Source of the DNA: Halorientalis sp. IM1011
GTDB lineage: Archaea; Halobacteriota; Halobacteria; Halobacteriales; Haloarculaceae
Direction: 5' to 3'
DNA length: 64,000 nt
Assembly: GCF_001989615.1 (NCBI RefSeq)
Contig: NZ_CP019067.1
Coordinates: 2,170,001-2,234,000 of the forward strand
Both the position numbers and the translations under genes were made by a program. Below are positions 1 through 64,000 of the stretch, piece by piece. The notes beneath the pieces were generated by a model. That model saw only the letters and a list, made by a program, of their open reading frames with translations, was not told where the DNA came from and made no database searches. The first letter of the stretch is position 1; each line of letters starts with the position of its first letter.

Positions 1-23
1 TAGGGTTCGGTCCCGGCTTGACA

Positions 24-34
24 ACCCTTAAGCC
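24..34 (+). promoter_or_regulatory. Probable TATA region for pyrH-lysS
   Basis: A CTTAAG core lies about 25-30 bases before the UMP kinase ATG. This is the usual haloarchaeal TATA position for a nearly leaderless transcript. Only the spacing and AT content support the call. Confidence 0.35.
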
Positions 35-57
35 GGCAACAGGGTAACGCGGTTGTA

Positions 58-750
58 ATGAAAGTCGTCGTCTCTATCGGCGGAAGCGTTCTCGCACCGG
101 ATCTCGACCCGGACCGGGTTCGCGCCTACGCGAACGTCGTCGAGTCGCTGCTCGCGGAGGGCCACCGCGTCGGCGTCGTCGTCGGCGGTGGTACCGTCGC
201 CCGCGACTACATCGCCTCGGCCCGCGAACTCGGAGCCAACGAGATGCAACTCGACCAGCTGGGTATCGGCGTCACCCGCCTGAACGCGCGCCTGCTCGTC
301 GCTGCACTCGGCGACCGGGCCGCCCCGACACCCCCGGAAACGTACGAGGACGCCGGCGCGGCCTTCCACCGCGGCGACGTGCCCGTGATGGGCGGGGTCG
401 CGGCCGCACAGACCACCGACGCGGTCAGCGCCGCACTGGCCGAGTACGTCAACGCCGACCTGCTCGTGTACGCCACGAGCGTCCCCGGCGTGTTCAGCGC
501 CGACCCGAACGAACACGACGACGCGACGAAGTACACCGAACTGTCGGCCGACGAACTCGTGGACGTGATCGCAGACATCGAGATGGCCGCCGGGAGCAAC
601 GCCCCGGTCGACCTGCTGGCCGCGAAAGTGATCCAGCGGGCGAACCTCCGGGCCGTGGTGCTGGACGGCACCGACCCCGAAGCCGTCACGCGCGCGGTCC
701 TCGACGACGACCACGATGGGACCGAGGTCGTCCCGGGTGATGGGGTGTGA
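58..750 (+). CDS. pyrH: UMP kinase (archaeal PyrH type)
   Basis: Phosphorylates UMP to UDP in pyrimidine nucleotide synthesis; cytosolic. The 230-residue protein has the amino-acid-kinase fold signs: N-terminal KVVVSIGGSV, the glycine loop VVGGGTVARDY near residues 60-70, and a central NADLLVYAT strand followed by VPGVFSADP. Length matches archaeal UMP kinases, which lack the allosteric features of bacterial ones. The ATG at 58 directly precedes MKVVVSIGG, and a TATA-like element sits about 27 bases upstream. The stop overlaps the GTG start of lysyl-tRNA synthetase by a GTGA tetranucleotide, so the two genes are probably translationally coupled. Confidence 0.95.
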   Translation: MKVVVSIGGSVLAPDLDPDRVRAYANVVESLLAEGHRVGVVVGGGTVARDYIASARELGANEMQLDQLGIGVTRLNARLLVAALGDRAAPTPPETYEDAGAAFHRGDVPVMGGVAAAQTTDAVSAALAEYVNADLLVYATSVPGVFSADPNEHDDATKYTELSADELVDVIADIEMAAGSNAPVDLLAAKVIQRANLRAVVLDGTDPEAVTRAVLDDDHDGTEVVPGDGV

Positions 751-2444
751 CCGGCGACCGTGCACCACCCGCAATCGACGTGGACCTCGACGACGAGGCC
801 ATCTACGACCCCTACGCGGTCGGGACGAGCGACCGCCGGGCCTTCTGGGCCGACGCCGTCGCCGACGCAATACTCGCTACGGACCCCGACGAGCCAATCG
901 TCATCAAGGGCGGCGTCTCCCCCTCCGGCGTGCCCCACATCGGCCACTTCAACGAGATCCTGCGGAGCTACTTCGTGGCCGAGGCGCTGCGCGACCGGGA
1001 TCGGGAGGTCCGGCAGGTGTTCACGACCGACGACAAAGACCCCCTGCGGAAGATTCCCCGGACGCTCGCCGATCTGGACTGGAACGTGGTCGACTTCGGC
1101 GACGACGCCGTCGACTCGGCCGCCGTCGGCCAGAATCTCGGCAAACCGTACACGGACATTCCAGATCCCTTCGGCTGCTGTGACTCCTACGGCGCACACT
1201 TCACGGAACTCCTGCTCCGGGCGGCCGACCTCGTGGACGTCCCCATCGAGTTCGTCTCGAACACCGACCTCTACGAGGCGGGCGAGTTCGAGCCCGTGAC
1301 TCGCGACCTGCTCTCCCGCGCGGACGAGGCCCGGACCCTCCTGGGCGACTACCAGGACAGTGTCGACGAGGACTACACGCCCTTCACTCCCCAGTGTGCC
1401 GAATGCGGGAAGCTCACCGGCGAGGTCACGAGTGTCGACCTCGACGCCGGCGAGGTCGAGTACACCTGCACGGATCTGGAGGCCGGCGACCGGACGATCC
1501 AGGGCTGTGGCCACGAGGGGACGGCCACGCTCCGGGAGGGCAAGCTCCCGTGGCGGTTCGAGTGGCCGGGCCAGTGGGACATTCTGGGTGTGGACTTCGA
1601 GCCGTTCGGGAAGGACCACGCGGAGGGGTCCTGGCCCAGCGGCGAGGACGTCGCCCGGAACCTGCTCGATATCGACCCGCCGGTCCCGATGGTCTACGAG
1701 TGGTTCACGCTCGACGGCGAAGCGCTCTCCTCCTCCTCGGGCAACATCGTCACGGTCGCGGAGGTGCTGGAACTGCTCGAACCGGAGGTGTTCCGCTACT
1801 TCTTCGTGAAGAACCCCCGCAAGCAACGGGATTTCAGCGTCGAGACGTTGGACCAGCTGGTCGACGAGTTCGATCACTTCGAGCGGGTCTACTTCGGCGA
1901 CGCCGAGCCCCGGGACGAGACCGAGGCGGAACTCGTCGATAGGGCCTATCCGATGATCGTCGATTCGGTGCCCGAGCGCCAGCCCGTCCGGATCCCCTAC
2001 ACCTTCGCCGCCGTGTTGGGCATGACCGACGACCTGGAACTGCGGGAGACGATGGCTCGACGCGAAGGCCACATTCCAGACGATGCCACGCCCGAGCAGG
2101 TCCACGCCGCACTCTCCCGCGTCGAGGGGGCACGCGCCTGGGCCGAGCGGACCGACAACGAGTACAACTACCGGCTGGCCGAGGACCTGCCCGACGTGGA
2201 CCTCGACGAGGACACCGCCGCCGCGCTGTCCGACCTCGCCGAGTTCGTCGCGGAGACCGACGACGGCGAGGAGATCCAGGGCGAGATCTACGAGGCGGCC
2301 AAGCGTCACGATATCGAGGTGAGCGACTTCTTCGCGGCGGGCTATCGACTCTTCCTCGACACGGATCAGGGCCCCCGGCTCGGTCCCTTCCTCGCGGCGC
2401 TGGACGAGGCGTTCGTCCTCGATCGGTTGCGCCGGGAGGACTGA
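747..2444 (+). CDS. lysS: Lysyl-tRNA synthetase, class I
   Basis: Charges tRNA-Lys with lysine. This is the class I enzyme found in most archaea. The 565-residue protein carries the HIGH-type motif in SGVPHIGHFNE (about residues 57-67). A zinc-binding stretch has CAEC near residue 217 with further cysteines 30-40 residues on. The KMSKS position reads ALSSSSGN, so both lysines of the consensus are replaced. An alpha-helical anticodon-cage region fills the C-terminal third. The GTG at 747 overlaps the pyrH stop. No better ATG exists before the conserved core. The pyrH-lysS pairing suggests a housekeeping operon. Confidence 0.95.
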   Translation: MTGDRAPPAIDVDLDDEAIYDPYAVGTSDRRAFWADAVADAILATDPDEPIVIKGGVSPSGVPHIGHFNEILRSYFVAEALRDRDREVRQVFTTDDKDPLRKIPRTLADLDWNVVDFGDDAVDSAAVGQNLGKPYTDIPDPFGCCDSYGAHFTELLLRAADLVDVPIEFVSNTDLYEAGEFEPVTRDLLSRADEARTLLGDYQDSVDEDYTPFTPQCAECGKLTGEVTSVDLDAGEVEYTCTDLEAGDRTIQGCGHEGTATLREGKLPWRFEWPGQWDILGVDFEPFGKDHAEGSWPSGEDVARNLLDIDPPVPMVYEWFTLDGEALSSSSGNIVTVAEVLELLEPEVFRYFFVKNPRKQRDFSVETLDQLVDEFDHFERVYFGDAEPRDETEAELVDRAYPMIVDSVPERQPVRIPYTFAAVLGMTDDLELRETMARREGHIPDDATPEQVHAALSRVEGARAWAERTDNEYNYRLAEDLPDVDLDEDTAAALSDLAEFVAETDDGEEIQGEIYEAAKRHDIEVSDFFAAGYRLFLDTDQGPRLGPFLAALDEAFVLDRLRRED

Positions 2445-2525
2445 GGCGGCCGTCCCGCGGCGCGGTTCCCGCGTGTCGTGTCCCGAACCAAACCCTCTTG
2501 ACCGGCAGGCCCGTCAGCTTGAGCG

Positions 2526-4349
2526 ATGGCAGACCTGTTGGTGTGGGTACTCGCCGGGATCCTCCTCTATACGCTGGTGATGATGACGTTGCGGACCAGG
2601 GGGTGGCTCCCGGAGTACATCCGCGTGTCCGGGCCGATCACGACCATCCATACGCAGCGCGGGCGGGCCTTCCTGAACTGGCTCGCCGGGCCGAAGCGCT
2701 TCTGGCGAGCGTACGGCAACTTCGGCGTCGGCATCGCCCTGGTAACGATGGCCGGCATGCTGGTCGTCGTACTGACGGCCGCGCTCGGGAGCGTCCTTTC
2801 GCCCGATGCGACACCTTCCGAGGTCCGCAACCCCCAGAACGTCCTCGTGATTCCGGGCGTCAACGAGTTCCTCCCGCTGTCGGCTGCGCCCGGCATCGTC
2901 TTCGGCCTCCTGGTCGGGCTGGTCGTCCACGAGGGCGGCCACGGCCTGCTCTGTCGGGTCGAGAACATCGACATCGACTCGATGGGACTGGCCCTCTTCG
3001 CGTTCATCCCCGTCGGGGCGTTCGTCGAACCCGACGAGGAGAGCCGCAACGAGGCCGACCGGGGCTCTCAGACCCGGATGTTCTCGGCCGGCGTGATGAA
3101 CAACTTCGCGATCACCCTGCTCGCCTTCGCCCTCCTCTTCGGGCCCGTCGTCGGCTCCATCGCCGTCGCCGACGGCGCGCCGGTGGGCCAGTCACTGCCC
3201 GGTTCGACCGCCGAGGATGCCGGCATCGAACGCGGCGACCTCATCACCGCGGTCAACGGTACCGACATCGACGACCCCGACCGGCTCGAAACCGTCCTCC
3301 GGGATACTCCGGGACAGCGGGTCGCGGTCGAACTCGACGGCGACCGGACGATCCAGGTGACTCGGGAGCCGACGATCACGGCGACGGTCCCGCAGGTGAT
3401 CGCCGGCCGCGACGACGAGTCCGGGATCAACTGGAGCGAAAACTCCCCGACGGACGTGGTGGCGGTCAACGGGACGGCGGTTAGCACCGAACGCGGGTTC
3501 GAGCGGGCGGTCACCAACCACACCGTCGCCAGAGTCGAGACCGACAACGGCACCGCGACGTTCCCGGCCGGCGCGTTCGTGATCCGGACCTTCGAGGACG
3601 GGCCGCTCGGGAACACGACCGCACCGACCGACCGGTACATGATCGTCACCTCGGTCGCCGGCGAGCGGGTGATCGACCCGGCCACGCTGAGCGACGCGCT
3701 CCGTGACGAACAACCCGGGACGACGGTCCCCGTCGAGACGTACGTCCTCCGGGACGGCGACTTCGAGCGGAACGTCTACAACGTCACGCTCGATCCGCAT
3801 CCGAACGGCGACGGCGGGTTCATCGGCGTCGCGCCCGCGCGGGGCGTCAGCGGACTGGTCATCAACGACTTCGGTATCAAGACCTACCCCGCCGAGGACT
3901 TCCTCGGACTCCTCCAGGGCGACGCGGACGCCTTCGGCGGCATCTCCGGCGGATCCGTGCTCGACCGGGTGTTCATGGTGTTGATCCTGCCGTTCATCGG
4001 CGTGCTCCAGCCCCAGATCGGCTACAACTTCGCCGGGTTCGTCCCCGAGATCGCCAACTTCTACACGGCGACCGGCCTGCTCGGCGGGCTGGGTGGCGGC
4101 GTCCTGATCGCGGCCAACCTGCTGTTCTGGACCGCCTGGGTGAACCTCCAGCTCGGCATGTTCAACCTCGTCCCGACCTTCCCGCTGGACGGGGGGCACA
4201 TCCTCCGGACCAGCGCCGAGGCGGTCATCTCCCGGCTCCCGATCGAGGGCGGGCGTCGGCTGACGACGACGGTCACCATCTCGGTCAGCCTGCTGATGAT
4301 CGCCGGCCTCTTCCTGATGATCTTCGGCCCGCAGCTGTTCACCGGCTGA
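2526..4349 (+). CDS. Membrane zinc metalloprotease, M50 / site-2 protease family, with PDZ
   Basis: Intramembrane protease, probably acting in regulated proteolysis or envelope stress; the substrate is unknown. The 607-residue protein starts with a hydrophobic helix (residues 4-18). It has the zinc motif HEGGH at about 135-139 inside a membrane segment, and a PDZ domain at about 220-290 (AEDAGIERGDLITAVNG). A second long extracytoplasmic region follows. The second catalytic motif NLVPTFPLDGGH begins near residue 547, between C-terminal membrane helices. This order is typical of archaeal M50 proteins. It stands alone, about 80 bases after lysS. A run of PDZ-like sequence at 290-440 may be a second, degenerate PDZ. 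Confidence 0.92.
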   Translation: MADLLVWVLAGILLYTLVMMTLRTRGWLPEYIRVSGPITTIHTQRGRAFLNWLAGPKRFWRAYGNFGVGIALVTMAGMLVVVLTAALGSVLSPDATPSEVRNPQNVLVIPGVNEFLPLSAAPGIVFGLLVGLVVHEGGHGLLCRVENIDIDSMGLALFAFIPVGAFVEPDEESRNEADRGSQTRMFSAGVMNNFAITLLAFALLFGPVVGSIAVADGAPVGQSLPGSTAEDAGIERGDLITAVNGTDIDDPDRLETVLRDTPGQRVAVELDGDRTIQVTREPTITATVPQVIAGRDDESGINWSENSPTDVVAVNGTAVSTERGFERAVTNHTVARVETDNGTATFPAGAFVIRTFEDGPLGNTTAPTDRYMIVTSVAGERVIDPATLSDALRDEQPGTTVPVETYVLRDGDFERNVYNVTLDPHPNGDGGFIGVAPARGVSGLVINDFGIKTYPAEDFLGLLQGDADAFGGISGGSVLDRVFMVLILPFIGVLQPQIGYNFAGFVPEIANFYTATGLLGGLGGGVLIAANLLFWTAWVNLQLGMFNLVPTFPLDGGHILRTSAEAVISRLPIEGGRRLTTTVTISVSLLMIAGLFLMIFGPQLFTG

Positions 4350-4419
4350 CGGTCCCGGCTCCGCCGTCGTTGCGACCGAGAACGGAAACCTCCTTACGGA
4401 GCGGTCCGAACGGACGCGC

Positions 4420-6372
4420 ATGACTCAGCGCGACCCGCCGCCGACGGAGGAAGGGTGGTACGCACTGCACGACTTCCGAACGATCGACTGGGACGCCTGG
4501 CGGTCGGCCCCCGAACGGAAGCGCCAGCGCGCTATCGCGGAGGGAATAGAGTACCTCCAGTCCCACGTCGCCCTCGACGACGTGTCCGACCCCGGCGAGT
4601 TCGGCGGCGGCCGAACAGCGATATTCACCGTCGTCGGCCACAAGGCCGACCTCATGATCGTCCACCTGCGCCAGACGGTCGGCCACCTCGAAGCCGCCGA
4701 ACGTCGCTTCGAGCAGACGGCCCTCGCGGAGTTCACCGAACAGCCGACCTCCTACCTCTCCGTCACCGAGGCTTCGGGATACACCGAGCGCGCCCGCGAG
4801 TACTTCGAGGGCGAGGTCGACGACGATTCGGGACTGGCCCAGTACATCCAGCAGCGCCTCCACCCCGAAATCCCGGACGCCGGTCACGTCTGTTTCTACC
4901 CGATGAGCAAGCGCCGCCAGCCCGAACAGAACTGGTACGATCTGCCCTTCGACGAGCGGGCCGAGCACATGGCCCGCCACGGCGACATCGGGCGGGGCTA
5001 CGGCGGCAAGGTCAACCAGATGATCGCCTCCAGCGTCGGCTTCGACGACTACGAGTGGGGCATCACGCTGTGGGCCGACGATCCCACCGACATCAAAGAC
5101 CTGCTCAACGAGATGCGCTTCGACCCCTCGTCCTCCAAATTCGCCGAGTTCGGCCCCTTCTACTTCGGCAAGCGGTTCCCGCCCGAGGACCTCGACGCCC
5201 TGCTCGCGGGCGAACCGGTCCCGACCGATAGCGAGGCCGCGAGCGCCGAGGCAGGCGGGTCACCCCACGGCGAGAGTCACCCCCACGGCGATACGAACGG
5301 CCACGGCGGGAGCGACCACGGTCACGCCCACGGGCAGACCGACGCCGACGAGCACCCACCGACCGAGGCCGAGGACGAGAGCAGTGACCACCCCAGCGGT
5401 TCCTCGGGCGGCCGGCCGGACCCGGGCGACGCCGACCTCGACGTGGACGACGAACTCGAAGGTAAACTCGCCAACCTCGGCCTGTTCCCCGGGCAGGACT
5501 ACGACGAGGGGACCTTCGGGCTCGTCTTCTACTCCGAGGCCGACGCCGCCGACCTCGCCGACGAGGTCGACGGTCTGCGGGGTAACTTCGACCACTACGA
5601 CACCCACGTCCTCACGACCGTTCGCGCCAACGAGGGCCGGGCGGCCATCGCTAGCGTCTGGGAGACCGAGAGCGCCGCCGACACCGCTGCGGGCTTCCTG
5701 AACGATCTGGCGGGAATCGTCGAGGGCTACCGCGGCCCGCTCGGCGAGCAGGACGACGACGAACCCGAGGCGGCCGGCACCGACGACGAGATCCGCGGCC
5801 AGCTGGCCGAGGACGACATCTACGCCGGCACGCCCCGCGGCGAGGACGTGTTCGCGCTCGTGCTCTATTCCGAGGCCGACGCCGAGACTCTCTTCGATGA
5901 GGTCGACGGCCTCCGGGACAGCTTCGATCACTACGACAGTCACGTCAAAACGGCCGTTTACGACACCAGGGACGACGCGAGCGATCGCTCCGCGGTCGTC
6001 TCCCTCTGGGAGACCGAGAAAGCCGCCGAGAAGGCCGCCGGCTTCCTCTCGGACCTGCCCGAGGTCGTCGGGCGCGCCGGCGAGGGCGAGGGCTTCGGCA
6101 CTATGGGCATGTTCTACACCGTCAAGCCCGACTATCGCGAGGAGTTCACCGAACGGTTCGACGCCGTCGGCGACCTCCTGGCGGACATGGAGGGCCACCG
6201 CGAGACGGCCCTGCTGGTCAACCGCGAGGACGCAAACGACATGTTCATCGCCAGCCAGTGGGACTCGCAGGACGACGCCATGGCCTTCTTCCGCTCGGAG
6301 GAGTTCTCCGAGACCGTCTCCTGGGGACAGGAAGTCCTCGACGACCGGCCGCGGCACGTGTTCCTGGCCTAG
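4420..6372 (+). CDS. pitA: Chlorite-dismutase/HemQ-type heme protein fused to ABM-like domains (PitA-like)
   Basis: The 650-residue fusion has a chlorite-dismutase-family domain at about 10-255. It carries the HemQ-type NWYDLPF motif (Tyr173) and a predicted proximal heme histidine in MARHG (His187), followed by GRGYGGKV and EWGITLW. A histidine/glycine/aspartate-rich linker (about 282-312) follows. Next are two similar repeats beginning FGLVFYSEAD and FALVLYSEAD (about 369 and 482), then a C-terminal antibiotic-biosynthesis-monooxygenase-like domain (about 560-650). Such fusions are known from haloarchaea as PitA-like proteins. The HemQ tyrosine suggests coproheme decarboxylation or a related heme role rather than chlorite removal. 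The substrate is inferred only. It lies next to a nickel-transport patch. Confidence 0.88.
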   Translation: MTQRDPPPTEEGWYALHDFRTIDWDAWRSAPERKRQRAIAEGIEYLQSHVALDDVSDPGEFGGGRTAIFTVVGHKADLMIVHLRQTVGHLEAAERRFEQTALAEFTEQPTSYLSVTEASGYTERAREYFEGEVDDDSGLAQYIQQRLHPEIPDAGHVCFYPMSKRRQPEQNWYDLPFDERAEHMARHGDIGRGYGGKVNQMIASSVGFDDYEWGITLWADDPTDIKDLLNEMRFDPSSSKFAEFGPFYFGKRFPPEDLDALLAGEPVPTDSEAASAEAGGSPHGESHPHGDTNGHGGSDHGHAHGQTDADEHPPTEAEDESSDHPSGSSGGRPDPGDADLDVDDELEGKLANLGLFPGQDYDEGTFGLVFYSEADAADLADEVDGLRGNFDHYDTHVLTTVRANEGRAAIASVWETESAADTAAGFLNDLAGIVEGYRGPLGEQDDDEPEAAGTDDEIRGQLAEDDIYAGTPRGEDVFALVLYSEADAETLFDEVDGLRDSFDHYDSHVKTAVYDTRDDASDRSAVVSLWETEKAAEKAAGFLSDLPEVVGRAGEGEGFGTMGMFYTVKPDYREEFTERFDAVGDLLADMEGHRETALLVNREDANDMFIASQWDSQDDAMAFFRSEEFSETVSWGQEVLDDRPRHVFLA

Positions 6373-6510
6373 CACGTTTTTCCCGCTCGGGTTCGCCTTC
6401 GGCGAACCACTCGCGGCAAAAACGTGCGTGAAAAACTGCCCGCGAGTCGCGCCTACGGCGCGCTCGCGGCGAACCGCGCTCGCTTCGCTCGCGCGGATGC
6501 TAGTTTCGGG
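6372..6510. repeat. Hairpin cluster on the left flank of the nickel patch
   Basis: Directly after the pitA stop lies a long inverted repeat (6372-6427). Its outer arms are GCACGTTTTT and AAAAACGTGC, and its inner arms GGTTCGCC and GGCGAACC close on a TTC loop. Two further GC-rich dyads follow up to about 6510 (around CGCGCC-TAC-GGCGCG, then CCGCGC with GCGCGG). They could end transcription of pitA and of the converging transporter gene. Related arms occur on the other side of the nickel patch near 8017-8069. Confidence 0.6.
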
Positions 6511-6562
6511 CGACTTCGAGTGTAACAGTCGATACTGTGTACGTGCGAATTGAACAGGTAAG

Positions 6563-7390
6563 TCAGAACACTCCGGTGATGAACCCTGCCCCCATGATGA
6601 TGAGGACAGCTGCGGAAAACACCGGAAGGTACGGCGTGTACTGCTCGATTTTCTCCTCGGAGCGTTGGTATCCTGCAATCAACAGCATCGTCAGCCCAAC
6701 GATACCCACGATGACGGTGAGAGCGTACGCACTCATCAGTTCAAGACAGTAGTTTGACCCGGCGCAGAGTGCAATAATCTCGAACTCTTCTTCGTGGGCG
6801 AATCCAAGTACGAACGCGAACCACCCGATCCCAAGGAGGCCACGGTCAGCAGTTGCTTCGGGGTCATCATGTGAGTGAGAGTGCCCACCAACAAAGGGAA
6901 CGAATCCTTTCAAACGAGCTATCAGTCCATCGTTGTGATTGTGTGAATGGCTCTGCTCGTGAGAATGGCCTGAATGCTCGTCCAGATCGTGGTGGTCGTG
7001 GCTGTGATGGTTGGAATGGTCGTCATCACTGTGACTGCCGTGAGAATGCCCGTGGAAGTATTCACGAATTCCAAGTGCGATGAGTAGGACACCGGCAACA
7101 AGACTGACTGGCCCGCCGATTTGGATACCACCGGGTATCGTCATCGGCTCGTTGACCTGCGTGAGGTTGAAGTAGTCTTTCGCGAAAAAGAACACCCCCA
7201 CCATCGCAATACTGCTGATAAGGTGGCCGACGCCGATAATGAGACTCGCCGCGAATCCGTACACCCACTTGTTCGTCTGGTCGAGCGCATATGAGGCGGC
7301 AACGGGCCACCCATGACCCGGTTCGATCCCGTGAACAGCGCCGAGCGCAACTGCCCCGAGGAAGAGACCGAACGCTTCGCCGTGTAACAT
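6563..7390 (-). CDS. NicO/RcnA-type nickel-cobalt transporter
   Basis: Membrane transporter for nickel or cobalt, probably efflux by resemblance to RcnA. The 275-residue protein has about six hydrophobic segments. The N-terminal signature HGIEPGHG is typical of the family. A long histidine-rich cytoplasmic loop (roughly residues 105-155, about twenty His) and a second short one (GGHSHSHDD) follow. I start it at the ATG at 7390. An upstream in-frame extension to 7609 would run across the divergent regulator and has no family similarity. It faces a NikR-like gene, which probably controls it from the shared 103-bp intergenic region. Base composition is visibly less GC-rich than the neighbours, suggesting transfer. 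Uptake rather than efflux cannot be excluded. Confidence 0.85.
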   Translation of the reverse strand: MLHGEAFGLFLGAVALGAVHGIEPGHGWPVAASYALDQTNKWVYGFAASLIIGVGHLISSIAMVGVFFFAKDYFNLTQVNEPMTIPGGIQIGGPVSLVAGVLLIALGIREYFHGHSHGSHSDDDHSNHHSHDHHDLDEHSGHSHEQSHSHNHNDGLIARLKGFVPFVGGHSHSHDDPEATADRGLLGIGWFAFVLGFAHEEEFEIIALCAGSNYCLELMSAYALTVIVGIVGLTMLLIAGYQRSEEKIEQYTPYLPVFSAAVLIIMGAGFITGVF

Positions 7391-7415
7391 CCTGATCGAG
7401 AATCTGCTACCGACG

Positions 7416-7434
7416 TGAATAACGGTTGTTAATA
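7416..7434. promoter_or_regulatory. Possible operator between NicO and NikR
   Basis: A short dyad centred on TAAC-GGTT-GTTA (7420-7431) sits between the divergent transporter and regulator starts. It is in a good place for a NikR-type site, but the arms are only four perfect bases, so support is weak. Confidence 0.25.
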
Positions 7435-7493
7435 CCGAAATGGGTGAATCGTCATACGAGAACCTCTTGTAGAAAAACGGCGAACCACTACCT

Positions 7494-7889
7494 ATGCGAA
7501 CGAGTTTCAATATTCCAGACGAAGTCGTCGAAGAGTTCGACCGAGTCTGGCAAGAACAGGACATCGAAAACAGGTCCCGGGCGGTTCGAGAAGCGATGCT
7601 GGAGTACATCGAGTCACACTCCCGCCTCGAAGAGACAAGCGGGGAAATTGTCGCGCTCGTTGCGTTCGATTATCGCCACCATGAGGTGATACAGGAACTC
7701 CATGCAGTCCAACACGAGTACCAAGACGTGATCCTCAACACGAGTCATACGCACCAGGGGGAATGGTGCCTCGAATCACTGTTTTGTCGGGGACCAACTG
7801 AGCAGGTGCGCACCCTCACCTACCGACTCCGCGACTTCGATGGCGTCAATCGGGTTAAGGTGATGGTCATCCGGGACGGCGAAGAATGA
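7494..7889 (+). CDS. nikR: NikR-like nickel-responsive ribbon-helix-helix regulator
   Basis: The 131-residue protein has an N-terminal ribbon-helix-helix (RTSFNIPDEVVEEFDRVW, then RSRAVREAMLEYI). An ACT-like C-terminal domain contains nickel-ligand candidates: a His in VQHEY, then HTH eleven residues later, then a Cys in EWCLE. This matches the His/His-x-His/Cys pattern of NikR. The last spacing appears one residue shorter than in the E. coli protein as I recall it. It is divergent from the NicO/RcnA-type transporter, its likely target. It belongs to the same lower-GC patch. Confidence 0.82.
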   Translation: MRTSFNIPDEVVEEFDRVWQEQDIENRSRAVREAMLEYIESHSRLEETSGEIVALVAFDYRHHEVIQELHAVQHEYQDVILNTSHTHQGEWCLESLFCRGPTEQVRTLTYRLRDFDGVNRVKVMVIRDGEE

Positions 7890-7953
7890 CGATCTGCCAG
7901 AACCTCCGAGAGGTTCACTCGCTATGTACTTCACCTGTACTGAGCACCAGTAT

Positions 7954-8069
7954 CCGCGGCCCGAAGCGCCGCGGTTCACTGAATCGAGGCCGAAGGCCGA
8001 GATTCAGCCTTTTTCGCCCACGTTTTTGGCGAGGGGGTCGCGGAGCGACCCCCTCGCGAAAAAGGTGGG
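7954..8069. repeat. Hairpin cluster on the right flank of the nickel patch
   Basis: Three dyads follow one another. The first is CCGCGG with CCGCGG (7954-7974). The second is CTGAATC with GATTCAG around GGCC-GAA-GGCC (7978-8006). The third is a long hairpin (8017-8069) with a 12-bp perfect core GCGAGGGGGTCG and a three-base loop. That core extends through TTTTT/AAAAA to CCCAC/GTGGG with two mismatches. The remaining 7890-7953 shows nothing recognisable. Placement after nikR fits termination; similarity to the left flank suggests a repeated element. Confidence 0.6.
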
Positions 8070-8108
8070 TTCGAAACGTTCTACCGTCCCATCCGTCTTG
8101 ATTGGGAT

Positions 8109-8585
8109 ATGAGCGTAATTCGGCTCGTCTGGGCCACTGCGACGGGGCCGACGCCGACGGCCTCCTACGACGCGGCCCTGGCCGAGGCCAACGTCCACAA
8201 CTTCAATCTGATTCAGGTCTCCTCCGTCATCCCGGCCGAAGCCCACCTCGAAGCGGTCGGTGAGGCCCCGGATCTCGGTGTGGTCGGTGACGGGCTGACA
8301 GTGGTGCAGGGTCGCCACACCGCGCCGCCGGGCGAGGCGGGCGCGGCCGGCATCGGCTGGGCGCGCAGCGAGTCCGGCCGGGGCATCTTCTACGAGGCCG
8401 ACGGCGAGAGCGAGGCGGTCGTCAGCGAGCGGATCGAGGACGGACTGGCGTCGGGCACGGAACTCCGGGACTGGTCGTTCGTCGACGAGGATTCGATCAC
8501 CGTCGAAGCCGAACCCGATCCAGACGAGTATACGACGGCGCTGGTGATCGCGGCGTACGGAGAGAGTCGGTCACTCCTGCAGTAG
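8109..8585 (+). CDS. pdaD: Pyruvoyl-dependent arginine decarboxylase (PdaD)
   Basis: Converts arginine to agmatine. In archaea this feeds polyamine synthesis and agmatidine modification of tRNA-Ile. The 158-residue proenzyme contains the self-cleavage site in QVSSVIP, with cleavage expected between Ser38 and Ser39 to give the pyruvoyl-bearing alpha subunit. Other family marks are GIGWARSESG and GIFYEADG in the middle, the latter with the catalytic glutamate. Length equals the archaeal family norm. The ATG at 8109 precedes a typical SVIRLVWATATGP start. It is followed 40 bases later by a conserved haloarchaeal small protein. Confidence 0.95.
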   Translation: MSVIRLVWATATGPTPTASYDAALAEANVHNFNLIQVSSVIPAEAHLEAVGEAPDLGVVGDGLTVVQGRHTAPPGEAGAAGIGWARSESGRGIFYEADGESEAVVSERIEDGLASGTELRDWSFVDEDSITVEAEPDPDEYTTALVIAAYGESRSLLQ

Positions 8586-8625
8586 CCGGCGGATTTTTAC
8601 GTGGGTCGCTCCTATCAGGAGGTCA

Positions 8626-8988
8626 ATGTACGGGAACACTCCGTTCGCGGGTGCAGACGACGACGGTGCCGCGCCACGGCTCTCCGCCGAGCAGCGCCGC
8701 CATCTGCGCCGCGATCTCGCAAACGTCGCCGCCCAGACCCGCGACCTCCTCCCCGACGAGTTCGCCGTCGGCCTCGAACTCGCACAGGGGGCCAACGGCC
8801 CGCGGGCGACGGTCGCCGTCCAGCCGCCCGTCGGCTCCGCCGTCAGTGCCGGCTACACGCCGGAAGACGACGCCGACCTCCGAATCGGCGAGGACGAACA
8901 GACGGATCTGGCCCAGGGACTCGCAGCTAGCGCTGCCCTCCAGATGAAACAGGCGATGGGGACCGACCACTCCCCGACCGCGCAGTAA
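8626..8988 (+). CDS. Conserved haloarchaeal protein, possibly DUF5811
   Basis: A 120-residue soluble acidic protein of unknown function. It starts MYGNTPFAG and has a charged helix-rich first half, then a short beta-rich part (ATVAVQPPVGSAVSAG). The end is alanine- and glutamine-rich (QGLAASAALQMKQAMG). I recall similar small proteins next to pdaD in haloarchaea, listed as DUF5811, but cannot confirm the number here. Codon use and the 40-bp spacing after pdaD support a real gene. Its stop touches the convergent downstream gene with no gap. Confidence 0.75.
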   Translation: MYGNTPFAGADDDGAAPRLSAEQRRHLRRDLANVAAQTRDLLPDEFAVGLELAQGANGPRATVAVQPPVGSAVSAGYTPEDDADLRIGEDEQTDLAQGLAASAALQMKQAMGTDHSPTAQ

Positions 8989-9240
8989 CTACCGGCTTCC
9001 TTCTGACGAAGTGTGTGTTTCACTCGCCGTATCCTCGCTGTCGACCGGCGGGCGATAGAACAGCGCGTAGCCCACGACGGCACCGCTGGGGACGCTCCCG
9101 ATGGCCAGCGACAGCGACAGCGGCAGGCCCAGCAACACGCCGAGCACTGCCGACAGGGCGACTGGCCCCGGGATCGCGGACAACACGAGATCGGGCCGTG
9201 ACACCGATCCGAGCGGGTGCGCCGAGATAGTTGCCTCCAC
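8989..9240 (-). CDS. Small two-helix membrane protein
   Basis: An 83-residue protein with two hydrophobic stretches: about residues 19-40 (VLSAIPGPVALSAVLGVLLG) and about 43-62, separated by a short turn. A polar C-terminal tail is rich in Ser, Thr and Glu. No family is recognised. It is convergent with the preceding gene and divergent from the cytochrome bd operon 200 bases away, so shared regulation with cydA is possible but unproven. The reading frame has GC-rich third positions typical of the window. Confidence 0.6.
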   Translation of the reverse strand: MEATISAHPLGSVSRPDLVLSAIPGPVALSAVLGVLLGLPLSLSLAIGSVPSGAVVGYALFYRPPVDSEDTASETHTSSEGSR

Positions 9241-9437
9241 CCGACACTGTCCACCTCCCGCTAATTAAATATTATTACTACTGGGCGGACTGGTCGCGAC
9301 TGGCCCGGCGGTTAACGACCGCGTAAGCTTGGGCCTGGACGACCAAAATATGTTCGGGCGTTGCAGGGGACCGGGAACGCGAGAACGTGATAGGGTGTCC
9401 GGTACCGTAGCATCGCTCGACAGCCACGCTCTCAGTC

Positions 9438-10859
9438 ATGCTCGATCCAGTCATCGCCAGCCGACTCCAGTTCGCACTCACGACGATCGTCCACATCATC
9501 TTCCCGGTGATGAGCATGGGCCTCGCGCCCTTCCTCGTCTACTTCACCTGGAAGGAGATCCGCGGCGGGAAGCCAGTGTACGAGCAACTCCGGCGGTTCT
9601 GGACGAAGATCTTCGCCATCTCGTTCGTCGTCGGCACCGTGACGGGGATCGTCCTCGAGTTCGAGTTCGGGACGAACTTCGCGGCGTTCTCGACGGTGGC
9701 CGGGGAGCTGTTCGGCGGTCCACTGGCCCTGGAGGGAATGATGGCGTTCATGCTCGAAGCCACCTTCCTCGGGATATTCGTGTTCGGACGGGAGCGAGTC
9801 GGTGACAGGCTCTACTTCGTCTCGGCGGTCGCCGTCGGCCTCGGCACGTGGCTGTCCGCGGTGTGGATCCTGATCGCCAACTCCTGGATGCAGACCCCGC
9901 GGGGCTTCGAACTGGTCGAGAAGGGTGGCCGCGAGATCGTCACACTGACCGATCCGATGGCGGCCTACCTCAACCCCCGATTCCCGTACATGTTCGTCCA
10001 CATGCAGAACGCGGCCGTGCTGTCGGTCGCGCTGTTCATGGCCGGGCTCGGGGCCTACTTCGTCTTCCGTCACCACGTCTGGGAATACCCCATCGAGAAC
10101 GTCGACTTCTGGGAGACGACGCTGAAGATCGCGCTGGTGGCGCTGGTGATCACCGCGCCGCTGCAGGCGATCCACGGCGACCTCTACGCTCGCCACGTCT
10201 ACGAGACCCAGCCCCAGAAGTTCGCCGCCATGGAGGCCGTCTGGGAGACCGATTCGTACGTCCCCGAGTACATCGTCGCCTTCCCGACGAGTCTGGCGGA
10301 CCTGACCGACCCGAAGGCCAAGGACATCTTCGGCATCGGCATCCCCGGAGGAGCCTCGTGGCTGGCCAGCGGGGGTGATCCACAGGCCACCATCGTCGGC
10401 CTGAACGAGTACGGGGAGGCCCCGCCCGTCGCGATCGTATTCTGGTCGTTCCGGCTGATGGTCGCGCTGGGGTTCTGGTTCGTTCTGCTGGGATTCTGGG
10501 GCGTCTACCGCTGGTGGCGGGGCGAACTGCTGGAGGACGACCTGCTCCACAAGTCGCTGATGCTCTCGACGCTTTTGGGCATCGTCGCGGTCGAACTCGG
10601 GTGGGTCGTCACCGAGGTCGGCCGCCAGCCGTGGGTGATCCAGGGCGTCCTCGAGACAACGGAGGGGGTCTCGCCCGGGCTGACGGGAGCCGAGGCCACC
10701 GCGACACTGGCCGGGTTCGCCCTGGTCTATCTCGGACTGCTCGCGCTGTACACCTACGTCCTCGTCCGGATCATCCGGGGTGGGCCACCGACCGGCGACG
10801 AGTTGCGTGTCGCCGAGCCTGCGGAACCGCCAGCGGAGGGGGTGACTGGCGATGACTGA
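9438..10859 (+). CDS. cydA: Cytochrome bd oxidase subunit I
   Basis: Quinol-oxidising heme subunit of a bd-type terminal oxidase in the cytoplasmic membrane. The 473-residue protein keeps key residues at E. coli-like positions: His19 (SRLQFALTTIVH), Glu99 and Glu107 in ALEGMMAFMLEATF, and His188 (YMFVHMQN). A Met lies in WSFRLMVALG, and GRQPWVIQGVL is present near residue 395. The Q-loop is short. About nine membrane helices are expected. It overlaps cydB by 8 bases. Such oxidases support respiration at low oxygen or under respiratory inhibition. The 200-bp region upstream should hold the promoter. Confidence 0.95.
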   Translation: MLDPVIASRLQFALTTIVHIIFPVMSMGLAPFLVYFTWKEIRGGKPVYEQLRRFWTKIFAISFVVGTVTGIVLEFEFGTNFAAFSTVAGELFGGPLALEGMMAFMLEATFLGIFVFGRERVGDRLYFVSAVAVGLGTWLSAVWILIANSWMQTPRGFELVEKGGREIVTLTDPMAAYLNPRFPYMFVHMQNAAVLSVALFMAGLGAYFVFRHHVWEYPIENVDFWETTLKIALVALVITAPLQAIHGDLYARHVYETQPQKFAAMEAVWETDSYVPEYIVAFPTSLADLTDPKAKDIFGIGIPGGASWLASGGDPQATIVGLNEYGEAPPVAIVFWSFRLMVALGFWFVLLGFWGVYRWWRGELLEDDLLHKSLMLSTLLGIVAVELGWVVTEVGRQPWVIQGVLETTEGVSPGLTGAEATATLAGFALVYLGLLALYTYVLVRIIRGGPPTGDELRVAEPAEPPAEGVTGDD

Positions 10860-11853
10860 GCCGTTGTTGTTGGCCACCGAGCCGCTCTTTGGCCTGCCAC
10901 TCGCGGAGCTGTGGTTCGGGTTGCTATTCTTCATCCTGGGGACCTTCCTGTTCCTGGACGGGTTCGACTTCGGCGTCGGGGCGCTCTTTGCCACCCGCGA
11001 GGACGACGCGGAGCGCGAGCAACTGATCGCGGCTATCGGGCCGTTCTGGGACGGCAACGAGGTGTGGCTGGTCGTCTTCGGCGGGGCGCTGTTCGCCGCC
11101 TTCCCCTCGGTCTACGCCGACCTCTTCAGCCGGCACTACCTGCTGATGTTCGGGATCCTCGGGGCCCTGATCCTCCGTGGACTGGCCCCGGAGATGTACG
11201 AGCAACGCCACGACGAGACCTGGCAGCGGTGGTGGGGCCGGTCGTTCGTCGTCGGCAGCCTCGCCGCGCCGTTCCTGCTGGGACTGTTCGTCGCCAACTG
11301 GGTGCTCGGCGCGAGCGGGACGCTCACCCTGGCGGGCATCGTCGTCGGCCTCGCGGTCGTCGCGCTCACGGTCGTCGACGGTGCGGCGTTCCTCCGGCTC
11401 AAGACCCGCGGTGACCTGCGGGCCGACCTGCGACGGGACAGCCTCTACGCGCTGGCTGGCTACCTCGTGCTGGTGGTGGCCGCGCTGGGGACGAGCTACG
11501 CGACCGTCCCTGTGGTTCGATCCGCGATGCTCTCGCCGGTCGCGCTCGCGCTCGTTGGCCTGACGCTCGTGCTGGCGGGCGGGTACGCGCTGGCGACGGT
11601 GCGGGATCGCTACTACGCGGCGTTTGCGGCGGCCGCGGGCATGGTGTTCGCGCTGGTCGGCGTCGTCGCGCGGCTGACCTACCCTTACGTCGACCGGGCC
11701 TCGGGAGCCACCGTCTCGGAGGCCATCGTCTCGACGCTCCCGCTGAATCTCATGACCGTCGGCGCGGCCGTCCTGCTCCCGCTGATCTTCGTCTACTTCG
11801 CGGTGCTGTACTCGGCGTTCAGCGGCCAGATCGAAGCGGAGGAGTCCTACTGA
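10852..11853 (+). CDS. cydB: Cytochrome bd oxidase subunit II
   Basis: Structural partner of CydA. The 333-residue membrane protein shows the family signature DGFDFGVGAL after the first helix. IGPFWDGNEVWLVVFGGALFAAFPSVYA follows in two adjoining pieces, as does LRGLAPEMYEQR. About eight membrane segments are visible. The start lies inside the 3' end of cydA in another frame. The stop TGA overlaps the ATG of the next small gene, so all three are probably one transcript. No CydDC-type transporter genes are nearby. Confidence 0.95.
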   Translation: MTEPLLLATEPLFGLPLAELWFGLLFFILGTFLFLDGFDFGVGALFATREDDAEREQLIAAIGPFWDGNEVWLVVFGGALFAAFPSVYADLFSRHYLLMFGILGALILRGLAPEMYEQRHDETWQRWWGRSFVVGSLAAPFLLGLFVANWVLGASGTLTLAGIVVGLAVVALTVVDGAAFLRLKTRGDLRADLRRDSLYALAGYLVLVVAALGTSYATVPVVRSAMLSPVALALVGLTLVLAGGYALATVRDRYYAAFAAAAGMVFALVGVVARLTYPYVDRASGATVSEAIVSTLPLNLMTVGAAVLLPLIFVYFAVLYSAFSGQIEAEESY

Positions 11854-12077
11854 TGCCCGACGCGAAACTCGGGTCCAGAGTGCTGGTCACCTGGCTCGAA
11901 CTGACGCTGGCCGGGACCGCCGGGGCCGCCGTCGGGACGACCCTCGGTGGCCCACCCGGCTTCATCGTCTACCTGCTGACGACGCTTGTCTCGGTGGGTA
12001 TCCTCTTCTACAACGTCGACGCGCTACTGACGGCGAGAATGGCGAGCGACGAGGGCGGGACCGACGACCGCGACTGA
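11853..12077 (+). CDS. Small membrane protein in the cytochrome bd operon
   Basis: A 74-residue protein with two hydrophobic helices (about 11-30 and 34-52) and a charged C-terminus ending in acidic residues. Its ATG overlaps the cydB stop. The position recalls the bacterial accessory subunits CydX and CydS, but it is larger, has two helices, and shows no clear similarity. It may be an accessory subunit of the oxidase, or a small membrane protein that simply shares the operon. It is convergent with infB, whose stop begins on the next base. Confidence 0.7.
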   Translation: MPDAKLGSRVLVTWLELTLAGTAGAAVGTTLGGPPGFIVYLLTTLVSVGILFYNVDALLTARMASDEGGTDDRD

Positions 12078-13892
12078 CTACTTGCCCCAGAAGGGGTCGC
12101 GGTTGCGCTGTTTCTCGAGATACTGGTTGAGCGCCTCGCGTTCGTCGCCGGGAATCTCCTCTACCAGTTCCTGTTCGAGGATCTTGGCGTGCTTTTCGGG
12201 GAGGTAGATCCAGAGTTCGTCGCCTTCCTCGATGCCGCGGCCCACAGTCGGACCGTCGATGGAGACGGCGACCTGATCGCCCATGCGGGCCTCGTCGATG
12301 TCCTCGCCGGCGTCCTGGATGGACTTGAGCTGGCCGACGCGTTTGAACTCGCCGTCCTCGAACTTCGCGACGTTGGAGTTGCGCTTGACGGTGCCCGACA
12401 GCACCTCGACGCCGACGACGGCGGGGTCGTTCTGCCGGAAGGTGTGGTCCTGCAGGATCTGGAAGCGGGCGGGCCGGGTGATGTTCTCCATCACCTGGGT
12501 CTGCTGGGCCCGTTCCATCTCCTCGACGTACTCCTCGTACTCCTCGACGAGGCGATAGATCACGTCGTGCTCGAAGATGCGGACGCCCTCCTGTTCGGCG
12601 AGCCGTTTGGCGTCGTCGAGCACGTCGACCGAGAAGGCGAGCAGGACCTCGTGTTTCTCCTCCTCGGCGGTCTCGGCGACCCGGATGTCGCGGGGGGCCA
12701 CGTCGCCGACTTCCGCGCGGACGATGGGGATGTCCACCTCGTCGAGAGTGGAGGCGATCGCTTCGAGGCTCCCGAGGGTGTCGGCCTTGACGACGACGCC
12801 CTGTTCCTCGGTGGTGACCTCGATCTCGGCCAGTTCCTGCTCCACCTCGGCGATGACTTCTCCGCGGTCCCGATCCCGGACGACCCGGATCGGCGCGCCG
12901 GCCATCGCGTCGTCCAGGTCGGGTGCGGCGATCTTGACCCCTGCCGCGGCCGATACCTCGGGCACCTTCTCGAAGGCCTGATCGGTGCGGATCTCTTCGA
13001 GAGGTTTCGGCTGGAGCAACGCGCGCACGTCGGTGGTGATCGGGGCTTCGAGGCCGCCGACGACGAGTTCGTCGTCCTCGCGGATGGTGCCGTCGTACAG
13101 CACGGCGTCGACGGTCGTCCCGAACCCCTGGGCTTCCTTGACCTCCAGGACCGTACCGGCACCGGGGCCCGCCACGTCGATCTGCATCTCGTCTTTCATG
13201 TACCGCTGGGAGAGGCCCATCAGAACGGTGAGGAGGTCGGGGACGCCCTCGCCGGTCATCGCGGAGACGGGGACGACGCCGACGTTGTTCTGGAAGTTCT
13301 GGACGCGCCAGTACATGTCGGCGGCGAAATCGTGGTCGGAGAGTTCGCCGATGATTCCGTAGAGACGTTCGTTCAGGTCACTCTGGACGCGCTCGGACTG
13401 CTGTTCCATGCTCTCCTGGATCGGGACGCCCTCCGTTGGGTTCCAGCCGGGGACCGTGTCGACCTTGTTGGCGGCGACGATGAAGGGGGTCTGGGTCCGC
13501 TTGAGGATGTCGACGGCCTCCTCGGTCTGGGGCTGGAAGCCGTCGTTCACGTCGACGACGAGGACGGCGATGTCGGCCAGGGCCCCGCCCCGGGAGCGCA
13601 GCGTCGAGAACGAGTGGTGGCCGGGCGTGTCGATGTACAGCAGCCCGGGCAGGTCGAAGTCGGTGGGGTCGACGAGCTCGCCGGCCATCTCCGAGATGGT
13701 CGAGAGCGGCACGGCCGTCGCGCCGATGTGCTGGGTGATCGCGCCGGCTTCACCCTCGCTCACCGCGGAGCCGCGAATCTTGTCCAGCAGCGTGGTCTTT
13801 CCGTGGTCGACGTGGCCGAGCACCGCGACGATGGGGGTCCGGAGCGTGGCCTCCCCGTCGGCGTCGGCGTCGGCTTCTGTAGAGTCAGACAT
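12078..13892 (-). CDS. infB: Translation initiation factor IF-2 / aIF5B
   Basis: GTPase that promotes subunit joining at translation initiation. About 604 residues, the short archaeal aIF5B form. The acidic N-terminus is followed by the P-loop GHVDHGKT (about residues 27-34), DTPGHHSF (G3), ANKVD (G4), and then beta-barrel and C-terminal domains. No intein interrupts the P-loop, although inteins occur at that site in some archaea. I choose the ATG at 13892 (MSDSTEAD). A GTG two codons upstream (13898) is equally possible. It is convergent with the cyd operon. Confidence 0.95.
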
Positions 13893-14090
13893 TGGCACAT
13901 CACCCTCGAGAATCCGTACGCGATACCAACCCCGCGGCCCATTTAACTTTCTCTATTTGGACCCCGACACGGCGTCGCGCCGGGACCCGCTCGCACGCCG
14001 GTCGTTCAGGACGACTCCCCGCTTGCGCACCGTCAGACCCGCGTCACACGCCCCGTGTGGTTTATGTAAGTGGAATACACTACCCCGTGT

Positions 14091-14330
14091 ATGGCAGAGA
14101 TACTGGCGGAGAACCTCTCGGGGAAGGCCGTCATGGGTTCCGACGGCAAGGAACTGGGAATGCTGTACAACATCACGATGGACGCCAAATCGGGCCGACT
14201 GGAGAGCCTCGTCGTCGAACCCGACGAGATGCTCCGCGAGTCCGAGTTCCCCACCGACGAACGCGGCCGCCTGCTGGTTCCGGTCCCCCGCGTCCAGGCC
14301 GTCAAAGACCACATGATCGTCGACCGATAA
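14091..14330 (+). CDS. PRC-barrel domain protein
   Basis: A 79-residue single-domain protein of the PRC-barrel family. Typical elements are an N-terminal [20 protein letters not shown] strand-turn-strand, LESLVVEP, and [13 protein letters not shown] near the end. Such small archaeal proteins are thought to take part in RNA or division-related complexes (CdpB-type proteins are PRC-barrel), but the role here is unknown. The start is the ATG at 14091. A longer in-frame version from 14070 adds seven residues and overlaps the promoter, where GTTTATGTAAG around 14058 could be the TATA box. It probably shares a transcript with nob1, 15 bases downstream. Confidence 0.85.
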
Positions 14331-14345
14331 TCGCACTCTTTTTCG

Positions 14346-14804
14346 ATGTACGTTCTCGACTCGTCGGCGTTTATAAACGAGTACCACACTCAGGAGACCA
14401 AGGCGTCGATCCCGATGGTTCGGGAGGAACTGGAAGGCGAGAGTTCCTATCGGTTCGACGCGATGGAAGGCTCGGGGATGCACATCCACATCCCCGAAGA
14501 GGAGACCGTCGAGCGGATCGAGCGGGCCGCCCGCGAGACCGGTGACTTCGACGAACTCTCCCGGACGGATATCCGGCTGGTTGCCGCGGCCTTCGAACTC
14601 GACGGGACCCTCGTCACCGACGACTACGCGATGCAAAACGTCGCGGAGAAACTCGACGTGGCCGTCGAGGTCATCGCTCGCGAAGGAATCTCCGAGCAAC
14701 GGGACTGGCTGTTCCAGTGTAGCGGCTGTGGTCGCGAGTTCGACGAGGATCACGACCGCTGTCCCGTCTGCGGGAGCGACCTCTCCCGAAAGAACCCCGC
14801 CTAG
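14346..14804 (+). CDS. nob1: Nob1-type endonuclease, PIN domain plus zinc ribbon
   Basis: Ribosome-assembly endonuclease expected to trim the 3' end of 16S rRNA precursor. The PIN domain begins VLDSSAFINEY (Asp5) and has an acidic residue in VREELEGE, an Asp in RTDIRLVAAA, and VTDDYAMQNVA. The C-terminal zinc ribbon has CSGCG followed by CPVCG. At 152 residues it is the compact archaeal form. The ATG at 14346 gives the canonical PIN start. Its stop overlaps the stop of a convergent small gene by two bases. Confidence 0.92.
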   Translation: MYVLDSSAFINEYHTQETKASIPMVREELEGESSYRFDAMEGSGMHIHIPEEETVERIERAARETGDFDELSRTDIRLVAAAFELDGTLVTDDYAMQNVAEKLDVAVEVIAREGISEQRDWLFQCSGCGREFDEDHDRCPVCGSDLSRKNPA

Positions 14805-14953
14805 AGGCGGTTGCGGGTCCGGCGGGTCTCCTCCAACCCGAGGTCGATCAACTGTGTGAGTACTTCCTCCTCCGTGAGGTCGTACTCCCGGGCCAGCGAC
14901 TCGACCTCGCTGGCGAGATCGTCGTCACAGACCACGGTGAAACGGGTCGACAT
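14801..14953 (-). CDS. Small ribbon-helix-helix (CopG-like) protein
   Basis: A 50-residue protein: a short beta strand (STRFTVVCDDDL) followed by helix-turn-helix segments (VESLAREYDLTEEEVLTQLIDLGL). This is the simple RHH shape of CopG/Arc-type DNA-binding proteins. I use the ATG at 14953. An upstream ATG would add 23 residues of no similarity. The target is unknown. No toxin gene is adjacent, so it is more likely a small regulator than an antitoxin. Confidence 0.65.
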   Translation of the reverse strand: MSTRFTVVCDDDLASEVESLAREYDLTEEEVLTQLIDLGLEETRRTRNRL

Positions 14954-15131
14954 ACCCCCGAATATCCACCCGAGAACGGATAAACACCCGTCAGACACCC
15001 GTCTCACGCCGGGTGACGACATTTCCCTGCTGTCGGCGTGGAAACTACGAGGCGGCGCGGGCTCTTGCGGGAATGGGAACTGGTCACACGGCAGTCGGAC
15101 GGGGGTCGGCGACGTCGCGAACCGCGCGGGC

Positions 15132-16289
15132 TCAGGCCGTCGGGATTTGCCCGGTCGCCTGCAGGTAAACAGCGAGGAACTGCAGGCCGTTGAACGCGCC
15201 GTGGACGAGGATGGGGACGACGAGGTTCTCGGTGCGGTAGTAGACGTAGCCGAGCAGCAGGGAGAGGACGAAGATTACGACGAGCGTGGTCAGTGTGGCC
15301 AGTGGGTTGGCGGACTGGTACTGGCTGAAGTGGACGGCCCCGAACACCGCCGCGGCCAGCACCACGGCCGACCGCCCGGTGAAGTGCTCGTAGAGGTACT
15401 TCTGGACCACGTTGCGGTAGGCCAGTTCCTCGACGGGTGCGATGACGAGGAAGGAGAGCGCGACGAAGTACAGCGCCAGCGGCGGGTTCTCCATGGCCTG
15501 TTGCTGGATCTGGGAGTCAGAGGAGGGAAGTCCGAGTTGCTGGACGAGCGTCGTGATTCCCCCGAGCAGGAGCAGGAGGACGAACAGCCCGCCCACGGTG
15601 GCGAGCAGGTCTCTGCCCGTCGGGACCGACACGTCGACGTACGACCACGGGAGGTCACGCCCCTCGAGATACAGCACGACGAACCCGACGGTCCCGAGGT
15701 AGCTAAAGGCCGTCACGACGGCCAGAGCCGGCGGGGACTGCAGGTCGAACTGGAGGCCGGCGAGCCGGCCGAGCGACAGCGGCACGACGGCGACGAGCTG
15801 GGCGACGTACAGCCCCACGAACGCCCCGCCGGCGAGCGCGATGGCGACCCCGACGCCCTTGACTTTCTCCCAGAAGGCGTCGTCGGCGATGGCGTCGTAG
15901 TCGGCGACGGCGACGGCGGCCGCACCCAGCCCCGCGAGCGCCGCGACGGGGAGCCCGATCCCCACCTCGGGGACGGCGTCGGTTCCGATGGCCGGACGCA
16001 TCAACTGGTAGAGCGCGTAGGAGAACAGCGCGAGCGAGAGCAGGCCGGCGACGGGTGCGCCGAGCCGACGGTCGACGACCCCGTGCCGGCGCAGGCCGAA
16101 GGCGAGCGCCGCGCCGGCCGCGAGGACGACACCGACGACGCTCCCGTCGATGCCCGGCACCGCGACGATCGGCGTCCCGCCGGTCCACGGGAGGCCGCTC
16201 GCCGCCAGCGCGATCCCGGCCAGCACCAGCCCCGTCGTCGGTGCCGCGGTCGTCGGCCCGCGACCGTCGACTGCATCTACTGCTGCCAT
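15132..16289 (-). CDS. CPBP-family (Rce1/CAAX-like) membrane endopeptidase
   Basis: A 385-residue multi-pass membrane protein. The N-terminal two thirds contain about six hydrophobic segments with no recognised motif. The C-terminal ABI/CPBP domain has EELAYRN (motif 1 EExxxR), FGAVHFSQY (motif 2) and LVHGAFNG (motif 3). Archaeal members are glutamate-type intramembrane proteases of uncertain substrate, sometimes linked to bacteriocin-like peptide maturation or immunity. No peptide gene is apparent beside it. It stands alone on the minus strand beside pgi. Confidence 0.88.
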   Translation of the reverse strand: MAAVDAVDGRGPTTAAPTTGLVLAGIALAASGLPWTGGTPIVAVPGIDGSVVGVVLAAGAALAFGLRRHGVVDRRLGAPVAGLLSLALFSYALYQLMRPAIGTDAVPEVGIGLPVAALAGLGAAAVAVADYDAIADDAFWEKVKGVGVAIALAGGAFVGLYVAQLVAVVPLSLGRLAGLQFDLQSPPALAVVTAFSYLGTVGFVVLYLEGRDLPWSYVDVSVPTGRDLLATVGGLFVLLLLLGGITTLVQQLGLPSSDSQIQQQAMENPPLALYFVALSFLVIAPVEELAYRNVVQKYLYEHFTGRSAVVLAAAVFGAVHFSQYQSANPLATLTTLVVIFVLSLLLGYVYYRTENLVVPILVHGAFNGLQFLAVYLQATGQIPTA

Positions 16290-16341
16290 TGGCTCCCACC
16301 ACGGCGGCGGGCGATTTATGGGCTGTGCTTCGGGTACCCGC

Positions 16342-17661
16342 TCACTCGACGATCAGTTCGGTCTTGTCCGCGACCGCCTCGGCCTCCTCGAACTCGCCGC
16401 CGCCGAGCAGTCCGCGGGCCGCCCGCTTGCCCCACTCGACGGCCGGCTGGTCGAACGTCGAGACGTTCGCCAGTTCGCCGTACAGCACGCAGGCCGCCTC
16501 CATGGCGTACAGCAACTCGCCGACGCACTCGGCGTCCAGCCGATCGATCTCGACCCGCACCGAGGGACGGTCGGCGGCCGCGAGGCTCGCCTCGGTCGCC
16601 TCGAACTCCGCGCCCAGCAGGTCGCCCAGCGTCGACCCCCCGAGGTAGGACAGCCCCTCGATGTCGGTCTCGGGAATCTCCCGGTCGGCGTACTCGCGCG
16701 GGCGGAGCATGGTCACGACCTTGTCCCGCGGGCCGGCGCGGTAAAGCTGGAGCTGGGAGTGCTGGTCGGTCGCGCCGAGCGCCCGCGCGGGCGTCTGTCC
16801 CAGTCCGTCCTTCCCCAGGCTCTCGGCCCACAGCTGGGCGAACCACTCCGCGAAGAACTCCAGGCGCTCGGCGTAGGGGACGACGGCGTTGATGTCGGCC
16901 CCGCGCTGGGACAGCGCGTAGCTCACTGCACCGTAGGCGTAGGCCGGCGTGTCGAACAGCGACCCCGAAAGCGAGTCGGCGGCTCGCTGGCCGCCCGCGA
17001 GCAGGCCTTCGATGTCGTGGCCCTGGATCGCCGCGGGCACCAGCCCGACCGCAGAGAGCGCCGAGAAGCGACCCGGGACGCCCGTCGGCACGTCCAGCGC
17101 GGGCATGTCGTGGCGGTCGGCCAGTTCGCGGAGCGGCCCCTCCTCGCCCGTGGTGACCACCGTCCGCTCGGTCCAGTCGACGCCCGCCTGCTCCATCGCG
17201 TCGCGCACGACGAGGAAGTTAGAGAGGGTCTCGGCGGTGGTGCCCGACCGGGAGACGACGTTGACCGCGGTGCGGTCGAGCGGGACCTCCTGGAGAACCT
17301 CCCGGACTGCGGCGGGATCGACGTTGTCCAGCACGTACAGCGGCGGGGCGTCGGCCGACTCGCCCTCACTGTCGAGGCCCCCCAGAGCCTCCGAGATGGT
17401 CGCCGCGCCGAGCGCGCTCCCGCCGATCCCCACGGTCAGGATGGCCTCGGCGTCGGTCAGCGGTTCGACGGCCGCCTCGATCTCGGCGGCGTCGGTCCGC
17501 TCGGGCAGGTTCAGGGCGGCGTAGCCGAATTCGCGGTCTTCCCGGCCCGCCGCGATGCGTTCGTGTGCCCGTGCCACGTCCTCGTCGAGTCGCTCCAGCG
17601 CGTCGCGGCCGATCCCCGGATCGGCCTCGGCCGCGAGCGCGTTGCCGATGTCGACTCTCAT
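16342..17661 (-). CDS. pgi: Glucose-6-phosphate isomerase
   Basis: Interconverts glucose-6-phosphate and fructose-6-phosphate, mainly for gluconeogenesis in haloarchaea. It also supplies fructose-6-phosphate for GlmS at 34.4-36.2 kb. The 439-residue protein has the SIS-type sugar-phosphate loop in TVGIGGSALGA, then VNVVSRSGTTAET. DQHSQLQLYRAGPRDK matches the PGI signature region, and QPAVEWGKR near the C-terminus carries a conserved Lys. I start at the ATG at 17661 (MRVDIGN). The longer frame back to 17826 would overlap the divergent gene. Confidence 0.93.
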   Translation of the reverse strand: MRVDIGNALAAEADPGIGRDALERLDEDVARAHERIAAGREDREFGYAALNLPERTDAAEIEAAVEPLTDAEAILTVGIGGSALGAATISEALGGLDSEGESADAPPLYVLDNVDPAAVREVLQEVPLDRTAVNVVSRSGTTAETLSNFLVVRDAMEQAGVDWTERTVVTTGEEGPLRELADRHDMPALDVPTGVPGRFSALSAVGLVPAAIQGHDIEGLLAGGQRAADSLSGSLFDTPAYAYGAVSYALSQRGADINAVVPYAERLEFFAEWFAQLWAESLGKDGLGQTPARALGATDQHSQLQLYRAGPRDKVVTMLRPREYADREIPETDIEGLSYLGGSTLGDLLGAEFEATEASLAAADRPSVRVEIDRLDAECVGELLYAMEAACVLYGELANVSTFDQPAVEWGKRAARGLLGGGEFEEAEAVADKTELIVE

Positions 17662-17764
17662 GGGCGTCCGTGCACGCCGGGCGCGCAAAACGCTACTGTT
17701 CTCTCCGGCCGATCGCCGGCGGGAATCGCGTGGCTTTTCGGCACCCGCTACGTATCCTGTGGCG

Positions 17765-18334
17765 ATGACCAGCGAGGCCGCAGACGCGTCCGCGGGAGCC
17801 GACGACGGCGAACCAGGCCCGCCCACCGACGAGAAATCGTACGGCGGCCTCTTCGGGGCCTACCCCTACGCCTTCCGCCGGAGCGACTCGCTGTTGTTCA
17901 AATCCTACGCCGCCATCGGCGGTCTGCTAGCACTCCTGATCGCGCTCCTGTTCACGTTCGGCCTGATCGGCGTCATCGCCAGCACGACCGGTACCGCCGG
18001 CGGCGTGTTCTCGTTCTCCCGGGCCTTCTTCATCTTCGTCGGGTTGCTCGTCGTCTTCCCGCTGCTGGCCCCGGTCCTCTCGGTCGCACGGCGACACCGA
18101 CAGGTCGGATCGAACGCCCGCTACGACGCCGCCATCGCGTCTGCCGGCTACCTGTTCGTGCTGACGCTGTATCTGGCATTGCTGATATCGACGCCGCCGG
18201 AACAGCAACAGCCCGTCTCCGGTGTGTACGCGCCCGTCGTCGAACTCTTCTACGCCCTGCCTGCCCTCGCTGGGCTGGTACCGCCGGTGATCGGCGCGGC
18301 CGCAATCTACGTGGCCCACCGATTGACGAGATAA
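17765..18334 (+). CDS. Conserved four-helix membrane protein
   Basis: A 189-residue protein. An acidic disordered N-terminus (about 1-35) is followed by four hydrophobic segments at about 48-70, 80-104, 120-140 and 160-180. No family is recognised. The ATG at 17765 follows a GC-rich stretch between it and the divergent pgi. A longer frame starting at 17555 lies antisense to pgi and is rejected. Likely a structural or transport-related membrane protein; the function cannot be read from sequence. Confidence 0.65.
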   Translation: MTSEAADASAGADDGEPGPPTDEKSYGGLFGAYPYAFRRSDSLLFKSYAAIGGLLALLIALLFTFGLIGVIASTTGTAGGVFSFSRAFFIFVGLLVVFPLLAPVLSVARRHRQVGSNARYDAAIASAGYLFVLTLYLALLISTPPEQQQPVSGVYAPVVELFYALPALAGLVPPVIGAAAIYVAHRLTR

Positions 18335-18408
18335 ACTCGTCAACCAGGCCTGTGTTCTGGCGCTGAGAACTCGAAACGCGGAAACCCCGCGAGCCACAAC
18401 CAGCGCCT

Positions 18409-18867
18409 ATGAAAGACGCCACGTTTCTCGTCACGGCCGCCGACGAGGAGTCCGCGGTCCTGCAGGACGTGACCGACAGTCAGGTCCACACCCTAACCAC
18501 CAACCCCGGTGTCGAGGTGGGGGAGGTCCTGACCGCCAGCATCGAACCCGAACCGCCGATGGAGGTCGCCTGGCAAGTCGTCGAGATCACCGACCAGCGG
18601 ACGATTCCCGTCGAGCGGAGCCCGGAACCGCCGACCAAGCAGGCCAGAGAGATCGCCGGCGATCAGCCCGTCGGGGAGATCACACGGCAGGAACGCGCCG
18701 GCGAGGGCGAACTCCACGTCATCACCGTCCCCGAGGGGGAAGTCGACGACGCGGCCGCGGACGTGCTCGACGACGAGGAGACGCTGGCGCGGGCGGCACG
18801 ACTGGGCGTCGAGCGCGTCGAGGTCCGGGCCGACGGACAGGCACTGAGCGTGCGCTATCTCCCCTGA
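18409..18867 (+). CDS. Conserved haloarchaeal protein, possibly DUF5812
   Basis: A 152-residue soluble acidic protein. The first half is beta-rich (ATFLVTAADEESAVLQDVTDS begins it) and resembles a small OB- or barrel-like domain. The second half is helical, ending in VEVRADGQALSVRYLP. I recall this type as DUF5812 in haloarchaea, without certainty about the number. It stands alone between a membrane protein and a histidine kinase. No catalytic motif is visible. Confidence 0.75.
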   Translation: MKDATFLVTAADEESAVLQDVTDSQVHTLTTNPGVEVGEVLTASIEPEPPMEVAWQVVEITDQRTIPVERSPEPPTKQAREIAGDQPVGEITRQERAGEGELHVITVPEGEVDDAAADVLDDEETLARAARLGVERVEVRADGQALSVRYLP

Positions 18868-19008
18868 CCGCTAACGCGGGCGGTCGCTCGCCCGTCGGAC
18901 CGGGACGGAGCTTAAATATCGCCGGAATCTGCCGGCTCTATTCTTATGCAGGTGGATCTAACAGTGGTAACTGAGCCCGTAGTGGGGGCGAGGGGGTAGT
19001 CGAGTAAC

Positions 19009-20751
19009 GTGTCTCTCTCACCGTACGCGCTAGCGCTCTGCGTGCCCGTGGTGCTCGCGGTAGCGTTCCTGATCGAGACGTGGCGACGCTGCAGCGGGCC
19101 GGGAGTCAGAGCCCTGCGTCTGCTCCTGTGTTCGATCGTACTGTGGGCCGGCGGCGCCGCGCTCGCGCTCGCGGCATCGGACAGGGCGACCTGGCTCGCC
19201 TTCGAGCGACTGGCCTGGATCGGACGGATCGGCGTCCCGGTGGCGTGGGTGCTGTTCGCGCTGCAGTACACCGGCCACGGCGACCGCGTCACGCGCCGGA
19301 CGGTCGCGGCCATCGCGCTGCCCGGGATCGCCATGCTCGCGCTGGCCTGGACGAACCCGCTGCACGAACTCGTCTGGTCCGAGGTCCGGATGGTGTACAC
19401 TCAGGGGGTCGCCGTCGGGATCCAGGGCTTCGAGCCGGTATTCTGGGCGTTCACCGCCTACGCGTACGCGCTCGTACTGGCCGGCATCGTCCTCGTCATG
19501 CGACTGGTGTTCACCGCCGACCACCTGTTCGTCGACCAGGGCGTGGCGCTCACCCTCGGCGTCTGTGCGCCGCTTTTCGCCAACGTCGCCACCGTGATGG
19601 GTGCCGTCGGTCCGATCTCCGGCCTCGACCTGACGCCGTACATGTTCACGATCAGCGGCATCACCTACGGCTACGCCTTCTACCGGTCGGACCTGCTGGA
19701 CCGGGTCCCCGCGACCCGCCAGATCGGCCGGACCGCCGTCGTCCGGAACATGCGCGACGGCGTCATCGTCGTCGACGAGGACGACGTGATCGTCGACGTG
19801 AACCCGATCGCCCAGGACCAGTTCGATCTGTCGACACCCGATGTCGTCGGCCGCCCGGTCCGGGCCGTCTTCGACGATCCGGAGTTCGAGTTGCCTGTCG
19901 GCGAGGGCACCGTCGTCTGGTCGGCGCGCGGCCCCTTCGAGTACGAGGTGAAGGTCTCGAAGCTCAGCGACCAGCACGGCCGTCGGCTGGGTCGCGTCCT
20001 CGTCCTGCGGGACATCACCGACCGGACCAACCGCCGCCAGCAGTTGCAGGTTCTCAACCGGGTGCTCCGGCACAACTTCCGCAACGATATGAACGTCATC
20101 GACGTCTGCGCGACACAGCTCGAAGAGCGGCTCGACGGGGAGGACTCGGAGCTGGCCGATCGCATCCGCTCGGTCGCACGGGACCTGAGCGAGACCGGTA
20201 CCAAGGCACGCGAGATAGAGCGGATCATGTCCCGCCGGCACAACGATCCCCAGCCGATCGATCTGCCTTCGCTTTTGACCCGGCAACTCGACACGCTCCG
20301 GCACGAGTATCCCGCCGCCGAGATCGAGTCGGACCTGCCCGACGAACTGGAGATCGACTCGACCGGCATCCTCGAATCGGTCCTGGAGAACGTACTGGAG
20401 AACGCAGTCGTCCACAACGACTCACAGCGACCGCACGTCTGGGTCCGGGTCGATACGGACGACAGCGGCAACGTCGAAATCGCCGTGGCCGACGACGGCC
20501 CGGGCATCCCACAGCAGGAACGGGAAGTGCTGGTCAAGGGGACCGAGACGCCGCTGGAACACGGGAGCGGCCTCGGCCTCTGGCTGGTCAACTGGGGCGT
20601 GACGATACTCGGCGGCGAGATCGAGTTCCGCGACCGCGTGGCCTTCGGCCGGGACGAGGACGTGTCCGGGAGCGTCGTCACCATCTCGATCCCGCGGCAG
20701 GGGCCGACCGTCCACACCGCGACGGGCCGGCCGCCGGTCGATGCGGACTGA
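19009..20751 (+). CDS. 7TM-type sensor histidine kinase with PAS domain
   Basis: Membrane sensor kinase, 580 residues. The N-terminal seven-helix region (about 1-215) matches the histidine-kinase N-terminal 7TM type. A PAS domain covers about 235-340 (DGVIVVDEDDVIVDVNP). The phosphoacceptor segment LNRVLRHNFRNDM places the histidine at about residue 355. The ATPase domain has an N box (ENVLENAVVHN), G1 (VADDGPGIP) and G2 (GSGLGLWLV). No response regulator is adjacent, so it is an orphan kinase like many in haloarchaea. The start is a GTG at 19009. An AT-rich TTAAATA at about 18912 is a candidate promoter element. Confidence 0.9.
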   Translation: MSLSPYALALCVPVVLAVAFLIETWRRCSGPGVRALRLLLCSIVLWAGGAALALAASDRATWLAFERLAWIGRIGVPVAWVLFALQYTGHGDRVTRRTVAAIALPGIAMLALAWTNPLHELVWSEVRMVYTQGVAVGIQGFEPVFWAFTAYAYALVLAGIVLVMRLVFTADHLFVDQGVALTLGVCAPLFANVATVMGAVGPISGLDLTPYMFTISGITYGYAFYRSDLLDRVPATRQIGRTAVVRNMRDGVIVVDEDDVIVDVNPIAQDQFDLSTPDVVGRPVRAVFDDPEFELPVGEGTVVWSARGPFEYEVKVSKLSDQHGRRLGRVLVLRDITDRTNRRQQLQVLNRVLRHNFRNDMNVIDVCATQLEERLDGEDSELADRIRSVARDLSETGTKAREIERIMSRRHNDPQPIDLPSLLTRQLDTLRHEYPAAEIESDLPDELEIDSTGILESVLENVLENAVVHNDSQRPHVWVRVDTDDSGNVEIAVADDGPGIPQQEREVLVKGTETPLEHGSGLGLWLVNWGVTILGGEIEFRDRVAFGRDEDVSGSVVTISIPRQGPTVHTATGRPPVDAD

Positions 20752-20844
20752 ACGCCGCACGCGACGGTGCTCCCTGTCCGGGGAACCGGTGAGACGACAG
20801 ATGAGATAAGAAGGCTTATTCGATGTTGTTGCACACGGTGGCGT

Positions 20845-20895
20845 ATGGTGGAGTTCGAGGTACCGGGAGTCGGAAACGGGGGATGGTCCGGATGA
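20845..20895 (+). other. Short upstream ORF overlapping the secF start
   Basis: A 16-codon frame starting ATG at 20845 (MVEFEVPGV...) ends with TGA at 20893-20895, inside the first codons of secF in another frame. Its opening residues look like the N-terminus I remember for haloarchaeal SecF proteins. It may therefore be a remnant of the original secF start after a frame change, or a regulatory leader peptide. Confidence 0.35.
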
Positions 20896-21767
20896 GCGCC
20901 ATGACCGACCTCCCGGACCGGTTCCCCGACGTCGACTACACGCGGTACACGAACAGACAACTCGCGGCGGTGCCGCTCGCCGTCCTCGCAGTCGCGCTGG
21001 CGATCCTGGCCGCCTGGTACGTGATGACCGGGTCACCGGTGGCACTCGGGATCGAGTTCACCGGCGGGACCGAGGTACAGATACAGACCAGTGCCTCCCA
21101 GAGCGAGGTCGAGCAGAGTCTGAGTGGGCTCGATCCGACGATTCAGCCCGTGCAGGTCAGTGGGGGAACTCAGGAGTACATCGTCACGACCCAGCAGACC
21201 GAGGGTGTCCGGCAGGCGATCGATAGTCAGGGGTACGAAATCTCCTCGTTCAGTGAAACCTCGGCCAGCTTCGGGTCCGACTCGGTGCAACTCACGCTGA
21301 TGGGGCTCGCGGTCGCCTTCCTCGGGATGAGTCTGCTGATCTTCGTGCTGTTCCGGTCGTTCGTCCCGTCGATCGCGATCGTCATCTCGGCGTTTTCCGA
21401 CATCGTGATCCCGCTCGCCCTGATGAACGTCCTCGGGCTCAAGCTCACGCTGGGGACGATCGCGGCACTGCTGATGCTGATCGGTTACAGCGTCGACTCC
21501 GACGTGCTGTTGAACAACCACATTCTGCGACGCCGCGGTGACTTCTACGAATCGGCCTATCGGGCGATGCGGACCGGGGTGACGATGACGCTGACCTCGA
21601 TCGCCGCGATGGCCGTGATGTCCGCCGCGGCGTTCCTGCTCGCGATTCCGCTCTTGCCCCAGATCGGGCTCGTCCTCGTGCTGGGGCTGTCGGCTGACCT
21701 GATGAACACCTACATGTTGAACCTCAGCCTGCTTCGCTGGTACAAGTACGAGGGGGTCACACGATGA
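20883..21767 (+). CDS. secF: Protein translocase accessory subunit SecF
   Basis: Works with SecD in Sec-dependent export at the cytoplasmic membrane. About 294 residues. The first helix starts near residue 30 (QLAAVPLAVLAVALAILAAW). An extracytoplasmic domain contains GIEFTGGTEVQIQT. Five C-terminal helices follow, with LIGYSVDSDVLLNNHI, the SecD/F D4-like motif. I place the start at the ATG at 20883. Starts at 20892 or 20901 are also possible, and the ATG at 20845 is in another frame. It precedes secD by 13 bases, the archaeal order. Confidence 0.93.
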   Translation: MVRMSAMTDLPDRFPDVDYTRYTNRQLAAVPLAVLAVALAILAAWYVMTGSPVALGIEFTGGTEVQIQTSASQSEVEQSLSGLDPTIQPVQVSGGTQEYIVTTQQTEGVRQAIDSQGYEISSFSETSASFGSDSVQLTLMGLAVAFLGMSLLIFVLFRSFVPSIAIVISAFSDIVIPLALMNVLGLKLTLGTIAALLMLIGYSVDSDVLLNNHILRRRGDFYESAYRAMRTGVTMTLTSIAAMAVMSAAAFLLAIPLLPQIGLVLVLGLSADLMNTYMLNLSLLRWYKYEGVTR

Positions 21768-21780
21768 CGGAGGGAGATCG

Positions 21781-23427
21781 ATGAACGTCCGAGAGAACTG
21801 GCGGATCGTCCTGCTCGTCCTGTTCACGCTCGCCAGCGCCGTGATCCTGTTCGGCCCCTTCGTGGCCGCGCAGGCCGGCATCGGTGGCGGTGACGGCGGC
21901 GACGCCAGACCGGTCAACCTCGACTACGGGCTGCAACTGTCCGGTGGGACACAGATCCGCGCGCCGCTGGTCGGCATGACCGCCGAGGAGATCGAGTTCA
22001 CACAGGACACGAACATGGCCGAGAACCGCCGGGCGATCGCGAACGACCTCGATCTCGAACCGAGTCAGGTGCGGTTGAGTGCCGGCGGTGGACAGTCCCA
22101 GGGCCAGCAACAGGCACAGGCCCAGGGTGGCGGCACCATCGAGGTGTTCTCCCGGAACGTCACGCAATCGGAGTTCGCCACGGCGCTCCAGAACAACGGG
22201 TTCGACGTGTCAGAGGATCAGATCAGGAGCGGTGTCACGGCACAGACCAGAGAGACGGTCGTCAACGTCCTCTCCGACAAGATCAACGAGGGCGGTATCT
22301 CCGGCGGGAACGTCAAGACCGCCGCCGCCGGTGACGAGTACTTCGTCGTCGTCGAGGTGCCCAACGCCGACGAAGGGGAGGTCAGGGACCTGATCTCCGG
22401 GACCGGTCGCGTCCAGATCGTGGCCCACTACCCCGTCCAGGAGAACGGGTCGACGGTCTACCGCCAGACGCCGCTTTTGAACAACAGCGACTTCACGAAC
22501 ATCGGGTCGGCCCAGCAGGCCGATCCCCAGGGCGGGATCAGCCAGCCCCACGTGCCGGTGTCGATCCGGCAGGACGGCTCGGCGGAGCGGTACTCAGAGC
22601 GGCTGCAGGAGTTCGGATTCACCGCCGAGGGGATCGGTAGCTGTCCGCCCAACGCGGATCAGAACCCGGACAACGCGTCCGGCTACTGTCTGTACACGGT
22701 CCAGAACGACCGTGTCGTCTACGCCGCCTCGATGGGACAGGACCTCGCCAACACGATGAACAACGGCGACTTCGCCAACGACCCCTCGTTCGTGATGACG
22801 ACCACGAACATCAGCGAGGCCCAGCAACTCGCCGTCAACCTCCGTGCTGGTTCGATCCCGACGGAGATGAACTTCACCGCGGGCACCACTTACACGCTCT
22901 TGCCCTCGGTCGCCGAGCGGTTCAAGCTGTTCTCGCTGCTCGCGGGACTCGTCGCGTATCTCGCGGTCAGCGTGGTCGTGTTCATCCGGTACGGGAGTCC
23001 GCGGGTCGCCGTACCGATGCTGGCGACGGCCGCCGCCGAGGTGTTCCTGCTGCTCGGGTTCGCCTCGGCCATCGGGCTGGCGCTCGATCTCTCGCACATC
23101 GCCGGGTTCATCGCCGTGATCGGGACGGGGGTGGACGACCTGATCATCATCGCCGACGAGATCTTACAGGAGGGGAAAGTAGCCACCGGCAAGGTGTTCC
23201 AGAGCCGCTTCAAGAAGGCGTTCTGGGTCATCGGTGCCGCCGCTGCCACCACCATCATCGCGATGAGTCCGCTTACGGTGCTGTCGCTGGGCGACCTCAC
23301 CGGGTTCGCCATCGTCACCATCGTCGGCGTCCTGCTGGGCGTGCTGGTCACCCGTCCGGCCTACGGTGACATCCTCCGGAACCTGATGCTCTCCGAGGAA
23401 GAGCGGGAACGCTACACCGAACAGTAA
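21781..23427 (+). CDS. secD: Protein translocase accessory subunit SecD
   Basis: Partner of SecF in export. 548 residues. The N-terminal helix (about 8-30) is followed by a large extracytoplasmic region with the D1-type motif LDYGLQLSGGTQI. A Q/A/G-rich stretch sits around residue 100-115. The C-terminal five-helix bundle begins near residue 375 and has GTGVDDLIIIADEI (D4 motif). A Shine-Dalgarno-like GGAGGGAGATCG lies in the 13-base gap after secF, consistent with internal-gene ribosome binding in an operon. Confidence 0.95.
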   Translation: MNVRENWRIVLLVLFTLASAVILFGPFVAAQAGIGGGDGGDARPVNLDYGLQLSGGTQIRAPLVGMTAEEIEFTQDTNMAENRRAIANDLDLEPSQVRLSAGGGQSQGQQQAQAQGGGTIEVFSRNVTQSEFATALQNNGFDVSEDQIRSGVTAQTRETVVNVLSDKINEGGISGGNVKTAAAGDEYFVVVEVPNADEGEVRDLISGTGRVQIVAHYPVQENGSTVYRQTPLLNNSDFTNIGSAQQADPQGGISQPHVPVSIRQDGSAERYSERLQEFGFTAEGIGSCPPNADQNPDNASGYCLYTVQNDRVVYAASMGQDLANTMNNGDFANDPSFVMTTTNISEAQQLAVNLRAGSIPTEMNFTAGTTYTLLPSVAERFKLFSLLAGLVAYLAVSVVVFIRYGSPRVAVPMLATAAAEVFLLLGFASAIGLALDLSHIAGFIAVIGTGVDDLIIIADEILQEGKVATGKVFQSRFKKAFWVIGAAAATTIIAMSPLTVLSLGDLTGFAIVTIVGVLLGVLVTRPAYGDILRNLMLSEEERERYTEQ

Positions 23428-23613
23428 CCCCTCTCTATCCCGGTATTTTCGCGATCTGAAAACGCTCCTGTACTTTTGTAGTGGTATAGCTCGTAGATTT
23501 AGGTGCAGTCACCCCACACTGCGACGTCCCCCCAACACCATTCCCACCCCCGTTTTCTACCCACCCATTCCCCCTCTCCTCTCGTTCCCCAACCGCCGAG
23601 TGACCGCTATCGC

Positions 23614-24255
23614 TCAGAACTCAGAGAGCGCCGACTGTTGGGCGGCCGCCAGTACGTCCTGACTCGTCGACCACGACCGCCGCGCACACGCCGGGAGATC
23701 GCCGGTGTCGGCCACGTACTCCCGGAGGAAGGTTCTGGTCGTGGGATCGCTCGGGTAGCCGCTGCCGATCTCGTGATCGTACTCGGCGGCGAGGGCCGCG
23801 ACGTGTGCGTCCCGGGCGACCTTCGCGAGGACGCTCGCGGCCCCGACCAGCGGGTCGGCCTCGTCGGCCCCGTGTTCGGCCGTGATCGACACGTCGACCC
23901 CCAGTCGGTCGGCGACGCGGCGGCCGAAGCGGTCGGCGTCCGTATCGCCGGCGTCGACCACGCCGGCGTCGCCGTCACGCGCAACGCCGTCGAGTGCCTC
24001 GGCCTGTGCCGCGACGGTCAGCGTGTTCATATCGGTCTCCGGGTCGTCGATGCGCTCGGGCGGGATCTCCGCGACAGCGACGCAGATCCGGTCGTCGGCG
24101 CGCAGCCGGTCGGCCAGATCTTCGCGGCGGGCCGGCGCGAGGTTCTTCGAGTCGTCGATACCCTCGGGGACGGCGGCGGGGTCGGCCCGCACGGCCGCGG
24201 CGAACATCGACCCCAGCACGGGCCCCTTGCCGGCCTCGTCGACGCCGAACTGCAT
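23614..24255 (-). CDS. rnhB: Ribonuclease HII
   Basis: Removes RNA from RNA-DNA hybrids and misincorporated ribonucleotides. 213 residues. The N-terminal DEAGKGPVLG carries the first catalytic Asp and Glu. Another catalytic Asp lies in DEADPLVGAASVLAK, and GSGYPSDPTTRTFL is the family C-terminal signature. It is on the minus strand, convergent with secD. The 186-base gap between them is pyrimidine-rich, with T-runs after secD that could end transcription. Confidence 0.95.
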   Translation of the reverse strand: MQFGVDEAGKGPVLGSMFAAAVRADPAAVPEGIDDSKNLAPARREDLADRLRADDRICVAVAEIPPERIDDPETDMNTLTVAAQAEALDGVARDGDAGVVDAGDTDADRFGRRVADRLGVDVSITAEHGADEADPLVGAASVLAKVARDAHVAALAAEYDHEIGSGYPSDPTTRTFLREYVADTGDLPACARRSWSTSQDVLAAAQQSALSEF

Positions 24256-24297
24256 GGCTCAGGCGTCGGGTGACGGGCGCAAAAAGCAGGGGGTTCC

Positions 24298-24471
24298 TCA
24301 ATCGTCGAGTTCGGTCCGGCCGAGTTCGGGCTCGTCGAGTTCCGGCTCCGCTATCTCGTGCTCGCCGATCTCGGGTTCGGCGATGTCGACCTCCGGCGGT
24401 TCCTCGTCCTCCTGCTCGGCCTCACGGAGTTTCTCGCGCCAGTCGACGTGGTTATCGATCCCGTGGCACAT
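24298..24471 (-). CDS. Small acidic protein with EPE(I/L) repeats
   Basis: A 57-residue protein. The head MCHGIDNHVDWREKLREAEQ looks conserved and structured. The tail is made of repeated acidic units of the type AEPEIGEHEI, AEPELDEPELG. No function is recognised. I choose the ATG at 24471; an alternative ATG at 24486 adds MRCTT. The Cys/His content of the head (MCHGIDNH) might bind a metal. It lies 42 bases after rnhB on the same strand. Confidence 0.55.
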   Translation of the reverse strand: MCHGIDNHVDWREKLREAEQEDEEPPEVDIAEPEIGEHEIAEPELDEPELGRTELDD

Positions 24472-24595
24472 GGTAGTACACCTCACGAAAAACGAGGGGC
24501 TGGGGACGGAAAACCGTTGTGTCGATACAGTCCGAGCGGTGACTGCACTACATTCGATCGCTGGTGAGGGGCCTCAGTCGAAACGGGTCACTCCG

Positions 24596-24928
24596 TCATT
24601 CGAACATCGCACACAGGTCGGAGAGGTGCCTGTGAGCGGAGTCGTGTCCGTGATATCGGATGGAGCCTCTCTGTGCGTCGTAATCGATCCAGCCACGCCT
24701 GTCGAGTTTGGGGAGATGGGTATGAACGAGCTGGATGTCGAGCTGGTTCGCGTCGTGGCCGGAGGTTTCGTCGTCGAGGTGTGACAGGACCGTAGATACT
24801 GACACGATATCTGTTTCAGAAATACACTCAAAATAGTAAATAATTTCGCGCCGGAGGTCGTTGGCGAGGATTTCTAGAACTGAGTTAACATTTTCTGCAC
24901 GGTTCGGATAACAAGCACTCGGTGCCAT
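24596..24928 (-). CDS. Winged-helix protein of the haloarchaeal DUF7344 type
   Basis: A 110-residue predicted DNA-binding protein. It has an N-terminal helix (VNSVLEILANDLRREIIYYF), a helix-turn-helix with DIVSVSTVLSHL, then VHTHLPKLDRRGWIDYDAQRGSIRY. This is the usual layout of haloarchaeal DUF7344 winged-helix proteins, where a HLPKLxxxGxIxYD motif marks the wing. Such genes are numerous in haloarchaea and their targets are unknown. Base composition is somewhat lower in GC than the flanks. The 167 bases upstream to the next gene contain AT-rich sequence but no clear structure. Confidence 0.75.
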   Translation of the reverse strand: MAPSACYPNRAENVNSVLEILANDLRREIIYYFECISETDIVSVSTVLSHLDDETSGHDANQLDIQLVHTHLPKLDRRGWIDYDAQRGSIRYHGHDSAHRHLSDLCAMFE

Positions 24929-25094
24929 GCAGTCGAGAACACAGTTGTTTACTCAATAAAACCCATTGCCTACTGCGAAAACGGGCAAGATTATCCGTTG
25001 GTGATAGTGAGGAAACCAGCGGGATACCGCGCCTGCTGGCGACGGTCCGGGTGGTGTCCACGTGCCGTCGGGGCGACCGCCGACGAGCCGGCGA

Positions 25095-26402
25095 TCACGC
25101 TTCGTCGTCGGTCTCGCCGTGTCGGAAGAACTCCTCGCGGGCGAACGGTTCCTCCTCGCCTTCCACGTCGATTACGTCCAGTGCGGTGACGACCGCGCCG
25201 GTATCCAGCAGGCCGGCGAGGCTGGGTTCGGTGCGGCCCTCGTCGCTGCTGACGAGTTCCTTGACGTAGAGTCCGCCCTCGCCCTCGACTTCGAGTTCGG
25301 CCTCGGTCTCGCCGGTCAGTTCGCCGTCGATGTCGTACACCTCGCGGGTCCGGGTCACGTCGGCGCGGCGGTGGGTGACGCGCTGGGGCGTGTCCTGGTA
25401 GATGGTCGCGCCGTCGAGTTGGTCGAGGGCTGCCTCGAAGGCGTCCTCGCTCACCGGGTCGTCCAGTGCCACGTCCATCCGGTAGGTCTTGTTCGCGTCG
25501 AGTTCCTTGACGCGCTCGACCATGTCGTGGGTGGCCAGCCGCAGGCCCTCGACCTCGACCTTGCCGTCGGCGAACTCGGCGATCTCGGTCTCCAGTTCCG
25601 CTGGGTCCACGTCACGGGTGTGTGGCTCCTTGATCTCGATGACGAACGGGCGGCCCGACTCGAGCATCAGTGCGTCCACGTCCTCACGACCCGCGCCGTG
25701 GAAGACGGCCTCCTCGCCGTCCATCGCGTCCAGCACCACCGGGGCGGTCAGTTGCTCGACGCTCTCGTCGTAGCGAAAGCCCGACCCGCCACAGCCGTCA
25801 CAGGTGTCGCCCCGTTTCAGGCCGGTCCCGCCGCAGTCGTTGCAGGGCCACTTCGTCTGGGGGATGTCCCGCTCCAGTTTGCGGTAGCGACCGTAGACGA
25901 ACGCGGAGTTGACCTGCACGTCGAGTTCGTCGGTCGCCAGGTCGAGCAGGACGAGCACGTCTGGGCGCTCGAAGTCGACCTCGGCGTCGGTCTTCGCGCC
26001 CAGTCGCTTGCCCACTTCCCGGTTGAGTTCGGCCTTGAGCTGTTCGCCGGTGTCGGGGTCGAGACCCACCTCTTCCCGGAGGAGGCGGTCGTTCTCCTCT
26101 AGCAGGGGCGGGACCTTGGTCCCGGTCTGGTAGGTGGCGAACTCGTAGGGGGCGAGCGCGTGGGCGGCGCGGTCGGCCCACTCCTCGTAGCGGTCGCTCT
26201 CGTCTTCACAGACCCAGCATGGGTCGTCCGGTTCGAGGTCGCCGACCGGGTCGTCGTCGTCGAGGGCGACGGCGACCCGCAGCGACCGGCCGCGCTCGCG
26301 GTTCGTCAGTCCGAAGCTCCGGTCGGCCACCAGCCGCCCGAGGCAGGCGTCACAGAGCGGGCCCGAATCGAGGGCCCGACGGGCGGTCTCGAGCACTGTC
26401 AT
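25095..26402 (-). CDS. pus10: tRNA pseudouridine synthase Pus10
   Basis: Forms pseudouridine 54/55 in the tRNA T arm of archaea. 435 residues. The N-terminal zinc site has CDAC near residue 17 and CWVC about 45 residues later, followed by a THUMP-like region. A C-x2-C-G-G-T-G / C-x2-C-G-G-S-G finger lies near the middle, as in archaeal Pus10. The catalytic Asp is in GREDVDALML, followed by RPFVIEI. The start is the ATG at 26402; the longer frame to 26732 is antisense to the next gene. Confidence 0.93.
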   Translation of the reverse strand: MTVLETARRALDSGPLCDACLGRLVADRSFGLTNRERGRSLRVAVALDDDDPVGDLEPDDPCWVCEDESDRYEEWADRAAHALAPYEFATYQTGTKVPPLLEENDRLLREEVGLDPDTGEQLKAELNREVGKRLGAKTDAEVDFERPDVLVLLDLATDELDVQVNSAFVYGRYRKLERDIPQTKWPCNDCGGTGLKRGDTCDGCGGSGFRYDESVEQLTAPVVLDAMDGEEAVFHGAGREDVDALMLESGRPFVIEIKEPHTRDVDPAELETEIAEFADGKVEVEGLRLATHDMVERVKELDANKTYRMDVALDDPVSEDAFEAALDQLDGATIYQDTPQRVTHRRADVTRTREVYDIDGELTGETEAELEVEGEGGLYVKELVSSDEGRTEPSLAGLLDTGAVVTALDVIDVEGEEEPFAREEFFRHGETDDEA

Positions 26403-26451
26403 TGTCGGGCGGAGGCGGGGCGCGCCTAATTCCCTTTCCTTTCGACGCGCC

Positions 26452-27318
26452 TCAGGACCGCAGCGTCGTCTGCAGGTTGTACGGCTTCTCGCCGGTGAGC
26501 CACTCGTAGGTGAGTTCCGTGCTGGTGAGGCTCGCCCGGACGCCGTCGTGGTCGGTCCGCAGGAGGACGTTCTCCGCACCCGCCAGCGCGGGGCTGTCCT
26601 CGCAGTTCCAGAACAGCGGGTCGTCGGTCCCGCGGAGGGTGTAGTAGTCGATATCGCCCGGCGTCTCGTTCTCGTTGAGCTCCGCGAGCGGGTGGCCGTC
26701 GACGGTGTCGTAGTCCCGCCGGAGGAAGTCACTCATCTTGTAGGTGCCGCCGGTGAGGCCGGCGGTGGCGGCGTAGGAGCTGAGGACCGTGCCGTGGTTC
26801 GCGCCGGCCATGAACACACAGGTGTCGACCCAGTCGTAGCGATCCTCGCGGTGGAGCCAGTACCGCGCGCCGGTCACGCCCAGACTGTGGGCGACGATAT
26901 TCACCCGATCGCTTCCGGTGTGGTCCCGGACGTTCTCGACGAAATGGTCGAGCTGGTCGGCCATGCTCGCGTGGCTCGGGCTCCCCGCCTCGAAGGTGAT
27001 GGCCCAGAGGTCCTCGCCCGAGTAGGCGCGGTTCAGGAAGAACTCGGCGTGGTCGTCCCAGTCGCAGGCGTCGCGCTGGTTCCCGTGGACGAACACGACC
27101 GGTGTCTCGGCGCTGTCGGACCCGGTGTCGTGGTGCTCGTGGCCGCCCCAGCCCCCGTACCCGGTGGTGGTCCACGGCAGTCGATCGTCGGCGCTGCGTT
27201 CGTGTCGGCAGTCGACCCGGCATCCCCCGTTGCGACGACATCGCCGCAGTCCGGCGAGGTTCGAAGTCAACTGCTGGAGGACGGGCCGTGACCGACCCGA
27301 CCCCCTGTCGACGGACAT
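26452..27318 (-). CDS. Lipase-like alpha/beta hydrolase
   Basis: A 288-residue hydrolase. VVFVHGNQRDACDW gives the oxyanion-hole strand. VNIVAHSLGVTGAR holds the nucleophile serine (AHSLG, a GxSxG variant). A late DHDGVRAS may hold the catalytic His. Similarity is to class-2-type lipases. The N-terminus is Arg/Cys-rich (RRCRRNGGCRVDC) and not an obvious signal peptide, so cellular location is unclear. The start at 27318 is favoured by a TATA element 27 bases upstream. It is divergent from aldehyde dehydrogenase across about 260 bases. Confidence 0.8.
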   Translation of the reverse strand: MSVDRGSGRSRPVLQQLTSNLAGLRRCRRNGGCRVDCRHERSADDRLPWTTTGYGGWGGHEHHDTGSDSAETPVVFVHGNQRDACDWDDHAEFFLNRAYSGEDLWAITFEAGSPSHASMADQLDHFVENVRDHTGSDRVNIVAHSLGVTGARYWLHREDRYDWVDTCVFMAGANHGTVLSSYAATAGLTGGTYKMSDFLRRDYDTVDGHPLAELNENETPGDIDYYTLRGTDDPLFWNCEDSPALAGAENVLLRTDHDGVRASLTSTELTYEWLTGEKPYNLQTTLRS

Positions 27319-27340
27319 ACCTGAGTAGTGTGAACGTTTC

Positions 27341-27350
27341 ACATATATAT
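27341..27350 (-). promoter_or_regulatory. TATA box of the lipase-like gene
   Basis: ATATATAT on the minus strand centred about 27 bases upstream of the ATG at 27318, indicating a leaderless transcript. The rest of the 27351-27580 gap shows no clear structure apart from the presumed aldehyde dehydrogenase promoter. Confidence 0.6.
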
Positions 27351-27580
27351 CTGTCTCCTTACAACGGAATTCGAACGGCGAAACAAACGTCTGACTGGTA
27401 ATCGAAGAGGGGCAGCGATTACCGTATGTCGGGTGGAAGTCGACGAGAGATTACCATTCGAAAATCGTCCGGGCGACGACTGCGACGGGACCGGATACCG
27501 GCGTGGTCTGTGCGCCGTCTTAAAATGGCGTACCATTGAGGCGGTACACGTTTTTGTGGGTCCGGTGAACGACGGAAAGG

Positions 27581-29128
27581 ATGCAGCGCGAGTACTTCGA
27601 TTCTGATCAGGTGGACGTGGGGGAGTCGGTCGCCGAGAAACACGAGCAGGTCGCCAGCGAGGCGGTACGTGACGAGGAGTACGGGCTGCTCGTCGGTGGC
27701 GAGTGGGTCGAGTCCGAGAGCGGCGAGACGGCCGAGTCGGTCGACGCCACGACCGGCCAGCGACTGGCCCGCTTCCAGAAGGGTACGGCCGCGGACGTGG
27801 ATCGGGCCGTCGAAGCCGCACAGGAGGGCTTCGAGAAGTGGTCGGTGATGTCGCCCCAGCAGCGCTCGAACAAGCTGCTGGAGGTCGCGGATCGGCTGGA
27901 AGATCGCCGCTCGGAGATCGCCCGCCTCGATTCGCTGGAGGTGGGGAAGGCCAACCAGCACTCGATGTTCGTCGACCTCGAAGTGGCCATCGAGCAGTTC
28001 CGCTACTTCGCCAGCCTCGCACGTACCGCCGACGAGGGACGGCGACCCCCGGCCAGCCCCGACCGGCTGACCTACACCCAGAAGGAACCGTACGGCGTCG
28101 TCGGACTGATCAGTGCCTGGAACTTCCCGGCGATGTTCGTCGCCTGGAAGATGGCCCCCGCACTGGCCGCGGGCAACGCCGTCGTGTTCAAACCCTCTTC
28201 GCGGGCCTCCCTCTCGACGCTGGAGATGGCCCGTACGATCCAGGAGGTCCTCCCCAACGGGGCCGTCAACGTCGTCACCGGCGCGGGCAGCGAAGTGGGC
28301 AACGCCCTCACCGGTCACGCCGGCGTCGGCAAGGTAGCGCTGACTGGCTCGACCGCGGCCGGTCAGTACACGATGCAGAACGCCGCCGAGAACATCACCC
28401 CCGTGTCGCTGGAACTCGGTGGCAAGAGCCCGAACATCGTCTTCCCCGACGCGGACATCGAGAAGGCCGTTCAGGGCTCCATCATCGCCTCGTGGTTCAA
28501 CGTCGGTCAGCAGTGTACGATGGGCTCGCGCATGTTCCTCCACGAGGACATCTACGACGAGTTCCTCGAAGCGTTCGTCGAGGCGACCGACGACCTCCAG
28601 GTCGGCGACCCGCTCGATCCGCGGACCGACGTGGGCCCGCTCATCGACCACGACCACCTCGAAGACGTGCGTTCCTACGTCGACACGGCGCTGGAGGAGG
28701 GTGCCGAACTCGCGTACGGCGGCGAACAGCCCGCCGACGCCGACCTCGACGGCGCACCCTTCTACAAGCCGACGATCCTCACGGGCATCGACAACGGAGA
28801 CACCATCGCCTGTGAGGAAGTGTTCGGCCCCGTCCTGAGCGTCCTGGAGTGGTCCGATTACGACGAGATGATGGCCGAGGCCAACGACACTATCTACGGG
28901 CTTGCGTCGGGCGTCTGGACGACCGATCTGGAGAGCGCGAAACAGGCCGCAGACGATCTGGAAGCCGGGACGGTCTGGGTCAACACCTACAACGATATGT
29001 TCGAGCCCAGTCCCTACGGCGGGTACAAACAATCGGGCATCGGCCGCGAACTCGACGAGTCGACGCTCGAGGACTACACCCAGCAGAAGTCGGTGACGAT
29101 GAACTTCGGCGGCCTGCCGGATATGTAA
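27581..29128 (+). CDS. Aldehyde dehydrogenase (NAD(P)-dependent superfamily)
   Basis: Oxidises an aldehyde to the acid. The substrate is not readable; betaine aldehyde or gamma-glutamyl-type aldehydes are common for this group. 515 residues. Asn181 lies in AWNFP. The general base Glu278 is in ELGGKSPN, the nucleophile Cys312 in GQQCTMGSR, and EEVFGPVLSV near residue 408. The N-terminus is about 30 residues longer than typical. It is followed two bases later by a convergent small gene. No operon partner points to a pathway. Confidence 0.93.
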   Translation: MQREYFDSDQVDVGESVAEKHEQVASEAVRDEEYGLLVGGEWVESESGETAESVDATTGQRLARFQKGTAADVDRAVEAAQEGFEKWSVMSPQQRSNKLLEVADRLEDRRSEIARLDSLEVGKANQHSMFVDLEVAIEQFRYFASLARTADEGRRPPASPDRLTYTQKEPYGVVGLISAWNFPAMFVAWKMAPALAAGNAVVFKPSSRASLSTLEMARTIQEVLPNGAVNVVTGAGSEVGNALTGHAGVGKVALTGSTAAGQYTMQNAAENITPVSLELGGKSPNIVFPDADIEKAVQGSIIASWFNVGQQCTMGSRMFLHEDIYDEFLEAFVEATDDLQVGDPLDPRTDVGPLIDHDHLEDVRSYVDTALEEGAELAYGGEQPADADLDGAPFYKPTILTGIDNGDTIACEEVFGPVLSVLEWSDYDEMMAEANDTIYGLASGVWTTDLESAKQAADDLEAGTVWVNTYNDMFEPSPYGGYKQSGIGRELDESTLEDYTQQKSVTMNFGGLPDM

Positions 29129-29129
29129 G

Positions 29130-29291
29130 TCAGGCCTCCGAACGGTCGGTGTCTTCGACCGAGTGAGAGTCGACTATTTCCTCAATGTCGGCCTTCGCGT
29201 CGGAATCGATCGTATCCAGTACGTCCCGGAACCTCTCGGCCTCCTCCGCCGAGAGTGTCCCCGTCAGGTCCAGCAGCGACGACCGTTTCAT
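29130..29291 (-). CDS. Possible small acidic protein downstream of the HTH-10 regulator
   Basis: A 53-residue frame, MKRSSLLDLTG..., predicted as two short helices (SAEEAERFRDVLDTI and SDAKADIEEIVDSH). It lies 32 bases after the regulator stop on the same strand. The composition and acidic helices look protein-like and recall small antitoxin-type or adaptor proteins. No family is recognised and no toxin partner is present. Confidence 0.45.
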   Translation of the reverse strand: MKRSSLLDLTGTLSAEEAERFRDVLDTIDSDAKADIEEIVDSHSVEDTDRSEA

Positions 29292-29323
29292 GTGTTCGAA
29301 TCCTCGCTCCGGCGAAAAGAGCG

Positions 29324-29977
29324 TTACCCCGGCAGAATCTCGGTGAGCACCCGCGACTCGATCTTCCGGAGGTGTTCGCCGACCGTCACGGGGGCCAGAT
29401 CCAGTTCGGCGGCGATGTCCTCGTAGGTGGCCTCGCGGGGCACGTCGTAGTAGCCCAACTCGGCCGCCGTAAGTAAAATTTCCTGCTGGCGGTCGGTGAG
29501 CATGGAAAACAGCTGGCGGTCGTCGGGGTGGTACTCCCGCATCGCCTCCAGTTCCACGTCGACGCTGTCGGGGACGACCGCGAGCGCTTCGGTGATCGTC
29601 TCCTGATCGCCCATGCCGGTGATCCGGATGCCGCCATCTGAGAGGCACTCCACGGGGGTATCGACGACGATGCTGTACTCCTGCATCGCCCGAAAGAGGG
29701 CGTCGACCAGTTCGTTCGGTCGGAAGTGGATGTAGGAGTGGAGTTTCGAGCCCTCGCGGGAGACGCTGTACTCCAGCACGTCCTCGTGGTCGTCCATCAG
29801 CTCCCGGGCGCGGTCGAGCGGGCCCCGGGACTCGTAGAGAAAGACGATAGTCCCGTCGTCGAGCTGGTTGAGGTGGTGGATCGCGACCCGCTGGAGCTCC
29901 GGATCGTCCACGATCGCCTGCTCGGCCGGGTGAAAGCCCTCCCGGTCCGGCCGCAACACCATCTCCACGTAACGCAT
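29324..29977 (-). CDS. Bacterio-opsin-activator-type transcription regulator (HTH-10)
   Basis: A 217-residue regulator. The N-terminal sensing region (about 1-150) matches haloarchaeal Bat-like regulators in pattern. The C-terminal HTH-10 domain contains LTDRQQEILLTAAELGYYDVPR and TYEDIAAELDLAPVTVGEHLRKIE, the family signature. The start is the ATG at 29977; an upstream in-frame ATG at 30043 adds 22 residues without similarity. It is divergent from the R2-like oxidase, which could be its target. The ligand is unknown. Confidence 0.85.
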   Translation of the reverse strand: MRYVEMVLRPDREGFHPAEQAIVDDPELQRVAIHHLNQLDDGTIVFLYESRGPLDRARELMDDHEDVLEYSVSREGSKLHSYIHFRPNELVDALFRAMQEYSIVVDTPVECLSDGGIRITGMGDQETITEALAVVPDSVDVELEAMREYHPDDRQLFSMLTDRQQEILLTAAELGYYDVPREATYEDIAAELDLAPVTVGEHLRKIESRVLTEILPG

Positions 29978-30077
29978 GACACTCGCTAACGGCCGATCCC
30001 ATATGGGTGCGACGGTTGCCTCGGCCGGCGAGTTCCAGCCCACCTCTCACCACATCCGGACCCGTTCTATTGGGGTC

Positions 30078-30085
30078 TTATAAAT
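30078..30085 (+). promoter_or_regulatory. TATA box for the R2-like oxidase gene
   Basis: TTATAAAT, a strong archaeal TATA element, lies 58 bases before the ATG at 30144. This implies a leader of roughly 30-35 bases. It is in the divergent region with the HTH-10 regulator. Confidence 0.6.
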
Positions 30086-30143
30086 GACCCACTGATGATT
30101 TGCACCACGGATAGGGAACTCGTGTCGAACAGTTGGGTGTACG

Positions 30144-31076
30144 ATGACACAGGTAGAGGACGACAGCCGCGAGATGCGACTCGACCCGGACTCGTTCGCC
30201 CAGGGGTACTTCAAAAACGCCGTCTACCGGCACTGGGATCCCTACGAGATCGAGGGGCTGGAAGCAGACAAAGAGAAGATGATCGACTACGGGCCGACTG
30301 AGGCCGAATTCGACGAACTCCGGACCGCCATCGCCCGCTTCGGCGCGGGCGAGGAGGCCGTCACGGAGGACCTGATGCCGCTGGGAATGGTGCTCGAAGA
30401 CATCGACGACCAGATGTTCCTCTCCAGCCAGATCTACGAGGAGGCCAAGCACACCCAGTTTTTCGACCGGCACTGGCGGGAGGTCATCAACCCCGTCGCC
30501 GAGGAGCTGGGCTACGAGGTCACCAACCCGACCGACCAGCGGTACTTCAACGACGACTACATCGCGCTGTTCGACAAGACCGAAGAAGCGATGGAGCGCC
30601 TGCTGACCGACGACACGCCCGAGAACCGGGTCCGGGCGTACTGTCATTACCATCTGGTCGTCGAGTCGGTACTCGCCCAGACCGGCTACTACGGCTTCCA
30701 GTCGGCCTTCTCCGACCAGGGCTCAGACGAGGTCACAGACGAGGACTTCCCCAACTCCGAGGGCCTGGTCGAGGGTATCGCCAAGATCCGCTCGGACGAG
30801 GGTCGCCACGTCGGTTTCGGGATGAACAAGGTCCGGGGCTACGTCCAGTCCGGCGAGGTCAGCGAGGACGTGGTGCAGGAGACGCTCCAGAGCCTGATGC
30901 CCCACGTCGCGGGCACGTTCAGCGACCTCACCGAGAGCCTGAACCCGGGGCCGCTCGTCGCGTACTCCCGCGACAAACTCACCCGCAGAATCGAGATCAT
31001 CACCGACGCTGACGCCGAAGTCCCTGACGTCCACGAACTCGTCGACATGGACGAGAGCGCGGCCGCTGCGGACTGA
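30144..31076 (+). CDS. R2-like ligand-binding oxidase (R2lox type)
   Basis: A 310-residue ferritin-like dimetal protein, often labelled ribonucleotide reductase beta. The ligand set is visible: Glu70 in GEEAV, Glu100 and His103 in EEAKH, Glu174 in VVES, Glu219 and His222 in DEGRH. Val73 (three residues after Glu70) and Tyr169 (five before Glu174) match, from memory, the Val-Tyr pair that forms the ether cross-link in R2lox. This favours R2lox over a true reductase subunit. No ribonucleotide reductase large subunit is nearby. R2lox proteins are thought to be Mn/Fe oxidases of unknown substrate. The C-terminus after about 270 is acidic. Confidence 0.85.
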   Translation: MTQVEDDSREMRLDPDSFAQGYFKNAVYRHWDPYEIEGLEADKEKMIDYGPTEAEFDELRTAIARFGAGEEAVTEDLMPLGMVLEDIDDQMFLSSQIYEEAKHTQFFDRHWREVINPVAEELGYEVTNPTDQRYFNDDYIALFDKTEEAMERLLTDDTPENRVRAYCHYHLVVESVLAQTGYYGFQSAFSDQGSDEVTDEDFPNSEGLVEGIAKIRSDEGRHVGFGMNKVRGYVQSGEVSEDVVQETLQSLMPHVAGTFSDLTESLNPGPLVAYSRDKLTRRIEIITDADAEVPDVHELVDMDESAAAAD

Positions 31077-31176
31077 ACCGAAACCGGATCCCCCGACCAC
31101 GAATTCCCAACCGCGAACTCCCCCAACTACACGCTCCCGACACCACGCCCGTTCCCACTCCCGACGATCCTCCACG

Positions 31177-31201
31177 GGTCCCGAACCCCCACTTCGGGAC
31201 C
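31177..31201. terminator. Hairpin in the gap after the R2-like oxidase
   Basis: A perfect 9-bp stem GGTCCCGAA/TTCGGGACC with a 7-base loop, in a C-rich gap of 220 bases. There is no T-run, so terminator function is only suggested. The rest of the gap is C-rich with three copies of CTCCCGA. Confidence 0.4.
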
Positions 31202-31296
31202 GCTCACTCTCGTTCCCACACACTCCCGACCGGTGGGTCGATCGTTCTCGGATCGAGTACCGAACCATATTTCCCGTGTCCCGCCGGCCCCGCTGT

Positions 31297-32106
31297 ATGG
31301 ACGAGCAGTTGCTCGCCGTAATCGTCGGGGCCGTGCAGGGCGCGCTGGAGTGGTTGCCGGTCTCCAGCGAGGGGACGGTCGCCCTCGTCTTGAACCTGCT
31401 CGGCAACGCCGACCCGGAGGCGGCGGTCGGCTACGCGCTCTTTCTCCACGCCGGCACGGCACTGGCGGCGACGGTCTACTACCACGGCGAGATCGACGGC
31501 GTGTTGCGGACGCTCCCCGACCTCTCGGCCGACGACCCGTTCGGCGAGGGGACTGCCGACGTATCCTTCCTGATCGTCGCGACGCTGTCCTCGATGGTCG
31601 TCGGGCTGGCGGCCTACACGGCACTCGAAGCCCTCGTGTCGGAACTGGCCGGCGGCGCGTTCGTGGCGCTGATCGGCGCGCTGTTGATCGTGACGGGTAT
31701 CGTCCAGAAGGTCGCTGAATCCCGCGGTGGAATCGACCGCCGGACCGACCCCGACCTGTTCGACGCGCTGGCAGTCGGCGGCCTGCAGGGGCTAGCGATC
31801 CTCCCCGGCGTCTCCCGATCGGGGACGACGGTCAGCGCCCTCCTCCTGCGGGGTCACGACGGCGTCGACTCGCTGCGGCTCTCCTTCCTGCTGGCCATCC
31901 CGGCGTCGCTCGGCGCGGGACTCCTGACGTTCGACGGGCTCGGAATCTCTCCGACTGCGGCGGTGACCGCGCTCGCGGTGAGCGCCGTCGTGGGCTATCT
32001 CACGGTGGGGGCGCTGGTGGCGCTGGTCCGCCGGGTCGCCTTCTGGGGGGTCTGCGTGGGGTTCGGCACGCTGGCGCTCGTCGGCGGTGGCCTCCTGTTG
32101 GTCTGA
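31297..32106 (+). CDS. uppP: Undecaprenyl-diphosphatase-like membrane phosphatase (UppP/BacA family)
   Basis: Recycles polyprenyl (here dolichyl-type) diphosphate lipid carriers by dephosphorylation. 269 residues, about eight membrane segments. The catalytic motifs are EWLPVSSEG (residues about 19-27) and PGVSRSGTT (about 175-183). In archaea the carrier would serve N-glycosylation, which fits the sugar genes downstream. The start is the ATG at 31297, with an ATATTTCC-type promoter element about 27 bases upstream; an in-frame ATG at 31276 is less likely. Confidence 0.9.
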   Translation: MDEQLLAVIVGAVQGALEWLPVSSEGTVALVLNLLGNADPEAAVGYALFLHAGTALAATVYYHGEIDGVLRTLPDLSADDPFGEGTADVSFLIVATLSSMVVGLAAYTALEALVSELAGGAFVALIGALLIVTGIVQKVAESRGGIDRRTDPDLFDALAVGGLQGLAILPGVSRSGTTVSALLLRGHDGVDSLRLSFLLAIPASLGAGLLTFDGLGISPTAAVTALAVSAVVGYLTVGALVALVRRVAFWGVCVGFGTLALVGGGLLLV

Positions 32107-32192
32107 ACGCCGGTCGCGTACAATCTCTGAGAACGACCCGACAACGTTTATCTTTCAGAGCGGGGTAGGTATCGACGAGTTCGACCGGTCAC

Positions 32193-32237
32193 ATGTATCG
32201 GAGCCAGCGCGCCCGTCGGGACGGTGATCGCCCGTGA
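32193..32237 (+). other. Arg-rich upstream ORF coupled to cheF
   Basis: A 14-codon frame from the ATG at 32193, with five arginines, ends in TGA that overlaps the GTG start of the CheF-like gene as GTGA. The geometry resembles translational coupling. It lies within the long leader after the GTTTATCTT promoter element near 32144. Confidence 0.35.
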
Positions 32238-33091
32238 GCGACGCCGAGCAGAAGCTCCTGGACGCACAGGGCGATTTCCTCTACGCCGTTCGGGGCGGAG
32301 AGGTCGACCGGGAGGCGGACTGGCAGTCCTGCCGGATCGTCGTGACGAACAAGCGGCTGGTGCTGTCGACGCGCGGGAACAAACAGACGGTACCGCTGTC
32401 GAAGCTCTCGCTGGTCGACGAGCCGCCCGAGATCGCGGCGACCGAACACGTGACCGACTTCACTGCTATCCGGGTGGGGAGCGCGGTCATCTTCCTGACG
32501 TTGCCCGACGCAGCGTTAGAGGAGACGATCTGTCGGGCGACGTTGCACGACGAGATCGTCCTCGTCAAACACCCGGCCGTCGAGGGGGGTGTCGTTCAGG
32601 ACACCGACTGGGAGAAAGCGAAGTTCCGCTACGTCGACGAACGGATCAAGATGGCCCTCTCGGACGGGCGGGTGGCCATCGACGTGGACAACGTCGGGAG
32701 CATCGACACCTCCCAGTCGACGGTGCGAGGCACCGACCGCACCGTGATCGCGGTCGAACACACCGAGGGCGACATCAGCGTCGAGACCCACCTGACGGGG
32801 ACGGAACGGCACACGCGGGCGCTCGACTCGCTGTTTACCAGCGCCGTCGAACGCAACGAGGGCGATCTGGACGAACTGGACGACATGGAGAGTCAGGTGC
32901 TGATGGCCCTCTATTCCGGAGTCTCGCCGTTCGAGATGTCCGATTTCGTCGGGATCCCGCCCGACGAGGTCGAGGAGATCTACCAGCGCCTGCTGGAGAT
33001 GGGCGCGGTCGACGAGGTGCGTACCCGGACCGAAGTCGCGCTGAACGCACGTGGGAGAAATCTGGCAAGCGATGCCATGAGTGATGAGTAG
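32234..33091 (+). CDS. CheF-like archaeal taxis protein
   Basis: CheF connects the bacterial-type chemotaxis system to the archaellum motor in haloarchaea. This 285-residue protein has the two-part layout of the family: beta-rich N-terminal repeats (IVVTNKRLVLSTRGNKQTVPL, then KFRYVDERIKMALSDGRV), and a C-terminal winged-helix-like part (QVLMALYSGVSPFEMSDFVGIPPDEVEEIYQRL). The GTG at 32234 is the only start giving the full N-terminus. No che or archaellum genes are in the window, so it is an orphan copy with a possibly separate role. Confidence 0.78.
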   Translation: MSDAEQKLLDAQGDFLYAVRGGEVDREADWQSCRIVVTNKRLVLSTRGNKQTVPLSKLSLVDEPPEIAATEHVTDFTAIRVGSAVIFLTLPDAALEETICRATLHDEIVLVKHPAVEGGVVQDTDWEKAKFRYVDERIKMALSDGRVAIDVDNVGSIDTSQSTVRGTDRTVIAVEHTEGDISVETHLTGTERHTRALDSLFTSAVERNEGDLDELDDMESQVLMALYSGVSPFEMSDFVGIPPDEVEEIYQRLLEMGAVDEVRTRTEVALNARGRNLASDAMSDE

Positions 33092-33204
33092 CCGGCCACT
33101 AACCCGTTCGATGTTTGCGTAATAAAGTGACTAACGGCCGGAACAGTGTGAAACGAGAGTGTGCCAGCCGGAAGGTTGAAACGGGCCGCCGGCAACCATT
33201 CGGT

Positions 33205-34398
33205 ATGAACGTCAGCACGGCGGTCGTCCTCGCTGCCGGTGAGGGGACCAGGTTGCGTCCGCTGACGCGTAACCGCCCGAAACCGATGTTGCCCGCCGCC
33301 AACCGCCCGATCCTCGAACACGTGTTCGACGCCCTGGTCGAGGCCGGCATGGATCAACTCGTCTGTGTCGTCGGCTACAAACACGACCGGGTGCAGGACC
33401 ACTTCGGCCCGAGTTATCGGGGCGTCCCGATCCAGTACGTTCGCCAGCACAAACAGCTCGGGAGTGGCCACGCCCTCCTGCAGGCCCGCGCGGCCGTCGA
33501 CGGCCCGCCGCTGGTCGTCAACGGCGACCGACTCATCGAGGCCTCGATGGTCGAGGCCGTTGCCGAGGGGTTCGAGCGCCACGAGCCCGCCGCCGCGCTC
33601 GCGGTGATGGAACACCCCGACGCCGGCCAGTACGGCGCGGTCGTCCTCGAGAACGACGAACTCACCGAGATCATCGAGAAACCCACCACCGGCGAGTACC
33701 GGCTGATCAACGCCGGCATCTACGCCTTCGACGCGAGTATCTTCGACGAGATCGCCGACACGCCCCGTTCCGCGGGGGAACTCGCCCTGACCGACACCAT
33801 CGCCCGCCTCGCCGAGCGCGAGCGAGTGAGAGGGGTCCGCTGTGAGGGGATGTGGGTCGACGCGACCTACCCGTGGGACCTGCTGACCGTCGCGCGCACG
33901 GTGCTGGCGCGGGGGAAGGTCGACGTGTCCCGGCGCGAGGATAGCGTCTGGGTCCACGACGAGGCCCGCGTTCACGACGCGGCGACGCTGCGCCCGCCCG
34001 TGGTCGTCGGACCGGACTCCGAGATCGGCCCCGGAGCCGTCGTCGGCCCGGACGCCGCGCTGGGGTACAACGTCACTGTCGGCGCGAACGCGACCGTCGA
34101 GCGCACAGTACTGGACGCCGACGCGCGGGTCGACGCCGGGAGCGTGCTGATCGACACCGTGACCGGACAGAACGTCGACGTTGGCGCGGGATCGGTCGTC
34201 CCCGGTGGGCAGGCCGACGTCCGCGTCGGCAACGAGGTCTTCGAGGACCAGCGCCTCGGCGCGGTGCTGGCCGACCGGGTCACCGCCGACGGCGACGTGA
34301 GCTTCGACCCCGGGACGCTGGTGGGCCCGTCGGCCCACCTCCACACGGGGGCCCACGTCCGCGGGCAGATCCCCGACGGCGCGGAGGTGATGCGCTGA
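33205..34398 (+). CDS. GlmU-like sugar-1-phosphate nucleotidylyltransferase
   Basis: Makes a nucleotide sugar, most likely UDP-GlcNAc or a related UDP/dTDP sugar. The N-terminal nucleotidyltransferase domain (about 1-230) contains VVLAAGEGTRLRPLT and PKPMLP, and EKPTTGEYRLINAGIYAF. The C-terminal left-handed beta-helix (about 245-397) has hexapeptide repeats (VVVGPDSEIGPGAVVGPDA). The ATG at 33205 is used, because upstream residues lack similarity. Its stop overlaps the start of glmS (TGATG), so the two probably form an amino-sugar operon: GlmS makes glucosamine-6-phosphate and this enzyme acts later. An acetyltransferase role for the C-terminal domain is possible. Confidence 0.88.
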   Translation: MNVSTAVVLAAGEGTRLRPLTRNRPKPMLPAANRPILEHVFDALVEAGMDQLVCVVGYKHDRVQDHFGPSYRGVPIQYVRQHKQLGSGHALLQARAAVDGPPLVVNGDRLIEASMVEAVAEGFERHEPAAALAVMEHPDAGQYGAVVLENDELTEIIEKPTTGEYRLINAGIYAFDASIFDEIADTPRSAGELALTDTIARLAERERVRGVRCEGMWVDATYPWDLLTVARTVLARGKVDVSRREDSVWVHDEARVHDAATLRPPVVVGPDSEIGPGAVVGPDAALGYNVTVGANATVERTVLDADARVDAGSVLIDTVTGQNVDVGAGSVVPGGQADVRVGNEVFEDQRLGAVLADRVTADGDVSFDPGTLVGPSAHLHTGAHVRGQIPDGAEVMR

Positions 34399-36188
34399 TG
34401 TGCGGGATCATCGGCTGTGCCGGCCGCGACGGGGAGACCCTCGACGTGCTGGTCCACGGGCTCTCGAAACTCGAATATCGGGGCTACGACTCCGCCGGCG
34501 TCGCGCTCGCCGGCGATGGGCTGGACGTGTGCAAGACCGCCGGCGAGATCGACGACCTCCGGGCGGCACTCGAAGAACGCTCGCCCGCCGGCTCGGTCGG
34601 GATCGGCCACACCCGCTGGAGCACCCACGGGCCGCCGACCGACGAGAACGCCCATCCCCACCTCGACTGCAACCGCGAGGTCGCGGTCGTCCACAACGGG
34701 ATCATCGAGAACTACCAGGAGCTCCGCGACGAACTCTCGACGGCCGGCCACGAGTTTCGCAGCGACACCGACACCGAGGTCCTCCCGCACCTGATCGAGG
34801 ACGCGCTGGGTGACGGGGCCGACCCCGAAGACGCGGTCCGGCAGGCCATCGCGCGACTGGAGGGAAGCTACGCCGTCTCCGTCGTCATGTCCGGTGTCGA
34901 CCGGATCTTCGCGGCGCGCAACGACTCGCCACTCGTCCTGGGAATAGATCAGGATGCCTACTACCTCGCCAGCGACGTGCCCGCGTTCAGGGACCACACC
35001 GATCGTGTCGTCTACCTCGCCGACGGGGAGTTCGCCGTCCTCGACGCCGACGGCTACCGGGTGACCACCCTCGACGGCGAACCGGTCGAGAAGACCGAGG
35101 ACACCGTCGACTGGGACCCCGAGGAGACCGGCAAGAGCGGCTACGACCACTTCATGCTCAAAGAGATCCACGAACAGCCCCGGGCGCTCCGGCAGTGCCT
35201 GCGAGGCCGGGTCGACGAGCTCGCCGGCGAGGTCGACCTCGCCGATCTCGGTGATCTCTCACCGCGGGGGATCCAGCTCGTGGCCTGTGGGACGAGCTAC
35301 CACGCGGCTGTCTACGCCGCCCAGCTGTTCCAGCAGGCCGGGATTCCGGCGCAGGCGTTCCTCGCCAGCGAGTACGCCACCAGCCCGCCGCCCATCGGGG
35401 ACGCGCTGGTGATCGGCGTCACCCAGAGCGGGGAGACCGCCGACACACTCTCGGCGCTCCGTGAGGCTCGCAAACGCGGCGCGCGGACGCTCGCGGTGAC
35501 CAACACGGTCGGCTCGACGGTCGCCCGGGAGTGCGATCACGCGATGTACATCCGGGCCGGGCCGGAGATCGGCGTCGCCGCGACCAAGACCTTCTCCAGC
35601 CAGATCGCCGCGTTGAACCTGCTCGCGCTGGCGATTACGAGCGTCGGGGACGCCCGCGAGGTCATCAGCGGCCTCCGGGACTTGCCTGGGGCGGTTCAGG
35701 AGATCCTCGACACCTCCACCGCCCAGGAGATCGCCGAGGCCTACCGCGACGCCGAGTCCTATTTCTTCATCGGCCGCGGACTCCACTACCCGGTCGCGCT
35801 GGAGGGCGCGCTGAAGATGAAGGAGATCACGTACAAACACGCGGAGGGCTTCGCCGCCGGCGAACTCAAACACGGACCGCTGGCGCTGGTGACCCAGGAT
35901 ACGCCCGTGTTCGCGATCGTCACGGGTGACGACGAGCAGGCGACCAAGACCGTCGGCAACGTCAAAGAGGTCGAGGCCCGGGACGCGCCGGTCGTGGCGG
36001 TCACCGACGGCGCGAGCGACGTGGTGCGGTACGCCGACCACGTCCTCGAGGTGCCCGACACCCACCGCCGCGTGGCCGCCGTCGTCGCGAACGTCCAGCT
36101 CCAGCTCGTGGCCTACCACACCGCCGATATGCTGGGGCGCTCCATCGACAAGCCACGCAACCTGGCGAAAAGCGTCACCGTCGAGTAA
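34398..36188 (+). CDS. glmS: Glutamine-fructose-6-phosphate aminotransferase (isomerising)
   Basis: Makes glucosamine-6-phosphate from fructose-6-phosphate and glutamine. 596 residues. The N-terminal glutaminase has the nucleophile Cys2 in MCGIIGCAG and HTRWSTHGPPTDENAHPH (family loop). Two SIS domains follow (CGTSYHAAVYA, VTQSGETADT, GLHYPVALEGALKMKE), ending in the conserved KSVTVE. Full length. Translationally coupled to the nucleotidyltransferase upstream. Its stop abuts a convergent membrane-protein gene with no gap. Confidence 0.95.
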   Translation: MCGIIGCAGRDGETLDVLVHGLSKLEYRGYDSAGVALAGDGLDVCKTAGEIDDLRAALEERSPAGSVGIGHTRWSTHGPPTDENAHPHLDCNREVAVVHNGIIENYQELRDELSTAGHEFRSDTDTEVLPHLIEDALGDGADPEDAVRQAIARLEGSYAVSVVMSGVDRIFAARNDSPLVLGIDQDAYYLASDVPAFRDHTDRVVYLADGEFAVLDADGYRVTTLDGEPVEKTEDTVDWDPEETGKSGYDHFMLKEIHEQPRALRQCLRGRVDELAGEVDLADLGDLSPRGIQLVACGTSYHAAVYAAQLFQQAGIPAQAFLASEYATSPPPIGDALVIGVTQSGETADTLSALREARKRGARTLAVTNTVGSTVARECDHAMYIRAGPEIGVAATKTFSSQIAALNLLALAITSVGDAREVISGLRDLPGAVQEILDTSTAQEIAEAYRDAESYFFIGRGLHYPVALEGALKMKEITYKHAEGFAAGELKHGPLALVTQDTPVFAIVTGDDEQATKTVGNVKEVEARDAPVVAVTDGASDVVRYADHVLEVPDTHRRVAAVVANVQLQLVAYHTADMLGRSIDKPRNLAKSVTVE

Positions 36189-36830
36189 TCAGTCGCGGTC
36201 GTCTGTGTCGTCGTCTTCTTGCTCTACTCTGGGACGCTCGGTTGCTCGTCCCGGCGGCTCCGGCGGCTCGAGAACGGCCCGGAGGAGGCGACCGGGCCGT
36301 GTTTCCGCCAGTTCCGACGCCGACAGGGATACCTGTGTCGCCAGCACGGCGAACCCGAACAGGAGTGCCCGGATGCGGAGTCCGGTCTGCCCGAGATCAC
36401 CGACCACCAGAGAGAGCGCCGTCTCGACTAGCACCGCGACTGCCACGACGACGCCGAGTGCGCGTACCGGCGCGTCCGCGACGGCGTCGACCGAGGCCTG
36501 TGCGCCCGACCCCTCCCACGCACAGGAAAGCGGCGTCACGATGCGGTCCAGCAGTCGGATGATCGGGCCGACGGTGTAGGTCTCCCGCAGATCGATGACG
36601 ATCACGTCGGGGTCGGGTTCGGCGGTCAGCCAGCGATACGTCCACGAGGCGCGAATCCAGTCGCCGACGGTGCTGGCGGCACCGCTAATTCTGGACTCGG
36701 CGGTCGCGACGGCGAACCGGTCCGAGAGCCCGTCGAAAAACTGGACGAGCCGGGAGTTCCCGGCCCAGTCGCTGACCGTGTTGTAGAGGTGTGCGACGAC
36801 TGATTCCTCGTGGCCTGAGGACTCACCCAT
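36189..36830 (-). CDS. Conserved membrane protein, partner of the DUF4330 gene
   Basis: A 213-residue protein. The N-terminal half is soluble with conserved aromatic features (WIRASWTYRWLTAEPDPDVIVIDLRETYTVGPII). Two hydrophobic segments lie at about 126-145 and 153-172, with a charged tail. No family is recognised. It overlaps the upstream DUF4330 gene by 8 bases, so both are probably one operon and may form an envelope complex, perhaps linked to the surface-sugar genes around it. Confidence 0.65.
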   Translation of the reverse strand: MGESSGHEESVVAHLYNTVSDWAGNSRLVQFFDGLSDRFAVATAESRISGAASTVGDWIRASWTYRWLTAEPDPDVIVIDLRETYTVGPIIRLLDRIVTPLSCAWEGSGAQASVDAVADAPVRALGVVVAVAVLVETALSLVVGDLGQTGLRIRALLFGFAVLATQVSLSASELAETRPGRLLRAVLEPPEPPGRATERPRVEQEDDDTDDRD

Positions 36831-37935
36831 TCGTCTCGAAATCGAGGACGGTTCCGCGAAGGGTAACGCTGTCGAACTCGAGCGTGACCTGCCGACCGTC
36901 CGAGAGCGGCCGGTCGTGGAACCGGAGTTCCGAGCCGGACCGGCGTGCGGTCGCGTCGACGGTCAGGGTCACGTCTCGCTCGCGGGGGTGATCGCGGACG
37001 ACCAACTCGCCGGCGTCGGTCGGGACGACGACCCGCGCGGGACTGGTCGCCACGTCGACGATTCGCGCCGTCGCGCCGGGGTGGCGCGCTTCGAGTCCCG
37101 CGGTGACGCCGTCGGCGACTTCGGGCCGAACGCCCTCCCAGGCCACGGTCATCGTGACGTTCGCGGGAGCACCGGGGGAATCGTGCGAGCCGACGGTTTC
37201 GACCGTGCCATTGAGGCCTTCCACGGCGTTCGTCCGGAGCGGTATCCTCGACCCGGTCCGGAGTGTCCGGTCGGCGAACTGCGACTCACTGCCGACGACG
37301 CGTGTTGCGAGGGTCACGCCGAGGCGGAGTCGGCGGACGTCGCTCCCGTTCGTCGGGAGCGAGGCGACGGATTCGACCGTCGCGAGGGTATGATTACCGA
37401 CGCTGTATCGGTCCCCTGCGTCGACCGCTGCGGCCGTCGCGGCGTCGACGGTGGTCGTGACCGAGACCGGGGTTTGCTCCGTCCGGAACGTCGACTGATC
37501 GTCGCCGACGGACTCGACCGCTGCCTCCGTCTGGTAGTCGTCGCCGACCACGGTGACGGTTCTGCCGGCCCGCAGCGGAGCTCCGCCAACGGCCGTTCCC
37601 TCGGGATAGGCGATTCGCGCGAACACGTTGACCTGTCCGTCCGGTGCGCCGGTCAGATGAACGTCGGTGACGTTTACGGTCCCGCTGGATCCGTCGAACG
37701 TGACGTTCTGCCCGGATCGAATCGCCGACGCTGACGAGGTCGGTTGCTGCCCGAGTGCGACCGTCGCGTAACGGATGTCTGTGTCACCGCCACCGTCGTT
37801 GGATCCCGCCAGTCCACCGCCGCCGGTCACCAGGGCGACGCCAGCGGCGACCACCGCCAGCACGACCAGTACGACGAGCGCGTCGACCACGTTGACGTGG
37901 CCGAACAACCGTCCCTCCTCGTCGATCAACTCCAT
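36823..37935 (-). CDS. DUF4330-type envelope protein
   Basis: A 370-residue protein. It starts with the family signature MELIDEEGRLFGHVNVVDALV, written here in its two parts MELIDEEGRLFGHVN and VVDALVVLVVLAVV. A single membrane anchor lies at about 16-36. A Gly-rich spacer and a long extracytoplasmic beta-rich region with many NxT/NxS sites follow. DUF4330 proteins are often found near polysaccharide genes; their function is unknown. It is transcribed away from the sulfoquinovose-synthase-like gene across about 150 bases. Confidence 0.78.
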   Translation of the reverse strand: MELIDEEGRLFGHVNVVDALVVLVVLAVVAAGVALVTGGGGLAGSNDGGGDTDIRYATVALGQQPTSSASAIRSGQNVTFDGSSGTVNVTDVHLTGAPDGQVNVFARIAYPEGTAVGGAPLRAGRTVTVVGDDYQTEAAVESVGDDQSTFRTEQTPVSVTTTVDAATAAAVDAGDRYSVGNHTLATVESVASLPTNGSDVRRLRLGVTLATRVVGSESQFADRTLRTGSRIPLRTNAVEGLNGTVETVGSHDSPGAPANVTMTVAWEGVRPEVADGVTAGLEARHPGATARIVDVATSPARVVVPTDAGELVVRDHPRERDVTLTVDATARRSGSELRFHDRPLSDGRQVTLEFDSVTLRGTVLDFETNG

Positions 37936-38028
37936 CGGTTGTCACCCGCGTCGCAAGCCGGCGGTATAGTGGTTTCGACCGGTTCGCCGGCCGACGCTCC
38001 CGTGTCGCCCCTCACGACCGTCACCATC

Positions 38029-38042
38029 TGTGACAGATCACA
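38029..38042. promoter_or_regulatory. Dyad TGTGA-CAGA-TCACA upstream of the SqdB-like gene
   Basis: A perfect 5-bp-arm inverted repeat immediately upstream of the TATA-like AACTATTTA (about 38043-38051). The position suits an activator or repressor site. Confidence 0.4.
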
Positions 38043-38061
38043 AACTATTTAGCCGCGCACG

Positions 38062-38082
38062 GTTACTCGCAAGGTGAGTAAC
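38062..38082. promoter_or_regulatory. Inverted repeat just before the SqdB-like start
   Basis: GTTACTC and GAGTAAC arms (7 bp, perfect) with a 7-base spacer end two bases before the ATG at 38085. It lies between the TATA-like element and the start, where a bound repressor would block transcription. Confidence 0.45.
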
Positions 38083-38084
38083 TA

Positions 38085-39260
38085 ATGACGATACTCGTCA
38101 CAGGCGGTGATGGCTACGTCGGGTGGCCCACCGCGCTACGGATCGCGACACGGACGGACGACCGAGTGCTGGCCGTCGACAACTTCGCGCGCCGGGACTG
38201 GGTCGAAGAGGTCGGCTCGACCAGCGCCGTCCCGATCGGCTGGATGGACGATCGTCTCGCTGCGGCCCGGGAGGCCCACGACGTGCACAACCTATCCTTC
38301 GTCCAGGGCGACCTCGTGGAGAAGGAGTTCGTCGACGAACTCCTCACCGTCCACGAACCGGACGTGATCGTCCACACCGCGGCCCAGCCCTCCGCGCCCT
38401 ACTCCCAGATCAACGGCGAGCGGGCCAACTACACCCAGCACAACAACATGCAGGCCACCCGGAACCTCGTCTGGGGCCTGGAAGAGCACGATCTCACCGA
38501 CACGCACTTCGTCGAGACCACGACGACGGGCGTCTACGGCGCCCCGGAGTTCCCCATCCCCGAGGGCGGTGCTGTCATGGAGAATCAGGGCGAGCGCGAC
38601 GAGGTGCCGTTCCCGGCGGAGGCGGGGAGCTGGTATCACCTCACCAAGAGCCACGACGCGGCGAACCTCCGACTGGCCCAGTCGCAGTTCGACATCCCGA
38701 TCTCGGACGTGCGGACGGCCATCGTCTACGGCACCGAGACCGACGAGACCCGGGCGGACGACCGCCTGAAGACTCGCTTCGACTTCGACTACTACTTCGG
38801 CACCGTCGGCCACCGCTTCTGTGCCCAGGCCGTCGCGGGCTACCCCGTCACGGTCTACGGCAAGGGCGAACAGCGCAAACCGTTCATCTCGCTGGAAGAC
38901 ACCGTCGAGGGTCTCGCCCGCATCGCGCTCGTAGACCCCGACGAACGCCCCGACGACCTGACCGTGTACAACCAGGTCACACGGGCAATCAGCATCGTCG
39001 AGATCGCCGAGACCATCGCCGACGTGGGCGCCGAGTTCGACCTCGACGTGGCCGTCGAGCACTTCGAGAACCCCCGCGACGAGGACGAGACCCACAAGAT
39101 GGAGATCGAGAACGACCGGTACATGGAACTCATCGGCGAGCAGGCCCAGGAGTTCGAGGGCGGCGTCCGGGACATCTTCGAGACGCTGACCCGCTACACC
39201 GAGACCATCGAGGCCCACGAGGATCGGTTCCTCCCCGGCGTGCTGGAAGACGAGGACTGA
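38085..39260 (+). CDS. SqdB/Agl3-like UDP-sulfoquinovose synthase
   Basis: A 391-residue SDR-type nucleotide-sugar enzyme. SqdB hallmarks: GGDGYVGWPTAL (cofactor loop), AAQPSAPYSQ, ETTTTGVYG, and WYHLTKSHD, with catalytic Tyr184 and Lys188. GKGEQRKPFISLEDT is also present. This would make UDP-sulfoquinovose from UDP-glucose and sulfite. Sulfoquinovose-related sugars occur on N-glycans of Haloarcula and Sulfolobus, so a glycan role is likely. It is followed 3 bases later by another epimerase, so they form an operon. Dyads flank its promoter. Confidence 0.85.
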   Translation: MTILVTGGDGYVGWPTALRIATRTDDRVLAVDNFARRDWVEEVGSTSAVPIGWMDDRLAAAREAHDVHNLSFVQGDLVEKEFVDELLTVHEPDVIVHTAAQPSAPYSQINGERANYTQHNNMQATRNLVWGLEEHDLTDTHFVETTTTGVYGAPEFPIPEGGAVMENQGERDEVPFPAEAGSWYHLTKSHDAANLRLAQSQFDIPISDVRTAIVYGTETDETRADDRLKTRFDFDYYFGTVGHRFCAQAVAGYPVTVYGKGEQRKPFISLEDTVEGLARIALVDPDERPDDLTVYNQVTRAISIVEIAETIADVGAEFDLDVAVEHFENPRDEDETHKMEIENDRYMELIGEQAQEFEGGVRDIFETLTRYTETIEAHEDRFLPGVLEDED

Positions 39261-39263
39261 CGG

Positions 39264-40208
39264 ATGGACGTGCTGGTCACCGGCGGCTGTGGCTACATCG
39301 GCAGCGCGCTACTCCCGATGCTCCGGGCCGACGACGACGTGGAACGGGTCGTCGTGCTCGACTCGCTGTCGAACGGCTCGCCCCGCGCCCTGCTTGGAAC
39401 CCTCGGCAACGGGGACCGGTCCGAGGTCGACTTCCAGCGGGGCGACGTACGCGAGTACGGTGACGTGGAGAACGCCATGCGAGACGTGGACACCGTGATC
39501 CACCTCGCGGCGATCACCGGCGCGGCCAGCACCCACGACCGCCGCGCGGAGACGCTGGCGGTCAACTACGACGGCACCGAGAACGTCCTGAAGGCCGCGG
39601 GCAAACTCGGCGTCGAGAACGTCGTCTCGGCCTCCTCCTGTAACATCTACGGCCGGGCGATGAGCCGCGACATCGACGAGTCCGTGGAGCCGGACCCGAT
39701 CAACCCCTACGCCGAAGCCAAGTACGAGGCCGAGTCCCTCCTCGCGGAGTACTGCGAGGACCACGATATGCGGGGGACCGCCCTGCGGATGAGCACCAAC
39801 TTCGGTTACTCGCCGGGGGTGCGCTTCAACCTCGTCGTGAATCACTTCGTCTTCCGCGCGCTGACAGGGCGGTCGCTGACCGTCTACGGCGACGGATCGA
39901 ACTGGCGGCCCTTCATCCACGTCGAGGACGCCGCCGCGGCGTACAAACACGCCGCCTGCAACCCCGAGGACTGGGAGCAGGAGGTGTACAACGTCGGGAC
40001 CAACGAGGGCAACTACCGGATCAGCGAGATCGCGGATCTGATTCGCGACGAGGTCGGCCCCGTCGACGTGACCTACCTCGAAGACGAACACCCCGGCCCG
40101 TCCTATCACGTCAACTTCGACCGGCTAGGGGAGACCGGGTTCGAGCCCGAGTGGTCCCTGCGGGACGGTGTGCGGGATCTGGCCGATCGGTTCACCGGCG
40201 AGGCGTGA
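39264..40208 (+). CDS. NAD-dependent nucleotide-sugar epimerase/dehydratase
   Basis: A 314-residue GalE-like SDR. The Rossmann motif VTGGCGYIGSAL opens the protein. VIHLAAITGAAS, a Ser in VSASSCNIYG, and the catalytic pair in NPYAEAKYEAE (YxxxK) follow. FIHVEDAAAAY is a family mark. The specific sugar cannot be told. Its coupling to the SqdB-like gene suggests supply or modification of a sugar for the same glycan. Full length with a clear start. Confidence 0.9.
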   Translation: MDVLVTGGCGYIGSALLPMLRADDDVERVVVLDSLSNGSPRALLGTLGNGDRSEVDFQRGDVREYGDVENAMRDVDTVIHLAAITGAASTHDRRAETLAVNYDGTENVLKAAGKLGVENVVSASSCNIYGRAMSRDIDESVEPDPINPYAEAKYEAESLLAEYCEDHDMRGTALRMSTNFGYSPGVRFNLVVNHFVFRALTGRSLTVYGDGSNWRPFIHVEDAAAAYKHAACNPEDWEQEVYNVGTNEGNYRISEIADLIRDEVGPVDVTYLEDEHPGPSYHVNFDRLGETGFEPEWSLRDGVRDLADRFTGEA

Positions 40209-40224
40209 GCTTCGGGCCGCGCGT

Positions 40225-40638
40225 TCAGTACTCGGTCCAGTCGACGATCTGCACGTCGTCGATACGTTCGAAGTGATCGACGTTCGCGGTCAGCACGGGT
40301 AGTTGCTCCGTCCGACCCGTCGCGGCGATGTAGATGTCGTGCAGGTCGTCGAGACGCTGACCGCTCGACTGCAGGTCCGCGATTATATCGGCCGCCGCGA
40401 CGGCAACGGGTCTGGTTACCGGGATGACCTCGAACCGTGAACAGAGCCGTTCGAGTTCTTCGACGGCTTCGTGGTGAGCGTCCGTCCCCTGTTCGTACTG
40501 TTTGTTCACCCCCAGACGGAGTTCGGTCAGTGTGACGGCGCTTACGGCGTGTCGCCCCTCGTCGTCGAGTTTCTCGACTTTCCGGTCGACGCCCCCACGG
40601 TCGATGTCGACGAGTGGCGACGTATCAACGAGTTTCAT
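40225..40638 (-). CDS. vapC: VapC-type PIN-domain toxin
   Basis: Ribonuclease toxin of a VapBC pair. 137 residues. PIN acidic residues are Asp5 (KLVDTSPLVD), Glu39 (LTELRLG), Asp101 (LHDIYIAATG) and Asp121 (TANVDHF). The ATG at 40638 overlaps the 3' end of the antitoxin gene by 14 bases. Its tRNA or rRNA target is unknown. It is convergent with the epimerase gene. Confidence 0.88.
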   Translation of the reverse strand: MKLVDTSPLVDIDRGGVDRKVEKLDDEGRHAVSAVTLTELRLGVNKQYEQGTDAHHEAVEELERLCSRFEVIPVTRPVAVAAADIIADLQSSGQRLDDLHDIYIAATGRTEQLPVLTANVDHFERIDDVQIVDWTEY

Positions 40639-40852
40639 CGTCCAGTCGATCCAGTGTCCCTTCACTCAGCCGGCCGATGTCCTCCTTTACCTGCTCGTGT
40701 GTCCCCTCCTCGAAGATCTTCTGACCGGTAACGTCGGCCAGTTTTCCACCGGCTTCGAGTCGCTCCTCGATGACCTCGCTGAAACTTCGATCCCCCTTCT
40801 CCCGCTTCAGTTTCCGGTATACGTCGTCGGAGATTGAGATGTTCTTGCTCAT
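40625..40852 (-). CDS. vapB: VapB-type antitoxin
   Basis: A 75-residue antitoxin of the archaeal VapB/DUF217 type. The N-terminal DNA-binding part is KNISISDDVYRKLKREKGDRSFSEV, split here as KNISISDDVYRKLK and RSFSEVIEERL. The charged C-terminal helix should bind VapC. It probably represses its own promoter, located near 40860, where AATATGAGC/TTTACGTA sequence is AT-rich on the minus strand. Confidence 0.85.
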   Translation of the reverse strand: MSKNISISDDVYRKLKREKGDRSFSEVIEERLEAGGKLADVTGQKIFEEGTHEQVKEDIGRLSEGTLDRLDDETR

Positions 40853-40977
40853 ATTTTACGTATGGGTGTTTGTACCCAAAACTGTTGCGGCAGGTCGAGT
40901 GACGGTTCCGCGATAGGGATGTCGACTCTCGACTACCAGAACGATTCGTTTTTCCCGACGCCCCCGATACGCGCGGC

Positions 40978-41523
40978 ATGGACCGACTTCGCGAGTCGCT
41001 GCACGAGGCTCCGATCGTCGACAAGGACGGCTACGAGTACCTCGTCCACCCGATCAGCAACGGGGTCCCGATGCTCGACCCCTCGCTCCTCCGGGAGGTC
41101 GTCGTCGAGGTGATGCAACGGGCCGATCTGGACGTCGACAAGATCGTCGCGCCCGAGGCCATGGGCATCCACCTGGCGACCGCCCTCTCCCTGCAAACCG
41201 ACATCCCGCTGGTGGTCATCCGCAAGCGGGCCTACGGCCTGCCCGACGAGGTGGCCCTGCACAAGTCCACGGGCTACTCCGAATCGGAGATGTACATCAA
41301 CGACGTCGAACCCGACGACCGCGTGCTGATCGTCGACGACCTGCTGTCGACCGGCGGAACCCTCGCGGCCATCTGTGAGGCACTGGACGGCATCGGTGCG
41401 GACATCGCCGACATCGCCGTCGTCATCCGGAAGGTCGGCGACTCGGCGATGGACGACGTGGACCACGAGGTCCAGAGCCTCGTCGACATCACCGTCGACG
41501 ACGGCGAGGTCACGATCCACTGA
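40978..41523 (+). CDS. hpt: Hypoxanthine/guanine-type phosphoribosyltransferase
   Basis: Purine salvage enzyme using PRPP. 181 residues. The PRPP loop [14 protein letters not shown] is clear, as are [14 protein letters not shown] and the flexible loop after RKRAYGLP. The family is the archaeal HGPRTase-like group; adenine or xanthine use cannot be excluded. It precedes an NCS2 nucleobase permease on the same strand, so together they import and salvage purines. Confidence 0.88.
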
Positions 41524-41654
41524 CGGCGGCCCGCTTCTTCTCCACGTCCGACACGTCCCATCGAGATGTAGAGGCCCTCGTGCGGTGTCGAAACGCGCCG
41601 GTGCGGTCGATGACGAAAGTCCTATGACACGATATCTGCTGGGTAGGGGTATAG

Positions 41655-43034
41655 ATGCCAACGGAGACAGACGGGGAGATCGATCTGGACTACGAGCGCG
41701 ACGACAGGCCGCCGTGGCCGAAGTCGCTGCTGCTGGGGCTCCAGCACGTCGCGGTGATGATCGTGCCCGCCACGGCGGTGGCGTTCATCGTCGCGGACGC
41801 GACGGGGATCGGGGCGACCGACACCGCCTATCTGGTGCAGATGGTGTTGCTGTTCTCGGGGCTAGCGACCATCGTCCAGGCCTACGCGCTGGGCCCGGTC
41901 GGGTCGCGCCTGCCCATCATGATGGGGACGAGTTTCACGTTCGTCGGCGCGGCGACGACCATCGGCGTCGAGTACGGACTCGCCGCCGTCTTCGGCGCGA
42001 TACTGGTCACCGGCTTCTGGGTGGAGGGGCTGGTCGGCTGGCAGTTCAAACGTATCAAACCCTTCTTCCCGCCGCTGGTGACGGGGCTCGTCGTCGTCAT
42101 CATCGGCCTGTACCTGATCCCGGTCGGGATGGACTACGCGGCCGGGGGCGTCGGCGCGGCCGACTACGGGTCGATGACGAATCTGGGGCTCGCCGGGCTC
42201 GTCCTCGGCATCGCCGTGTTGCTCAACATGTTCACGAGCGGCGTGATGCGCCTGCTGAGCGTGCTGGTCGGGATCGCCGTGGGCTACGTCGCTGCCGTCG
42301 TGGCTGGCGTCGTCGATTTCAGCGCCGTCGCGCAGGCGAGCTGGGTCGCACTCCCCCAGCCCGGTGCCTTCGGCTTCGAGTTCGAGCCGGTCGCCATCGT
42401 CACCTTCGCCTTCCTCTTTCTGGTCTCGGCGATGGAGACCGTCGGCGACATGTCCGGCGTCACGGCGGCCGAGGGTCGACAGCCGACCCACGAGGAGTTC
42501 CGGGGCGGCCTCCTGACCGACGGCCTGCTGAGTTCGATCGGCTCGCTGTTCGCCACCTTCCCCGTCACCTCCTTCTCGCAGAACGTCGGCATCGTCAACT
42601 TCACGGGCGTGATGAGCCGCCACGTCGTCGGCGTCGGCGGCGTCATGCTGGCAGTGCTGGGCTTCAGCCCGAAGGTCGGTGCGGTCGTCACGACCATCCC
42701 CCAGCCGGTGTTCGGCGGCGCGGTCCTGCTGATGGTCGGGATGGTTGCCGCCTCCGGCGCGCGCCTGATCTTCCTGCACACCGATCTGGACCGGCGGAAC
42801 ATGGTCATCATGGCCGTCGCGCTCGGCCTCGGGCTGGGCGTCGCGACTCGCCCGGAAGCTCTGCAGGGCCTGCCTACAGCCGCCGAGACCTTCTTCGGCG
42901 AACCGGTGATCCTGACGGCGCTGTCGGCGTTGCTCCTCAACACGTTCGTCCCCGGCGAGCAGAGTCCGCTGTTCGACGCCGCGCCCGACGAGACGCCCGC
43001 CGAGTCGATGGGGCTCGTCTCCAACGACGATTAG
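41655..43034 (+). CDS. NCS2-family nucleobase permease (xanthine/uracil type)
   Basis: Membrane importer of purines or pyrimidines. 459 residues with about 12-14 hydrophobic segments. It starts after a charged N-terminus with LLLGLQHVAVMIVPATA (family signature), and the TM8/TM10 motif region includes SAMETVGDMSGVT and FPVTSFSQNVGIV. Context with hpt and the GMP reductase-type gene favours a purine. It is convergent with that gene, 3 bases away. Confidence 0.92.
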   Translation: MPTETDGEIDLDYERDDRPPWPKSLLLGLQHVAVMIVPATAVAFIVADATGIGATDTAYLVQMVLLFSGLATIVQAYALGPVGSRLPIMMGTSFTFVGAATTIGVEYGLAAVFGAILVTGFWVEGLVGWQFKRIKPFFPPLVTGLVVVIIGLYLIPVGMDYAAGGVGAADYGSMTNLGLAGLVLGIAVLLNMFTSGVMRLLSVLVGIAVGYVAAVVAGVVDFSAVAQASWVALPQPGAFGFEFEPVAIVTFAFLFLVSAMETVGDMSGVTAAEGRQPTHEEFRGGLLTDGLLSSIGSLFATFPVTSFSQNVGIVNFTGVMSRHVVGVGGVMLAVLGFSPKVGAVVTTIPQPVFGGAVLLMVGMVAASGARLIFLHTDLDRRNMVIMAVALGLGLGVATRPEALQGLPTAAETFFGEPVILTALSALLLNTFVPGEQSPLFDAAPDETPAESMGLVSNDD

Positions 43035-43037
43035 CAG

Positions 43038-44123
43038 TCAGTCGTCGCCCTCGACCTGGGCGTGTTTCGTGCTGTCGACGCTGACCGTCTCCCACTCCTG
43101 ATCGGTGTGGGCACCCTCTCGCTCGCGGGCGCTCGCGGCGACGCGGATGAACTCCGCCTTCTCGCGTGCGTCGGGGATCGTGTGGCCACCACAGTAGGAG
43201 AGGCCGGATTTGATGCCGGCACAGAACTCCCCGGCCACGTCGGTCGTCGGACCCTTGTAGGGGGTCAGCCCCTCGACGCCCTCGTCGGCCGTCACGTTCT
43301 CCTCCTTGTCCGAGCGCTCCTCCGCGGCGGCCGTGGTCGCCATTCCGCGCGAGCGCTTGTACCGCGTCCCGTCGATTTCGACGGTATCGCCCGGGGCTTC
43401 CTCGGTGCCGGCGAAGAGACTCCCCATCATGACGGTGTCCGCGCCGGCCATCAGCGCCTTGGCTGCGTCCCCGGAGGTGCGAATCCCGCCGTCGGCACAG
43501 ATCGTCACGTCCAGATCCGCCGCGGCGTCGGCGCAGTCGTCGACCGCCGTCAACTGGGGCACGCCCGCCCCTGCCACTTTGCGGGTCGTGCAGTGTGAGC
43601 CGGGGCCGATGCCGACCTTCACGCAGTCCGCGCCAGCCGCGTAGAGGTCCTCGACGCCTGCGGGTGTGGCGACGTTGCCCGCGACGAGGTCGAGGTCTGG
43701 GAACGCATCGCGGATGTCGGCGACTGCGTCGAGGGTACGTTCCATGTGGCCGTGGGCCACGTCGACGACGACGGCGTCGACGCCGGCGGTGACGAGCGCT
43801 TCGGCCCGGGTGACGTGGTCCTCGTCGATCCCGACGGCGGCCGCGACCGGTTGGCCGGCATCCGTGACCGTGGCGACCTCGCTGGCCTGCTCGTCGACGG
43901 TCAGAAAGCGGTGGATCGTCCCGATCCCGCCGGCCTGGCCGAGCGCGATGGCGAGATCGGCCTCCGTGACGGTGTCCATCGCTGCCGAGCAAAGCGGTGT
44001 CTCCAGTTCCAGGTCCGGCGTCAGGTTGGTAGTCAAATCCACGTCGCTCCGGCTGTCGACCGGCGAGCGCTGTGGTACCAGCAACACGTCTCCGTAGCTC
44101 AATCCCGTCCGCGGTTCGTCCAT
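43038..44123 (-). CDS. GMP reductase / IMP dehydrogenase-family enzyme without CBS domains
   Basis: A 361-residue TIM-barrel enzyme. The active-site loop [12 protein letters not shown] contains the nucleophile Cys178. [29 protein letters not shown] and the flap RYKRSRGMA are present. The CBS pair of full-length IMP dehydrogenases is missing and the length fits GMP reductase, which returns GMP to IMP. The loop carries His before Cys where Ile or Val is common. IMP dehydrogenase activity is the alternative. Purine salvage neighbours support either. Confidence 0.85.
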
Positions 44124-44232
44124 AACCGCACAGACGCAGTAGCTTCGTCCGGATAAATCCGCCGATTCCGGTAGATATGTCCGTCCGGTTGGATCACGAA
44201 GGTTTGTAACCCCTCACGTAGACAACCAGTGC

Positions 44233-45213
44233 ATGAGCGATTCCGCCGAGTCCGTCCACGTCGCCGTCACCGGCGCGGCGGGCTACATCGCCAGCCGTGT
44301 CGTCGCACAGCTCCAGCGTGACCACCCCGACTGGGAGATCACCGCACTGGACAACTTCTATCTGGGCGACCTCCGCGAAGTCGGCGACGTGTCCGTCGAG
44401 CACGTCGACATCCGCAACCGAGACCGACTGGAGGACGCCCTCGACGGCGCGGACGTGGTCCTCCACCTCGCCGCCATCTCCGGCGTCGACGACTGCGACG
44501 ACAAGCCCGACCTGGCCTACGAGGTCAACGTCACCGGAACGAACAACGTCGCCTGGTTCTGCAAGAAGACCGGAACTGCCCTGTGTTTCCCCTTCTCGAT
44601 GGCCGTCATCGGCGACCCTCAGGAGTTCCCGATCACCGTCGACCTCCCGCGGGACCCGCTGAACTGGTACGGCCGGACGAAGGTGCTGGGCGAGCGCGCC
44701 ATCGACACCCTCGCCGACGGGGCCTTCCCCGCCCACCAGTTCATGATCTCCAACCTCTACGGTCGCCACGAGGTCGGCGGCCGGGAAGTCTCGAAGGGCA
44801 CCGTGATCAACTTCTTCGTCAACCGGGCGCTGGCGGGCGAGACGCTGACCGTCTACGAACCCGGCACCCAGTCCCGGAACTTCGTCCACGTCAAGGACGT
44901 GGCCGACGCGTTCGTCAAGAGCGCCGAGCGACTGGTCGAACAGCGCGAGGCCGGCGAGAGCGGCGTCGAGAAGTACGAGATCGCCAGCGACGAGGATCCC
45001 GGCGTGATGGCGGTCGCCGAACTCGTGCAGTCGATCGCCCGCGAAGAGCGCGGCATCGACGCCGACGTGGAACTGGTCGAGAACCCCCGCAGCGGGGAGA
45101 CGCTGGTCGACGAGTTCGGCGTGGACACGGCCGCAGCACAGGATCGGCTGGGGTGGGAACCGGCCGAGAGCGTCGAGGACTCGATTCGTGGGTTGCTCGC
45201 CGAGTCGGACTAA
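44233..45213 (+). CDS. NAD-dependent nucleotide-sugar epimerase-like SDR
   Basis: A 326-residue SDR. The cofactor loop VTGAAGYIASRV has Ala in place of the third glycine of GxxGxxG. VVLHLAAISGVDD and the Ser in FPFSMAVIGD follow. The pair in LNWYGRTKVLGE (YxxxK) and NFVHVKDVADAF are typical of UDP-sugar epimerases. The exact sugar is unknown. The loop change may shift cofactor preference. It lies just downstream of the purine block but fits the sugar genes at 33-40 kb. Confidence 0.85.
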   Translation: MSDSAESVHVAVTGAAGYIASRVVAQLQRDHPDWEITALDNFYLGDLREVGDVSVEHVDIRNRDRLEDALDGADVVLHLAAISGVDDCDDKPDLAYEVNVTGTNNVAWFCKKTGTALCFPFSMAVIGDPQEFPITVDLPRDPLNWYGRTKVLGERAIDTLADGAFPAHQFMISNLYGRHEVGGREVSKGTVINFFVNRALAGETLTVYEPGTQSRNFVHVKDVADAFVKSAERLVEQREAGESGVEKYEIASDEDPGVMAVAELVQSIAREERGIDADVELVENPRSGETLVDEFGVDTAAAQDRLGWEPAESVEDSIRGLLAESD

Positions 45214-46601
45214 CTCCGCAGGGCTTCGACGACATCTTCGACCGTGAACAGTCGCAGGTCGTCCCGTTCGGTCGCGGCTTCTTCGACCGAGGGCTTGAAC
45301 CCGCTGCGTGAGAAGAGCGCGTACTCTTCTCGTCGTTCGTTGCCCGTCTCGGGCGTCCACCTGAGTTCGTCGACGTGCGTCTGTAGTTTCGAGAACGCGT
45401 CGTATCCGAGTGGCGACTGCTGGAATTTACACTCACCGGCGATCAGTGTCTCACCCTGGGTCAGTCCGACAGCGTCCACCTCGTGGTCCTCGTACCACCA
45501 CTGGCCGGTCTCCGTGATCGTGTACTCGGGGTAGAGCGTCCGGAGTGCCGAACAACACAACTCCTCGAACGAGTGGCTCACGAAATCCGCCAGTTCTGGC
45601 TCGACGAGGATTTCGTAGGCGTCGGTCCCGAGTTCGTCGTACCGGTCGCTCGACCCGTAGACGAAGCGAAACCAGAAGCGAAAGAAGGGGTCCCGGATCC
45701 GGTAGTGACTTCGTTTGCTCCGCTCTTTCTGCTCGGTGATCGGGACGTGTCGGTCGACCAGTCGCAATCGAGACAGACGATCGAGGTACTTCGAGAGCTG
45801 ATTGTAGTCGATTCCCGTCGTCCCAGCGATTTCGTTTCGGCTCGTACTGCCACCCGCGATTGCTTCCAGAATCGAGAAGTACCGCGTCGGTTCCGTGAGC
45901 TCCATCCGGAGGACGTAGTCCGGTTCGTCGTGGAGCGTCCCGTGTCGCGAGAGGATCGTTCGCTGCACGTTCTCGTCGAGCGTCGCGTCCGGCGACACTT
46001 CTTCGAGATAGTACGGGACGCCACCGAACACCCCCCACGTACTCACCTGCTCGGCGGCGGTATACGATTCGTCGAAAAACTCCATCGCGGCGTCGAAGGG
46101 GAGCTGTCTGATATCGAGCTTCAGCGACGACCGGCCGTACAGCGGACTGTTACCGAGGAGTGCTGCCTCCTCCATCATGCTGATCGACGACCCGACTAGT
46201 ACGATCGTCGCTGCCGACTCGTCGAGTTCGTGATCGAACAGCGCCTGTAAGACGGACGGGAGGCTATCGTCCTGTTCGACGAGGTAGGGGAACTCGTCGA
46301 GGACGACGATGGCGTCCTGTTCGGCGAGATATCGAAGTACCTCCTCCCACTCCTCTCGTATCCGTTCCAGATCCGGGTAGGACTCCGCTGCAGTCTCGAC
46401 GAACTGTTGCAGCTGTAACGTACTCGTTTTCTGCCGTGCCTGGTAGATCACGGCGTCGTCGTACCCGTCGAGCGACTGTTTCAGGAGTTCCGTCTTGCCG
46501 AGCCGCCGTCGCCCGAACACCACCGCGAGTTCGGCGTCGTCCGACTCGTAGAGCGAACGGAGCCGTTCGAGTTCCACCGTCCGGTTCACGAACTCGACCA
46601 T
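45210..46601 (-). CDS. Archaeal ATPase with DUF234 nuclease-like C-terminus
   Basis: A 463-residue STAND/MNS-type ATPase. Walker A is GRRRLGKT (30-37), Walker B VVLDEFPYL (about 99-107), and a sensor region is VGSSISMMEE. A winged helix follows (RNEIAGTTGIDYNQLSKYLDRLSRL). The C-terminal DUF234 domain has HEVDAVGL and IAGECKF, resembling a PD-(D/E)xK nuclease core. Such genes are common, mobile and often patchy in archaea; defence or replication-linked roles have been suggested, none proven. Composition is less GC-rich than the neighbours. A triple repeat precedes it. Confidence 0.85.
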   Translation of the reverse strand: MVEFVNRTVELERLRSLYESDDAELAVVFGRRRLGKTELLKQSLDGYDDAVIYQARQKTSTLQLQQFVETAAESYPDLERIREEWEEVLRYLAEQDAIVVLDEFPYLVEQDDSLPSVLQALFDHELDESAATIVLVGSSISMMEEAALLGNSPLYGRSSLKLDIRQLPFDAAMEFFDESYTAAEQVSTWGVFGGVPYYLEEVSPDATLDENVQRTILSRHGTLHDEPDYVLRMELTEPTRYFSILEAIAGGSTSRNEIAGTTGIDYNQLSKYLDRLSRLRLVDRHVPITEQKERSKRSHYRIRDPFFRFWFRFVYGSSDRYDELGTDAYEILVEPELADFVSHSFEELCCSALRTLYPEYTITETGQWWYEDHEVDAVGLTQGETLIAGECKFQQSPLGYDAFSKLQTHVDELRWTPETGNERREEYALFSRSGFKPSVEEAATERDDLRLFTVEDVVEALRS

Positions 46602-46640
46602 GGGAACAGTTCGAGGTCCGGAACTATACTACTTTCCATA

Positions 46641-46685
46641 ATCGTACTCTGAAGTATGATACTCTCAAGTACGATACTCTGAATA
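46641..46685 (-). repeat. Three tandem 15-bp repeats upstream of the DUF234 ATPase
   Basis: Three head-to-tail units, 46641-46655, 46656-46670 and 46671-46685, share the consensus A-N-GATACTCTGAAGT with one to three changes each (the first has CGTACTCT). They lie between the SDR stop and the ATPase start, 40-84 bases upstream of that ATG. This fits a multi-site operator. The period (15 bp) is not a full helical multiple. Confidence 0.65.
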
Positions 46686-46688
46686 ATT

Positions 46689-47420
46689 TTACAGCCGCTG
46701 TTCCCACTCCTCGGCCGGCATCGATTCGCCGGTGACGCCGTCGGGCCCCTGTGCGAGCAGGCCCGTCGCGGCGTCGTTCATCACGTCGGGGTCGAGAATC
46801 TCCGCCCGTTCCGATTCGGGCAGGTGATCCCAGAACCCGGTGTCGACGCGACCGCCCGGATCGAGAGCGTTGGCGTTGATCCCGTACTCGTCGAGTTCCT
46901 TGGCCTGTGTTCGAGTCATCCCCTCCAGTGCCCACTTCGAGGTTACGTACGGTCCCCACCTGGCCGACCCGCGGCGACCCAGGCCCGAGGAGATGTTGAC
47001 GACGTTCCCGCGGCCGGCCTCGATCATCTCGGGGACGGCGTACTTCGAGCAGAGGAAGACGCCGGTGACGTTCACCTCCATGATCTGCCGGAAGTCCTCG
47101 GTATCCACGTCGTGGAGCAGTCGCCCCTCGTCGTACATGTTCAGGAGGCCGATGCCGGCGTTGTTCACGAGGCCGGTGACCGAGCCGAACTCGTCGACCG
47201 TCGTGGCGACGACGTCACGGACCGCGGCCTCGTCGGTGATATCGGCAGGGGCGACGTGTATCTCACCGTCGCCCGCGTCGGCGACCGCTTGCAGGTCGGA
47301 CTCGCTCCGGGCGGTGATCGTGACGGATGCGCCTTCACGGGCGAATCGTTTCGCCATCGACGCGCCGAGTCCACGGCTCGCACCGGTGACGATCACGACT
47401 TCGTCATCGAGCGTCGTCAT
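46689..47420 (-). CDS. SDR-family oxidoreductase
   Basis: A 243-residue short-chain dehydrogenase/reductase. TGASRGLG is the cofactor loop, followed by NNAGIG, the Ser in VVNISSGLGRRG, and WGPYVTSKWA (YxxxK). The C-terminus DPGGRVDTGFWDHLPESER is typical of FabG-like enzymes. The substrate is unknown. The start is the ATG at 47420 (MTTLDDEV). Its direction makes it precede the DUF234 ATPase, but the repeat-rich gap suggests separate control. Confidence 0.9.
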   Translation of the reverse strand: MTTLDDEVVIVTGASRGLGASMAKRFAREGASVTITARSESDLQAVADAGDGEIHVAPADITDEAAVRDVVATTVDEFGSVTGLVNNAGIGLLNMYDEGRLLHDVDTEDFRQIMEVNVTGVFLCSKYAVPEMIEAGRGNVVNISSGLGRRGSARWGPYVTSKWALEGMTRTQAKELDEYGINANALDPGGRVDTGFWDHLPESERAEILDPDVMNDAATGLLAQGPDGVTGESMPAEEWEQRL

Positions 47421-47541
47421 GGGTGGAGATGCACCCACGCGCGGGTAAAGCTACCTCCCACTGGACGACGCTCTCGTGTCAAATCGCGCTTCGAGTTCGT
47501 CCAACGAGAACGCTCATCGTGATCGAGTCGTATCTGAGGGT

Positions 47542-47802
47542 ATGGAAGTCACGGTGTACGGGCAACTCCGCGGGGCGACCGGCGAGAAGACCGTCGCGGT
47601 CGAGTTCGAGGGCGGGACTGTCCGGGAGGCCGTCCTCGCGTTCGTGACGGCGTACCCACAGACCGAACGGCACCTCGTTCGGGACGACGGGGAGATCGAG
47701 CCGAGTGTTCGGATCGCCGTCGACGGCGAGCGGAACGAACTCGACGATCGGTGTCCGCCGGACGCGTCGATCAGTATCCACCCGCCGATGCAGGGTGGGT
47801 GA
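47542..47802 (+). CDS. MoaD/ThiS/SAMP-type ubiquitin-like protein
   Basis: An 86-residue beta-grasp protein (MEVTVYGQLRGATGEKTV) that ends in the diglycine PPMQGG needed for activation by an E1-like enzyme. It could donate sulfur for molybdopterin (MoaD), modify proteins (SAMP), or both, as known haloarchaeal SAMPs do. Nearby MobA and formate dehydrogenase genes favour molybdopterin supply. It is convergent with the acetamidase gene, five bases apart. The ATG at 47542 gives the standard length; an in-frame extension to 47476 is unlikely. Confidence 0.85.
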   Translation: MEVTVYGQLRGATGEKTVAVEFEGGTVREAVLAFVTAYPQTERHLVRDDGEIEPSVRIAVDGERNELDDRCPPDASISIHPPMQGG

Positions 47803-47807
47803 CAGCC

Positions 47808-49112
47808 TCAGAGTCCGTACTGTTCGCGCACGAGGTGGGCCATCCCGCGCTCTTCGAGTGTCGCCATCGGTGCCAGCATGGTCAGTTGTACGACGCCGGG
47901 GAGTCGCCCGATCTCGACGCCACCCGTGAACGTACAGCGGGTCCGAACCTCGCCTTCGCTCATGTCGAGCAACTTGCCCGCCCGGTCGAAGGCGTTCTCG
48001 GTCGCCTCGTTGATCGTCGCGCCGGACCCGACGACCTGGATCGGTCCCATGTCGGTCTCGACGTCGACCCCGTATTCTTCGCCGAGGGCCTCGCCGCGCT
48101 CGACGTCCTCGTCGCTGTAGGGCTCGCTGATGTGTGGGAGGTCCTCCGCGTTGGGGAGCAAGACCGGGCCGTCGATGTCGAGGTCTTCGATCAGTTCGAC
48201 CTCGAACTCGGTGTAGCCGCTCACGTCGGTCGTGTGCAAGGCGAGTTCGCCGTCGCCCTGGTTCGCGTGCATGTCGCCGACGTAGATCCCGCCGCCCTCG
48301 ACTTTCACCGGACAGAGCAGGATGGACCCCTCTCGTACGGCGTTGATGTCCATGTGGCCGTCCGTTCGCTGGGCGAGTTCCGCCTCGTCTTCGAGCCCCC
48401 AGTCGTGGCCCGCACCGATGAGGAACTGTCCGAAGTCCCCGGCGTTGTGGGAGTCGGGCATCTCGATCGGTGGCGTCGTGCCGATGTTGCCGACGAACGG
48501 CCGCAGGTGGCCGAGCGTTCCGGGCATCTCGGACGGTTCGTACAGCAAGATCGGGTGCTGGCGGGAGTTCTCCGGGAGCGCGCTCGCCTCGTCGGCCCGT
48601 TCGGCGAGGTCGTGGGCTGCCTCTGCATCGACCGTGATCCCGACCTCGCGGTCGTCGTCGAAGACGGTCGTGATGCCGTACTCGAAGGCGAACGAGGAGG
48701 CGTTCGCGCCGCAGTTCGCACAGCGGATCGCGTCTTCCCCAGTGCCCTCGACGACACTCTCGGGCCACTCGATGCCACACTCCGGGCACTTGTGGTCGAC
48801 GAACGGATCGTCGCCGAAGGCGTCCTCCAGTTCGTCCATCGAGCCGGTACTGGTCGCGACGCTCGTGACCTCGATGTCACGGATCTTGATGGCGATCGCG
48901 TCGCCAACCTCTGCCCCCTCGACGGCGATGGGTTTGGTCACCTCGTGTCCGCCCCGGAACTCCGGTGTGATCATCGGCCCCCAGCACGCCGGGGGTGTGT
49001 GCGTCCTGACACGACCGCCGTCCGCGACGGTCCCTGCCCACTCCTGCTCGGGCCCGACCAGCCCGAGGGTGTACTCGTCCACGTCCAGTTCTCGTTCGAT
49101 CTGTTCGGACAT
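47808..49112 (-). CDS. Acetamidase/formamidase-family enzyme with zinc-ribbon insert
   Basis: Hydrolyses a short amide to acid plus ammonia. 434 residues. Family marks include GDMHANQGDGE, CWGPMITPEFRGG and EIGRLPGVVQLTMLAP. An insert with Cys109-x2-Cys112 and Cys131-x2-Cys134 (CPEC, CANC) looks like a zinc ribbon and is absent from the two other homologues here. It is divergent from a BCCT transporter, which may be co-regulated. Substrate preference (acetamide, formamide or other) is not readable. Confidence 0.85.
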   Translation of the reverse strand: MSEQIERELDVDEYTLGLVGPEQEWAGTVADGGRVRTHTPPACWGPMITPEFRGGHEVTKPIAVEGAEVGDAIAIKIRDIEVTSVATSTGSMDELEDAFGDDPFVDHKCPECGIEWPESVVEGTGEDAIRCANCGANASSFAFEYGITTVFDDDREVGITVDAEAAHDLAERADEASALPENSRQHPILLYEPSEMPGTLGHLRPFVGNIGTTPPIEMPDSHNAGDFGQFLIGAGHDWGLEDEAELAQRTDGHMDINAVREGSILLCPVKVEGGGIYVGDMHANQGDGELALHTTDVSGYTEFEVELIEDLDIDGPVLLPNAEDLPHISEPYSDEDVERGEALGEEYGVDVETDMGPIQVVGSGATINEATENAFDRAGKLLDMSEGEVRTRCTFTGGVEIGRLPGVVQLTMLAPMATLEERGMAHLVREQYGL

Positions 49113-49169
49113 TGTACGGGATGTACGTTAACGATGGGCATAAAGATAGCCCGACGTGTTACGAGGGGA

Positions 49170-49220
49170 GGTGTGTGGTCGTCTCCCATATTGGGGGTCG
49201 AGTCCCAACATTGAACCCTC
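49170..49220. promoter_or_regulatory. Repeated TCCCA-ATTG motif between acetamidase and BCCT
   Basis: In the 186-bp divergent gap, two similar units, TCCCATATTG and TCCCAACATTG, lie 10-12 bases apart. They could bind a regulator shared by both genes. No other structure was seen in this gap. Confidence 0.3.
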
Positions 49221-49298
49221 GCTAGGGGTGGGGTACCGATTAGATGATGGCAACGTCGCAACAGAGCACCACGCCGGTCGAACCCATCCGCTGAATAC

Positions 49299-50915
49299 AT
49301 GAGTCTGGTACAGCAGGCCCTGGAGGAGACGGACTCGGCGATATTTTTCGGATCACTCTCGTTGATCCTCGCGATAACGGCAGTGATCATCGTCTGGCCG
49401 GACGCGACTGCCACACAGCTGGCGACCATCAACGCCTACGTCGTCTCGAATTTCAGCTGGTTGTTCCTCTGGCTGGTCTTTCTCTCCTTCGTATTCCTGA
49501 TGTACGTCTTACTCGGCCCGTGGGGGAACATCAGGCTGGGTGACCCGGACGAAGAGCCCGCGTTCTCCTACCCCGGCTATCTCGTGATGATCTTCACTGC
49601 GGGGCTGTCGTCCGGCGGCCTCGAGTACTGGGGGCCGGTGGAACCGCTGGTCCACTACCAGACCGCCCCGCCGTTCGTCGGGTCCAGTCCGGAGGGGTGG
49701 GCGGGGATGGTGAGTGCACTCCAGTACGCGATCTTCCACTACGGGACCTCGGCGTGGGCCGGGTACGTGGTCTTCGGCATCGCCGTCTCGTACTTCGCGT
49801 ATCGCAAAGACATGCCCTTCCGTCCCGCCGTCATCCTCGCTCCGTTCGTCGGCACCGACAACGTCGACGGCTGGATGGGAAAGGCGGTCGACACGCTGGC
49901 CGTGGTCGTCTCGGTGAGCGGAATCACCATCTCCTTCGGACTCGGCGTCGACCAGTTCTTCGCCGGCCTTGCCTACAACTGGGGCGTCCAGGTCGGCGCA
50001 CTCGGGGAAGTCCTGTTCATCCTCCTCATCACGGGCCTGTTCCTGCTGTCCGTTACGGCCGGGATCCAGGAGGGGATCCAGCGGTTCGCGAACCTGAACG
50101 TGGTCCTCCTGCTGGTCCTCATGACGGCAGCGCTGGCCTTTGGCCCCCTGTCCTTCCTGCTGAATCTGGGGACGCAGGCGCTCCAGGGGTACGTGACCGA
50201 CTTCGTCGGGATGAGCCTGTACTTCACGCCGGAGGCCAGCGGCTGGTTCGGCTCCTGGACGGTGTTTTTCTGGGCGTGGTGGCTCACGTTCGCGCCCATG
50301 GTCGGCGTGTTCATGGCCCGGATCTCCCGCGGGCGGACGCTCCGCCAGCTCGTGTTCGCCGGCATTCTCGGCTCCTTTGCACTCACCGTCCCCTGGTACG
50401 TCGCGACCGGCGGCTCGGCACTCTGGCTACAGACGACCGGACAGGCCGACCTGCTGGCCGTGTACTCCGATGTCGGCCTCGCCGGCGTCAGCTTCGCCCT
50501 GTTCGATCAGTTGCTGCCCTTCGCCGATCTGTTCTCCGCGATCCTGCTGGGACTCGTGTTGAGCTTCCTCATCACGACGCTCGATTCGGCGACCTTTAGC
50601 TTCTCCATGATCGCGAACGAGGGCGAACCGTCACCGTCGACTCTCAACCGGATCACGTGGGGGCTGGTCCTGGGATTCCTGACCATCGCACTCACTCTCG
50701 CCGGTGGGATCTCCGTCCTCCGCTCGTTCACCGTCCTCGCCGGAATCCCGGCCGCGATACTGTGCCTGATCGCGCTGGTCGGCATGGTCGTGCAACTCGA
50801 ACGCCACGCCCCCGTGTTGCTGGATGAGTCTCAGTACCCGGACACCGACATCGCATCGAGCGTTCGACGGAAATTACCGGACCGGGTGGCGGAGAACCAA
50901 CCGACGGACGACTGA
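49299..50915 (+). CDS. BCCT-family transporter
   Basis: Sodium- or proton-coupled importer of betaine, choline, carnitine or a similar compound. 538 residues, twelve expected membrane segments. Typical stretches are GGLEYWGPVEPLVHY, FHYGTSAWAGYV, VSGITISFGLGVDQF and WWLTFAPMVGVFMARISRGRT, which follow the BCCT pattern including the Trp-rich TM8 region. In a salt-loving archaeon an osmolyte is the default substrate. Placement against an acetamidase gene makes an amide-like or nitrogen substrate possible. Confidence 0.92.
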   Translation: MSLVQQALEETDSAIFFGSLSLILAITAVIIVWPDATATQLATINAYVVSNFSWLFLWLVFLSFVFLMYVLLGPWGNIRLGDPDEEPAFSYPGYLVMIFTAGLSSGGLEYWGPVEPLVHYQTAPPFVGSSPEGWAGMVSALQYAIFHYGTSAWAGYVVFGIAVSYFAYRKDMPFRPAVILAPFVGTDNVDGWMGKAVDTLAVVVSVSGITISFGLGVDQFFAGLAYNWGVQVGALGEVLFILLITGLFLLSVTAGIQEGIQRFANLNVVLLLVLMTAALAFGPLSFLLNLGTQALQGYVTDFVGMSLYFTPEASGWFGSWTVFFWAWWLTFAPMVGVFMARISRGRTLRQLVFAGILGSFALTVPWYVATGGSALWLQTTGQADLLAVYSDVGLAGVSFALFDQLLPFADLFSAILLGLVLSFLITTLDSATFSFSMIANEGEPSPSTLNRITWGLVLGFLTIALTLAGGISVLRSFTVLAGIPAAILCLIALVGMVVQLERHAPVLLDESQYPDTDIASSVRRKLPDRVAENQPTDD

Positions 50916-51076
50916 CGCCGGAAGCTGGTCGTCGCGTCCCTCGTGCCAGTATCGATCGGTCACCGGCGACGATCTTCGCCCGCTCTCTCGGAACCGCGAA
51001 TATGATCGACTAGCTGAACAAACAGCCAGCCGACCTGAGACACCCTTTTGTCCGGCACTGGCCTGCCTGTGACTAG

Positions 51077-52837
51077 ATGCCACGACCGACACCGGACACC
51101 ATCCTCCGGGTCGACCTCACAGATCGAACCTGTGTCCGTGACCCCGTCCCAGAGACGTGGCGACGACGGTACATCGGTGGCAAAGGGCTCGGAGCTCGGT
51201 ATCTGTACGCGGAACTCGATTCCGGAACCGAACCCCTGGGCCGGGAGAACCGCCTGTGTTTCATGCTCGGGCCGCTGACGGGATATCTCCCGGGGGAGCA
51301 GCGGTACGCAGTCGTCACCAAGTCTCCGTTGACGGGTGCCTTCCTCGATTCCTACGCCGGTGGGACCTTCCCCGGCGCACTCGCGGGTGCACTCGGAGAC
51401 CACGTCGGGGTGGTGGTGACTGGCAGTGCGGACGAGCCGGTCTGTCTCGTCGTCGAGGACGCCAGTGTACACCTCGAACCGGCCGCGGACCTGTGGGGTG
51501 CCGATACCAGTGAGACGTGTGCGGCGTTTCCCGACGCGTCGGTCGCCTGTATCGGCCCGGCAGGCGAACGTCGGGTCCGATATGCGACCGTCGCGTCCGA
51601 CGGTGGCGACCACCAGGCGGGCCGCGGCGGGGCCGGCGCGGTCATGGGGAGCAAACGACTGAAAGCGATCGTCGCTCGCGGTGACCCACCGTCGGGGCTC
51701 GCGGACCTCCGTGCGGCCTACACGGATCGGTTCGCCGAGGACGCGGTCGGCCGCTGGCAGGCCGCGAGCGAGACGCTCGAATCGGTCGACTTCGCCGACG
51801 AGATCGGCGGGCTCGCGACGCGAGGCTGGGAAGCGAGTCGCTTCGAGGGACTGTCCGACATCGGTATCGAAGCCGCCCGTGGGGTCGCCACCGAGCGCGA
51901 GCGCGACGACGAGTCGATTCCCGGGGGCTTCAGAGTCGAGACCGAGGACGGCGACAGCGTCCCCAGGGGTGCCACCCAGATGACCCTCGGCGCCACGCTG
52001 GGGGTCGAGGAGTTCGACGCCGTGGTGACACTCGGCGACGCCTGTGACCGTCTCGGACTGGACGTCATCAGTGCCGGGAACGCGGTGGCGTGGGCGATGC
52101 TCGCCGCGCGGGAGGGGGTCATCGACCGCGACCTCGCGTTCGGCGATGCGGAGGCGGCCCGCGAACTGCTCGGCGAGATCGCGACCAGACGGACCCCGCT
52201 CGGCGATATCCTCGCACTCGGCGTCAGGTCTGCCGCGGCGGAACTCGGCGCTCGCGACCGTATCCCGCACGTCAAGGGACTGGAAGTGCCGTCCTACGAC
52301 CCGCGTGCCGCGGCGAGTATGGCGCTCGCCTACGCCACGAGCGACAGGGGTGCCTGTCACCGTCGAAGTCGGCCGATCGAACGCGAACCGTTCGCTGGTA
52401 GAGACTGGGCCCCCGAGCGCGCTGCAGCGGCCGTGATCGCCGAGCAGAACACGAGTTCGGTGCGCTGGAGTCTCGTCGCCGACGACTTCGTCGGTGCCGT
52501 GTTCGAGGACCTGGGGGCCGAGTGGCTCGAGGCCGTCGGTGCGCCCGTTCCCGAGGACCTGTCGCTCGCCGGTGAGCGCATCTGGACGCTCACTCGACTG
52601 TTCAATCTCCGGGAGGGATTCACCCGCGACGACGACGCACTTCCCGAGGTCTTCACGGAACCAGTCGATGCGGAGACGGCACGACCGATCGAGCCCGCGA
52701 CGTTCGAGCGGATGCTCGACGCGTACTACGAACTGCGCGGGTGGGATGCGGACGGCCGTCCGACGATCGAGACGCTGGCGCGACTGGACCTGCTGGATGT
52801 CGTCGACGACGAGACGCCCGTCGACCCGGACCGATAG
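51077..52837 (+). CDS. Aldehyde:ferredoxin oxidoreductase homologue lacking cluster cysteines
   Basis: Tungstopterin-enzyme family, 586 residues. Conserved parts are GGKGLGARYLY (about 34-44), GRGGAGAVMGSKRLKAI (182-198), CDRLGLDVIS (323-332), VKGLEVPSYDPR (399-410) and RGACHRRSRP (424-433). The CxxCPxxC motif normally found near residues 280-300 is missing, as no Cys occurs between 159 and 322. The position of the fourth cluster Cys (DSLGLC-type) reads DDFVGAVF. The protein may thus bind pterin without a 4Fe-4S cluster. Electron exit would have to differ, or the enzyme may do non-redox chemistry. Context: between BCCT and the formate dehydrogenase. Confidence 0.82.
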   Translation: MPRPTPDTILRVDLTDRTCVRDPVPETWRRRYIGGKGLGARYLYAELDSGTEPLGRENRLCFMLGPLTGYLPGEQRYAVVTKSPLTGAFLDSYAGGTFPGALAGALGDHVGVVVTGSADEPVCLVVEDASVHLEPAADLWGADTSETCAAFPDASVACIGPAGERRVRYATVASDGGDHQAGRGGAGAVMGSKRLKAIVARGDPPSGLADLRAAYTDRFAEDAVGRWQAASETLESVDFADEIGGLATRGWEASRFEGLSDIGIEAARGVATERERDDESIPGGFRVETEDGDSVPRGATQMTLGATLGVEEFDAVVTLGDACDRLGLDVISAGNAVAWAMLAAREGVIDRDLAFGDAEAARELLGEIATRRTPLGDILALGVRSAAAELGARDRIPHVKGLEVPSYDPRAAASMALAYATSDRGACHRRSRPIEREPFAGRDWAPERAAAAVIAEQNTSSVRWSLVADDFVGAVFEDLGAEWLEAVGAPVPEDLSLAGERIWTLTRLFNLREGFTRDDDALPEVFTEPVDAETARPIEPATFERMLDAYYELRGWDADGRPTIETLARLDLLDVVDDETPVDPDR

Positions 52838-52851
52838 CCGTCGTGGGAAAT

Positions 52852-53409
52852 TTACGATTTCCACAACCGCCACAGCGCCATGTAGAGCGTCCAGCAATCA
52901 CAGTCGAGGCGCTCGGCAAGCTCGCGGCAGGTGTCGAGATACCGCTCGTACTCCCGGACCGACGGCGGGTTCGGATAGGGGGCCGAGAGTTCGTCGGCCT
53001 CCTCCAGCACCGTCCACTCTCGCTCGCCGATCACGATGGCCGTCTCCGGGTCGACGAACTGGAGAAACGCGGACGCGACCGGTACGTCCACGCCAGCGAG
53101 GTCGGTGAGTCGCTCGATGGCTGCCGTGTCCTCGGCCGCGGAAACGGCGTCGTCGATGACCGCGCGAACGGTCTCGAACTCGTTGGTGGCGAACTGATCT
53201 TCGATCCGCTGGCGTTCCTCGTGCGGGACCTCCCCGAGAAAGCGCCGATAGTACCACCTGACGACCCACTCCGCGTCGCGCCACCCGTACGACCCCGTCC
53301 GGAACATTTCCGGGAAGATATCGATCCCCTCCTGCTCGACCGGATAGAGGGGCTCTCTCGCCCGGTACTCTGCTGACTTGGATTCGACGACCGAGCGGGT
53401 CAGTTCCAT
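52852..53409 (-). CDS. Uncharacterised protein, possibly helix-hairpin-helix type
   Basis: A 185-residue mostly helical protein. It has an aromatic segment WRDAEWVVRWYYRRFLGE. A stretch IERLTDLAGVDVPVASAFLQFVDPE recalls the helix-hairpin-helix and following part of DNA-glycosylase-like proteins. The catalytic Lys/Asp cannot be assigned. The C-terminus is rich in Trp and Cys (CDCWTLYMALWRLWKS). The start is the ATG at 53409. It lies between the AOR-like and formate dehydrogenase genes, facing away from the latter. The function is unknown. Confidence 0.6.
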   Translation of the reverse strand: MELTRSVVESKSAEYRAREPLYPVEQEGIDIFPEMFRTGSYGWRDAEWVVRWYYRRFLGEVPHEERQRIEDQFATNEFETVRAVIDDAVSAAEDTAAIERLTDLAGVDVPVASAFLQFVDPETAIVIGEREWTVLEEADELSAPYPNPPSVREYERYLDTCRELAERLDCDCWTLYMALWRLWKS

Positions 53410-53501
53410 GGTAGACGGTCGTCGTCCGCACCCCTGTGTGTTGTGCTCGCTGGCGTGTCGTACCCGCTCGCTCCCATATTTCGCCTGGAACGTCTCCACG
53501 T

Positions 53502-53568
53502 GTGTTAAAAACACTCATGCACGTGCGCCGGTTCTTTCATCGTATACACCGCGGCCGTCGAGCCGCGG
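53502..53568 (+). promoter_or_regulatory. Leader dyads before the formate dehydrogenase gene
   Basis: Two dyads lie in the leader: GTGTT-AAA-AACAC (about 53502-53514), and a 7-bp GC stem CCGCGGC/GCCGCGG with a 6-base loop (about 53549-53568) that ends some 18 bases before the start. They may be operator and leader hairpin. Confidence 0.35.
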
Positions 53569-53585
53569 AATACGGGGCTCCAACC

Positions 53586-55709
53586 ATGTCCAACGACCAA
53601 CAGAATCCCATCAAAACAATTTGTCCGTACTGTGGTGTCGGGTGTGGCATCCAGGTCAGACCCGGCGAGGAACCCGGCGACATGCGGTTCATGCCGTGGG
53701 GCGATGCACCGGTCAACGAGGGACGGATCTGCATCAAAGGCGGCGCGGCGACGGAGGTAGTCGACCACGAAGATAGGTTGACAGAACCACTTATTCGAGA
53801 CGACGACGGGGAGTTCCGGGAGGCCACCTGGGAGGACGCGTTCGAGCGAATCGTCGACGAACTCGAACGGATTCGCGAGGAGCACGGCCCGGACGCGATG
53901 GGCTTCTACGGCTCCTCGAAGGTGATGAACGAGGAGAACTACCTCCTCCAGAAACTCGCCCGTCGCTACGGGACGAACAACGTCGACAACTGCACGCGGA
54001 TGTGTCACGCCTCGACGGTGTGGGCACTACGCCGGAGTCTCGGTGCCGGGGCGATGACCAACAGCATGCGGGATCTGGGGGACGAAGCGGACCTGTTCTG
54101 GATCCACGGCGCGAACCCGGCCGAACAGCACCCGATCGCCAACAGCCAGTACTTCCGACAGGCGGTCCTCGACGGCGCGACCGTCATCCAGGTCGACCCC
54201 CACGCCAACAAGACGACCGAGTCCTTCGAGATCGAGGACACCGACCGGCACATGCACCTCCAGGTCGAACCGGGGACCGACATCCCCCTGCTGAATATCG
54301 TCCTCAAGACGGTGCTGGAAAACGACTGGGTCGACGAGGAGTTCGTCGACGAGCGGACGCGAGGGGTCGAGGATCTGGAGGCGACGCTCGAAGACTTCGA
54401 CAAGGAAGAAGCCGCAGCGACCTGCAAGGTCCCGCTCGAAGACATCGAGACGGCGGCCGAAAAGTACGCGACGGCCGGCAACGCGGCCATCTTCACCGGG
54501 ATGGGGATGAGCCAGCACACCTGTGGCGTCGACAACGTCCAGAACGAGATCAACCTGGCACTGATCACGGGGAACCTCGGCCGACCGGGAACGGGCGTGA
54601 ACCCGCTCCGCGGCCAGAACAACGTCCAGGGGACCTGTGACGTCGGTGCGATGCCGAACGTCCTGCCGGGCTATCAGAACGTCGACGACGACGATGCCCG
54701 GGAGTCCGTCGAGGCGGTCTGGGGCTTCGAGATCCCACCGGAACCGGGACTGACCAACGTCGAAATCTCGATGGCCGCCGGGGACAGCATTCACGGACTG
54801 TACATCATGGGCGAGAATCCCGTGATGAGCGAACCCGACGCGAACGAAGTGGCCGAACGGCTGGAGCGACTGGAGTTCATGGTCGTCCAGGACATCTTCA
54901 TGACCGAGACGGCGAAGTTCGCCGACGTGATCCTGCCGGCGACCTCCTGGGCCGAGCGCGGTGGCACCGTCACCAACACTGATCGGCGCGTCCAGCGGAT
55001 GCGCCCGGTCGAGAAGGTCCACGACGACACCCGACACGACCTGGATATCCTGGCGGAAGTGGGCACACGGCTGTTCGGCGACGACGCTGGCTTCGACTTC
55101 TCGGACCCCGAAGCCGTCTTCGAGGAGCTTCGGCAGGTCTGTCCCAGCTACCACGGGATGACCTACGACCTCCTCGGCGAGGAGGGCATCCACTGGCCCT
55201 GTTACGAACCCGGCGACGAAGGCGACCCGTACCTCTACGAGGAGGAGTTCACGACCGAGGACGGCCTCGGGTACATCGAGGGCGTGCGCCATCAGCCACC
55301 CGCAGAGGTGCCCGACGAGGAGTACCCGCTGGTACTGACGACTGCACGGCTCATCGAACACTACAACACGGGGACGATGAGTCGGCGCTCGCCGACGCTG
55401 AACCGCCAGCACCCGGAGAACTTCGTCGACATCCATCCCGCCGACGCCGACCGATACGGCATCGAGGACGACGACGAGGTGACGATCAGATCACGCCGCG
55501 GTGAAATCACGCTCACCGCGCAGGTCACCGACGACATCAAGGAAGGCGTCGTCTGGACGACGCCGCACTTCGCGGCCGCCTCCGCGAACAGGCTCACCAA
55601 CGAGGCCCTCGACGAGCGCGCGAAGATCCCCGAATACAAGGCCGCCGCAGCAGAGATCGACGTGCGAATCGAACCCACCGACGCCGGTGCCGAGGCCGAC
55701 GACGACTGA
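53586..55709 (+). CDS. fdhA: Formate dehydrogenase large (molybdopterin) subunit, cysteine type
   Basis: A 707-residue bis-MGD enzyme of the DMSO-reductase superfamily. The 4Fe-4S cluster cysteines are 13, 16, 20 and 49 (CPYCGVGC, GRICIKG). The active site has Cys140-His141 in RMCHAST, the exact position of Sec140-His141 in E. coli FdhF, so this is a Cys enzyme. GMGMSQHTCGVDN, RGQNNVQGTCDVGAMPN and the C-terminal NRLTNEALDE region match formate dehydrogenases. No beta/NAD subunit gene is adjacent, so the electron acceptor is unknown (ferredoxin likely). The ATG at 53586 is chosen over a longer frame. A formamidase gene follows. Confidence 0.92.
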   Translation: MSNDQQNPIKTICPYCGVGCGIQVRPGEEPGDMRFMPWGDAPVNEGRICIKGGAATEVVDHEDRLTEPLIRDDDGEFREATWEDAFERIVDELERIREEHGPDAMGFYGSSKVMNEENYLLQKLARRYGTNNVDNCTRMCHASTVWALRRSLGAGAMTNSMRDLGDEADLFWIHGANPAEQHPIANSQYFRQAVLDGATVIQVDPHANKTTESFEIEDTDRHMHLQVEPGTDIPLLNIVLKTVLENDWVDEEFVDERTRGVEDLEATLEDFDKEEAAATCKVPLEDIETAAEKYATAGNAAIFTGMGMSQHTCGVDNVQNEINLALITGNLGRPGTGVNPLRGQNNVQGTCDVGAMPNVLPGYQNVDDDDARESVEAVWGFEIPPEPGLTNVEISMAAGDSIHGLYIMGENPVMSEPDANEVAERLERLEFMVVQDIFMTETAKFADVILPATSWAERGGTVTNTDRRVQRMRPVEKVHDDTRHDLDILAEVGTRLFGDDAGFDFSDPEAVFEELRQVCPSYHGMTYDLLGEEGIHWPCYEPGDEGDPYLYEEEFTTEDGLGYIEGVRHQPPAEVPDEEYPLVLTTARLIEHYNTGTMSRRSPTLNRQHPENFVDIHPADADRYGIEDDDEVTIRSRRGEITLTAQVTDDIKEGVVWTTPHFAAASANRLTNEALDERAKIPEYKAAAAEIDVRIEPTDAGAEADDD

Positions 55710-55820
55710 GCCGCGCGATCTTTTCAGCCGGAACCGACGTGCGTGACTGTCCCAGTTGCTCCACAGCGATTCGGCTCGGCCGACTGCCAGCCTGCAACTA
55801 CCCGGTGGAGAGTGGCCACC

Positions 55821-55855
55821 GAATAAACTTAATCATCTTTCATAGTATTTTATTG
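55821..55855 (+). promoter_or_regulatory. AT-rich promoter region of fmdA
   Basis: A 35-base AT-rich stretch with TATTTTATT (about 55846-55854), about 50 bases before the formamidase start, in otherwise GC-rich DNA. The formamidase therefore probably has its own promoter, separate from fdhA. Confidence 0.45.
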
Positions 55856-55902
55856 GCGCGTTCGTGGAATCGTCCTACTTGGGCAGACCCGCCCGAGATA
55901 CA

Positions 55903-57171
55903 ATGCCAGAAGTACATTTCGAGGTAGACGTCGACAGTCCGCCGGACGAACAGCCAGGAGCGAACCCGTTCAACCGCTGGCATCCCGAGATCGAGTCGGT
56001 CGTCTCCGCCGAGCCTGGTGACCGGGTCCGACTCGAGTGTCTCGACTGGACGGGCGGCCAGATCGGGGACAACGACGACGCGAACGAGGTCCGGGACGTG
56101 GATCTGAACCAGGTCCACTATCTCTCCGGGCCGGTCGAGGTCGCCGGCGCTGAACCCGGCGACCTGTTGAAGGTGACGTTGCTCGACATCGGGGCGCTGA
56201 ACGACCGCTGGGAGTACGGCTTTACGGGCATCTTCTCCCAGCAGAACGGCGGCGGGTTCCTCACCGACCACTTCCCCGACGCGGCGAAGGCCATCTGGGA
56301 CCTCGACGGGACCTACGTCTCCTCGCGACACGTCCCGGACGTGCACTACGAGGGGAAGATCCACCCCGGCCTCATCGGGACCGCGCCCTCAGAGGCCCTC
56401 CTCGAGGAGTGGACCCAGCGCGAACAGCAACTCATCGAGAAACACGAGGAAGACCCGGGTTCGATCCCGGACCACCCGACCGGCGAGTCGGAGCCGCCCG
56501 TGGCGAGCCCACCGACGGAAGAGGGCGCACAGCCCGGTGAAGCGTCCGGCGACGCGGCGGACCGGATCGCCGAGGAGGGCGCGCGGACGGTCCCACCGCG
56601 GGAACACGGCGGCAACTGTGACATCAAGGACCTCTCGCTCGGCTCGACGATCTACTTCCCGGTGTTCGTCGAGGGGGCGAAGTTCGGTATCGGAGACCTC
56701 CACGCCTCCCAGGGCGACGGGGAGATCACGTTCTGTGGCGCGATCGAGATGGCCGGCTACGTCGACCTGCAGTTCGAACTCGTGAAAGACGGGATGGACA
56801 AATACGGCGTCTCCCACCCGATCTTCGAGCCCGGCCACCGCGGGCCGAACTTCAGCGAGTACGTCGTCTTCGAGGGCTACTCCGTCGACGAGGACGGCGA
56901 ACAGCACTACATCGACTCACACGTCGCCTACCGACGCGCCTGTCTCCAGGCTATCGACTACCTGGAGCAGTTCGGCTACACGCGCGAGCAGGCCTACGTG
57001 ATCCTCGGGACCGTCCCGGTGGAGGGTCGACAGAGCGGCGTCGTCGACATTCCCAACGCCTGTTCGACTCTCGCCCTCCCGAAAGACGTCTTCGAATTCG
57101 ACGTCAGTCCCGACGGCCTCGATGAGGCCCGCGACCGCGGGCAGATCACGATCACGGACGACCCGCTCTGA
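55903..57171 (+). CDS. fmdA: Formamidase (FmdA/AmdA family)
   Basis: Hydrolyses formamide to formate and ammonia. 422 residues. The formamidase-type signature HPGLIGTAPSEALLEEW is present, as are GNCDIKDLSLGS, GDLHASQGDGEITFCGAIEMAG and VDIPNACSTLAL. An acidic, proline-rich insert (about 195-230) is typical of haloarchaeal expansion. It lies 193 bases after the formate dehydrogenase gene in the same direction, linking amide hydrolysis with formate oxidation. The start is the ATG at 55903, following the AT-rich promoter. Acetamide or other short amides are possible alternative substrates. Confidence 0.9.
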   Translation: MPEVHFEVDVDSPPDEQPGANPFNRWHPEIESVVSAEPGDRVRLECLDWTGGQIGDNDDANEVRDVDLNQVHYLSGPVEVAGAEPGDLLKVTLLDIGALNDRWEYGFTGIFSQQNGGGFLTDHFPDAAKAIWDLDGTYVSSRHVPDVHYEGKIHPGLIGTAPSEALLEEWTQREQQLIEKHEEDPGSIPDHPTGESEPPVASPPTEEGAQPGEASGDAADRIAEEGARTVPPREHGGNCDIKDLSLGSTIYFPVFVEGAKFGIGDLHASQGDGEITFCGAIEMAGYVDLQFELVKDGMDKYGVSHPIFEPGHRGPNFSEYVVFEGYSVDEDGEQHYIDSHVAYRRACLQAIDYLEQFGYTREQAYVILGTVPVEGRQSGVVDIPNACSTLALPKDVFEFDVSPDGLDEARDRGQITITDDPL

Positions 57172-57230
57172 GCCAGAACTCACAGCGAGACTCGTCGCGA
57201 TTTTTGCATCGCTTTGGATTCCTGCCGGAT

Positions 57231-57548
57231 TCACGTCCCCTCGTCGGGTTCGAGTACGTCGGCGATCACCGCCGCGATCGGGCGCAACTGCGCTGCATCG
57301 CGGTCGCCTGTCTCTGACCCTTCGTCCGTCTCCGTCGCGTGATAGCTCGCTGCTGCCTGTAGCGCGGCCCGGATCACGTCGTCGTTGGTGAACACCCGTT
57401 CGTCACTGGCCTCGTTGACGGCGTCCCGCACCGCTCGCAGCGAATCACGGGTCTGCATCGACATGGTCAACGACACCTGGAACCGATGGGGGATCTCCTC
57501 GTGGAAGCTGGCCGCAGCAGTCGCGAGGTCGGGGTCGCTGGCCGGCAT
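57231..57548 (-). CDS. Small protein, possible ribbon-helix-helix regulator
   Basis: A 105-residue protein. The central part RFQVSLTMSMQTRDSLRAVRDAVN followed by FTNDDVIRAALQAAASY, split here as RFQVSLTMSM and NDDVIRAALQAAA, has the strand-helix-helix spacing of RHH proteins. Flanks are acidic. No family is recognised. It is convergent with fmdA and divergent from yqeC, and could regulate either. A T-run near 57200 may terminate fmdA. Confidence 0.55.
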   Translation of the reverse strand: MPASDPDLATAAASFHEEIPHRFQVSLTMSMQTRDSLRAVRDAVNEASDERVFTNDDVIRAALQAAASYHATETDEGSETGDRDAAQLRPIAAVIADVLEPDEGT

Positions 57549-57662
57549 AGGCTGGACAGTCCACGAACGCGAAGGTAAAATTTCGGGGGGACTGTCCTCG
57601 AGCGGACAACACTCACGACAGTCGAGTGTGAACGTTTAGCCACCGGCCGTCGTAGGGAGGAT

Positions 57663-58388
57663 ATGGACCTCGTCACCGCACTCGGGGCCGAGGGGCTCGT
57701 CTGTGTCGTCGGTGCCGGTGGGAAGAAATCCACCCTCTGGCAACTGGCCGTCCGGATCGACCGTGCGGTGGTCACGGCGACCGTTCGGATCCCCATATTC
57801 GACCCGCACGTGAGCGCGGTCAGCGTGACCGAGAACCCGGTCGAGGCGATTCGAGGGGCCGACACGTGGCCGCTCGGCCTCGTCCCCGAACGGGAGGGCG
57901 ACCGCTATCTGGGATACGAGACGGAAACCGTCGAGCGAATCGCCGGGACCGAGCCTCCCGATGCCGTCCTGGTCAAGGCCGACGGCGCACGAATGCGGGA
58001 GTTCAAGGCCCCGAACGACGCCGAGCCCCGGATTCCTACGGCGACGGACACCGTCCTGCCCCTCGTCAGCGCACACGTCGTCGGCAAACCGCTAACCGAC
58101 GACTACGTCCATCGGGTCGATCGCGTGGCCGCACTCACGGACCTCTCACCGGGCGAGGAGATCCGCCCAGACAACGTCGCCAGAGTAGTGACGAGCCCCA
58201 ACGGTGGGTGCAAGGACGTACCCGACGGAGCGACGGTCGTCCCGGTGGTCAACAAAGTCGACGACGACGCCGACGAGGAAGCCGCCAGACGGATCGCGTC
58301 TGCGGTCCTCGCCACCGACCGGGTCGACCGCGTCGCGCTCACACGTATGATCGCCGACGACCCGATCGTGGCCGTGCTCGGCGACTGA
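57663..58388 (+). CDS. yqeC: YqeC-family cofactor-maturation protein
   Basis: A 241-residue P-loop protein with GAGGKKST near residues 17-24, the YqeC signature, then VVTATVRI and VLVKADGARMREFKAP. In bacteria YqeC is linked to selenium-dependent molybdenum hydroxylases, where it is thought to act in cofactor or selenium insertion. No selenium genes are visible here and the formate dehydrogenase is a Cys enzyme. The likely job is molybdopterin cofactor maturation for it. It is convergent with mobA, 16 bases apart. Confidence 0.85.
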   Translation: MDLVTALGAEGLVCVVGAGGKKSTLWQLAVRIDRAVVTATVRIPIFDPHVSAVSVTENPVEAIRGADTWPLGLVPEREGDRYLGYETETVERIAGTEPPDAVLVKADGARMREFKAPNDAEPRIPTATDTVLPLVSAHVVGKPLTDDYVHRVDRVAALTDLSPGEEIRPDNVARVVTSPNGGCKDVPDGATVVPVVNKVDDDADEEAARRIASAVLATDRVDRVALTRMIADDPIVAVLGD

Positions 58389-58404
58389 CGCTCCCTCGCT
58401 CGAC

Positions 58405-59013
58405 TCAGAACTCCTCCGTGGCTGCCTGCAACTCCTCGCGTGTGTTGATATTCCGGAAGGTGTCGTCGTCGGCGTGGGTGCGGATCTCCTCGGCATCGAC
58501 GACGACGTACTCGAGTGTGAACAGCGGCTCGACGATCCTGTGCTCGCCGTCGGCGAGCGCCTCGGCACAGGCCGCCGCCATGGACTCCGTCCGGTAGACC
58601 GCCTGTGTCGTCTGGAACCACTCGTCTTCGACCTGTGGGACGGCCGCGTCGTGGCCCCGCGCTCGCTCGAACAGGTAGGCGACGAACTCGGCGTCGACGA
58701 AGGGCATATCACAGGCGACGACCGCCGCGTACTCGCCGCTCGCTTCGCGAAGTCCGGTCTCGATACCGGCCATCGGCCCCCGGTCCGGCTCGGGGTCCTC
58801 GGCGAAGGTGACCGGGAAATCGAGGTCCGCAAGCGCCGCCGCGAGCCGTTCTCGCTGGTCCGGGCGACAGTTCACGACCACCTCGTCGACCACGGCTTCG
58901 AGTCGGTCGGCGACACGGCGAATCATCGGTGTTCCCGCGAGGTCCGCGACCGCCTTGTCCGCGGATCCGAACCGCGTCGAGTACCCGCCCGCGAGGATGA
59001 CGCCGCTTCGCAT
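58405..59013 (-). CDS. mobA: Molybdenum cofactor guanylyltransferase
   Basis: Joins GMP to molybdopterin to give the guanine dinucleotide form that bis-MGD enzymes such as the adjacent formate dehydrogenase require. 202 residues. The N-terminal LAGGYSTRFGSADKA is the MobA nucleotide loop; DRGPMAGIETGL and VVACDMPFVD are family marks. The start is the ATG at 59013. The gene is divergent from an unknown small gene. A 17-bp inverted repeat lies 38 bases before its start. Confidence 0.9.
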   Translation of the reverse strand: MRSGVILAGGYSTRFGSADKAVADLAGTPMIRRVADRLEAVVDEVVVNCRPDQRERLAAALADLDFPVTFAEDPEPDRGPMAGIETGLREASGEYAAVVACDMPFVDAEFVAYLFERARGHDAAVPQVEDEWFQTTQAVYRTESMAAACAEALADGEHRIVEPLFTLEYVVVDAEEIRTHADDDTFRNINTREELQAATEEF

Positions 59014-59050
59014 CACCGCCCGTTCGCCCGGTGGATACCTAAACGTTTCA

Positions 59051-59067
59051 CAGGTGGGCATCACCTG
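59051..59067. promoter_or_regulatory. Inverted repeat upstream of mobA
   Basis: CAGGTG and CACCTG, perfect 6-bp arms around a 5-base spacer, 38-54 bases upstream of the mobA start on the minus strand. A possible operator; no matching copy was found before fdhA or the AOR-like gene. Confidence 0.4.
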
Positions 59068-59158
59068 ACCGACGCGACCTATCTGAGCATGAAGCAAGCT
59101 TTATTCCGACCCCTGCCGGGAGAGGGTGTATGATATGTGACACTCGCGGGGCAGCGTC

Positions 59159-59479
59159 ATGACAGCGACTGGCACGGCCTCGGTCGCGAAGCAAGTCGTC
59201 AGCGACGATCAGGTGCGCTTGACGCTCATCGACGATAGCAAGCCGGCAAAACCGACGTGGTCGCACTGGTTCGTGCCGAAACACCTGACCGTCGAACAGG
59301 GGCAGTTGACGGTCGCTCGCAGCCGTGGTGGTCGGCTGTGGCCGAGCGACCTGACCGACACGTCACCGGCGAACCTCGAGGGAATGGCCGCGGTGCTTAC
59401 CTGGCGCGACAGGACCTTCAGCGGGCGGATCGCCTCGGTGAAGCAGTCGGTCGCCGTCATCCGTCGGGACCGAGCGTAG
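59159..59479 (+). CDS. Uncharacterised small protein upstream of crcB
   Basis: A 106-residue basic-neutral protein, unusual beside acidic neighbours. Two parts can be seen: a beta-rich start (ASVAKQVVSDDQVRLTLIDD) and a C-terminal LTWRDRTFSGRIASVKQSVAVI. No family or motif is recognised. It precedes the crcB pair by 59 bases on the same strand and may share their promoter. A TTTATTCC element lies near 59098. Confidence 0.5.
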   Translation: MTATGTASVAKQVVSDDQVRLTLIDDSKPAKPTWSHWFVPKHLTVEQGQLTVARSRGGRLWPSDLTDTSPANLEGMAAVLTWRDRTFSGRIASVKQSVAVIRRDRA

Positions 59480-59538
59480 TTCTCGGCAACCGACCCGAAA
59501 GCAGTCGTAAGAGGAGCGCGAGCGTCAGTGGCTGGCAC

Positions 59539-59919
59539 ATGAGCGAGGACCATCCGCTCCTGACGCTGGAGGTGATCGTGTTGATCGCCATCGGGGGATT
59601 CGTCGGCGCGAACGCGCGCCATCTCCTCGCCATCTCGACGCCCAGGCTCTGGGGAACCCTCCTCGCGAACGCGCTCGGGAGCTTCTGTCTCGGATTCGTC
59701 CTGTACGAAGCGATGTACACGGGGCTGCTGGCCGAGGAGACGCGACTCGCCGTGGCGACTGGCTTTCTCTCGTCGTTTACCACGTACAGCACCTTCGCGC
59801 TCGAAACTGTCCAGGCGACACCGAGTCTGGCCCTCCTGAACGTACTCGGGAACTACCTGTTCGGTTTCACCGGCGTCGTTCTGGGTGGTGGCGTCGCCAG
59901 CCGACTCGACGGGGAGTGA
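59539..59919 (+). CDS. crcB: CrcB/Fluc fluoride channel subunit 1
   Basis: Fluoride exporter subunit. 126 residues, four membrane segments. GGFVGANARHLL near the start, LLANALGSFCLGF, and FLSSFTTYSTFALE (the Fluc pore motif with Phe/Thr/Ser residues) are typical. Pairs of adjacent crcB genes usually form heterodimers. It ends four bases before the second copy. Fluoride export in this amide/formate region has no obvious reason unless fluorinated amides or fluoride stress are involved. Confidence 0.88.
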   Translation: MSEDHPLLTLEVIVLIAIGGFVGANARHLLAISTPRLWGTLLANALGSFCLGFVLYEAMYTGLLAEETRLAVATGFLSSFTTYSTFALETVQATPSLALLNVLGNYLFGFTGVVLGGGVASRLDGE

Positions 59920-59923
59920 GCGG

Positions 59924-60283
59924 ATGGTCCCCGACCTCTGGCTGGTCGGACTCGGTGGCGTCGTGGGGGCGCTCCTGCGCTATCTCACGACGACCCGTCT
60001 CGCATCCGATGGATTCCCGACGGGGACGCTCACCGTGAACGTCGTCGGGAGCTTCGTCCTCGGGTTCGTGACCGTCCTCGGTACCGGCAACGCGGTGGTG
60101 CTGTTCGTCGGCACCGGTGCCTGTGGCTCCTACACCACGTTCTCGTCGTTCTCGTTCGACACCGTCCGGTTGTGGGAGGACGGCGAGCAGGTGCGCGCTG
60201 TCGCCTTCGCCGTCGGGAACCTTCTCGGATCGATCGCCGCGATCGCGCTGGCGTGGGCGCTCGCCAGACTCGCTCCGGTGTGA
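59924..60283 (+). CDS. crcB: CrcB/Fluc fluoride channel subunit 2
   Basis: Partner of the upstream CrcB. 119 residues with LGGVVGALLRYLTTT, LTVNVVGSFVLGF and GACGSYTTFSSFSFD as the matching motifs. The tandem arrangement with a 4-base spacer indicates co-translation and a heteromeric channel. The start is the ATG at 59924; 13 upstream in-frame residues belong to the end of the first gene's region. The stop is followed by a 160-base gap that contains the amiS promoter. Confidence 0.88.
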   Translation: MVPDLWLVGLGGVVGALLRYLTTTRLASDGFPTGTLTVNVVGSFVLGFVTVLGTGNAVVLFVGTGACGSYTTFSSFSFDTVRLWEDGEQVRAVAFAVGNLLGSIAAIALAWALARLAPV

Positions 60284-60383
60284 GCGGTCGCCGGCATCGC
60301 GGTTGGCGTCGACGGTTCTCCCCTGTTTGCTCGAAACTGGTTGCAGCGTATCTTCGTTTGTGCAGATCTGTGCCACGTATGTA

Positions 60384-60441
60384 AACGAAAATTAATTATT
60401 TTTCGTTGGGAATCTATGTGTATGGTGGTATCACACCACAC
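60384..60441 (+). promoter_or_regulatory. Operator-like dyads upstream of amiS
   Basis: The first is AACGAAAA-N8-TTTTCGTT (60384-60407, perfect 8-bp arms over an AT-rich centre). The second is an imperfect GTGT..GGTG / CACCACAC dyad (60418-60441) that ends five bases before the ATG. Together they suggest tight regulation of the channel gene. The rest of 60284-60383 shows nothing recognisable. Confidence 0.6.
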
Positions 60442-60446
60442 GAACC

Positions 60447-60971
60447 ATGAGTCTGTACACAGTGCTCGGAATGGGGTTGGTGTTCGTCGGGATGGTGCTG
60501 GTCGTCAACGGGGCGTGGTTGTTAGGCATCGGCTCGGACCGCGACGTAGCGGTCCTGAACTACTTCGTCGGCGGACTAACCTTCCTCATCGCACTCTGGT
60601 GGGCGTTCGGGGGGTCGGCATCTGAGGGAACACCGTTCAACGCGGCCGGAACGCTGCTGTTTTCGTTCACGTATCTGTGGGTCGGCTCGAACGCGTGGCG
60701 CGGCGAGGAGGACCAGCGTGCCCTGGGTTGGTACTGTATCATGGTGACGCTGCTGGCGATCCCGACCGGTCTGGTCGTCTTCCAGCTCGGTGATATCGGT
60801 CTCGCGAGCCTCTGGTGGATCTGGGCAGTCCTCTGGGCGGCGTTCTGGCTCATACTCGCCGTCCAGAAGACCGAATACACCGGACTCGTCGGCTGGTACA
60901 CGCTCGCTGTCGGCGTCCTCACCGGAGGTGCCGGGTACGTGATGGCCGCAGGCCTCTGGCCGTGGGCCTGA
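60447..60971 (+). CDS. amiS: AmiS/UreI-type amide/urea channel
   Basis: A 174-residue membrane protein of the AmiS/UreI family, six membrane segments, each 17-22 residues. Family features include [38 protein letters not shown], and a Trp-rich fifth segment ([14 protein letters not shown]). Such proteins let short-chain amides or urea pass through the membrane. With formamidase genes on both sides and no urease nearby, amide uptake is the best reading. It has its own regulatory dyads. Confidence 0.92.
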
Positions 60972-61100
60972 GTCCCCTCTCTTTTCCCGTGGAGGTTACG
61001 ACCCCGATGACTCAGTGCGTCAGAAACGCAATACGAGCGCGTTGAGAGGTCGGGATAACCCTTTGTGGACTTCCGTGGACTCATAACTGGGCGTGCTACC

Positions 61101-62792
61101 ATGACACAATCAGCGCGGGAGTGGCCCGATACAGTACTCGCAGACGGGACGGAACGGCTTCGTGAGCGCGACGTTCGCGACATGAACGTGACTGCCGGAC
61201 GCGTTCTCGCCGACACGATCCGAACCACACTCGGCCCGAAGGGGATGGACAAGATGCTGGTCGGTGATCGGGGAAAGGTGGTGGTGACGAACGACGGAGC
61301 GAGCATCCTCGACCGGCTGGAGATCGAACATCCCGCCGCACAGGAACTCCTCAGAGTTGCGGAGAGCCAGCGCGACTGCATCGGAGATGGGACGACGACG
61401 GCCGTCGTACTGGCGGGGGAACTGCTCGCCGAGGCGGCGGATCTCGTGGAGAAGGGGCTTCATCCGACGACGATCGATCGGGGCTACCGGCTCGCTCTCG
61501 ACCGAGCTCGCTCGGAGTTGGCTGCACAGACGATCGAGATCGACCCCGCGGACACGGAGACACTACTGAACGTCGCCCACACGGCAGTCACCGGGAAGTG
61601 GAGCGACGACGAAGCGGCGGCGTTGCTCGAACTCGTCGTCGAGGCCGCCCAGTCGGTCGAGCGGAACGGGGTCGTCGAGCGACGCCGTATCACTCGGACG
61701 ACGATCCCCGGTGGCGCACCGACCGACTCCGAACTCGTCAGTGGCCTCGCGATCGACATGGGTTCCTCGTCGACGACGCTGGCGTCGCTCGACGTCGACC
61801 TGCCGACCCGAATCGAGGACGCCGGCGTGGCACTGGTCGACGACCAGCTCACGGTCGAGAAGGCCGACGCGATCACGCACGTCTCCGTCGAGACCCCCGA
61901 CCAGCTCGAACGGCTCGCCGACTACGAGGGTGCGGTCTACCGGGAGCAGGCGACGGGTATCGCGGACGCTGGTGCCGATATCGTCTTCTGTCAGAAGTCG
62001 ATCGACGACGAGGTGCTGGCCGCCCTCGCCCGGGCGGGAATCCTCGCCGTCGAGCGGACCCGACAGGACGAGCTGCACAAACTCGCCCGGGCGACCGGTG
62101 CAGAGATGGTCATGCGTGTCGACGAACTCACGCCCGAGCACGTCGGCCGCGCGGGGCGCATCGAGCGGCGCACCGTCGCCGGAACCCACCTCGCCGTCGT
62201 CGGTGACTGCCCCGACAGCGAACAGCGATCCCTGCTCCTGCGTGGTGGGACCGAGCACGTCATTGCGGAGACGAAGCGATTGATCGAGAACTGCCTCGAC
62301 GACGTGACGCTGGCCATCGAGACCGACGGTGTCGTCCCCGGCGGCGGCGCGACGGAGGTCGCCCTCGCGGCCACGCTCCGAGACGCCGCCGACGGCGTCG
62401 CCGGCCGCGAACAACTCGCCGTGACCGCAGTCGCCGACGCACTGGAGGCGATTCCGCGCACGCTGGCGGCGAGCGCCGGCTTGGATCCGATCGACACCGT
62501 CCTCGCCCTTCGCAATCGTCACGATGGAGGTGACGAGACGGCCGGACTCGACGTGACGACCGGTCAGGTGGCGGACATGGTCGACAGCGGCGTCCTCGAC
62601 CCGGTCCAGGTCAAGCGACACGCGATCACGGGTGCCATCGAAGCCGCGACGGTTCTCGTCGGCATCGACGACGTGATCCTGGCGACCTCGGACGACGAGT
62701 CCGAGCACGGCCACGACCACGACCATGGCCACGAGGGTGGTCACGGCGGCGTGGAGGCAACCGGCGGGTATCCCTGGGCCGTCGGTCACTAA
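61101..62792 (+). CDS. Divergent thermosome (CCT-type) subunit with His-rich tail
   Basis: Group II chaperonin subunit, 563 residues. The ATPase motifs [10 protein letters not shown] (44-53), NDGAS (64-68), GDGTTT (95-100) and GGGATE (about 417-422) are intact, so it should hydrolyse ATP. The apical region is degenerate relative to standard subunits; the usual DMEKL-type segment reads [17 protein letters not shown]. The C-terminus ends [16 protein letters not shown] then a short conserved tail, an unusual metal-binding-like run. Located between amiS and a formamidase, it may be a dedicated chaperonin. I start at the ATG at 61101. A GTGGACT direct repeat is at 61064-61080. Confidence 0.88.
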
Positions 62793-62852
62793 TACCTGTT
62801 CGAGAGTACGAGGCGATCGGTGCGCCGGTCGAAAAAGCGAACTGCGGCGAGT

Positions 62853-64000
62853 TCAGGACGGCTTGGCCAGGTCGCCCCGGTCGGTCGAGGGCGCGGTCTC
62901 GTCTGCGAGTCCGTCGGGGTCGATATCGAACTCGAAGACCTCCTTCGGGACGGAGACGGTGACGCAGGTGTTGGGCAGGTCGACGATACCGGCGATGCGG
63001 CTCTCGACGGGCACGCAACTGAGCAGCTGGTAGGCCTGCTCGCGCGTGTAGCCGAACTGTGCGAGGTAGTCGATGGCGTCCAGGCAGGCCCGGCGCATGC
63101 CGACGTTCGCGTTCTTGTAGTGCTGGGTCCCTTCCTCGTCGACGGAGTAGCCCTCGAAGACGACGTACTCCGAGAACTGCGGCTCGACGTTGCCGGGCGT
63201 GAACAGGGCGTAATCGGTCCCCATCTTCTCCATCCCGTTCTTCACGAGGTCCACCTTCAGGTCGATGAAGCCCGCCATCTCGATCGCCCCACAGAAGGTG
63301 ATCTCGCCGTCGCCCTGCGAGAAGTGCAGGTCGCCCGTGATCAGGTTCGCACCGTCGACGAACACGGGCAGGTACACGCGTGAGCCGCGGCTCAGGTTCT
63401 TGATGTCACAGTTGCCGGCGTTCTCCCGCGGCGGGATCGTCCGAGCGGCCTCCGCGGCCGCCTCGTCGACTTCGTCGTCGTCGAGGTCGCCGAGCAACAC
63501 GTCGTCGGATTCCGGGGGCAGGGCCAGCGGCGGTTCCTCCTCGCGGGTCTCGTGATTAACGGCCGTCTCGTCGTCCGGGCCACGGTCGATGAGCGCCTGT
63601 TCGCGCTCGTTCCACTCCTCGAGTAGCTCGTGGGAGGGTGCTGTGCCCACGATCCCCGGGTGTGAGAGCCCGGCGAATCGGACGTCCGGGATGTGCCGTG
63701 AGGTGGCGTAGACGCCATCGAAATCCCAGATGGACTTTCGCGCTTCCGGGAAGTGGTCGGTGAGGAACCCACCGCCGTTGTCGAGTTCGAAGATGCCGTT
63801 GAACCCCCACTCGTGGTCCGGGAACGGGCCGAGGTCGAGGATATCGACGACCAGCATGTCGCCGGGTTCGGCACCCTCGACGCGAATCGGCCCACTGAGG
63901 TGATGGTTCGGCGCGAGGTCCATGTCTCTGATATCGTCGGCACTGTCGTCGTTGACGACCTGATCCCCCGTCCAGTCTAGACACTCGACGCGGAACTTCT
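62853..64000 (-). CDS. Formamidase-family homologue, 5' end beyond the window
   Basis: Third acetamidase/formamidase homologue. The visible 381 residues (C-terminal part) continue in frame past the ATG at 63923 to the window edge, with RVECLDWTG upstream matching the family. So the ATG at 63923 is internal and the true start is outside. HPGIVGTAPSHELLEEW, GDLHFSQGDGEITFCGAIEMAG and IVDLPNTCVTV show close relationship to the formamidase at 55.9 kb. The acidic insert and C-terminus differ. It is convergent with the chaperonin gene (60 bases). Likely a formamide or short-amide hydrolase. Confidence 0.9.
   Translation of the reverse strand, partial: KFRVECLDWTGDQVVNDDSADDIRDMDLAPNHHLSGPIRVEGAEPGDMLVVDILDLGPFPDHEWGFNGIFELDNGGGFLTDHFPEARKSIWDFDGVYATSRHIPDVRFAGLSHPGIVGTAPSHELLEEWNEREQALIDRGPDDETAVNHETREEEPPLALPPESDDVLLGDLDDDEVDEAAAEAARTIPPRENAGNCDIKNLSRGSRVYLPVFVDGANLITGDLHFSQGDGEITFCGAIEMAGFIDLKVDLVKNGMEKMGTDYALFTPGNVEPQFSEYVVFEGYSVDEEGTQHYKNANVGMRRACLDAIDYLAQFGYTREQAYQLLSCVPVESRIAGIVDLPNTCVTVSVPKEVFEFDIDPDGLADETAPSTDRGDLAKPS

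What the first reader, a model, noticed from the sequence alone, without database searches (positions are those of the whole stretch)
51077..52837. AOR-family enzyme missing all four iron-sulfur cysteines
The pterin-binding and substrate regions are conserved (GGKGLGARYL, CDRLGLD, VKGLEVP, RGACH). The CxxCPxxC segment near 280-300 has no cysteine, and the fourth Cys position is replaced. In the known enzymes the cluster carries electrons to ferredoxin, so this protein must pass electrons otherwise or do another reaction on a tungsten or molybdenum pterin.
Basis: partly seen in the sequence, partly recalled or inferred. Interest (0 to 1): 0.66.

Follow-up and report, generated by a model that had tools for sequence, protein, structure and literature searches.

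The report
Aldehyde-oxidoreductase relative without iron-sulfur cluster
Salt-loving archaea carry a conserved relative of tungsten aldehyde-oxidising enzymes that has lost its iron-sulfur cluster and a key catalytic acid, and it travels with cofactor-handling genes and formate dehydrogenase, so it is a candidate helper for building formate dehydrogenases that lack the usual helper protein.

Summary
The 586-aa protein at 51077-52837 (+) has the full AOR fold (predicted model TM 0.89-0.91 to solved AORs) but none of the four [4Fe-4S] cysteines. It is not a decaying gene: all 59 aligned orthologues lack the same cysteines. They form one clade, about 125 of 243 sampled haloarchaeal genomes hold a member, and dN/dS is about 0.23 in one pair. 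The clade has also lost the catalytic Glu313 (with Glu311 and Tyr312) and Asp489, while pterin-pocket residues Arg76, Thr243, Asp343 and His448 are invariant. Every AOR checked outside it, including its haloarchaeal sister clade, keeps all four cysteines.

The gene occurs with a selenium-independent YqeC (124 of 125 genomes; 31 of 118 without it), and lies near YqeC, MobA and formate dehydrogenase (FDH). The sister clade does not. All 243 genomes lack FdhD, the usual FDH sulfurtransferase; how haloarchaea mature FDH without it is a published open question (PMC10609526).

Best reading (inferred): a redox-silent pterin-binding protein that, with the GTPase-like YqeC and MobA, assembles or delivers Mo/W-pterin cofactor for certain FDHs. 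Binding and delivery are untested. A class of FDH without YqeC shows it is not a universal FdhD substitute.

The parts
51077..52837 (+). cluster-less AOR-family protein, 586 aa
   Evidence: Pfam AFOR_N + AFOR_C; predicted model pLDDT 86, pTM 0.91; TM 0.89-0.91 to solved AORs
51302..51304 (+). Arg76 (same number in PfAOR), residue that links pterin and cluster in PfAOR; kept
   Evidence: 47/47 in clade; role from established knowledge of 1aor
51896..51976 (+). rebuilt segment (residues 274-300) replacing CxxCxxxC and the E311-Y312-E313 active-site stretch
   Evidence: no Cys; RG followed by A/G/S; predicted strands 285-289 and 292-294
52046..52063 (+). DRLGLD, first pterin-binding DxxGLD motif, kept
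   Evidence: D343 equivalent 47/47, D338 equivalent D or N
52346..52366 (+). RGACHRR with the His448 equivalent, kept
   Evidence: 47/47
52466..52489 (+). WSLVADDF replacing the second DxxGLC motif (D489->W, C494->D)
   Evidence: 47/47 W and 47/47 D; sister clade still has Cys here
53586..55709 (+). formate dehydrogenase alpha subunit, Cys type, class A motif NVDNCTRMCH (ORF opens at 53436; likely start 53586)
   Evidence: TIGR01591 E 9.8e-224, above cut-off; motif in the ORF translation and class A relatives
57663..58388 (+). YqeC (TIGR03172), selenium-independent type, P-loop GAGGKKS
   Evidence: model pLDDT 96 with weak similarity to MeaB/IcmF G-proteins; separate clade from selD-linked YqeC
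58405..59097 (-). MobA-type molybdenum cofactor guanylyltransferase (named by sequence resemblance; not scanned itself)
   Evidence: conserved neighbour in 20 loci; RefSeq calls the gene at the equivalent place of a related locus molybdenum cofactor guanylyltransferase
52852..53514 (-). 220-aa protein of unknown family, conserved beside FDH
   Evidence: no Pfam/NCBIfam hit; 14 loci

Best explanation
It is a member of a haloarchaeal clade of the AOR family that gave up redox catalysis. It keeps the fold and much of the pterin pocket but has lost the [4Fe-4S] wire and the catalytic Glu. The most likely role is accessory: it binds an Mo- or W-pterin (the AOR family naturally holds two pyranopterins on one metal, without nucleotide) and hands it on, together with a selenium-independent YqeC (a P-loop, MeaB-like G-protein fold) and MobA (which adds GMP to give bis-MGD), to particular formate dehydrogenases in organisms that have no FdhD. 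Shown: the losses, clade conservation, fold, co-occurrence and gene linkage, and FdhD absence. Inferred: pterin binding, the carrier/insertion step, the order of YqeC and MobA action, and FDH as the client.
For: Co-occurrence with YqeC: 124 genomes both, 1 AOR only, 31 YqeC only, 87 neither; Fisher p 5e-38, uncorrected for phylogeny. Dedicated YqeC copy: among 24 genomes with true SelD, all 20 that have this protein carry at least 2 YqeC, and the 4 without it carry one (p 9e-5). For two of those four (G243, G076) the remaining copy was shown to be the selD-linked kind, which forms a separate clade. Linkage: YqeC within 10 kb in 63 of 101 places, often under 1 kb; FDH with active-site motif within 8 kb in 44 of 68 full-flank loci; order yqeC-mobA-AOR-FDH annotated in Haladaptatus. 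The Cys-bearing sister clade has none of FDH, YqeC or MobA nearby, and the three genomes with only the sister lack YqeC. FdhD found in 0 of 243 genomes but in 8 of 14 control genomes, while FDH alpha is in 164. YqeC fold resembles cofactor-loading G-proteins MeaB/IcmF (weak). Pocket residues R76, T243, D343, H448 invariant and Y427 46/47.
Against: No direct evidence that it binds a pterin or touches FDH. Two pterin-side residues changed (D489->W, N93->Y; similar changes already in the Cys-bearing sister). FDH class D (NCNRLCH motif) occurs in genomes with neither YqeC nor this protein, and 27-31 YqeC-bearing genomes lack it, so it is not needed for every FDH. Not every locus is near FDH or YqeC (e.g. 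Halostagnicola). Some loci sit in betaine/C1 gene sets, which would also fit an enzyme of C1 metabolism. The co-occurrence statistics are not corrected for shared ancestry. YqeC's own function is unknown (the C. difficile deletion gave no clear phenotype, PMC11448449).
Confidence: 0.48

Rival explanations
1. It is still an enzyme on an Mo/W-pterin but catalyses a non-redox reaction (hydration, lyase or transfer) on a one-carbon or aldehyde metabolite linked to formate metabolism.
For: His448, Tyr427, Thr243 and Arg76 equivalents are kept; some loci carry betaine/dimethylglycine/folate C1 genes, formamidase or formate-THF ligase.
Against: Glu313 and the EYE stretch are gone in all members; the closest genomic tie is to cofactor genes YqeC and MobA rather than to any one substrate pathway.
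Confidence: 0.17
2. It is a redox enzyme whose electrons leave without its own Fe-S cluster, for example directly to FDH or another partner protein.
For: Frequent company of FDH with NuoF-like and HdrA/FlpD-like subunits; loss of a cluster alone would be tolerable if a partner docked close to the pterin.
Against: Loss of Glu313/Tyr312/Glu311 and Asp489 together with the cluster; no consistent Fe-S partner directly next to it.
Confidence: 0.13
3. It is a cofactor-free scaffold or sensor (a pseudoenzyme) that regulates or stabilises FDH or YqeC.
For: Active-site acid and cluster lost; conserved novel residues (W464, D469, R297, R429) shared by the whole clade.
Against: Pocket residues that only make sense with a pterin remain invariant.
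Confidence: 0.15
4. Decaying gene or sequencing artefact.
For: Loss of several catalytic residues.
Against: 59 orthologues with the same losses, about 125 of 243 genomes, dN/dS about 0.23.
Confidence: 0.02

Closest known systems
Tungsten aldehyde:ferredoxin oxidoreductase (AOR/WOR family; 9mqx, 1aor, 1b25)
   Same: Fold (TM 0.89-0.91), both AFOR domains, DRLGLD motif, Arg76, Thr243, His448
   Different: No [4Fe-4S] ligands, no Glu313/Tyr312/Glu311, D489->W, C494->D; linked to YqeC/MobA/FDH
P. furiosus WOR4 (reviewed in PMC12096430)
   Same: An AOR-family protein with altered cluster ligation and no known activity
   Different: WOR4 loses one Cys and keeps a 3Fe-4S cluster; here all four ligands are gone and the ligand loop is rebuilt
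Haloarchaeal Cys-bearing sister clade (e.g. Natrialba magadii plasmid, L171; Natribaculum, L225/L226)
   Same: 43-49% identical, sister in the tree with full support
   Different: Keeps CxxCxxxC, EYE and the fourth Cys; no FDH, YqeC or MobA nearby
FdhD (bis-MGD sulfurtransferase/chaperone of FDH)
   Same: Proposed client and place in the pathway
   Different: Unrelated fold; FdhD itself is absent in all 243 genomes
WorX/ThiS-like and YqeC (TIGR03172) cofactor genes
   Same: Neighbours of pterin enzymes
   Different: YqeC is known as a marker of selenium-dependent Mo hydroxylases (PMC2276186), but here it occurs without SelD

Membership tests
AOR/WOR (tungsten-containing oxidoreductase) family | AFOR_N and AFOR_C domains and AOR fold | tested here: met
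AOR/WOR (tungsten-containing oxidoreductase) family | four Cys ligands of the [4Fe-4S] cluster | tested here: not met
   0 of 59 clade members
AOR/WOR (tungsten-containing oxidoreductase) family | active-site Thr243, Glu313, Tyr427, His448 (list from PMC13328260) | tested here: not met
   Thr, His 47/47, Tyr 46/47, Glu313 0/47
AOR/WOR (tungsten-containing oxidoreductase) family | bound W or Mo bis-pyranopterin | not testable with these tools
   pocket partly conserved; no biochemical data
AOR/WOR (tungsten-containing oxidoreductase) family | aldehyde or related oxidoreductase activity | not testable with these tools
   none
Selenium-dependent molybdenum hydroxylase system (YqeB/YqeC/SelD) | SelD in the genome | tested here: not met
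   none in own genome at E<=1e-20; true SelD in 24 of 243 genomes; 105 of 125 genomes with this protein lack it
FdhD-type FDH maturation | FdhD-NarQ domain PF02634 | tested here: not met
   0 of 243 genomes; own genome none even at E<=10
FDH maturation factor (function) | co-occurrence and linkage with FDH | tested here: met
   but class D FDH occurs without it
FDH maturation factor (function) | loss abolishes FDH activity or cofactor insertion | not testable with these tools
   needs a deletion strain

The most novel reading that the evidence does not exclude
An aldehyde oxidoreductase was converted into a dedicated Mo/W-pterin carrier that, with a selenium-independent YqeC GTPase, does for certain haloarchaeal formate dehydrogenases what FdhD does elsewhere: a new kind of molybdo/tungsto-cofactor maturation factor.
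Probability: 0.33. Interest if true: 0.86.

Novelty: new variant of a known kind. Interest (0 to 1): 0.72.

Why it matters
A 2026 survey of over 4,000 family members describes the cofactor ligands as highly conserved (PMC13328260), and the passages I searched there describe no cluster-less group; this clade is an exception spread over most haloarchaeal families. A 2023 review states that halobacteria have formate dehydrogenases but no fdhD, and that the proteins doing cofactor insertion and sulfuration are unknown (PMC10609526). The clade and its YqeC are concrete, deletable candidates. It would also show how a redox enzyme becomes a cofactor carrier, and would give YqeC a role outside selenium.

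Tried and rejected
Displaced cysteines: none conserved other than ancestral C323 and C427. Pseudogene: rejected. Selenium-enzyme idea (YqeC as SDMH marker): rejected because SelD is absent in this genome and in most others with the protein. Universal FdhD substitute: rejected because class D FDHs occur in genomes without it. Origin outside haloarchaea: the phylum sample gave no match above about 41% identity outside the order, and the 20 of those fetched all keep the cysteines. Literature searches for a cluster-less AOR or a YqeC-FDH link found none in the held library. A sequence-profile search of YqeC against solved structures found nothing.

Full report
What is there. The ORF at 51077-52837 (+) encodes 586 aa with both AOR domains. 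Its nearest solved relatives by sequence are AORs of bacteria and archaea. The window lies in a 3.78-Mb haloarchaeal genome. The genome has two further AOR-family genes, both with all four cluster cysteines.

The losses. Aligned with P. furiosus AOR numbering, 47 clade members have no Cys at 288, 291, 295 or 494. E311, Y312 and E313 are replaced by R, G and A (G in four, S in one), D489 by W and C494 by D. R76, T243, D343 and H448 are invariant and Y427 is 46/47. The predicted model (pLDDT 86, pTM 0.91) shows strands at 285-289 and 292-294 where the cluster loop would be, and superposes on 9mqx, 1b25, 9g7j and 1aor with TM 0.89-0.91. Confidence is low around 399-402 and 426-429, next to the active site, as might be expected for a model without cofactor (inference).

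A clean clade. In a maximum-likelihood tree of 83 sequences the Cys-less proteins form one group (SH-aLRT 100), sister to a haloarchaeal clade that keeps every cluster ligand and the E311-Y312-E313 and His448 residues. In the phylum sample, no match above about 41% identity was found outside the order, and the 20 of those fetched all keep the cysteines. About 125 of 243 genomes of the order carry the gene. dN/dS with the closest orthologue is about 0.23. NCBI names the members only 'aldehyde ferredoxin oxidoreductase C-terminal domain-containing protein'.

Context. Next to the gene in the window lie FDH alpha, formamidase, YqeC, MobA, a SAMP1/MoaD-like protein and a BCCT transporter. Across haloarchaea the recurrent neighbours are FDH alpha (51 of 81 loci by family clustering), YqeC (27) and MobA (20); 62 of 81 loci have at least one of the three within about 8 kb. 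Requiring an intact FDH active-site motif, 44 of 68 full-flank loci qualify. By a rough estimate of mine, one to three FDH genes in about 3.5 Mb would put one within 8 kb of a random gene in roughly 1% of cases. The sister clade shows no such neighbours in seven loci.

Co-occurrence. Of 125 genomes with the Cys-less protein 124 have YqeC; of 118 without it 31 do. The three genomes with only the Cys-bearing sister lack YqeC. SelD is the natural confounder, because YqeC was proposed as a selenium-hydroxylase accessory (PMC2276186). True SelD is present in 24 genomes only. All 20 of those with the Cys-less protein carry two or more YqeC copies, while the four without it carry one. Two of those four (G243, G076) were checked directly: their single copy lies beside selD and belongs to the separate selD-type clade; the other two were not checked. 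None of these figures is corrected for phylogeny.

FDH without FdhD. PF02634 was found in none of 243 genomes but in 8 of 14 controls, including methanogens and Sulfolobus, and not in the own genome even at E<=10. FDH alpha is in 164. Of the 14 genomes with the Cys-less protein that failed the strict FDH threshold, 13 still have an FDH homologue at E<=1e-60, in several cases within 10 kb of it. A 2023 review names this as an open question (PMC10609526). FDHs near the gene fall in three motif classes (NCTRMCH, NCARLCH, DHQARICH). A fourth class (NCNRLCH) is the one found in 16 of 17 FDH genes fetched from YqeC-less genomes, and it was not found near the gene. So the protein cannot be a requirement of all haloarchaeal FDHs.

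Mechanism. AOR-family proteins bind a metal held by two pyranopterins without nucleotide (established knowledge of 1aor); bis-MGD made by MobA is the guanylated form used by FDH (established knowledge). A cluster-less, acid-less AOR fold that keeps the pocket is therefore a plausible carrier for the precursor. YqeC's predicted model (pLDDT 96) has an invariant P-loop, and its best, weak structural matches are MeaB and IcmF, G-proteins that gate cofactor loading (E 1.7e-3 and worse, TM about 0.4). I put about one in two on an accessory role in Mo/W-pterin handling for FDH, and about one in three on the full carrier/FdhD-substitute story.

Limits. Binding, client and reaction are inferred. Some loci are in betaine or one-carbon gene sets, which keeps a C1 enzyme alive as a rival; others have neither FDH nor YqeC nearby. 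The P. furiosus AOR sequence used for numbering was read from the alignment printed (residues 9-601); the positions of all known cluster and active-site residues checked out.

Noticed in passing
window 47808-49112 (-), 55864-57171 (+), 62853-63923 (-): Three FmdA/AmdA-type genes around FDH; only the middle one passes the NCBIfam formamidase cut-off, the first is a divergent member; the third was recognised by eye only. A formamide-to-formate-to-CO2 route is suggested.
   Followed up: partly
window 47476-47802 (+): SAMP1/MoaD-like protein ending in GG, just above the NF041918 cut-off; ThiS-like WorX proteins are known near AOR genes (PMC13328260).
   Followed up: no
window 52852-53514 (-): 220-aa protein without Pfam or NCBIfam match, conserved beside FDH in up to 14 haloarchaeal loci.
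   Followed up: partly
L109:6985-7839 and equivalents (17 loci): A DUF7124 protein lies directly downstream of the Cys-less AOR on the same strand in 17 loci.
   Followed up: no
L205-L221: A distinct haloarchaeal FDH class (motif NCNRLCH) occurs in genomes that lack FdhD, YqeC and, in nearly all cases, the Cys-less AOR; its maturation is unexplained.
   Followed up: partly
L036, L037, L039-L041, L091, L131: HdrA/FlpD-like Fe-S proteins, and in some loci NarJ/TorD-like chaperones, accompany FDHs near the gene.
   Followed up: no
L226 (Natribaculum luteum plasmid): The Cys-bearing sister gene sits next to aldehyde dehydrogenase and polyamine transport genes, suggesting an ordinary aldehyde-oxidising AOR.
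   Followed up: no
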